From Halobacteriales archaeon QH_10_67_22 (GTDB lineage: Archaea; Halobacteriota; Halobacteria; Halobacteriales; Haloarculaceae): a stretch of 32,849 bases of DNA. Below are positions 1-32,849 of the stretch, piece by piece (within the stretch, counting starts at the first letter, position 1; the number at the start of each line of letters is the position of its first letter). A program made the position numbers and the translations under genes. The DNA lies in contig PXQN01000090.1 in assembly GCA_003021305.1 (NCBI GenBank), positions 50,598-83,446 on the forward strand, in the 5' to 3' direction. The notes under the pieces were generated by a model. The model ran no database searches. It had not been told where the DNA came from and saw only the letters and a list, made by a program, of their open reading frames with translations.

Positions 1-108
1 CCCTGGCGGGTGGTCGTGACGATCGACCTGGGCGACGACCGCCTCGAAGTCGTGCTCGACGGCGACCTGTCGGTCGTCGACGCCACACCCTACTATTCTG
101 AATCCTGA
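1..108 (+). CDS. C-terminal fragment of an unidentified protein (5' truncated by window edge)
   Basis: Open frame from base 1: PWRVVVTIDLGDDRLEVVLDGDLSVVDATPYYSES then TGA at 106-108; GC3-rich codons. Confidence 0.6.
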   Translation, partial: PWRVVVTIDLGDDRLEVVLDGDLSVVDATPYYSES

Positions 109-130
109 CTGGCGCCTCGCTGCATACGTC

Positions 131-181
131 CGAAACAATGATAACGTTCGAATAGAAAAGAACGAGGAAGTAATACAAACT
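131..181 (+). promoter_or_regulatory. AT-rich promoter region of the pilin-like cluster, with inverted repeat CGTTC-N10-GAACG (145-164)
   Basis: Local AT-rich stretch in GC-rich context directly upstream of ATG 182. Confidence 0.35.
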
Positions 182-697
182 ATGCAACCGGCTGGGGATA
201 TCTCATCCCCCCGGAACCAGTCAGCGGGGGATACGGGGCTGGGGGCCCGGGGGCAGACGCTCCACGATTACAGTATCGGGATCGGGTTGTTCGTCCTGGC
301 TGTCGCAGCGACGCTGACGGCCATGTTCGGTCTCGTCGACCCGCTCTCGGTCGGCGTCACGAGCGAGGACGTCTCCCAGTCGGAACGCATCTCGGAGTCG
401 GTCGTGGCGAACCACTCGACGGCCCGCCAGCCGAACGAACTCCGGGCCGACCGGATCGAGGCGACGCTGGACCGGTCGCCGGACCAGCTCAAATCCCGAT
501 GGGGCGTCGAGTCGTCGACGAATCTCAACGTCTCCGTCGAGACACTGGACGGGAGCGCCGTCGCCAGCCACGGCGGGACGAAACTCGCGGCCGGCAGCAC
601 GCCCGACCAGCGCAAGACGGGCACCGCCGCCCGCGTGGTCACGTTCGACGAGTCGGTGTGTGACTCGGCCTGTCGACTCGTCGTCAGGGTGTGGTAA
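182..697 (+). CDS. Pilin-like/TadE-like single-TM haloarchaeal protein (DUF7287-like by recollection)
   Basis: N-terminal GARGQTLHDYSIGIGLFVLAVAATLTAMFGLV membrane segment; first gene of tightly packed cluster. Confidence 0.75.
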   Translation: MQPAGDISSPRNQSAGDTGLGARGQTLHDYSIGIGLFVLAVAATLTAMFGLVDPLSVGVTSEDVSQSERISESVVANHSTARQPNELRADRIEATLDRSPDQLKSRWGVESSTNLNVSVETLDGSAVASHGGTKLAAGSTPDQRKTGTAARVVTFDESVCDSACRLVVRVW

Positions 698-698
698 G

Positions 699-1325
699 AT
701 GCTCGGGAACAGGGCACAGGGGTTCACGCTCGAGGGCGTCGGGGCGGCGCTGATACTGCTGGGGGCGTTGCTGTTTGCGACCCAGTCGCTGGTGACGCTG
801 CCGACGACCGGCGGGGCGGTCGATGCGTCGTCGGAAGGCGACCTCGGTCAACAGGCCGACGACATTCTGGTGACGGCCGCCCACGCCGAAGAGAACGACC
901 TCTCGACCCTGGTCCGGAACTTCTCGCAGAGTCAGCAGACGTTCGCCGGTGCTGTCAACCCACAGATCGGCTACGGGCCGGACCCGCCGCCGGGCGACTT
1001 CGGGGTGATGCTCAACGGGACGTTCACCCAGCGTGATTACTTCTACAACGTAGCGGTCATCTACCAGGGACGCAACGCCTCGGACGGACAGCAGCGAGTG
1101 CCGATGGTCGACCGGGGCGACCCCTCCGAGAACGCCGTGGTCGCCGAGTACGCCGTCACGCTGTACGACAACCAGACGCTGACGGCGGCCGACGCCTCGC
1201 CCAACGTCGAACTCTGGGAGTACGACACGAACGCGACGAACAACGAGGACGGCTACTACCCCGTTCCCAACGCGGTCGAGGGACCGGTGTACAACGTCGT
1301 CGAGGTGCGGGTGGTCGTATGGTGA
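699..1325 (+). CDS. Pilin-like single-TM haloarchaeal protein (DUF7288-like by recollection)
   Basis: Start MLGNRAQGFTLEGVGAALILLGALLF at ATG 699, 1 nt after previous stop; the track start at 660 is an overextension. Confidence 0.75.
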   Translation: MLGNRAQGFTLEGVGAALILLGALLFATQSLVTLPTTGGAVDASSEGDLGQQADDILVTAAHAEENDLSTLVRNFSQSQQTFAGAVNPQIGYGPDPPPGDFGVMLNGTFTQRDYFYNVAVIYQGRNASDGQQRVPMVDRGDPSENAVVAEYAVTLYDNQTLTAADASPNVELWEYDTNATNNEDGYYPVPNAVEGPVYNVVEVRVVVW

Positions 1326-2323
1326 GCGACGGTCGCGCGGGCGGTGACGGACGGACCGACGGGCCACCGCTCGACGGTGGTCCGGATCGTGCGCAGTTGA
1401 TCCTCATCGGGGCGATCGCCATCGCGGTCGTCATCGTCGGCCTGGCGGTCGTCACCAACAGTTTGCTGGTGACCCAGACGAGCGGGTCGACCGACGCCGC
1501 GCTCCAGAGCAACAACGCCGACCAGTTCGACTTCCAGTCGCGGGCCGACCTCCAGTCGCTGTTTCTCCGGATGAACCACCGCCACCGGAACCTGTCGGCG
1601 TCGGAACTCGCGACGGTCGTCGACCGCAACGCGACGGTGTACAGTCGCCTGCTCTCGGAGTCGTCGGTGGCTTCGGGCGGGGAGACGGTCAACGTCACCT
1701 ACGACAACGACAGTTCGGCCTTCGGCGACCGCCTGGTCCAGGCGAACGACGCCCCGATGACCGACAGCGACGGGAGCGCCAGCTGGCGCCCTATTTCGTC
1801 GGTCAACACGCGAGCGATCGGCTGGTTCACGATGAACGTCAACGTCGACGCGACCAGTGAGGAGCCGACGCAAGTCATCGTGGAAAACGGAACAGGTGAG
1901 ACGATCACCTACGAGATCAGCAAGAGCGGTTCGGACGTGCTGGTCGAGTCCGACGTGAGCACCGGCGGCAGTTCGTCCGTCGTGTGTTCGCCGTCGCGCG
2001 ACAGGGTGTTGCTCGACTTCGAGGCGGGCGAGTCGGCGACGGGCGATTGTGAGTTCGACAGCATCACCGCCATCGAGGGCCCCGTCTTTCTGGATATCGA
2101 AGACGGCGACGAGCTGGTGACGAAGTACGAACTCGTGGCCAACGACACCCTGACGTCACCGGCCGACTACGAGCCGTGTCTCGCGGGGGGGACGCCCGCC
2201 GACGCCGCCGAACCCTGCACGGCGCCGGCCGTCTGGACGGCCAACGTGTCGGTCCAGTTCACCGGCAGTCAGGTCAGTTACACGAACCAGTACAACGTCT
2301 CGGTGTACGGTGATTCAGCATGA
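1319..2323 (+). CDS. Pilin-like single-TM surface protein (DUF7261-like by recollection)
   Basis: PDRAQLILIGAIAIAVVIVGLAVV N-terminal TM segment; overlaps previous gene by 7 nt. Confidence 0.75.
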   Translation: MVSDGRAGGDGRTDGPPLDGGPDRAQLILIGAIAIAVVIVGLAVVTNSLLVTQTSGSTDAALQSNNADQFDFQSRADLQSLFLRMNHRHRNLSASELATVVDRNATVYSRLLSESSVASGGETVNVTYDNDSSAFGDRLVQANDAPMTDSDGSASWRPISSVNTRAIGWFTMNVNVDATSEEPTQVIVENGTGETITYEISKSGSDVLVESDVSTGGSSSVVCSPSRDRVLLDFEAGESATGDCEFDSITAIEGPVFLDIEDGDELVTKYELVANDTLTSPADYEPCLAGGTPADAAEPCTAPAVWTANVSVQFTGSQVSYTNQYNVSVYGDSA

Positions 2324-5058
2324 TACGTCATATCGACAGGACAGACCGCGCGGACACGATCAACCTCCAGAACGTCTTCGCCATCGCGATCACGGCGGGT
2401 CTCATCGTGGTGCTGTTGACGGGGGCGACTACGGCGCTCCAGAACGAGCGGACGGAGGTGGTCGACGCACAGCTCGAGACGATCGGAAACCAGCTGGCGA
2501 TCCAGCTCGAGCGGGCCGACGAACTCGCCCAGCGGGGTGATAACGTGACCGTCAGAGCGACCGTCCAGCGCACAGTCGCCGGCGAGGACTACTCTGTGCG
2601 CGTCGCCGAGGGCGACGACTGCGTGACGAACAACTACGACAGCGACTCGTGTCTCGTCCTGGACGCCCTCGACCTCGACGCGGGGGCGACGGTCCCGGTG
2701 AACGTGTCGACTGACGTGACAGTCCGGCGGGCCGGCGGGACGGTCCGGATCGACGCCTCCGGCGGCCGCGAGCGGCCCGGGTACGGTCCCGACGCCGAGC
2801 GCCCGATCCGCCTGGGTGTCGGCCGGTCGTTCGTGGTCGACGACTTCGCGACGGCCGCGTCCGGCGTGAACTTCGACCCGACTGCCGACTTCGGGTTTTC
2901 GCCTGTCACCCCCAGGGTCGACGACCCGACACGGTTCAACGCCACCGCCTCGTTCGACCAGGACAGCGACGTCGTCGCCTACAAGTGGGACCTCGACGGC
3001 GACGGCCGGTTCGACGCCAAGGGTGAGAACGTCTCCCGTGCGCTCGACCCCGGACCGCGCAACGTGACCCTGGAGGTCGTCGACGACGACGGCGCCGTGA
3101 GCAACACCACCGAACGGGTCGTGGTGTCCGGTCTCACCTACAACCTGGACCTCGACGACGCCTACACGCGGGATTCCAGCAGGGGTGCCATCTCGTTTAC
3201 CGTTACGAACGAGTGGCCCTTCGCGGTGGGCCCGCGGGTCTCGATCCAGGAGGTGTGGCTCGACCCGACGAACGACGACGAGCCGGGACGCGTCGAGTTG
3301 AGGGGCATAACGACCAATAACGACGACTGTTCGGGTGACTGTCCGTTCGGGGACGATTCGAACGAAGGTGCTATCCTCGTCAACGACGGCACGGAGCGTG
3401 CCGACGAGAACGTCGGTGAAGTCGACTCGCGTTTCGCCTTTGACGGGGGCAACGTGATAGAGATCCGCGACGGTGGAGCGGAAATACCCCTCGGGCTCTT
3501 CGGGGAAGACGACGGGAACGTCGGGTCGGTACAGATCAGTTCGGGTGATACCGCACGGGTCTGGGTCGGCGAGTTCCCGGACCAGGACGACCTGACCGGC
3601 TACGAGTTCGATATCGGGGTCAGGTACGATATAGACGACCAGCGCAACGCGACGGTGTTCACCGACGTGGTCGGCAACCCCGACGTCAAATCGGTCCGAC
3701 TGGAGACCGGGGGCGGGGTCGACAACGACCAGGTCGACGCCGTCATCGTCTCCCAGAAGTCACTCGACGGCGTCGAGATCGAGGTCGACGGGGCGGTCGA
3801 CACCACCGTGGACACGTCCACGACCAACCCGTCGGAACTGCCCTCCGGACTGTACGAACACAGGGTATTCCTCGGCACTGCGACCGAGGGGTCGGTCAGA
3901 GCGACGCTCACCTCCGCGACGAACAACAGCGGTAGCGCCAACGTCGAGGCCGCGAAGACGCGGGGCGACCGGAGCGTCACCCGGTCGGCGTTCCTCGACG
4001 GCGGCGACTACGTCTGGCAGGACGACGCCGACTGGGACGCTGCGAGCACGTCCGCGGGCGTCGTCCACGCCGACTACGGGACCAACGACCCCGACACCGT
4101 CCGCGTCGGGACGCCGGCCCGCGACCAGGGCGGGTCGAACCTGGTGGCGTTCTGGCCGCTGGACGACACGACCGACGACGTCGGCCCCAACGACTTCGAG
4201 GCGACGCCACAGGACGACTCCGTCGTCATCGAGGAGTTCGGCGCCTACGGCACCTGGACCCGGACGTTCGACGGCGACGACGACTCCCTCGAAGTGACCG
4301 ACGGCGCCACGACGGGGTCGTACCTGGACACGAACACCACCGACGAGATGGCAGTGTCGATGTGGGTCCAGAAGAACAGTTCACAGAGCGACTCGGTCGA
4401 GTTGCTGGGCCGTTCGGACGAGTCCTACAGCCTCCGTCTCAACGACAGCGACATTCCGCGGTTCACCATCTACGACAGGGCGTCACAGAACGCCACCGCG
4501 CCGACGTCGATCGGCGTCGGCGAGTGGCACCACCTCGTCGGGACGTTCGACGGGTCGACCGTTCGTCTCTACGTCGACGGCCAGCTGGTCGACAAGACGT
4601 CGGCCGACTGGATCACCGAGAGCGGCGACCCGGTCAGGATCGCCGCCAATCCGTCTGGCGACGAGAACTTCGACGGGAAGATAGACGAAGTGCGGCTGTA
4701 CAACCGGTCGCTGACCCCCTCGGAGATCGACAGGATAGCCGATACGAAAGGCCAGCTGGTCACGGACTGGCAGAGCGGGGCGACGATAGCGCCCGGCGAC
4801 CTGGGGCTGGCGTCGAACGCCTCGGTGCCCGGGTCGACGTCGATCACCGTCACCGTCCAGGCCGACACCGACAACGACGGTGCCGTCGACTGGGAGAGTG
4901 ACCCGGTGGCCCTCTCCGACGGGGCCAACCAGGTCGACGCGAACGTCGCCGGGGCGCCGGCCGCGGCCGACCGGTTCCGCCTCAAGGTCGACATCTCCTC
5001 GCGGTCGGTGGTGAAATCGCCGCGACTGTTCAATGCCAGCGTGGTGGACACATCATGA
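2320..5058 (+). CDS. Large membrane-anchored surface protein with PKD-like and LamG/concanavalin-like regions
   Basis: N-terminal TM (NVFAIAITAGLIVVLLTG); PKD-like DQDSDVVAYKWDLDGDGRFD...VVDDDGAVSNTTERVVV; LamG-like WPLDD...MWVQK...GEWHHLVGTFDGSTVRLYVDGQLV...GKIDEVRLYNRSLTPSEI; ATGA overlap with previous gene. Confidence 0.85.
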   Translation: MIRHIDRTDRADTINLQNVFAIAITAGLIVVLLTGATTALQNERTEVVDAQLETIGNQLAIQLERADELAQRGDNVTVRATVQRTVAGEDYSVRVAEGDDCVTNNYDSDSCLVLDALDLDAGATVPVNVSTDVTVRRAGGTVRIDASGGRERPGYGPDAERPIRLGVGRSFVVDDFATAASGVNFDPTADFGFSPVTPRVDDPTRFNATASFDQDSDVVAYKWDLDGDGRFDAKGENVSRALDPGPRNVTLEVVDDDGAVSNTTERVVVSGLTYNLDLDDAYTRDSSRGAISFTVTNEWPFAVGPRVSIQEVWLDPTNDDEPGRVELRGITTNNDDCSGDCPFGDDSNEGAILVNDGTERADENVGEVDSRFAFDGGNVIEIRDGGAEIPLGLFGEDDGNVGSVQISSGDTARVWVGEFPDQDDLTGYEFDIGVRYDIDDQRNATVFTDVVGNPDVKSVRLETGGGVDNDQVDAVIVSQKSLDGVEIEVDGAVDTTVDTSTTNPSELPSGLYEHRVFLGTATEGSVRATLTSATNNSGSANVEAAKTRGDRSVTRSAFLDGGDYVWQDDADWDAASTSAGVVHADYGTNDPDTVRVGTPARDQGGSNLVAFWPLDDTTDDVGPNDFEATPQDDSVVIEEFGAYGTWTRTFDGDDDSLEVTDGATTGSYLDTNTTDEMAVSMWVQKNSSQSDSVELLGRSDESYSLRLNDSDIPRFTIYDRASQNATAPTSIGVGEWHHLVGTFDGSTVRLYVDGQLVDKTSADWITESGDPVRIAANPSGDENFDGKIDEVRLYNRSLTPSEIDRIADTKGQLVTDWQSGATIAPGDLGLASNASVPGSTSITVTVQADTDNDGAVDWESDPVALSDGANQVDANVAGAPAAADRFRLKVDISSRSVVKSPRLFNASVVDTS

Positions 5059-5816
5059 TCGACGGACTGGGCGCCGACGAGCGCGCGGTGCGGAACCTGA
5101 TCAGTTACTCGATCACGTTCTCGGTGATCATCTTCTCGGTGGGGCTGGTCGCGACGGCGGGCTACGGTCAGCTCAACGCCGTCAGCGAGAGCCAGCAGAT
5201 AACCAACGCCGAACGCTCGATGGTCGCGGTCACGAGCGGGTTCCAGGCGCTCGACCAGGAGCGGGCGGTCGTCCAGCGGAGCGAACTCGACCTCTCGGAC
5301 GGGTCGCTGTCGGTGGGCAACGACTCCACGGTCCGGGTCAACGTCACCGATACAAGCGTCAACGAGACGCTCACACCACGGTCGTTGGAACTGGACATCG
5401 GTGACACCACGTTCACGTACACGAACGGGGCGCTCCTGCGCGACGGCGTCGGCGAACGACCGGCGATGATCGAGTCCCCGCCGGTGACCTGCGTGGACGG
5501 CCAGGCCGTCGTCCCGGTCGTCTCGCTCAACGTCACCGACACCGCCGCCATCGGTGGCGAGGAGGTGTCGGTGACCGGGCGGACCGTCGAGCGGGAACTA
5601 CTCTTCCCGCTGAACCGGACCGGTCCCGACAGCAACGACGCCACGGACACCGTCAACGTCACCGTCTCCTCGGACCGGTCGGCGGCGTGGAACCGGTACT
5701 TCGAACGCAACGGTAACTGGACGGCTGCCCCCGACGAACCCGACACCTACAGCTGTTCGAACGTCGGGGCGGTGTTCGTCCGCCGGACCGTCGTCGAGGT
5801 CTCGTTCCAGACCTGA
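5055..5816 (+). CDS. Pilin-like single-TM protein (DUF7266-like by recollection)
   Basis: MIDGLGADERAVRNLISYSITFSVIIFSVGLVATAGYGQL; ATGA overlap with previous gene; last gene before a convergent intergenic region. Confidence 0.75.
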   Translation: MIDGLGADERAVRNLISYSITFSVIIFSVGLVATAGYGQLNAVSESQQITNAERSMVAVTSGFQALDQERAVVQRSELDLSDGSLSVGNDSTVRVNVTDTSVNETLTPRSLELDIGDTTFTYTNGALLRDGVGERPAMIESPPVTCVDGQAVVPVVSLNVTDTAAIGGEEVSVTGRTVERELLFPLNRTGPDSNDATDTVNVTVSSDRSAAWNRYFERNGNWTAAPDEPDTYSCSNVGAVFVRRTVVEVSFQT

Positions 5817-5850
5817 CCCGCGGCCAGGTCCGCGGTGTCTCTCCTCGCTC

Positions 5851-5957
5851 CGCCGAGACAGTGGTTTCGTCTCCGTCTCCACACCGGGCACAGCGTCGTT
5901 CCGTCTCCGGCCCGTCGAGGCAGTGTCTCGCCCTCGGTCAGTCGAGGCAGTGTCTCG
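5851..5957. repeat. Imperfect direct repeats, each a short hairpin, between convergent genes
   Basis: GTCGAGGCAGTGTCTCG at 5914-5930 and 5941-5957, divergent copy CCGAGACAGTGGTTTCG near 5853-5869. Confidence 0.6.
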
Positions 5958-6000
5958 TCCCCGGACTCGCCCCATTCCGTTCGGTCTTCGTCCCACGGCG

Positions 6001-8202
6001 TCACTGACCGACAGTCCACCTGACGATGTCCTCGGGCGAGGCTTCGGATTCGGAGATCCCGAGGCGGTAGAGCATCGCCTGCTTGTTCGCAGTGTTCGCC
6101 CCGTCGGGGTAGTCCATGACGACGAGCGCCTGGTTGCTGGGCATGACGAGCTGGTTGCTCCCGTCGAGTTCGACGTTCGGGTTGGACTTGATGCTTCCTT
6201 CGAGATTCTCCTGCCAGAAGGTCGTCTCGTCGGAGCTGAGTTCGCTACTGATGTCGTCCCCGTCGGTGTAGACGGTGATATCGTCGGGCTGGACCTCGGT
6301 GTCTTTGTCGCTGAAGTCGGTACAGCGCACTACCTGGTAGGCTTTGCCCCCGTCCGAGCGGAAGATGTCGGTGCCCCGCCACGCGTCACACTGGTAGGTC
6401 GACGTGTTGAACTGGATCGTCTCGTCGTCGGCGAGCCTGAACGAGTGGGAGAAGCCGGACGGTGCGGTCGGGTCGTTGACGTTGAGGAACTGATTGCCGT
6501 TCTCGACGGCCGATTCGATGTCGCTCGTGTCGCCCGGGATGTCGGGCGTCAGTACGTCACCGGCCGCCGTCGAGACGTTGGTCGTGGTCGGCGTCCGGGC
6601 GATCTGTTCGCGGCTCTGGGTGTCCTCTTCGATATCCTGGAACACGGCGTCGAGTTCGTCCTGGTTCTCGGCGAAGTAGTATTCGCCGCCGGTTTCGTCG
6701 GCCATGTCCTGCAAGACCCCGTCGTCGACGTCGCTCTCGTCCGAGCCGAACCCGACGGTGTAGATCGTCGTGCCCATGCTGTCTGCGGTTTCCGCCCGGT
6801 CCCGGGCTGCATCCTTGGGGCCCGGCGAGTCTTCGTGCGTGTCCCAGTTCAATTTCCCATCAGTGAGGAAGACGACGACCCGCTCGCGCGTCGGGTCGCT
6901 GTGCGTGTGCATGAGCGTGTTCGCCCACTTGACACCGGCCGCGCCGTTCGTTCCCCTGCGAGGCTCGGTATCTTCGACCGTGTCGTTGAACGCGTCGAAA
7001 TCACTCGTAAACCGTTCACCGTTGGCGTTGAACTCGTAGATCCACGCCGACGCTCCAGGCGTGGTAAAGTCTGGATTCCCGTAGATATCGGAGTAGCCGA
7101 CGAGTCCGACCCGGTTCCTGCTCTCGTTGAGCGACCCGGCGAAGTTCTGTGATGCCTCCCAGACAGCCTCCGTTCTGTTGTCCGCGTCGCCGGCGACGCT
7201 CCCACTCATCGAACCCGACTCGTCGACGACGAACACGATGTCCCGCTGCGTGCCCGCTTCACTCGCTTGGGCGATCTCCCTGGTCTCGCCGATGTTCATC
7301 TGTCCTTTGGCCAGTGGTTCGACGAAGGCGCTGTACTCTCTCCCCAGGCCTTTCGAGACGCGGATGGTGTTCTTGTCGATCTCGACGGTGTCCATGTAGG
7401 GCGCACCGCTGAAGTCGATCACGGCGTTGCGCTCGTCGTCGGCCCGGCGGGGGAGCTGGTTCTGGGCGACGAACACGGAGACGTTACGGCCGTCGCGGCG
7501 CACCTCGATCCCGGGGCGGTCGGCGCCGAACTCCTCGCGGAGGTGGGACTCCCACCCGTCGGCGAAGTCGCTGGTAACGTTGATCGTCACGTTGTCCGGG
7601 CGGTTGCAGTCGCCGCTGACGACCGTCGCCGACCGTTCGGTCGATTCCTGCTCGGAGCTGGTGGCGTTGTAGAACGCCTGGTTGCGGGCGTTCGAAACCT
7701 CGCCGGTGAGGTTGGTCACCTCGACGTCGACGCTCCCGTTGCGAAAGCGGACGCTGGGTGGCGTCTGCATCGCGCTGCCGTTCTCGTGGACGTGACCGAC
7801 CCAGACGCCGCCGGCCTCGTAGGCCACCGTCTGGCCCTCGTTGTTCTGGTAGCGAACCGAACTGAGCGGGATCTCGGTCCTGCAGTCGCCGTCCTCGTTG
7901 ACGGTGACGTTCAGCGACCCCGACCGGACGACTTTGGCGTCGTTGTTCTCGAGTTGTGCCATCGAGAGTGACCCGACTTTCGAGTCGTCGCCCCGCGTCA
8001 GCGTCGTCACCTCGGCGTCGACGTTCTCCATCACGAGTTTCGACTGTTCGTCCGCCCGGTCCTGCTGGACTTCGGTTATCGCACTCGACCCCCCGTACAG
8101 CACGAACAGGGCGAGCGTGAAGACGAGGGCGATCACCAGTATCCCACCGATGATCCCCATCTGTCCACGCTCCCCCTGCGTGGAAACCCGACCCCGTATC
8201 AT
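6001..8202 (-). CDS. VWA-domain membrane-anchored surface protein (DUF7289-like by recollection)
   Basis: GERGQMGIIGGILVIALVFTLALFVLYGG TM; MIDAS motif DIVFVVDESGSMSGS; VVFLTDGKLN; FGSDESDVDDGVLQDMADETGGEYYFAE. Confidence 0.85.
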   Translation of the reverse strand: MIRGRVSTQGERGQMGIIGGILVIALVFTLALFVLYGGSSAITEVQQDRADEQSKLVMENVDAEVTTLTRGDDSKVGSLSMAQLENNDAKVVRSGSLNVTVNEDGDCRTEIPLSSVRYQNNEGQTVAYEAGGVWVGHVHENGSAMQTPPSVRFRNGSVDVEVTNLTGEVSNARNQAFYNATSSEQESTERSATVVSGDCNRPDNVTINVTSDFADGWESHLREEFGADRPGIEVRRDGRNVSVFVAQNQLPRRADDERNAVIDFSGAPYMDTVEIDKNTIRVSKGLGREYSAFVEPLAKGQMNIGETREIAQASEAGTQRDIVFVVDESGSMSGSVAGDADNRTEAVWEASQNFAGSLNESRNRVGLVGYSDIYGNPDFTTPGASAWIYEFNANGERFTSDFDAFNDTVEDTEPRRGTNGAAGVKWANTLMHTHSDPTRERVVVFLTDGKLNWDTHEDSPGPKDAARDRAETADSMGTTIYTVGFGSDESDVDDGVLQDMADETGGEYYFAENQDELDAVFQDIEEDTQSREQIARTPTTTNVSTAAGDVLTPDIPGDTSDIESAVENGNQFLNVNDPTAPSGFSHSFRLADDETIQFNTSTYQCDAWRGTDIFRSDGGKAYQVVRCTDFSDKDTEVQPDDITVYTDGDDISSELSSDETTFWQENLEGSIKSNPNVELDGSNQLVMPSNQALVVMDYPDGANTANKQAMLYRLGISESEASPEDIVRWTVGQ

Positions 8203-8333
8203 GCCATTGCCCTGCGGTTCATTGCCGATGTATTAAGAAAAGCTTACCGGTTGTGTGCGTCCCTCAGCACTGTTCCGGCCGAAACCGCCGGGTTCGCCGA
8301 CCCCTCGGGCGGTTCTCGGTCCGAGCGGCGGCG

Positions 8334-8501
8334 CTACAGAGGATGGACGGTGACCTCACAGGCCGGACACGCCGCGAGCATCCGGGGCCACCCGTCCGGC
8401 GTCTCGTAGGCGACGACCAGGTCCGACCGGGGAATCGCCGTCTCGCAGGTCGGACACCGACCCAGCGGGGGGTCCGACGTCTCGAAGTCGCCGGTCCGCA
8501 T
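8334..8501 (-). CDS. Small zinc-finger protein with two CPxC motifs (55 aa)
   Basis: Not in ORF track. MRTGDFETSDPPLGRCPTCETAIPRSDLVVAYETPDGWPRMLAACPACEVTVHPL. Confidence 0.75.
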   Translation of the reverse strand: MRTGDFETSDPPLGRCPTCETAIPRSDLVVAYETPDGWPRMLAACPACEVTVHPL

Positions 8502-8588
8502 ACTGTGGACTACCGCCCACGGCCACCTTGTTATGTCTCGGCTACTCCCGCGGACACGGGTCGACGTTCTGACGGGTGGGCACCGGCG

Positions 8589-9200
8589 CTATTCGTCGGG
8601 ATATTTGGGTTCGCGTTTCTCGGCGCGGTCGAGCGCCGTCTCGACGACGTCCCGGACGTCGCCGTGGAAGACGCTCCCGTGGCCGGCGTACATGTGCTCG
8701 ACGCCGTCGGGCATGCGCGCCAGCAGGTCACGGATCGACTCGATGAGTCGTTCGCGGGACTGGCCGGGGTAGTCGGTCCGGCCGAAACTCCCGTAGTCGA
8801 AGGCGCCGTCGTCGTGGACGACCACGTCGCCCGAGAACAGCGAGGCGTCCGAGACCAGTGCCACGTGGTCGTCGGCGTGGCCGGGCGTGAACACCACTTC
8901 GCAGGTCTCGTCGCCGACGCGCACCTCGTCGCCGTCGGCCAGCGCCCGGGTGCGCAACGGGTGGTCGGCGTAGGCGTACACCTCGGGGTCGAACGCTTCA
9001 CAGACGGCGTCTAACTGCTCGACGTGGTCGCCGTGCTGGTGGGTGAGGACGACCCGGTCTACGTCGTCGGTGTACTCCCGGACCACGTCGACGACGCCCG
9101 GCATCGCGCCGGCGTCGACCAGCGTCGGTGTCTCGCCCCGCGCGAGATAGGCGTTACAGGTGAACGTCTCGGCGTCGGCGGTGACGGTGACCACTTCCAT
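8589..9200 (-). CDS. MBL-fold metallo-hydrolase
   Basis: THQHGDHVEQLD (HxHxDH), FTPGHADDHVAL, LFSGDVV, MYAGHG. Confidence 0.93.
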   Translation of the reverse strand: MEVVTVTADAETFTCNAYLARGETPTLVDAGAMPGVVDVVREYTDDVDRVVLTHQHGDHVEQLDAVCEAFDPEVYAYADHPLRTRALADGDEVRVGDETCEVVFTPGHADDHVALVSDASLFSGDVVVHDDGAFDYGSFGRTDYPGQSRERLIESIRDLLARMPDGVEHMYAGHGSVFHGDVRDVVETALDRAEKREPKYPDE

Positions 9201-9345
9201 ACCGGACGGTCGGCCGCCGGTCGCTTCAGTCTGGCGTCGACCACCGCCACCGTTCGTGTCGGCTGGACGTGTGTTTGATTTGACTCGATAAGAACTGATA
9301 ATCGGCGGGGGGATTTTTTAACATGAACGTTGTACACAATCATGC

Positions 9346-9525
9346 ATGGGGTTCGGGAGCTACGACGAATCAGAACAAGACAACCAGGAGTACGACGCCG
9401 ACCTCGACGATGAAGACGGCCTTTCGACGGCACAAAACACACACGATGGCGACGTCGAATACACGTTCGACGCGTCGAACGACGAACTGCTCGATAGACT
9501 CGAGGAAATAAAAGAGAACACGTGA
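9346..9525 (+). CDS. DUF5786 family small acidic protein (59 aa)
   Basis: Not in ORF track. MGFGSYDESEQDNQEYDADLDDEDGLSTAQNTHDGDVEYTFDASNDELLDRLEEIKENT matches the haloarchaeal MGFGSYDESEQ...GDVE..ASNDELLD.LEEIK family. Confidence 0.88.
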   Translation: MGFGSYDESEQDNQEYDADLDDEDGLSTAQNTHDGDVEYTFDASNDELLDRLEEIKENT

Positions 9526-10088
9526 AAGCCGGGGTTCGGGCCCTCGGCGTGGCCGAGTCGTATCGCGGCGACGAAAGCACCCTCGCGGGCGCGGTCGTCC
9601 GGGCCAGCAGGGTCGTCGACGGTTTCGTTTTCGGGACCTGTACGGTCGGTGGCACCGACGCGACGGAGACAGTCCACTCGCTGGTCGAACGGCTGGACCG
9701 CGCGGACGTCCGGTATCTCCTCTGTGCGGGGGTCGCGCCCGCGTGGTTCAACCTGCTGGACCTCCCCGCAATCTACGAGCGGGTCGACCGCCCGGTGCTG
9801 TCGGTCACGTTCGAGGAGAGTCCCGGCCTGGAATCGGCGCTCCGCGAGGCCTTCGACGGGCCGGCGCTGGACGAGCGACTCGCCACCTACCGGCGCCAGC
9901 CCGACCGCCGCCCGGTGACGGTCAACGGCGAGCGCGTGTTCGTCCGGTCGGTCGGCGTCGAGGACGACGCGGCCGCGGACGTCGTTCGCGGGTTCACCCC
10001 CGAGGGCGGCCGACCGGAACCGCTCCGGGTCGCTCGCCTCGCCGCCCGCGCGGCCGACGAGCGGTTCGTGGGCGACACCGACGCCTGA
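9522..10088 (+). CDS. DUF99 family protein (endonuclease dU-like)
   Basis: GTG start in GTGA overlap with the DUF5786 stop; GVAESYRG...VDGFVFGTCTVGGTDAT...YLLCAGVAPAWFNLLDL. Confidence 0.88.
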   Translation: MKAGVRALGVAESYRGDESTLAGAVVRASRVVDGFVFGTCTVGGTDATETVHSLVERLDRADVRYLLCAGVAPAWFNLLDLPAIYERVDRPVLSVTFEESPGLESALREAFDGPALDERLATYRRQPDRRPVTVNGERVFVRSVGVEDDAAADVVRGFTPEGGRPEPLRVARLAARAADERFVGDTDA

Positions 10089-10195
10089 TACGGTCGTGCG
10101 TACTTCTTTTGATTCCCACGAAACAGAACACTGTCTCCGTGGTCCGAAACGCCGATCCTCACCGACACTGCCGAAATTGGGTACGCACGACCGTA
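10089..10195. mobile_element. MITE-like element, copy A, with ~15-bp terminal inverted repeats
   Basis: TACGGTCGTGCGTAC...GTACGCACGACCGTA; inverted homologue of 13537-13643; TGA flanks both sides. Confidence 0.7.
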
Positions 10196-10383
10196 TGACC
10201 CGGGCGCGCGACGAGTGTGTGCCCCGAAGGCGTGAAGACCGTGCTCCGAACGGAGTGTCGAGTTTCTCCCGTTTCGGTCTCGACTGTGCCCACAGTCGGG
10301 TAGCCAGCGGCTACCGGGTGCCCGACCGGGGAGGTTTTGCCGCCGGGCCACCCACATCCGACCATGACCGAGGAGCGTCGCCC

Positions 10384-10974
10384 GTGACCCCCGAGGTGGA
10401 CGGGCTCGACGTCGTCGCCTGCGAGCACTGCGAGCGGCTGTGTGCTTCCCGGAGTCGCATCGTCAACGGCGTCGGTCCCGCCGACGCGGACCTGCTGTTC
10501 GTCGGGGAGGCACCGGGCGCGAACGAGGACGAGGCGGGCGAACCGTTCGTCGGGCGGTCCGGCGACGTCCTCGACGACGCGTTGCGTGCGGCCGGACTGG
10601 ACCGGGCGGACGTGCGCATCACCAACTGTGTGCGCTGTCGCCCGCCGGACAACCGCGACCCGCGGGCCGACGAACTCGACAACTGCCGGGCGTTCCTCGA
10701 CCACGAGGTCGACAGTGTCGACCCCGAGGTGGTGGTCCCGCTGGGCAAGGTCCCGGCCGAACACCTCCTCGGCCGGGACGTAGCGGTGACGAGCGAGGCC
10801 GGCGACGTCGTCGAGGCCGACATCGGCGAGACGAGACGACGCGTGTTGATCTCGGTCCACCCGGCGGCCACGCTGTACGACCGCTCACAGGCCGACACCT
10901 TCGAGCACACTATCGGGCGGGCCGCCGACTTTACCGACGGCGAGAGCGGCCAGGCCCGCCTGGGCGATTTCTGA
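10384..10974 (+). CDS. udg: Uracil-DNA glycosylase, Fe-S family-4/5-like
   Basis: LFVGEAPGANEDEAGEPFVGRSG; CEHCERLC and NCVRCRPP...DNC cysteines; SVHPAA motif. GTG start chosen; exact start uncertain; track start at 10096 runs through copy A. Confidence 0.9.
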   Translation: MTPEVDGLDVVACEHCERLCASRSRIVNGVGPADADLLFVGEAPGANEDEAGEPFVGRSGDVLDDALRAAGLDRADVRITNCVRCRPPDNRDPRADELDNCRAFLDHEVDSVDPEVVVPLGKVPAEHLLGRDVAVTSEAGDVVEADIGETRRRVLISVHPAATLYDRSQADTFEHTIGRAADFTDGESGQARLGDF

Positions 10975-11103
10975 CTGGCGACGAGCGGCCGTCTCGGCGT
11001 CGAAAGACCCGAGAGTGGCCGCCAGGACGCGGGTGGCCGGACGGGGTTTCGCAGCGTTCGCACGGACGGAAAGGGACTTGTCCCGGGTGTTCGTAGTGAG
11101 CGT

Positions 11104-11763
11104 ATGAACACGCGCCAGACCGCGGCCGAGGTGGTCGTGGTCGACTACGGTCTCGGCAACCTCAGGAGCGTCACGCGGGGCCTCGAACGTGCGGGTGCCG
11201 GCGTCGACATCGTCGACGACCCCGGTGCCATCGACAGTGCGGACGGGGTCGTCCTGCCCGGGGTGGGGGCGTTCTCCGAGGGGATGGACAACGCCGGCCC
11301 GTTCCGGGACGCGCTGGTCGACGCCGCCGCGGCGGGAACACCGCTCTTTGGCATCTGTCTGGGGATGCAGATGCTGCTTTCGACCAGCGAGGAGGCCGAC
11401 CACGCCGGCCAGGGCGACGCCGAGGGACTCGACCTGGTCCCCGGCGAGAACCGCCGCTTCGCCCACGACATGACGGTCCCACACATGGGCTGGAACGAAC
11501 TCGACGTCCGGCGCGACCACCCTCTGGTCGAGGGTGTGAGTGGCGAACACGCCTATTTCGTCCACTCCTACTACGCCGTCCCGGACGACCCGGACGCGGT
11601 CGTCGCCACGACCGACTACGGCACCGACTTCGCCTCCGTCGTCGCAAACGACCGCGGCAACGTCTTTGGCACCCAGTTCCACCCCGAGAAGTCCGGCGAG
11701 ACCGGCCTGGGGATCCTCCGGAACTTCGTCGACATCTGTACCGACCGGCGACCGGAGACATAG
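11104..11763 (+). CDS. hisH: Imidazole glycerol phosphate synthase subunit HisH
   Basis: VVDYGLGNLRSV, LPGVGAFSEGM, GICLGMQML, MGWNEL, FVHSYY, GTQFHPEKSG. Confidence 0.96.
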   Translation: MNTRQTAAEVVVVDYGLGNLRSVTRGLERAGAGVDIVDDPGAIDSADGVVLPGVGAFSEGMDNAGPFRDALVDAAAAGTPLFGICLGMQMLLSTSEEADHAGQGDAEGLDLVPGENRRFAHDMTVPHMGWNELDVRRDHPLVEGVSGEHAYFVHSYYAVPDDPDAVVATTDYGTDFASVVANDRGNVFGTQFHPEKSGETGLGILRNFVDICTDRRPET

Positions 11764-11772
11764 CCGATAGTC

Positions 11773-11815
11773 GGCCCCCGCGAGCCCACACCACTGCGTG
11801 GTGATCGCGAGGGCC
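11773..11815 (+). terminator. Strong hairpin just downstream of hisH (possible terminator or structured 3' end)
   Basis: GGCCCCCGCGA / TCGCGAGGGCC outer stem (10 of 11 paired) enclosing CCAC-TGC-GTGG; no T-tract directly after. Confidence 0.45.
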
Positions 11816-11882
11816 GTGCTCGCCCGTATCGACCGGACTCGGGCAGTGCAGGCGTCCCTGACGCCGGCAAAACGCCGGGCGA

Positions 11883-12230
11883 CTAGAGGAACTCCCGGAC
11901 TTCGGCGTACCACATGTCGTGGTGGTCGACGGCGTCGACGTGGGTGGCGACCCGGACGGCGATGGCGTGCCAGCACAGCTGGGCGGGGTCGTCGTCGTCG
12001 AGGTTGTAGGTGGCGTCGGCGCAGTCACAGGAGTCGTCCTCGACGACGTACTCGTCGGCGTGGCCGACGACGACGGTGAAATCGCGGTACTCCTTGACGC
12101 GCTCCTCGGCGACGGCTTCGATCGCCCGGGCGCCGCGTTCGCCGTGTGCGTCGAGGATGCGGTCGACTACATCCGGGGTGAGTTCACCGGCCTCGGCGAG
12201 GGACCGCTCCCAGTCGTCGACGACACTCAC
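11883..12230 (-). CDS. SWIM-type zinc-finger protein
   Basis: CxCx15CxH in DSCDCADATYNLDDDDPAQLCWHA; GTG start (VSVVDDWERSLAEAG) chosen over the longer track ORF. Confidence 0.75.
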   Translation of the reverse strand: MSVVDDWERSLAEAGELTPDVVDRILDAHGERGARAIEAVAEERVKEYRDFTVVVGHADEYVVEDDSCDCADATYNLDDDDPAQLCWHAIAVRVATHVDAVDHHDMWYAEVREFL

Positions 12231-12363
12231 GGCTGTTCTGTGGCCTGGAGTTGTGGATGCCGGGACAAAACAGGTTCGGTCGTTCCACTCGCGAACCGGG
12301 GGTTTACTTTCGACTCGCGCACTAACGCAATAGCAACGTCGCGTCGCGATCTGGGGAGCGGGA

Positions 12364-12663
12364 ATGACCGAGTCCAGTAGTACGAACGCACGTCTGTGGG
12401 TCGAGCGTGACGGGGACGGCGCCTTCGCGGCCGCCGTCGTCACCGACGGGACCGTTCGGCTGGCGACGGGTTCGCTCGTGTCGGTCGTTCCGGGGGGCCG
12501 TCGACCGGCGACCCCCTGTACGAGCGCCTGGCGACAGTCGACGAGCGTCCCGACGGCGGCCGGACCCACCTCGAACTCGATTGCGGCGCTCACGGTCGCC
12601 CCCGTTCAGTCGTGCGGTCGGTCGGGCCGGACACACCCGCCGTTCGGAACCGGACGGCATTGA
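12364..12663 (+). CDS. Short ORF with probable frameshift (frame switch near G6 at 12492-12497)
   Basis: N-terminal MTESSSTNARLWVERDGDGAFAAAVVTDGTVRLATGSLVSVVPGG looks coding; downstream coding character moves to another frame. Confidence 0.4.
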   Translation: MTESSSTNARLWVERDGDGAFAAAVVTDGTVRLATGSLVSVVPGGRRPATPCTSAWRQSTSVPTAAGPTSNSIAALTVAPVQSCGRSGRTHPPFGTGRH

Positions 12664-12720
12664 ACCTGCTGACGGCGGGTCGCGACACCTCTATCCGCGG
12701 GCGTGCCGAACTGTGGCGTG

Positions 12721-13536
12721 ATGGCACGGGGCAGGACGCGGTCGCTGGCGCTCGTCGCTGTCGCGGCGGCAACGGTCGTCGCGGGGTGTGGCGCGCTCGG
12801 CGGCGGGTCGGTCGAGACGGTGACGCCGGCGCCGGTGCCGACCGACGGGGTGGCCTATCCGCCCGGTGTCGCCGCCGACGGCGTCTCCCCGGCGAGAGTC
12901 GCGAACGCCCACGAACGGACGCTCCTGACGACGAACTACACGGTGAGTAGTCGCCGGGCGGTCGTCGGTCCGAACGGGACCATGCGGACGACCAACCGCA
13001 CCCGGACCGTCGCCGCCGGCGGGGAGACGTACGCCGGGCGGTTCGACCGGACGGTGGGGGATTCGCCGCTGGCGACGCTCCCGCTGACCCTGGAGTACTG
13101 GACGAACGGGAGCGTCTACGCCAGCCGGGAGTTCGTCTCCGGTTCGCCCGAGTACTACGGCTGGTCGCAGGGCGACCGGGCGACCGAGGACGTCGACTAC
13201 TCGACGGTGCTGACCCGGACGTTCGACGCAGTCGACGTGCGAGTCGCCGACCGGTCGGCCGACGGGGTGGTGCTCGTCGGGTCGCGACTCCGGCGTCCCG
13301 ACCGCCTCCCCAACCAGCCCTACCTGACCGACCCGCGCAACGTCTCGCTGACCGCCCGCGTCACCGACGACGGCGTCGTCTCCCGCTGGCGACTCGCCTA
13401 CGACGCGACGGTCGCCGACCGACCGGTCCGCGTCGTCTGGCGGATCACGGTCGCGGATGTCGGGACCACGACGGTCGACCGACCCCCGTGGGTCGATACC
13501 GCAAAAGAGTGGGTCCGGATGCGCCGCGCGGGCTGA
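12721..13536 (+). CDS. Haloarchaeal lipoprotein (DUF7537-like by recollection)
   Basis: Signal and lipobox MARGRTRSLALVAVAAATVVAGCG; secreted Thr/Asn-rich body; stop TGA abuts element copy B. Confidence 0.8.
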   Translation: MARGRTRSLALVAVAAATVVAGCGALGGGSVETVTPAPVPTDGVAYPPGVAADGVSPARVANAHERTLLTTNYTVSSRRAVVGPNGTMRTTNRTRTVAAGGETYAGRFDRTVGDSPLATLPLTLEYWTNGSVYASREFVSGSPEYYGWSQGDRATEDVDYSTVLTRTFDAVDVRVADRSADGVVLVGSRLRRPDRLPNQPYLTDPRNVSLTARVTDDGVVSRWRLAYDATVADRPVRVVWRITVADVGTTTVDRPPWVDTAKEWVRMRRAG

Positions 13537-13643
13537 TACGGTTGTGCGTAACTAATTTCTGCAGTGTCAGTTCGGATCGGCGTTTCGGACCACGGGGACG
13601 GTCGTCTGTTACGTGGGCACAAAAAGAAGTACGCACGACCGTA
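13537..13643. mobile_element. MITE-like element, copy B, inverted relative to copy A
   Basis: TACGGTTGTGCGTAA...GTACGCACGACCGTA; reverse complement aligns gap-free to copy A (about 92/107 by hand count); TGA flanks both sides. Confidence 0.7.
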
Positions 13644-13680
13644 TGAGGCTCCGGCCCTCGGCCGGACGGTGACGGCCCGC

Positions 13681-14958
<1,278 letters not shown>

Positions 14959-15099
14959 GTCCCCGTCTTTCTCGGTGGGGACTAAATGACTGCCGTTTTC
15001 CGAGAACTCTTTTTCCGGTGACACGCCGGCCGGCGGGGCCCAGCGGTCCCCGGTCGGGCGGTCGGCGGGCTTTAGTCGCGTGACACCCTACCGGACGGT

Positions 15100-15303
15100 A
15101 TGGCCAACAGGCCCTGTGACGGCTGTGGGGAGCGCGTCTCCATCGCCGGCGGCATCGCGAACCTCTGGTCGTTCGACGGCGACTCGACGGACGGCCTGAC
15201 GCTGGAACTGGCCGACGGCTCCGAGCACTTCCTCTGTTATGACTGCATCGAACGCCTCCCCGACGACGTCGAACCGACCGCCGAGGACGTGGCCGACCTC
15301 TAA
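15100..15303 (+). CDS. Small zinc-binding haloarchaeal protein (DUF7561-like by recollection)
   Basis: MANRPCDGCGERVSIAGGIANLWSFDG...HFLCYDCIERLPDD; paired CxxC motifs. Confidence 0.8.
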   Translation: MANRPCDGCGERVSIAGGIANLWSFDGDSTDGLTLELADGSEHFLCYDCIERLPDDVEPTAEDVADL

Positions 15304-15305
15304 CG

Positions 15306-16616
15306 TCAGGCGTCGGGGCCCTCGGCCGACGCCAGCGTCGCCGACTTGCCGTCGGCGGACTCCCACACTATCGAGACGTCGTAGTCGCTGGTGACGCCGA
15401 CCGTGACGGCGTCGCCGGACCCGACAGATCCCTCGCGCTCGTCTATCGTCCCCTGCCAAGGGCCCGGTTCGGTCTGGTCAGCGTCGGCGACGTCGGCGAA
15501 GCCCTCCCCGCGCACGAACAGGTCCTCGGGGTCGAGGGTGTCGCCGCCGGCGTGGGTCGCTTCGAGGACGCCGGTGCCGTCGTCGCGCTGGTCGTAGTCG
15601 AACTCGAATGTGACGTTCGGCGGGTCCGGCTCGGATCGGTCGACGTCATCGGGGAACTGCCCGGTGAAACTGCCGATGTCGCTGGTCCGGACGGACGCAC
15701 CCGCGGTGACGACCCGGCCGGTGGCACGCGTCGTCACCAGTCCGTCGCGAAGGAGGGCCGCTCCCTCGGCCCCCTCGTCGACCGCCGCCTCGTCGACGCG
15801 GTCGGCCTCGAAGATGAACGACGCCCCCACGTCGGTCTCGTCGGGACCGATGTAGTAGGCCAGTCCCGCGGCGACCGAGCCCACGAGCCCGGTCTCTTCG
15901 TCGTGGGTGCGCAATCGGAACACGTCGGCCAGGGCGACCGTCTCGGTCAGCCGGCCGAAGTCGGGGTTGGTATCGACGTATCGGTCTGTTTCCCCCGCCG
16001 CCGCGTCGACGACCGTCTCGACGTTGGTCTGCCCGTCCGTAGGGACCCGACCACGGAAGAACCCGGTCGACACGACCGCGTCGTCGCCGATGGCTGCGAC
16101 GGTCCGGTCGCTCTCGAACACCGTGTAGCCCCGGTGGGTCCGCTCGGCGTCGGCCCACTCGCTCTCCCGGAACGTCGTCTCGACGGTCTCGCGGTCGAAC
16201 GCCGCCCGCGTCACCGTCACGGTGTCGGCGACGACGTGGAGCTGGCGGACCCGGTCCCACCGGTCGATACCGGGCAGGAAGTGCGCTCCCCGGAACGGCC
16301 GGGTTGCACCCTCGCCCAGGTCCGACGCGCGAGTCAGTACCGACGGCACCGACACCGAGAGCGTCTCGTAGTGGAACCGCTCGATGGCCGACGGGGCCGG
16401 GAACCAGTCCACGTACGAGGTCGGGGTTCCGGTGTCGGTGGATGTCGCCGTCGCGGTGTCGGTCGCGGTGTCCGTCTCGGTCGGCGTCGCGGTCGGACTG
16501 TCGACGGGCGTCCCGTCGGTCGCCGCGTCGGTGTCACCGCCCGGACAGCCGGCCAGACCGACGGCCGCGAGCACTGTCCCACCACGTTTCAGGAGTGAGC
16601 GTCGCGAGCGGGGCAT
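15306..16616 (-). CDS. Lipoprotein with Thr-rich linker, function unknown
   Basis: MPRSRRSLLKRGGTVLAAVGLAGCPGG twin-Arg-like signal plus lipobox; TPTETDTATDTATATSTDTGTPT linker. Confidence 0.82.
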   Translation of the reverse strand: MPRSRRSLLKRGGTVLAAVGLAGCPGGDTDAATDGTPVDSPTATPTETDTATDTATATSTDTGTPTSYVDWFPAPSAIERFHYETLSVSVPSVLTRASDLGEGATRPFRGAHFLPGIDRWDRVRQLHVVADTVTVTRAAFDRETVETTFRESEWADAERTHRGYTVFESDRTVAAIGDDAVVSTGFFRGRVPTDGQTNVETVVDAAAGETDRYVDTNPDFGRLTETVALADVFRLRTHDEETGLVGSVAAGLAYYIGPDETDVGASFIFEADRVDEAAVDEGAEGAALLRDGLVTTRATGRVVTAGASVRTSDIGSFTGQFPDDVDRSEPDPPNVTFEFDYDQRDDGTGVLEATHAGGDTLDPEDLFVRGEGFADVADADQTEPGPWQGTIDEREGSVGSGDAVTVGVTSDYDVSIVWESADGKSATLASAEGPDA

Positions 16617-16698
16617 CGCCGGGAGTTCTCTACACCGGATAAAAGCGTTTGTGGTCACGACCGGCAGGTTTAGGCCCCGCGCCGTCGTGCCTTCGGGC

Positions 16699-18483
16699 GT
16701 GTACCCCGGCCGGATCTTCGAGGAGTTCCCCGCGCCCGAGTACCGCGGGGCCCAGGAGCAGGCCTTGGCGGACATCCGGGACGCGTTCGCGGCCGGCAAC
16801 GACGTGGTGCTGGTGCGTGCCCCGACCGGCAGCGGCAAGTCCCTCCTGGCGCGGGCCATCGCGGGGTGTGCCCGCGGGGCCGGCGAGGCCGAGGCCGGCC
16901 AGGTGACCGACGCCTACTACACGACGCCCCAGGTCTCCCAGCTGGACGACGTCGAGGGCGACGAGTTGCTCGCGGACCTGTCGGTCGTCAGGGGCAAGAA
17001 CAACTACTCGTGTATCCTGCCCGGCGAGACCGACACCCCGGTCGACCGGGCGCCCTGTGCCCGCGAGCGAGGGTTCGACTGCCAGGTGAAACACCGGTGT
17101 CCGTACTTCTCCGACCGGGCCATCGCGGCCAACGCCCGCGTCGCCGCGATGACGCTCGCCTACTTCATGCAGACCGCGGGCAGCGACGTGTTCGGCCGCC
17201 GGGACGTCCTCGTCGTCGACGAGGCCCACGGCCTGGGCAACTGGGCCGAGATGTACGCCACCATCGACCTGGGTCCCGACACGGTGCCGGTCTGGGAGGC
17301 CTGTGAACCGCCCGACATCGAGGGCCTGGACGACGCCGTTCGCTACGCCGACCGGCTGGACACGATGGCCGACCGCCGGCTGACCGAACTGCGCTCGCAG
17401 GCCGAACTCAGTCCCGAAGCGGTCGCCGAGCGCGACCGCCTCGTCGAGCTACAGTCGGACCTCTCGTGGTTCGTCGAAGACTACCGCGACACGGACAGCG
17501 CGACAACGTGGGTCGTCGACCAGCCCGACGGCGCGGGCACGCGGGTGATGATAAAGCCGATGGCCCCCGAGAAGTACCTGCAACACACCGTCTGGGACCG
17601 CGCCGAGCGGTGTGCCCTGCTGTCGGCGACGATCCTCAACAAGGACGCCTTCTGTGCGAACGTCGGCCTCTCGCCCGACCGGGTGGCGCTGGTCGAGGTG
17701 CCCCACACGTTCCCGGTCGAGGATCGGCCGCTGTACGACGTCACGCAGGGGAAGATGACCTACGAGGCCCGCGAGGAGACCCTGCCGGTCGTCGCCGACG
17801 TGCTCGTCCGGCTGATGGCTCGCCACCCCGACGAAAAAGGTCTGGTCCACTGTCACTCCTATGCCATCCAGGAGCGCCTGGCCGACCACCTCCGGGAGAT
17901 GGGCGTCGCTTCCAGGGTCCGGACGCACGACAGCGACGACCGCGACCCGCAACTCGCGACGTGGCAGCGCACCGACGACCCCGAGGTATTCCTCTCGGTG
18001 AAGATGGAGGAGGCCCTGGACCTGCAGGGAGAGCTGTGCCGGTGGCAACTGCTCTGCAAGGCGCCCTACCCCAACACGCGGGACTCGCGGGTCGCCGCCC
18101 GCCTCGAAGACGACCAGTGGGGCTGGTACTACCGGACAGCCCTGCGCACCGTGATCCAGGCCTGTGGCCGCGTGGTGCGTGCCCCCGACGACCACGGCGC
18201 GACCTACCTCGCGGATTCCTCGTTGCTAGACGTGTTCGAGCGAGCACGGGCCGACATGCCCGACTGGTTCGCCGCCCAGGTCGACCGCATGCACAGTCCG
18301 GACCTGCCGCCGGCCGACCCCGCGGCGGCCACGGCGGGGACCGACGGCCGTGCCGGGTCCCGGTCCGGGCCACGCTCCGGGTCGGGGTCGGCCGGCGCGG
18401 ACGAGGGTTCCGGCCGACGTCGCGGGTCGCGCCGGTCGCGCTCGAACTCCAACCCCGTCGCCGACGTCTGGGACACGGAGTAG
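16699..18483 (+). CDS. XPD/DinG-like SF2 DNA helicase with Fe-S cluster
   Basis: APTGSGKS (Walker A), VVDEAHGL, four-Cys NYSC...APC...FDC...HRC, QACGRVVRAPDD. GTG at 16699 or 16687; long track N-terminus is antisense to the divergent lipoprotein. Confidence 0.92.
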   Translation: MYPGRIFEEFPAPEYRGAQEQALADIRDAFAAGNDVVLVRAPTGSGKSLLARAIAGCARGAGEAEAGQVTDAYYTTPQVSQLDDVEGDELLADLSVVRGKNNYSCILPGETDTPVDRAPCARERGFDCQVKHRCPYFSDRAIAANARVAAMTLAYFMQTAGSDVFGRRDVLVVDEAHGLGNWAEMYATIDLGPDTVPVWEACEPPDIEGLDDAVRYADRLDTMADRRLTELRSQAELSPEAVAERDRLVELQSDLSWFVEDYRDTDSATTWVVDQPDGAGTRVMIKPMAPEKYLQHTVWDRAERCALLSATILNKDAFCANVGLSPDRVALVEVPHTFPVEDRPLYDVTQGKMTYEAREETLPVVADVLVRLMARHPDEKGLVHCHSYAIQERLADHLREMGVASRVRTHDSDDRDPQLATWQRTDDPEVFLSVKMEEALDLQGELCRWQLLCKAPYPNTRDSRVAARLEDDQWGWYYRTALRTVIQACGRVVRAPDDHGATYLADSSLLDVFERARADMPDWFAAQVDRMHSPDLPPADPAAATAGTDGRAGSRSGPRSGSGSAGADEGSGRRRGSRRSRSNSNPVADVWDTE

Positions 18484-18532
18484 TCAGACGCCCGCGCCGG
18501 ACCCGTCGATAGCGAGCGAGCAGGCCAGCAGG

Positions 18533-18634
18533 TCAGAACGCGAACGCCAGCACGTAGACGAACGCCGACCCGATCATCAGAAAGACCATCAGGAGTGCGA
18601 GGATCTGCTGACGGTTCAGTCCGGTGAGGTTCAT
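18533..18634 (-). CDS. Small single-TM membrane protein (33 aa)
   Basis: Not in ORF track. MNLTGLNRQQILALLMVFLMIGSAFVYVLAFAF. Confidence 0.6.
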   Translation of the reverse strand: MNLTGLNRQQILALLMVFLMIGSAFVYVLAFAF

Positions 18635-18653
18635 ACGGGGAGGTTCGTCCCCG

Positions 18654-18667
18654 AACCCATATGGGTT
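18654..18667. promoter_or_regulatory. Perfect 14-bp palindrome AACCCATATGGGTT upstream of the small membrane protein
   Basis: Direct reading, 20 bp upstream of the 18634 start. Confidence 0.4.
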
Positions 18668-18799
18668 TCGTGCGCGGACAGAGCCGCGTTCGCGAGCCCA
18701 TCGCTGTGGTCCCCGCGCCGTGTCGGTCCCGTCGAAGCGCAGACCCGGGGCTGCTGTGGTTCGTACGCTTCACCCGAAAAAAACCGGACTGAGAACCGG

Positions 18800-18946
18800 T
18801 CAGGCCGCGTAGGGGTTGACGATGTCGGACGACCCCGATGACGCTCGGATGCGTCCGTGGGACGCCAGCGGGTTGACTGGCGGGACGCCGTCGTTGTTCG
18901 ACTGCTCGGTACTCGTCGCCGCTGGTGGATACAGTGGCGGTTTCAC
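18800..18946 (-). CDS. Candidate small protein (48 aa), unknown family
   Basis: GTG start, VKPPLYPPAATSTEQSNNDGVPPVNPLASHGRIRASSGSSDIVNPYAA; GC3-rich codons beginning where an AT-rich promoter-like region ends. Confidence 0.45.
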   Translation of the reverse strand: MKPPLYPPAATSTEQSNNDGVPPVNPLASHGRIRASSGSSDIVNPYAA

Positions 18947-19051
18947 GACTGAACGATGCCCCTCCCTATTCAAAAAGTTAATTCTATTACACCACAAATA
19001 GAAATGCACAGTCAATATATTCCCTATCTGTTCTAGCAATGTACAATTTTA

Positions 19052-19070
19052 AACGTTCTTAGTGAACATT
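19052..19070. promoter_or_regulatory. Imperfect inverted repeat AACGTTC-TTAGT-GAACATT in an AT-rich intergenic region
   Basis: 6 of 7 arm positions complementary; lies in the low-GC stretch 18960-19090. Confidence 0.3.
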
Positions 19071-19159
19071 AACTATTTTTTATACGATTGCTGGAACGAC
19101 GTCACCGTCCGTCTCGCGACGCCATCGAAAAGCGGCCACGAACGTCACGTTCGACCGTT

Positions 19160-20485
19160 CTACAGCGCGTCCAGGAACGCGTCGAACGCACCGCTCTCGG
19201 CGTGGACGTGGGCGTAGGTCCCCAGCGTCCGGTGCTCGGTGAGGCCGTCCCGGCCCTCGGCCATCCCGTCGCCGCGCTCGACGTCGAAGGCGAAGCGCGC
19301 GTCGCTATCCACGTCGGCCGTCGAGTAGTGGAACTCGTGACCGCGGAGGGAGTCACCAGCAGTCGCCGTGAGCGCGTCGGTCCGAGCCCGCAGTTCGACG
19401 TGGTCCAGCGCCTGGTAGCGGTCGCACATCTCCACGTCGGCCGGGAGCACGCCGGCCATCTCGTGGGTCTCGCCGTCGGCCGTCGTCAGCGTCTCGGCCA
19501 GGGCCATGAACCCGCCACACTCGCCGAACACGGGCAGCCCGTCGGCCGCGCGGTCGGCCAGGGTCGAAAGCGCGGCGCTGTCGGCCAGCTGTCCGGCGAA
19601 CCGTTCGGGGTAGCCGCCGGGGAGGTAGACGCCGTCACAGTCGGGCAGCGGGTCGCCCGCCGTCGGCGCGAACGTCTCCACCTCCCCGCGCTCGCGGAGG
19701 CGCTCCATCGTCGCCGGGTAGACGAACGCGAACGCCTCGTCGCGAGCCACCGCGACGCGAGGGGCACCGCTCCCGGTGTCGCCACGCTGTCGCGACGACG
19801 AGGCGTCAGTCCCGAGTTCGGGGTCGGGCACCTGCCCCGCCGCGTCGAGCAGTCGGTCGGTGCGAACGTGCTCGGCGGCCGCCGCCAGCGCGTCGTCGTC
19901 CAGCGGCGCCTCCCTGCCCATGTGCAGGCCGAGGTGCCGGTCGGGGATCGCCAGGTCCTCATCGGGCGGAATCCGGCCGAAGTAGGTCAGTTCCGCGGGC
20001 AGGGCCTCGCGGATGCCGTCGGCGTGGCGACCGCCGTGGGCCCGCTGGGCGAGCACGCCCGCCACCTCGATATCCCGGCCGGCACGGTCGGCGTACTCGC
20101 GAAAGCCCAGGGCGGTCGCGGCAACGCTCTCCATGCCTGCCTTAGCGTCGACGACGAGCACCACCGGGAGTTCCAGCGCCTCGGCGACCATCGCGGTGCT
20201 GGAGCCGTCGCCGTCGTACAGCCCCATCACGCCCTCGACGAGACAGATGTCGCCCGCCCCCCGGTGGTAGTTGCGCCGGGCACCCTCGACGCCCTGCATC
20301 CAGACGTCCAGCGTCCGGGAGGGCCGGCCGGCGACCTGTGCGTGGTGGCTCGGGTCGATGAAGTCGGGGCCGGCCTTGGCAGGCTGGACCTCGTAGCCGG
20401 CTGCCTCCAGCGCGCGCACCGCCGCGAGCGCGGCGACGGTCTTGCCGACGCCGGAACTCGTGCCCGCCAGCACCAGGCCGTTCAC
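19160..20485 (-). CDS. cbiA: Cobyrinic acid a,c-diamide synthase
   Basis: MNGLVLAGTSSGVGKT, AKAGPDFIDPSHH, VEGVMGLYDG, YLPGGYPERFA, FGECGGFMAL. Confidence 0.95.
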   Translation of the reverse strand: MNGLVLAGTSSGVGKTVAALAAVRALEAAGYEVQPAKAGPDFIDPSHHAQVAGRPSRTLDVWMQGVEGARRNYHRGAGDICLVEGVMGLYDGDGSSTAMVAEALELPVVLVVDAKAGMESVAATALGFREYADRAGRDIEVAGVLAQRAHGGRHADGIREALPAELTYFGRIPPDEDLAIPDRHLGLHMGREAPLDDDALAAAAEHVRTDRLLDAAGQVPDPELGTDASSSRQRGDTGSGAPRVAVARDEAFAFVYPATMERLRERGEVETFAPTAGDPLPDCDGVYLPGGYPERFAGQLADSAALSTLADRAADGLPVFGECGGFMALAETLTTADGETHEMAGVLPADVEMCDRYQALDHVELRARTDALTATAGDSLRGHEFHYSTADVDSDARFAFDVERGDGMAEGRDGLTEHRTLGTYAHVHAESGAFDAFLDAL

Positions 20486-21300
20486 GACGACCCTCCCGTG
20501 CCGGGGGCAGCCTCGCCGTCGCCGGTCGCGCCGGAATCGCCGGCCCGGACCGCGAGCACCGACAGGTCGCTGAACGGCGTCTCCTCGCGGCCGCTCCCGC
20601 CGGCGTGGTCGGCCAACTCGCCCAGCGTCGTCCGGGTTGTCGTCTCATCGTCGTGGGTGAGTCGCTCGAAGACCAGCGCCGTCAACTCGGGGTCGGCGCC
20701 CGATCCCAGCAGGTCGGCGGCGACGTCGCCGGGCATCCAGTCGAACGGCCGCGGGAGCACCAGCAGGTGTCTGTCGCCGACGTCCTGCCGGAGGCGCTCG
20801 CGGTCGGCCTCGATAGGGCCGCGCTTGTGGAGCGTGACGAACGTCGTCTCCTCCATCGGCGTGCGGGCGCGACTGGCCGCGACCTGCAGCGACGAAATCC
20901 CGGGAACGACCCGGACCGGTCGGTCGAGCGCAGCCTCGACCTTGCCGACCAGCTGGTAGCCCGAGTGGTTCGGGTCGCCCATCAGGACGGCCACGCCGTC
21001 GGCGCCGGCCGCGACGCGCTCGGCGAAGGTCGCCAGCGTCGCCGCCTCGTCGTCGTACCCACACGTCAATAGATCCGCGTCGGTCCGGTCGCGAACGTAG
21101 TCGACGACCGTCTCGAACCCGACGACCACGTCGGCGTCCGCGAGGAGGGCGTCCCCGCGCCGGGTGAGATACCCGTCGTCGCCGGGACCGATACCGACCG
21201 CGTACACAGGGTCAGCCGTTCCGTCGGGTCCGGATTCGGGGCCTGCGGCGGCGACCGCCGCCGGGTCGTCGGGGGGCTCGAACGTACTGTCGTCTGTCAC
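20482..21300 (-). CDS. cbiE: Cobalt-precorrin-7 (C5)-methyltransferase-like
   Basis: VYAVGIGPGDDGYLT, VAVLMGDPNHSG, VRVVPGISSLQVAASR; 4-nt overlap with cbiA. Confidence 0.87.
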   Translation of the reverse strand: MTDDSTFEPPDDPAAVAAAGPESGPDGTADPVYAVGIGPGDDGYLTRRGDALLADADVVVGFETVVDYVRDRTDADLLTCGYDDEAATLATFAERVAAGADGVAVLMGDPNHSGYQLVGKVEAALDRPVRVVPGISSLQVAASRARTPMEETTFVTLHKRGPIEADRERLRQDVGDRHLLVLPRPFDWMPGDVAADLLGSGADPELTALVFERLTHDDETTTRTTLGELADHAGGSGREETPFSDLSVLAVRAGDSGATGDGEAAPGTGGSS

Positions 21301-21384
21301 ACCCGCCCTTTGCCCCGGGGTGGGTTGACGCTTGTGTTCCCGACAGCGGCGGGAACGACCTATCTCGGCAGCGAACGCGACCGA

Positions 21385-22443
21385 TCAGACAGTGAGCGAG
21401 ACGTCCTCGAACGAGAGGAAGGCGGTCTCGTAGCCCTCGTGACGTGCGATCTGCGGGGGCAGGTCGACGGAGAGCGTCAGTTCGTCGCCCGCCTGTGGGT
21501 CGGCGACCGCGCCGTAGTGATACCCCAGGTCGGGGTCGAAGGTGGGTTCGAGCGCCCCCGCGAACGCCTCGCTCCCGTCGCGGGTCAGCGTCGCCGAGAG
21601 CGACATAAAGGGGAGCGGGTAGCTGTTGTACGGCGTCCGGGGCGAGACGGCGAGGTATGCTCCTTCGCCGTCGATCCCCTCGGGCGGGGTCGACAGTCGG
21701 GTCACGGCGAGGGTCGCATCGCCCGTCGAGGGGGCGCCGATAGCGTCCCCGGGGATCGCTTCGGGGTCGGGCGCCCGGGCGACGGGCAGCATCTCCATGT
21801 CCATCGACTCGACGGCGCCCCGCTCGCCCTGCCGGTCGGGGAGCAGTTCGAACGAGAGGTCTTCGAGCGTGGACTGCTGGAACTCGACGGTGAACGAGGC
21901 CTCGACCAGCTGGTCGAAGCGGTCGGCAAACGTGCCGGTTCGCCGGGCCGAGACCGGCCCGATTTCGAGGGTCACGTCGTAGGTCCCGTCGCCGTCCAGC
22001 GAGACGTTGTCGCCGGCGTGGACGCCCATGTTCTGGGAGAGCATCGACCACAGTGACTTGTCCCCGACGACCGTCTCGCCGTCGCGTTCGACCGTCGCCC
22101 TGACGCTGCTGTTGGGGACGACGGTCCCGGTCTCGCTGTCCCAGACGACGCTCATCAGGTGGGCCGAATCCTCGCCGCGGATCTCGACCCGGTTGGTCTC
22201 GTCGGCGTCCAGCAGCCAGAACCGGTGGGGGAAGCTGTACGTGAGCGCGACGCCGTAGTCGCCGGCCTCCGTCGTCCCCACCATCTCCATCCCCTCGACG
22301 TGGGTCGGCACGTACACCGCGTCGGGGCGGTCCTCGACCAGCGGCGGCGACCGCGCCGACCGCGTCTCGAACATCGACCGACACCCGGCCAGCCCGCCCG
22401 CGACCGTCGTGGCACCGACTGCGAGGAACTGCCGTCTGTCCAT
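21385..22443 (-). CDS. Iron-transporter-like lipoprotein (P19/Tp34-like; DUF7350-like by recollection)
   Basis: MDRRQFLAVGATTVAGGLAGC signal; VEGMEMVG...YGVALTYSFPHRFWLLDADETNRVEI and GYHYGAV. Confidence 0.72.
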   Translation of the reverse strand: MDRRQFLAVGATTVAGGLAGCRSMFETRSARSPPLVEDRPDAVYVPTHVEGMEMVGTTEAGDYGVALTYSFPHRFWLLDADETNRVEIRGEDSAHLMSVVWDSETGTVVPNSSVRATVERDGETVVGDKSLWSMLSQNMGVHAGDNVSLDGDGTYDVTLEIGPVSARRTGTFADRFDQLVEASFTVEFQQSTLEDLSFELLPDRQGERGAVESMDMEMLPVARAPDPEAIPGDAIGAPSTGDATLAVTRLSTPPEGIDGEGAYLAVSPRTPYNSYPLPFMSLSATLTRDGSEAFAGALEPTFDPDLGYHYGAVADPQAGDELTLSVDLPPQIARHEGYETAFLSFEDVSLTV

Positions 22444-22532
22444 ATCGGCCGTAGCGACCGTGCCTACAAACGGGTTCTGGTACGCCTTTCGAGTCGCCGG
22501 TCGAACCTGCGCTCTCGCGTGACCGGGGACTC

Positions 22533-23819
22533 TCAGGGAGCAGCGGGCAGTGCCCGCTTGTTGCGGGGCGGCACCAGGTAGTTGCCGCGCCGTTCGACGG
22601 TTATGTACTGGAGGATGCCGTTGTTCGAACGCTGGCCGACGGCCGCCGAATCGGCGGCAGTGGTCCCGTTCATCGCCTGTCTGGTCGCGACGAACTCCGC
22701 GATGGCCGACTGTAGCGACAGGAAGTGGACCGTCGCTCGCTCGTCGTCGGTCGAGTCGAAGTCCCGCCGGAGGATGCGTGGCTGGCCGTCCACGCGGGCG
22801 CGTGCCGTCTTCTGGGCGTGACCGACTTTCCCTGACTCGGTGGCGTCCGTGGTGACGTCGTCGGCACAGCCCGCCACCTGGTTGTCCGCGCCGAGGTTCT
22901 CGCCGGTCCCCTCGATTCGGTCCCCGTCGGCGTGGGCGGGACAGAACATCGTCGACTCGCGGTGCTCGCGGGAGTCCTGCTCGTACCACTGCTGGAGGTT
23001 GAGGTGGATCTGCGAGAGGTGCTGGGTCGTCCCGCCCGCGAAGGGGCCCCCCTCGATAGTGACGCGGTCCTCGCTGGCCTGGCTCCCTTTGAATCCAGAC
23101 TCGAACCCCATGTACAGCGGCGCGTCCTCTGAGACGGGTTCGGAGTCGGGGATCCCCGTGACGCCCTGGTTGTCGGCCGGCAGGCCGGCACCGATGAAGC
23201 CGGTCCGGCGGGTCCGACCCTCGTCGGCGAGGTCGGCGTCGACGAGCACGTCCGAGAGGGTCGCCGCGACCTCGACGCCGTTGACGGTGTCGCGCTCGCC
23301 GTCGAGTGCCTGTTCTGTGGCCAGCAGGACCGAGCCGTAGTCACTCGCCAGGTGAACGATGACGTCGGCGTCGTCGGGCGTCGGGTTCTCGAAGGGCGCC
23401 AGCGGCTCCGGTTCTGGCAGGGCCACGCCCGGGTCGTCGAACCGCTCGAAGTACGACGGCCCATAGCCGACCGTCGAGAGCAGCCCCACGCCGTGGCCGT
23501 CGTCGGTTTCGTGGCTCCGCGGGTAGGCCCGTTCGAGCGACCGGAGGGCGGTCTCGACGGTCTCCCGGTCGGCGTCGGTGGGCCGGTCGCCGCGGTAGTC
23601 GAACAGTCGGACCAGGTGGTGGCGCGGGGGGATGTCGTTGCCGGCGTCGTCGGTCGCCAGCGCATCGTTCCAGGCGTGCTGGCGGGCCGGCCGCGCCCCG
23701 GCCGACCCCGTCGGCAGGTCGGGGTCCTCGCGGCCGAGGCAGGCCGATAGCGCCGACGCACCGCCGATGGCGACGGCCGTCTTCACGAAGTCCCGGCGGG
23801 AGATCCGACTCGGTGGCAT
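22533..23819 (-). CDS. Tat-exported Dyp-type-peroxidase-like protein (DUF7405-like by recollection)
   Basis: SRRDFVKTAVAIGGASALSACLG Tat signal; overall layout, FLSLQ.AI.EFV.TR.AMNG, and neighbouring iron-transporter-like gene. Confidence 0.68.
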   Translation of the reverse strand: MPPSRISRRDFVKTAVAIGGASALSACLGREDPDLPTGSAGARPARQHAWNDALATDDAGNDIPPRHHLVRLFDYRGDRPTDADRETVETALRSLERAYPRSHETDDGHGVGLLSTVGYGPSYFERFDDPGVALPEPEPLAPFENPTPDDADVIVHLASDYGSVLLATEQALDGERDTVNGVEVAATLSDVLVDADLADEGRTRRTGFIGAGLPADNQGVTGIPDSEPVSEDAPLYMGFESGFKGSQASEDRVTIEGGPFAGGTTQHLSQIHLNLQQWYEQDSREHRESTMFCPAHADGDRIEGTGENLGADNQVAGCADDVTTDATESGKVGHAQKTARARVDGQPRILRRDFDSTDDERATVHFLSLQSAIAEFVATRQAMNGTTAADSAAVGQRSNNGILQYITVERRGNYLVPPRNKRALPAAP

Positions 23820-23981
23820 AGCCGACCGTTAGGACTGGGCCAGTAAGGGGATTTCTATCGGTGGCGAGCGCGTCGTCTGACCGCTCGCGCGGGGCTCCGA
23901 CCGGTGCCGGCGAGCCACCGCCGAGGGGGGCGCCGGCAGCCTCGTCGGGGCTTTTACCACGCCGTCGGGACACGATCAGCC

Positions 23982-24416
23982 GTGTACCGGGGACGATTCC
24001 TCGAGGTGCTGGGCACCGGTGTGGGGGCGGCTGCGAGCGGTTGTCATGGACTTACGGGCACCCGCCGGGAGCCGTATCTTGAGGCCGTCACCGTCCGGAA
24101 CCTCGACACCGCCGACCACGAGTTCGGTCTCGCGGTCGAACGGGCGGGGTCGGTCGTCCACGAGGAGACCATCGAACTGGCCGGGTCCGGCACCGACCAG
24201 TCCCAGACGTCGGTCGCCTGCGACTGGTCCGGGCGCGGGCCCTTCGTCGTGACCTGCACGCTCAACGATGGCGAGACCGAACGGGTCCGGGTCGACCGGT
24301 CGTCCGACGACATAGACCAGGGGCAGGGAGCGTACGCACAGGTGACGTTCACGACCACGGACACGGGCGCGCTCGGGTCGTCGGGCTACCTTGACGACGG
24401 CGGGCGGGAGTGTTAA
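23982..24416 (+). CDS. Small haloarchaeal lipoprotein-like protein
   Basis: GTG start VYRGRFLEVLGTGVGAAASGCHGLTG lipobox; VTVRNLDTADHEFGLAVERAGSVVHEETIELAG. Confidence 0.65.
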   Translation: MYRGRFLEVLGTGVGAAASGCHGLTGTRREPYLEAVTVRNLDTADHEFGLAVERAGSVVHEETIELAGSGTDQSQTSVACDWSGRGPFVVTCTLNDGETERVRVDRSSDDIDQGQGAYAQVTFTTTDTGALGSSGYLDDGGREC

Positions 24417-24478
24417 TTGGGTGGGCTCCTGGACGACAGCGACTGATCCCGGGTACGGACGGACGCGTTCGGGCGCCG

Positions 24479-25300
24479 TCAGCCCAGCGAGACGTCCAGG
24501 TACAGCATGACGACGACGCCGACGATGGTGCCCATGGTCGCGACACGCTCGTTGCCTCGGACGTGGGTCTCGGGGACGATCTCGTCGCTGATGACGTAGA
24601 TCATCGCGCCGGCGGCGAAGCCCATCGAGTAGGGCAACACGGCGGCGGCGACGGTCACCGCGAGGACGCCGACCAGCACCAGTGGGATCTCGACGACGCC
24701 CGACCGGATCCCGGCGAGGGCGGCGTAGCTCCGCCGGTCGAGTCCCGCGTTGACGGCCGCGACCGACACTGCCAGCCCCTCGGGCACGTTCTGGACGCCG
24801 ATGGCGATCATGAGCGCCACCGCGTTCCCGACGTCACCGGAGCCGAAACCGACGCCGACCGCCAGCCCCTCGGGCATGTTGTGGAGCGTGATCGCCAGCA
24901 CGAACAGGACGACCGAGGCGAGGCGCTCGTCGTCGGCCGGCAACTCGTCGCCCGGCCTGGCGGCGTCGGCCCGGCGCTCGCCGGTCAGCAGGTAGTGGGC
25001 GTGGGGGACCAGCACGTCGGCCCGTTCGAGGAAGACAGCACCCAACAATACGCCGCCCAGCACCGGCAGTGGGTTTCCCCCGGCGGCCTCGATACCGGGC
25101 AGGATGAGACTGGTGAAACTCGCGGCGAGCATGATCCCCGCCGCAAAGCCCAGGGCCCCGTCCAGCGCCCGCTCGGAGGGGTCCCGCCAGACCAGCACCA
25201 GCGACGCACCGAGCAGGTTCAGCCCGGCGATCACCAGCCCACCGACCAGGCCCTGGACGAGCGGAGGCTGGGCCGCCAGCGTCTCGACCGGGCCGGCCAT
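24479..25300 (-). CDS. ZIP family metal transporter
   Basis: AITLHNMPEGLAVGVGFG and AIGVQNVPEGLAVSVA; multiple TM segments. Confidence 0.93.
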   Translation of the reverse strand: MAGPVETLAAQPPLVQGLVGGLVIAGLNLLGASLVLVWRDPSERALDGALGFAAGIMLAASFTSLILPGIEAAGGNPLPVLGGVLLGAVFLERADVLVPHAHYLLTGERRADAARPGDELPADDERLASVVLFVLAITLHNMPEGLAVGVGFGSGDVGNAVALMIAIGVQNVPEGLAVSVAAVNAGLDRRSYAALAGIRSGVVEIPLVLVGVLAVTVAAAVLPYSMGFAAGAMIYVISDEIVPETHVRGNERVATMGTIVGVVVMLYLDVSLG

Positions 25301-25473
25301 ACCGGCAGGTCACGGCCCGCACACATAGGTTTCGGGTCGTCCGGACCGGTCGGCCTCGGCGTCGTCGGTTCCGGGTCGGCGACACCCGTCGCCACCCGCG
25401 GCGCCGAGAACTGTGGGGCTGGCCGGCGGGTGGAGATGGCAGTCCTTTTGCTTACACGCTGTCAGGGTCGGAT

Positions 25474-27843
25474 ATGGACTACGAGCCACAGGACGTCGAG
25501 TCGAAGTGGCGACAGCGGTGGGCCGACCGGGGGCGCTACGAGGCCGACCCCGACCCCGGCGACGCTGACCCCACGTTCATCACCGTCCCTTACCCCTACC
25601 CCAGCGGCGGGATGCACCTGGGTCACTGCCGGACCTACACCGTCCCGGACGTGTACGCCCGCTACCGTCGGCTGCAGGGCGACACCGTTCTCTTTCCGAT
25701 CGCCTGGCACGTCACCGGCACGCCCATCGTCGGCGCCGTCGAGCGCCTGAAGGAGGGCGACGAAGACCAGATATCCTCGCTCCAGGACGCGTTCAACGTC
25801 CCCGAGTCCGACCTCCAGAGTCTGGAGACGCCGATGGGCTTCGCCCGCTATTTCATCGAGGAAGCCGACTCCTCGTACAAGCGGGGGATGCGCCAGCTGG
25901 GGCTGTCTATCGACTGGCGCCGGGAGTTCACCACCAACGACGACCGCTACTCGAAGTTCATCACCTGGCAGTACGAGACGCTCAAAGAGCGCGGCCTTCT
26001 GGAGAAGGGCCTCCACCCGGTCGATTTCTGTACCAACGAACTGCAACCGGTCACCGACCACGACCTCCTGGAGGGCGAAGACGCCGAACACCAGGAGTTC
26101 ACGCTCGTCCGCTTTTCCGACGACGACGGGACGATTTACCCGATGGCCACGCTGCGACCCGAGACGGTCCGGGGAGTGACCAACGCCTTCGTCAACCCCG
26201 GGGCGACCTACGTCCGCGCGACGGTCGACGGCGAACGATGGATCGTCAGCGAGCAGGCCGCCGGGAAGTTCGAACTCCAGGACCGCTCGGTGACCGTCGA
26301 GGAGCGGCTGTCGGGCGCGGACCTGGTGGGCACCGCCGTCGACAACCCCGTCACGGGCGAGGCGGTCACGATCCTCCCGGCCGAGTTCGTCGACCCGGAC
26401 AACGCCACCGGCGTCGTGATGTCCGTCCCCGCCCACTCCCCGGACGACTACCTCGCTCTGGAGGAGGCCAGAGCGGACGCCGACCGGATCGAAGCCGACT
26501 ACGGCGTCGACGCCGACGCGATCCGCGCCATCGACCCCGTCCCGATCCTCGCCATCGACGACTACGGCGAGATACCCGCTCGCGACGCGCTCGCGGCCGC
26601 CGGCGTCGAGCGTACCGACGACCCCGCGCTCGGCGAGGTCACCGAGGACCTCTACCAGGCCGAGTTCCACAACGGCCGCCTGCTGGACTCGTACGACGAG
26701 TTCGCAGGCGAGGTGGTCGCGGACGTCCGGGAGCGCTTTCGCGAGCACCACCGCGAGACCGGCGCGTTCGACCGGATGTACGAGTACACCGAGGAGGTGG
26801 TCTGCCGGTGTGGCGGCGACGTCGAGGTGTCGGTCCAGGACACCTGGTTCATCCGGTACAACGACGAGGACTGGCAAGAGAAAGCCCGCGAGGTCGTCGA
26901 GGGGATGGACGCCATCCCCGAGAACACGCGCAAGCAGTACGACGACACCATCGACTGGCTGGAGGAGTGGCCCTGCATCCGCAACTACGGCCTGGGGACG
27001 CGCCTGCCCTGGGACGAGGAGTTCGTCATCGAACCGCTGTCGGACTCGACTATCTACATGGCCTACTACACCATCGCGCCCCGCCTGCGCGAGGTTCCAG
27101 TTGAGGACGTAGACCGGGAGTTCTTCGACGCGCTCTTTTTCGGCCCCGAGGGCGAGGCGGCCCCCGAGGGCTACGACGTCGCGTTCGACGACCCCGACGA
27201 GCGCGCGCTGGAACTGCGCGAGGAGTGGGAGTACTGGTATCCCGTCGACTACCGCTGTTCGGCGACCGACCTCATCCGCAACCACCTCACGTTCTACATC
27301 TACCACCACGCCGAACTGTTCGAGCCCGGCAACTGGCCGGGGGGGATCACCTCGATGGGCCTGGGCCTGCTAGAAGGCGAGAAGATGTCCTCCTCGAAGG
27401 GTCACGTCGTCCTCCCGGGCAAGGCCCTCGACGAGTACGGCGCCGACACCGTCCGGTTTTTCCTGCTGAACTCCGCCGAGCCGTGGCAGGACTACGACTG
27501 GCGCGCCGACGCGGTCAGTTCCGCCCGCGACCAGTTAGAGCGGTTCTGGGACCGCGCCCAGGACATCGCCGACCGCGAGGTGCCCGACGACCCGGCGCTT
27601 TCGGGCGTCGACCGCTGGCTACTCTCGCGGCTCCAGGCCACTGTCGAGACGACCACCGACGCGCTGGAGAACTTCGAGACCCGCACCGCGAGCCAGGCCG
27701 CCTTCTACAACTTCGAGGAGGACCTCCGGTGGTACCGCCGCCGGACCGACACCGACCGTCCCGGCGCTGTCTGGACGCTCCGGCGAGTCCTCGAGACGCG
27801 CCTGCGCCTGCTGGCGACGACATCAACGACATCGTCGACGTGA
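25474..27843 (+). CDS. leuS: Leucyl-tRNA synthetase, N-terminal and catalytic part; frame ends prematurely at an apparent internal deletion
   Basis: YPYPSGGMHLGHCRTYTVPD (HIGH), LLEGEKMSSSKGHVVLPG (KMSKS), WHVTGTP; ends in aberrant RLRLLATTSTTSST*. Confidence 0.93.
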   Translation: MDYEPQDVESKWRQRWADRGRYEADPDPGDADPTFITVPYPYPSGGMHLGHCRTYTVPDVYARYRRLQGDTVLFPIAWHVTGTPIVGAVERLKEGDEDQISSLQDAFNVPESDLQSLETPMGFARYFIEEADSSYKRGMRQLGLSIDWRREFTTNDDRYSKFITWQYETLKERGLLEKGLHPVDFCTNELQPVTDHDLLEGEDAEHQEFTLVRFSDDDGTIYPMATLRPETVRGVTNAFVNPGATYVRATVDGERWIVSEQAAGKFELQDRSVTVEERLSGADLVGTAVDNPVTGEAVTILPAEFVDPDNATGVVMSVPAHSPDDYLALEEARADADRIEADYGVDADAIRAIDPVPILAIDDYGEIPARDALAAAGVERTDDPALGEVTEDLYQAEFHNGRLLDSYDEFAGEVVADVRERFREHHRETGAFDRMYEYTEEVVCRCGGDVEVSVQDTWFIRYNDEDWQEKAREVVEGMDAIPENTRKQYDDTIDWLEEWPCIRNYGLGTRLPWDEEFVIEPLSDSTIYMAYYTIAPRLREVPVEDVDREFFDALFFGPEGEAAPEGYDVAFDDPDERALELREEWEYWYPVDYRCSATDLIRNHLTFYIYHHAELFEPGNWPGGITSMGLGLLEGEKMSSSKGHVVLPGKALDEYGADTVRFFLLNSAEPWQDYDWRADAVSSARDQLERFWDRAQDIADREVPDDPALSGVDRWLLSRLQATVETTTDALENFETRTASQAAFYNFEEDLRWYRRRTDTDRPGAVWTLRRVLETRLRLLATTSTTSST

Positions 27844-28223
27844 CCGACACCGACCCGGAGACGATCCGGGTGTACGTCGCCGCCGACTGGAAACGCGCGG
27901 TGTTCGACGCCGTCCGCGAGGCCGGCGCCGACGTCGGCGCCGTCATGAGCGAGGCGATGCAACAGGACCACCTCCGGGAACGGGGCGACGCGGTCAACGA
28001 CCTTGCCGGGGAACTCGTCGAGTTCGCCCGCGAGCGCGACGAGGAGACGCTCGACACGCTCGGCGACGTCGACGAACTGGCGGTCTACGAGGGTGCCCGG
28101 GACTTCTTCGAACGGGCGTTCAACGCGACCGTCGAGGTGTACGCCGAGGACGCCGACCCGACCGACCCCGGCGGCAAGGCCGACCAGGCCGTCCCGTTCC
28201 GGCCGGCCGTCCACATCGAGTGA
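27840..28223 (+). CDS. leuS: Leucyl-tRNA synthetase C-terminal domain in another frame (possible separate ORF from GTG)
   Basis: VTDTDPETIRVYVAADWKRAVFDAV...GKADQAVPFRPAVHIE, typical haloarchaeal LeuRS C-terminus; GTG overlaps the upstream TGA (GTGA). Confidence 0.75.
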   Translation: MTDTDPETIRVYVAADWKRAVFDAVREAGADVGAVMSEAMQQDHLRERGDAVNDLAGELVEFARERDEETLDTLGDVDELAVYEGARDFFERAFNATVEVYAEDADPTDPGGKADQAVPFRPAVHIE

Positions 28224-28344
28224 GTCCCGGGCCGTTCCACCACTGTTGGAATCGCTTTCGGTTCGTGTGTGAAAATAAAATCAGTAAAACGTTCTTCAAT
28301 TGGATACCTGTGTAATTATTACCCTGTTTGGAGAACAAATTGGT

Positions 28345-29271
28345 GTGCAACGAGATACCAACAGTTCGGATCGGATCGGGCGGCGGAAGTACCTGGCACT
28401 GAGTGCGGCGGCGGCGGTCGGCCTGGCGGGCTGTAGCGGGAGCGAGGGCGGGGCGACCGGCACCGACGAGGACACGCCGACCGACACGGCCGAACCGACG
28501 GCCACGTCGACGGCGACGCCGACGGCGACCGCGACGCCAACGGCGACGGCGAGCGAGAGCACGGTCGACACGTCCTCGCCGGCGGCGACCTCGGAGACGC
28601 TGTACGAGGTGCTGTACGGCGACGACGACATCGAGGGGGCCAACGCGCTGTACCATCCGGAGAGTCCGGCACCGCCGATCAAGGCGGAGAATTTCGAGGC
28701 CTACGGCGGCGTCGAGGCGCTGGACACGAACATCCTGTCGACGGAGGTCGTCAGGCAGAACGGGCCGCGGGCGACGGTGTACGTAGAGGTGGAGTACTCC
28801 TCGCCGGCCGGGACCGCGGAGGTCACCGACTACGTCTACCTGCGCAAACAGGACGACCAGTGGCTAATAAACGTCTGGCTGCCCCAGACGTCCCGGCAGC
28901 GGACGGCCAAAGAGAAAGTCGAGGAGTTCTACAGCGTCCTCTACGACGACAACGACATCGAGGCGGCCAACGAACTGTACCACCCCGAGAGCGACGCGCC
29001 GGAGATCACGGCCGAGGACTTCGAGCCCTACGGCGGTCTGGAGTCGCTGGAGGCGAGCGTCGAGTCCACGGAGGTCGTCTCGGACGAGAACGAACGGGCG
29101 GAGGTCCACGCCGAGATCGAGTACACCTCGCCGGCCGGCTCGACGACCAACACCGACTGGCTGTTCCTCCGGCTCCGGGGCGGTGCGTGGTTCGTCGACC
29201 GGTGGGTTCCCGAATCGGTCCGGGACTCGGGCACCGCCACGGCGACGAGCACCCCGACTTCGGACGGGTAG
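28345..29271 (+). CDS. Lipoprotein with Thr-rich linker and two tandem homologous domains
   Basis: GRRKYLALSAAAAVGLAGC lipobox; repeated LY.VLY.D.DIE.AN.LYHPES.AP.I.AE.FE.YGG. Confidence 0.8.
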   Translation: MQRDTNSSDRIGRRKYLALSAAAAVGLAGCSGSEGGATGTDEDTPTDTAEPTATSTATPTATATPTATASESTVDTSSPAATSETLYEVLYGDDDIEGANALYHPESPAPPIKAENFEAYGGVEALDTNILSTEVVRQNGPRATVYVEVEYSSPAGTAEVTDYVYLRKQDDQWLINVWLPQTSRQRTAKEKVEEFYSVLYDDNDIEAANELYHPESDAPEITAEDFEPYGGLESLEASVESTEVVSDENERAEVHAEIEYTSPAGSTTNTDWLFLRLRGGAWFVDRWVPESVRDSGTATATSTPTSDG

Positions 29272-29282
29272 CCGACGAACGA

Positions 29283-29319
29283 GGGTGCCGTTGGGCAGCC
29301 GTGACGGCACCCCAGTTTT
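29283..29319 (+). terminator. Intrinsic-terminator-like hairpin plus T-tract between convergent genes
   Basis: GGGTGCCGT...ACGGCACCC perfect 9-bp stem followed by CAGTTTT. Confidence 0.7.
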
Positions 29320-29373
29320 GAGGCGCCCGCTCCTTTTACACATCCCCTGAAAAGTTCATCAGAAGACAGTCGC

Positions 29374-30336
29374 TCATGCCGTAGGTGTGCCCTGAGCAAC
29401 TTGGTGGTAGATATCCTCTTCAGAGCGTACGAAGTCCCCATCTTTCCGAATCACGTCTACAGAAGCCAACTCACCCAGTTTATCCTGAATGTAGAGCCTG
29501 TCTTTGCGATCGCCGTGGAGTTCTTCGAAATTATCTACAATTTTATCTACATCTAGCCATAAATCTTGCTTCCCGCGCTGAACTGCATCGAAGTAATACG
29601 CGCCGGAGTATTTCTGGTAGTGCCCAAGCATGCTCAAATTCAATTCGTCTCGGATCGTGACATATCCCCGCTGGACAACGTCACCGAGGAACTTTCGCCC
29701 GAACTCATCCCAGCTGTATTCATTCAAGTCTGCAGATTGGAGTCGCTCCCCAGGCAGGATTTCACCGTCTTCGACCTTTATATATCCAAAGTTACTGAGT
29801 AGATCGATGTATTCACGCGTGTTCTTCGAGCGCTGATTCTCATCTATCCGCGAGACTGTCATCCCTCGTCGGTTACGAGCAGCGCGAAGGATTTGGAGAA
29901 TCGGGTTAAGTTGCGTTCTGACTGCTGGGAGATCGTAGACGTGTTTGTATATCGCCTGCGCCATTGAGAAATCAAGCTTCTCCTTGATTTCCTCCTCACG
30001 CTCATCGATTCCTTCAATAACGGCATTACGGTCGGGAACGTCAATTAGGTAAACTCCTTGACCGGTGTTTTCGGCTTCAATTGTGTACACGTCTCGGAGT
30101 GTGATGAACTTCAGAACGTTATCGTTGTCACGACAGTCACTGAGGTCTCGAGGAGATGCATTACCGAGGGTCACTTCTAAATTCCCGTTCGGAAGTTCGT
30201 GCACGTCGTGGACATAGACGCCTCTGCCAAGATGGCGCTTGAGGCGAGTTTCAGCGGGCCCACCTTGCAGTGCTTCTGTGTTCTGGACACGGATCGCCTC
30301 GTCGGGGGATACGTCTGTCGTAACCATTTTATTCAT
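29374..30336 (-). CDS. Unknown protein with possible winged-helix region; second gene of the C39-like operon
   Basis: MNKMVTTDVSPDEAIRVQNTEALQGG...; PILQILRAARNRRGMTVSRIDENQRSKNTREYIDLLSNFGYIKVEDGEILPGERL resembles a wHTH; 8-nt overlap with upstream gene. Confidence 0.72.
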   Translation of the reverse strand: MNKMVTTDVSPDEAIRVQNTEALQGGPAETRLKRHLGRGVYVHDVHELPNGNLEVTLGNASPRDLSDCRDNDNVLKFITLRDVYTIEAENTGQGVYLIDVPDRNAVIEGIDEREEEIKEKLDFSMAQAIYKHVYDLPAVRTQLNPILQILRAARNRRGMTVSRIDENQRSKNTREYIDLLSNFGYIKVEDGEILPGERLQSADLNEYSWDEFGRKFLGDVVQRGYVTIRDELNLSMLGHYQKYSGAYYFDAVQRGKQDLWLDVDKIVDNFEELHGDRKDRLYIQDKLGELASVDVIRKDGDFVRSEEDIYHQVAQGTPTA

Positions 30337-30973
30337 CTCCGAATGCCGCTGATAGCGTTTGTTGTTTTGACGGTTCAAGCCATAATGCCCATCGTTTCTC
30401 CGGACGTGACCACCATTCGTTGAATGATTGAATTGGAACGTTCATCGCTCCGGATTCATCGATATCATCGAGGTCGTGGAAAAACTGGATATATGGATCG
30501 AAATAGAGTACATTGTTATCGTTGATTTTGAATGGGACGACGATATGCTTCCACCTTCCGAATCCGTCCAGTCCAGGTTCGGGAGTATAATCGTCGGTGT
30601 GTTGGCCGATGTCTTCAAAATACTGCTCGTCGAATTCGCACAAGGGTAGAGACCGATCATCGGATTCGATGATAGTTTGAAGTTGGTCGTACCCCATACC
30701 AGTCATATGATTCACTTCCCAACCCGCTTCTTGCAGGAGTGGATCGATGCGTGTTGCGAGGCGGTCAGAGGTTGACGCTCGGTTCTCAACGTAACCAAGC
30801 GTGTCGGCGAGTTTGCTGATACTATGGCGAAGGTTCGGCTGGTTTTTGCGGTCAGCAAGTTCGTCAAGGATGTTTTTTAGAGCAGTCGGAAAGCAGCTGT
30901 CGGGTTCGGGCTGAGTGTGGAAGTCGCTGACGGTAGTCTCATACCGTTCTCTGTCCTCGTTGGTTATCGTCAC
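30329..30973 (-). CDS. C39-like (papain-fold) cysteine peptidase-like protein
   Basis: QPEPDSCFPTALKNILDEL (Cys), GRWKHIVVPFKINDNNVLYFDPY (His, Asp), MNVPIQSFNEWW...WALWL; GTG start. Confidence 0.65.
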   Translation of the reverse strand: MTITNEDRERYETTVSDFHTQPEPDSCFPTALKNILDELADRKNQPNLRHSISKLADTLGYVENRASTSDRLATRIDPLLQEAGWEVNHMTGMGYDQLQTIIESDDRSLPLCEFDEQYFEDIGQHTDDYTPEPGLDGFGRWKHIVVPFKINDNNVLYFDPYIQFFHDLDDIDESGAMNVPIQSFNEWWSRPEKRWALWLEPSKQQTLSAAFGDE

Positions 30974-31004
30974 TCTTCGACCCTGTCTATGTGTTTCGCT
31001 GTCT

Positions 31005-31018
31005 CCATTTAAAAATGG
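31005..31018 (-). promoter_or_regulatory. Palindromic TATA-like element CCATTTTTAAATGG upstream of the C39-like operon
   Basis: Reverse-strand CCATTT-TT-AAATGG, about 32-45 nt upstream of the GTG start at 30973. Confidence 0.5.
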
Positions 31019-31111
31019 TAGCTACTGACCCTACTCTCTATCCGTTATTCAAAGGAGGATACAGTAGCGAGTTGTTGAGGTGGGGATGAGTAAGAACTCG
31101 GTTACTTCCTG

Positions 31112-32746
31112 TCAGAGCCGTTCGTCGATGTGGTCGGCGGCTTTCAGGGAGAGGGCCATGATCGTCAGCGTGGGATTGGCGGCACCGCCCGTGACGAAGG
31201 CGCCGCCACCGGCGACGTAGAGGTTCGCCAGGTCGTGGGTTCGCAGGTTCGAGTCGACGACGCTCTCGGTGGGGTTGGTGCCCATTCTGGTGCCGCCCAT
31301 CGGGTGGTAGCCACCCTTCGCAGCGGCGGTCATGTCGTCGTGGGTCGTCGTCAGCGTCCCCTCGCCGTAGATAACGGTGCCACCCAGTTCCTCGATGAGG
31401 TTCGTGGCGACCTCGATCGCCCGCTCCTGGGCCCGTTTGGCGAACGCGCCGGGTTCCATCTGCAGATCGAGGACCGGGTTGCCGCGGTCGTCGGTCCGTG
31501 AGTTGTCGAGCGTGATCCTGTTGTCAGCCCGGGGCAGCATCTCGACGGCCGCGGTCAGCCCGATTGCGTTGCCGTACTGGCCGTCGATGGTTCCCAGCAG
31601 GTCGTCACCGACCCCGTCGCTCTGGAGTGCGAGTTCGGCCGGGGACGGACCGGCGGTGTCGACGAACATGATGTTGATGGCGCCACGCTCGCCCGCCTCG
31701 TCGTCGTAGAACTGGTAGGTGCCCGACGCGAGCGGCACGCCGTTGACTCCCTGGTAGGTCTCCCGGTCGGGAAGGATGCCGAACACGGCTGCGGGCGGAT
31801 GCCCCATGACGTACCTGCCCAGCGTCCCGCTGGAGTTGGCCAGACCGTCGGGGTACTGGTCGGATTCGGAGAGAAAGAGCAGTCGCGGCGTCTCGTAGGC
31901 ACCCGCCGCCGCGACGAACACGTCGGCCTCCTGGCTGTGGGTCCCGCCGTCGGGCGTCGCGTAGACGGCCTCGGTGACCCGCTCGCCGTCGGGGCCGTGT
32001 TCGAAACGCTGGACTGGGGCCTCGTCTATCACCGTCGCGCCCGCCGCTTCGGCCTTCTCGACGTGGACGTCGGCGCTGTACTTCGCGCCGTTGGGACAGA
32101 CGTGCTGGCAGGTGCCGTACCCCTCACACTCGTTTCGGTCGTAGGTGCCGTCGTTGATAGCCAGCGGGACCGAGTGGACGTCGACCCCGATTTCCTCGCC
32201 CGCCCGGGCGTACAGCTGGTCAGTGTAACTGGGCTCGAAGGCGTCCATCGGGTACGGTTCCTCCCGGGGAGCGATGTGGTCGGCGGACTCGTCACCGGCG
32301 ACACCGATCTCCTCTTCGGCCCGGACGTAGTAGGGTCGGAGGTCCTCGTACCCGACCGGCCAGTCGCGAGCGACGCCGTAGCGGTTCTCCATCTCGAAGT
32401 CCTTCGGCTGGAACCTGGGCGTGACGCCGCCCCAGTGGAGGCTGGTCCCGCCGACGCCTTTGACGCGGCGCCTGTTTAGCGGCCAGGAGTGGCTTCCCGA
32501 CGCCGTGTAGGCGTCGCGCTCGCCGCCCATGTCCCAGATGTCGTCGACCGGCGTGTTCGGACGGATCTGGCGTTTCATCCGGTCGATGCGGCTCTCCATG
32601 TCGAACCGCGGGCCCGCTTCGAGGATCACCACGTCGTGGCCCCGCCGGGCCAGCGAGTGTGCGAGGATGGCCCCCGCGGGCCCGGCACCGACGACACAGA
32701 CGTCGGCGTCCTCGACCGGCGTCCTGTCGGCGCCGGGACCCGTCAT
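31112..32746 (-). CDS. GMC family oxidoreductase (FAD-dependent)
   Basis: DADVCVVGAGPAGAILAHSLARRGHDVVILEAG, GVGGTSLHWGGVTPRF, GGYHPMGGTRMGTNP, LYVAGGGAFVTGGAANPTLTIMALSLKAADHI. Confidence 0.94.
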   Translation of the reverse strand: MTGPGADRTPVEDADVCVVGAGPAGAILAHSLARRGHDVVILEAGPRFDMESRIDRMKRQIRPNTPVDDIWDMGGERDAYTASGSHSWPLNRRRVKGVGGTSLHWGGVTPRFQPKDFEMENRYGVARDWPVGYEDLRPYYVRAEEEIGVAGDESADHIAPREEPYPMDAFEPSYTDQLYARAGEEIGVDVHSVPLAINDGTYDRNECEGYGTCQHVCPNGAKYSADVHVEKAEAAGATVIDEAPVQRFEHGPDGERVTEAVYATPDGGTHSQEADVFVAAAGAYETPRLLFLSESDQYPDGLANSSGTLGRYVMGHPPAAVFGILPDRETYQGVNGVPLASGTYQFYDDEAGERGAINIMFVDTAGPSPAELALQSDGVGDDLLGTIDGQYGNAIGLTAAVEMLPRADNRITLDNSRTDDRGNPVLDLQMEPGAFAKRAQERAIEVATNLIEELGGTVIYGEGTLTTTHDDMTAAAKGGYHPMGGTRMGTNPTESVVDSNLRTHDLANLYVAGGGAFVTGGAANPTLTIMALSLKAADHIDERL

Positions 32747-32849
32747 TCCGACACCTCCGGACTGTCGCCGTACCCGCCGGGCCACCCGCGCGGGTTCGGG
32801 TTCCCGACGAGTTCGCCACCCGTCGGCGAGGCGTACAGTGCGAACAGCA
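32743..32849 (-). CDS. C-terminus of gluconate 2-dehydrogenase subunit 3-like protein (truncated by window edge)
   Basis: LFALYASPTGGELVGNPNPRGWPGGYGDSPEVSE*; ATGA overlap with the GMC gene. Confidence 0.7.
   Translation of the reverse strand, partial: LFALYASPTGGELVGNPNPRGWPGGYGDSPEVSE

Follow-up and report, generated by a model that had tools for sequence, protein, structure and literature searches.

Why should a short repeat sit exactly on the stop codon of a gene, with the stop triplet repeated on its far side? The question arises twice in the window, a 32,849-nucleotide stretch of contig PXQN01000090.1 from Halobacteriales archaeon QH_10_67_22, where two copies of one repeat family, F1, lie exactly on in-frame TGA stops. 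Copy A ends the open reading frame 9522-10088, which matches PF01949 at 186 bits (DUF99, renamed Endo_dU in the present Pfam). A preliminary description of this DNA had placed an element with TGA on both sides at the DUF99 stop, and the exact arrangement proved to be TGA, 107 bp, TGA. Its terminal inverted repeats (TIRs) of about 15 bp on the 107-bp core were also read correctly, TACGGTCGTGCGTAC being perfect along 15 bp. The features are as follows.

9522..10088, + strand, host gene DUF99/Endo_dU (PF01949), protein intact
10086..10088, + strand, left target-site duplication TGA, the in-frame stop of the DUF99/Endo_dU gene
10089..10195, + strand, MITE family F1, copy A, 107 bp
10089..10103, + strand, left TIR of copy A, TACGGTCGTGCGTAC
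10181..10195, - strand, right TIR of copy A, matching the left TIR perfectly
10196..10198, + strand, right target-site duplication TGA
12721..13536, + strand, gene ending on the duplicated TGA of copy B, DUF7537 (PF24381)
13534..13536, + strand, left TGA duplication of copy B, the stop of gene 12721-13536
13537..13643, - strand, MITE family F1, copy B, inverted relative to copy A, 84% identity
13644..13646, + strand, right TGA duplication of copy B

F1 is a real mobile repeat that is nearly absent outside this assembly. The source assembly comprises 2.52 Mb in 94 contigs and is 77% complete. In these 2.52 Mb, the 15-mer from the F1 end occurs 263 times with up to two mismatches, and its ends are non-random because the reversed control gives a single match. 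The 263 TIR 15-mers correspond to about 132 F1 places. Around these we fetched about 0.8 Mb, regions thus chosen by the presence of F1, in which 95 copies have both ends, 81 of them at standard length. The F1 TIR was found in 7 of 41 genomes searched, its own genome counted, and G013 holds one relative with the same ends and length. No F1 match at E ≤ 1e-6 was obtained in a sample of 300 further genomes of the order, and there was none among plasmids or phages. The preliminary description called the element MITE-like, a label that fits a short, non-coding repeat of 107 bp with TIRs, a target-site duplication and the ends of an autonomous partner.

The TIR of 14-15 bp is conserved across 86 aligned full-length copies, with only 13 of 2436 TIR positions (0.5%) off consensus, against a median pairwise divergence of the copies of 11%. 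The combination of many sequence variants and near-invariant ends suggests that F1 spread lately in a burst fed by several source copies, in line with recent insertion from several diverged sources. At L063:3501 and at L132 near 3515, a single F1 end is fused to another repeat (AAATGACTCGCTTCGCTCGCC...), which is possibly an additional mobile repeat.

Two further mini-element families occur in the fetched regions. F2 (TIR TACTGTCGGACAC, 109 bp) has 33 copies there, of which 7 of the 17 classified are on stops, and F3 (TIR TAGTGATTATTGT, 80 bp) has 51 copies, 24 of the 45 classified being on stops. Both are unrelated to F1, having other TIRs, yet the duplication rule and the enrichment at stops are common to all three. 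F3 and F1 are stacked head to tail at L072:3824, L080:71, L112:3497 and L134:3497. In such stacks the second element uses the duplicated TGA of the first, and several begin at a stop codon.

The triplets that flank the 95 F1 copies are TCA/TCA in 42, TGA/TGA in 40, TGA/TCA in 6 and others in 7, so that 82 of 95 copies have an identical TGA or TCA on either side. The duplication is therefore TSA, read as TGA on one strand. That the flanking TGA is a 3-bp target-site duplication, as first described, is borne out by two sites at which a single triplet can be seen. An F1 copy nested in another F1 splits ...GTGGTC-TGA-AACGCC..., a target with one TGA and no TA, and the same internal F1 site has also been struck by an F3 element. 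At the orthologous empty site in G001, a genome of the same genus, the alignment runs through a single TCA. In the TGA/TCA class the flanks are palindromic, and joining them places several of these copies inside genes; the class likely results from recombination between copies or from misassembly.

Intergenic insertions show the preference of the enzyme because they are free of coding-sequence bias. Intergenic occupancy is 16/104 for CTGAG, 9/163 for CTGAA and 14/325 for CTGAC, and with A or T before the TGA only 5 of 963 intergenic sites are occupied. The palindromic target consensus is CTSAG. The tips of the element read TA...TA, as in canonical IS630/Tc1 elements, and could suggest an ordinary IS630 duplication of TA, 2 bp long, with the flanking TSA coincidental within a larger target such as TSATATSA. 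We give this almost no credence. The nested target, which holds a single TGA and no TA, rejects a 2-bp TA duplication for F1, and the G001 empty site is likewise a single TSA without TA. Furthermore, 89 copies have TSA at both flanks, and 82 of these carry the same S base left and right, and the haloarchaeal IS630 elements of TA type (L180, L196, L300, L315) do not have matching 3-bp flanks.

What moves F1? Comparison with relatives makes it very probable that F1 is a MITE moved in trans by an IS630-family transposase with a TSA target, and that its excess at stops is a by-product. F1 would be a non-autonomous cut-and-paste transposon, and its mover an IS630-family (Tc1/mariner-related) enzyme reading the TIR of about 14 bp, TACGGTCGTGCGTA. 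In place of the textbook TA, the target is the 3-bp TSA triplet, which is duplicated, with the palindrome CTSAG favored. The partner is inferred from the identity of TIR and duplication in relatives because no DDE_3/IS630 gene was found in F1's own 77% complete assembly; an autonomous partner may be absent from this incomplete assembly or may have been lost. In genome G018, L160 carries a 1039-bp element (1502-2540) whose TIR core is identical to that of F1 and which has TCA on both sides. Its 305-residue transposase matches the IS630 model NF033545 at 163 bits (cut-off 100) and DDE_3 (PF13358) at 106.8 bits. A DDE_Tnp_1 enzyme was rejected as the mover: there are two matches in F1's own genome, and the F1 TIR is in neither locus.

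The partner is not alone in its target. Other haloarchaeal IS630 elements are likewise flanked left and right by TSA (L169, L170, L195, L283, L290, L291, and further L293, L296, L302, L303 and L313). In this partner group 12 elements are flanked by a 3-bp TSA in place of the 2-bp TA duplication; the exceptions are L304, flanked by TA, and L282, flanked by TTA, so that the TSA rule does not hold throughout. L304 and L290, both from G260, are copies of one IS630 element, at TA in one place and at TGA in another, and the G260 enzyme may occasionally take a TA target. By their sequences, the elements of the TSA group are members of the IS630 family, and by their target a variant of it. The TA group (L180, L196, L300, and L315 from Haloferax volcanii pHV4) is mostly found in a C-TA-G context, and the TSA target may be CTAG with one extra central base, a 3-bp versus a 2-bp stagger. 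In a transposase tree labelled by duplication type, two TSA elements fall among the TA clade with low support. Haloarchaeal IS630 transposases are often encoded in two overlapping frames, as at L195:175-1193 (172 + 178 aa), L309:530-1587 and L310:530-1599, an arrangement consistent with programmed frameshifting.

To place copies relative to genes, the flanks of each F1 copy were joined in silico to give the empty site, which was then classified against automatic gene calls from a home-made codon-usage caller trained on the fetched sequences. Among the 92 testable copies, 43 were intergenic, 8 were called within gene bodies and 41 fell exactly on an in-frame stop, a position that accounts for 13% of non-coding TSA triplets. 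Of the 9809 TSA triplets taken from these regions as controls, 364 are stops. The proposal that the element inserts at TGA stops thus stands for these 41 copies, but the target itself is TSA on either strand. Tabulating the copies, as the preliminary description had suggested, upheld the flanking triplets, with an identical TGA or TCA at both flanks in 82 of 95, and not a general position at gene ends: about half the copies are off stops, mostly intergenic. Pooled over the three families, occupancy is 70/546 at TGA stops, 20/497 at TSA 1-50 bp 3′ of genes, 42/2454 at other intergenic TSA and 4/10076 at gene-body TSA. The odds of occupancy at TGA stops are 3.5 times those of TSA 1-50 bp downstream (p = 2.5e-7), and the excess points the same way in all three families.

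An insertion of this kind does little to the protein. G001, which is without F1, has 13 orthologues of genes whose stops are occupied here; 10 of the 13 end in TGA and 7 of the 13 have an identical C-terminal length. Insertion at the stop therefore leaves the protein unchanged, in agreement with the original suggestion that the stop is regenerated and the protein kept intact. The G001 orthologue of the DUF99 gene itself ends in TAA and is two residues shorter.

Does the element seek the stop, or does the stop happen to suit it? A transposase or host factor could guide insertion to translated or transcribed gene ends, TSA being merely a local requirement, and the 3.5-fold odds across three families speak for such guidance. 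However, a C precedes the TGA in 52% of TGA stops, often supplied by GC-rich last codons. Correcting for the two neighboring bases leaves a 2.2-fold stop excess, and a 12-position context model learned on intergenic sites only lowers the excess over 3′-proximal sites from 3.5- to 1.7-fold. The 1.7- to 2.2-fold remainder can still be counted in favor of guidance, but after the 12-position model the residual (log OR 0.51 ± 0.28) is not significant. About half of the copies are away from stops, intergenic CTGAG is occupied at 15%, a range equal to that of stops, and stacked insertions in the duplications of other elements track the triplet and not the gene end. We therefore regard guided insertion into gene ends as unlikely and conclude that the stop pattern is mostly target preference together with the loss of harmful insertions. 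GC-rich last codons would offer the preferred C ahead of TGA, an insertion at the stop would do no harm, whereas coding sequence would lose most of its insertions, and a tendency to lose insertions 5′ of genes would add to the excess. The stop-codon harbor is real but has probably arisen as a side effect of target preference combined with selection; a small effect of direct attraction to stops is possible. We are similarly doubtful of a wider scenario, in which a haloarchaeal IS630 clade moved from CTAG/TA with a 2-bp stagger to CTSAG/TSA with a 3-bp stagger and gained active seeking of TGA stops, alone or via a host factor, so that stops became a genome-wide safe harbor for several unrelated MITE families.

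Copies at stops might instead have been retained for what they do there, as transcription terminators or as stabilizers of mRNA 3′ ends, and a structured 3′ end or terminator was part of the preliminary description. The TIRs allow a long hairpin to fold, and at one end of F1 the TIR is bordered on its inner side by the T-rich tract TTCTTTT. However, the tract is present at one end only and F1 copies at stops occur in both orientations without bias (16 versus 23, p = 0.34). No terminator-like site was found in F1, F1 had no match in Rfam, and a search for compensatory pair changes in the F1 alignment gave none; for these reasons the terminator role is unsupported. The sole conserved paired region is the TIR, which transposition requires regardless, and the copies are lineage-specific and apparently recent. 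Domestication as a 3′ element is accordingly an improbable explanation, more so than guided insertion.

Transposition into TSA by an IS630-type enzyme, the reading we prefer, sets F1 apart from the systems it most resembles. ISY100 and IS630 use TA as their target and make a 2-bp duplication (PMC2170065). The elements described here share with this IS630/Tc1-mariner (ITm) group the DDE_3 transposase (NF033545, PF13358), a length of about 1.0-1.15 kb, frequent coding in two frames, short TIRs and TA tips, and differ from ISY100 and IS630 in the 3-bp TSA duplication with its CTSAG preference. Within the wider ITm group, the eukaryotic Fot and Fot-like pogo elements have gone from TA to a 3-bp duplication (PMC7386202). 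They duplicate TAA and not TSA, and no link to stop codons was found in the part of that account covered here. The haloarchaeon Haloquadratum walsbyi has MITEs and short mobile repeats (SMRs) that are likewise short, non-coding and bounded by TIRs; SMR-A measures about 110 bp, reaches up to 54 copies and also inserts into other elements (PMC3119063). Unlike F1, which has a TSA duplication and favors stops and 3′ intergenic DNA, SMR-A makes no target duplication and targets palindromes of IS605-type elements and PATEs; the term IS630 is absent from the text of that paper (PMC3119063). REP/BIME and similar intergenic palindromic repeats resemble F1 in being short and extragenic, with palindromic ends and more than 100 copies, but F1 differs in its clear target duplications and in sharing its ends with a DDE transposon of relatives. 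In the literature covered, which did not extend to ISfinder or most subscription papers, we came across neither an IS630 element that duplicates TSA nor a stop-codon MITE. We take F1 to be a new MITE belonging to an IS630 variant whose target is 3 bp long.

The target rule of a transposon alone can turn a stop codon into a safe landing site, the stop being rebuilt through duplication of the TGA, and this pattern is common to three element families of one genome. IS630-family enzymes with a 3-bp TSA target, to which these results point, would be an exception to the TA rule deemed typical of IS630/Tc1-mariner transposons. For annotation, the rule accounts for the many genes of such a genome whose final TGA is followed directly by a repeat.

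Finally, copy A lies between two genes on the same strand (window positions 9522-10974). The DUF99/Endo_dU gene, of the deoxyuridine endonuclease family, is followed on its 3′ side by a gene of the uracil-DNA glycosylase superfamily at 10384-10974. The two are possibly a dU-repair pair.

Follow-up and report, generated by a model that had tools for sequence, protein, structure and literature searches.

ERIC and Correia elements, two examples of intergenic repeats of bacteria, are approximately 100 to 150 bp long, harbor inverted ends, are present in many copies, and contain no gene. In the archaeon Haloquadratum walsbyi, the SMR-A elements (HqIRS42, HqIRS43, and HqIRS55) have been described as inserting, without duplication of the target, into palindromes situated near the termini of PATE and IS605-type elements, and their mover was qualified as "enigmatic" (2011, PMC3119063). 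A later answer on the mover of haloarchaeal small mobile repeats was not found in the open-access papers searched. The IS1031 subgroup of the IS5 family includes MITEs with an exclusive 3-bp TNA duplication, TGA being one of the reported sites (PMC12016507). In eukaryotes, the PHIS superfamily (PIF/Harbinger, NuwaII) generates 3-bp duplications of the TWA or C|TNA|G type (PMC4482050). Here, we describe small elements that insert at TGA in a haloarchaeon. Neither their ends nor insertion into TGA stop codons in archaea was found to have been described previously in the open-access papers searched.

Two inverted copies at TGA stop codons

The window, i.e. the whole stretch of DNA that was analyzed (32,849 nucleotides), contains two copies of the same element, designated A and B (Table 1). 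A repeat finder paired positions 10078-10201 and 13531-13654 as inverted arms of 124 nt displaying 84% complementarity. Alignment of the two copies revealed 15 differences in the 107-bp core (86% identity). These results agree with the sequence-only reading, which had reported an inverted pair of 113-bp copies with 86% identity; the coordinates of copy B (13534-13646) are exact and correspond to TGA, 107 bp, and TGA. When the whole window was scanned blindly for inverted repeats flanked by TGA or TCA, exactly copies A and B were retrieved, and no others. The same reading had assigned both TGA stop codons to lipoprotein genes. This assignment holds for copy B, since the gene encodes a DUF7537 lipoprotein, but not for copy A, which follows a gene encoding an endonuclease dU (PF01949). 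The genes flanking A and B are unrelated, indicating that the pair does not originate from a larger segmental duplication, an origin that had been put forward as an argument against dispersal.

Table 1. Features of the window associated with copies A and B.
Feature	Position	Strand	Comment
Endonuclease dU gene (PF01949)	9522..10088	+	Stop codon is the target of A
TGA, left target duplication of A	10086..10088	+	Serves as stop codon for endonuclease dU
Copy A, same element as B	10089..10195	+	Inverted relative to B
TGA, right target duplication of A	10196..10198	+	
Lipoprotein gene (DUF7537)	12727..13536	+	Stop codon is the target of B; lipobox VAGC by sequence inspection
TGA, left target duplication of B	13534..13536	+	Stop codon of the lipoprotein gene
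Copy B, non-coding 107-bp element	13537..13643	-	Length and ends shared with about 60 other copies; 86% identity to A
Left terminal inverted repeat of B, TACGGTTGTGCGTA	13537..13550	+	One change relative to the consensus
Right terminal inverted repeat of B; the minus strand reads TACGGTCGTGCGTA	13630..13643	-	
TGA, right target duplication of B	13644..13646	+	
Isocitrate dehydrogenase gene	13681..15072	-	Far side of B; convergent with the lipoprotein gene

We propose, with a probability of about 0.85, that copy B is a gene-less MITE or small mobile repeat that entered the lipoprotein gene at its TGA stop codon. The elements display short terminal inverted repeats, more than 100 copies, a 3-bp target duplication, and a near-absolute preference for TGA. 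Apart from a known autonomous partner, they have the features of MITEs, namely a length (107 bp) too short for a transposase, 14-bp terminal inverted repeats, a target-site duplication, and interiors that diverge between types. Preservation of the left TGA leaves the host gene with an intact stop codon, which makes the insertion nearly harmless.

In the vicinity of copy A, the endonuclease dU gene (9522-10088) is followed by a gene of the uracil-DNA glycosylase superfamily (10384-10974), and the gene order is the same in G139, a genome of the same genus. These genes possibly form a uracil-repair pair that is now split by copy A.

Copy number, ends, and target of family 1

The host genome is a 2.5-Mb draft comprising 94 contigs, with a completeness of 77%. 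It contains about 130 to 160 copies of the family of A and B, hereafter family 1. A first look with copy A as the query led to 158 candidates, and the 40 candidates that were scored all displayed 93 to 100% identity. The end repeat TACGGTCGTGCGTA, with at most one mismatch, matched the host genome 255 times, versus once for a reversed-pattern control. Dispersal, which had been suggested on the basis of two divergent copies, is therefore strongly supported and involves more than 100 copies. The lack of further copies in any haloarchaeal genome, which had been envisaged as a refutation, was not observed, since copies are present elsewhere in haloarchaea.

Among the 69 paired family-1 copies that were read, 65 had a length of 107 or 108 bp. 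The triplet TGA or TCA was identical on both sides in 57 of the 69 copies, for a chance expectation of about 2e-4 per copy. Six copies combined one TGA flank with one TCA flank, and the remaining copies had one damaged end or other flanks. The flanking triplet was independent of the orientation of the interior and hence belongs to the target.

Insertion was directly documented at locus L064, where one family-1 copy (1341-1447) lies inside another. The usual sequence of the host copy at this site is GGTC(C/T)GAAACGCC, and its TGA variant occurs in L006. The ancestral sequence was therefore known: GGTC-TGA-AACG was converted to GGTC-TGA-[107]-TGA-AACG, the filled site reading GGTC-TGA-[107 bp]-TGA-AACGCC, i.e. 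a 3-bp duplication.

The 14-bp terminal inverted repeats were kept in nearly all of 56 family-1 copies. In contrast, the 22-nt centre thought to be invariant, which is indeed identical in A and B, varied over the 56 copies, the constant part of the element being its ends. For the same copies, the consensus structure generated by RNAalifold was limited to 14 end pairs, and no pair was altered on both sides. Rfam provided no match in the region. In a few types of 78 bp (see below), a short hairpin is retained in the interior and shows some double changes, but the covariation term was close to zero. Thus, a covariance analysis of homologous copies, as had been recommended, revealed no covarying helices, recovered nothing but the terminal repeats in family 1, and lent no support to the proposal that the core is an RNA or a protein-binding site. 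We read these elements as DNA elements, not RNA.

Residual or composite copies were also observed. Single 14-bp end repeats are present between two TCA triplets (L082:4006-4019) and between two TGA triplets (L212:1504-1517). They look like the products of a loss of the interior between short CGTA repeats of the two ends. In L233 (from position 2702 onward, reverse complement) and L260 (near position 6094), truncated elements are joined to another palindromic repeat, of the GGCTGTGTCATGGC..GTTGGGACGGCAT type, which is perhaps PATE-like.

Other families, distribution, and search for the mover

Families 2 and 3 of the host genome have no sequence similarity to family 1 and yet obey the same TGA rule. 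Family 2 has ends TACTGTCGGACACAAG (212 end matches versus 0 in the control) and is mostly 109 bp long; family 3 has ends TAGTGATTATTGT and a length of 80 bp. A blind scan for identical TGA or TCA flanks combined with 13-bp inverted ends was performed on 343 kb of the host genome, consisting of stretches picked for carrying families 1 and 2, and retrieved 103 elements versus 0 in the control. Their lengths were restricted to 80 and 107-109 bp, except for one element of 158 bp. Copies of family 2 are nested within family 1 (L052) and family 3 (L346) by the same process, and families 3 and 1 form chains with a common TGA (L058 and L059).

The flanks of family 2 are more diverse. Identical non-TGA triplets were found on both sides of certain copies (TTA/TTA and CGG/CGG). 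One-sided differences of a single base recur (TCG/TCA and TTA/TCA, three times each, and TGA/CGA, twice), beyond the expectation for random mutation. A minority of the copies have TA outside both ends in place of TGA or TCA (L346:646-754, L030, L099, L343, L353, and L354). In L346, where family 2 is inserted in family 3, comparison with the known host sequence points to a 2-bp duplication of TA. Two targets may be used by family 2, TA being the second.

Outside the host genome, the pattern TSA-TAC(G/T)GTCG(G/T)RCRYA was found in 24 of 394 Halobacteriales genomes, belonging to 18 genera, versus one match overall for the control pattern. A GTDB scan provided, among the matches listed, Halostella pelagica, Natronomonas sp. 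LN261, Salinibaculum litoreum, Halobellus inordinatus, drafts of Salinirussus and Halovenus, and several Halobacteriales drafts. A blind scan of 730 kb of carrier loci revealed 77 elements flanked by TGA or TCA, versus at most 5 for any other trinucleotide. About 27 types were distinguished in these loci: 12 types measured 76-80 bp and 14 types measured 106-109 bp, whereas the lengths 65, 68, and 100 bp were each represented by a single type. Even though this sample was drawn with one end sequence, it contained the further ends TAGTGATTAGTGC, TACTGGTGGCTGT, TACTGATTGTTGT, and TAGTGTTTATCAC. Only the TA(C/G) start, the inverted character of the ends, and the flanking TGA were constant over all types. 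The element belongs to a widespread and apparently unnamed group, the members of which nearly always insert at TGA. Family 1 was absent from G139, the one other genome of the same genus that was compared, and the relatives of both host genes (lipoprotein and endonuclease dU) end without an element in this genome. These observations indicate that family 1 spread recently in the host lineage.

Across all types, lengths fall at 76-80 and 106-109 bp, with almost none between and unrelated interiors, a step of 30 bp. The existence of two preferred lengths 30 bp apart suggests that the spacing of the ends is constrained by the mobilization complex. More speculatively, the elements might form an order-wide superfamily of archaeal mini-elements, with about 10 end types, about 27 interiors, and two lengths of about 78 and 108 bp, inserting at TGA via an unrecognized transposase or recombinase that travels without matching ends, the 30-bp step reflecting a ruler in a nucleoprotein complex that pairs the ends. 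We regard this extended proposal as tentative and rather doubtful.

Searches of several kinds for a transposase ORF with matching ends, the presence of which had been proposed as a check, did not reveal one. No long autonomous element with these ends was detected in the host genome, in the 394 Halobacteriales genomes, or in 91 GTDB stretches from the matches listed. The search covered some transposase families, including PF01609, PF13340, and PF13586. None of the PF01609 (DDE_Tnp_1) loci read from ten carrier genomes had these ends, and the two PF01609 transposases of the host genome are unrelated to the elements. The IS1031-type domains PF13340 and PF13586 were absent from 14 carrier genomes, the controls being positive. 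Phage and plasmid collections provided no match; matches of the ends in viral contigs had no paired end, were attributed to chance, and were not associated with a long element. Unpaired ends in the host genome and in GTDB records corresponded to truncated or mutated copies with no transposase inside. A transposase tail at a contig end (locus L063) was also discarded, as the corresponding insertion sequence has unrelated ends, GCTCTATTGAAAATG; L063:1756-1853 is the terminal part of this IS5-like insertion sequence, which is truncated by the contig end and measures about 930 bp in relatives. Since the host draft is 77% complete, the mover could be located in the missing part.

Mode of insertion and relationship to known systems

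In the proposed mechanism, an enzyme supplied in trans would bind the 14-bp ends and cut the target at TGA with a 3-nt stagger. Gap repair would duplicate TGA, as in the case of DDE transposases acting on TNA targets. The DDE step is proposed by analogy only, as none of the PF01609 loci read had these ends and PF13340 and PF13586 were absent from the 14 carriers. A TGA generated by one insertion can take the next one, leading to chains.

The mixed TGA/TCA flanks of six of the 69 family-1 copies are at odds with a simple 3-bp duplication. They are naturally explained by conservative site-specific recombination, in which a circular form would carry a 3-nt coupling sequence and the flanking triplets would originate from the target and the donor. 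This unlikely mechanism also fits the family-2 flanks differing by one base (TTA/TCA, TCG/TCA, and TGA/CGA) and the fact that a DDE partner was not found in the carriers searched. However, when L064 is compared with its ancestral sequence, one TGA has been gained and the host sequence is intact on both sides, and the identical TTA/TTA and CGG/CGG flanks of family 2 are those predicted by duplication. In addition, mixed flanks can arise by recombination between copies. The fact that every end begins with TA, together with the family-2 copies displaying TA outside both ends, could be taken to indicate an IS630/Tc1-mariner relative with CGG/CTG as the true end and TA as the target duplication. 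This is highly improbable, since it leaves the identical outer TGA or TCA triplets unexplained and is contradicted for family 1 by L064, in which the element entered GGTCTGAAACG. This target contains no TA and TGA is duplicated, excluding a TA duplication for family 1. A duplication of the latter type is possible for the minority of family 2 only.

The position of the elements raises a separate question. Insertion exactly on an in-frame TGA stop codon was found for 35 of 65 testable family-1 copies, 20 of 39 family-2 copies, 12 of 20 family-3 copies, and 31 of 69 copies in other genomes, counts that rest on a simple codon-usage gene finder. Stop codons represent only 19 of the 147 TGA or TCA sites of the window that are non-coding or stops. 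This difference would be accounted for by a conserved regulatory RNA or bidirectional terminator retained at the 3' ends of genes, as would the few copies located between two convergent genes with stop codons on both sides. Such a role is very unlikely because about half of the copies occupy other intergenic positions, the elements occur in either orientation with respect to the gene (13 same, 21 opposite), corresponding sites in the same genus have no element, copies are nested and chained, and neither inner covariation nor an Rfam match was found. For mobile elements inserting at TGA, active targeting of stop codons was considered as the main cause of the excess and rejected. The excess is strong relative to all non-coding TGA or TCA sites but only about 1.5-fold within the intergenic regions hit (67 observed versus 45 expected for four sets), in a test that conditions on regions already hit and relies on a crude gene finder. 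Thus, the position at stop codons is mainly a by-product of TGA targeting. The excess mostly results from the compactness of the genome and the purging of insertions in genes, with a possible modest preference for stop codons in addition. As the duplicated triplet restores the stop, the stop codon is the TGA best able to tolerate an insertion. The elements also illustrate how a parasite can spread throughout a compact genome and do little damage, since it copies the codon that it breaks.

The elements described here are available as hundreds of defined copies that follow an exact target rule and fall into two strict length classes. They also provide natural proof of insertion from an empty site, and their known carriers include several nearly closed genomes. 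Together, these data make the search for the enzyme concrete.

Comparison with known systems reveals partial similarities. ERIC and Correia elements are reported to duplicate TA, whereas TGA is duplicated here. The 3-bp duplication and the C preceding TGA in about 70% of insertions are reminiscent of the PHIS superfamily, the comparison with these eukaryotic elements being limited to the target logic. The IS1031 subgroup fits the target rule best, since its MITEs generate a 3-bp TNA duplication, as do the present elements (TGA or TCA, rarely TTA), but the ends differ (ISLrh, GAACCTGTCTAGTATCT) and the 14 carriers searched have no IS1031-type transposase domains. SMR-A is the closest known system, both in its biology and in its missing mover. 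As in SMR-A, the elements are about 110 bp long, non-coding, and present in high copy number, have prominent inverted ends unrelated to known transposons, and form several families that have no sequence similarity and one common target habit. In contrast to SMR-A as described, they duplicate 3 bp and target TGA sites, about half of which are gene stops. Since SMR-A elements insert without duplication at palindromes of other mobile elements, we do not claim membership of this group.
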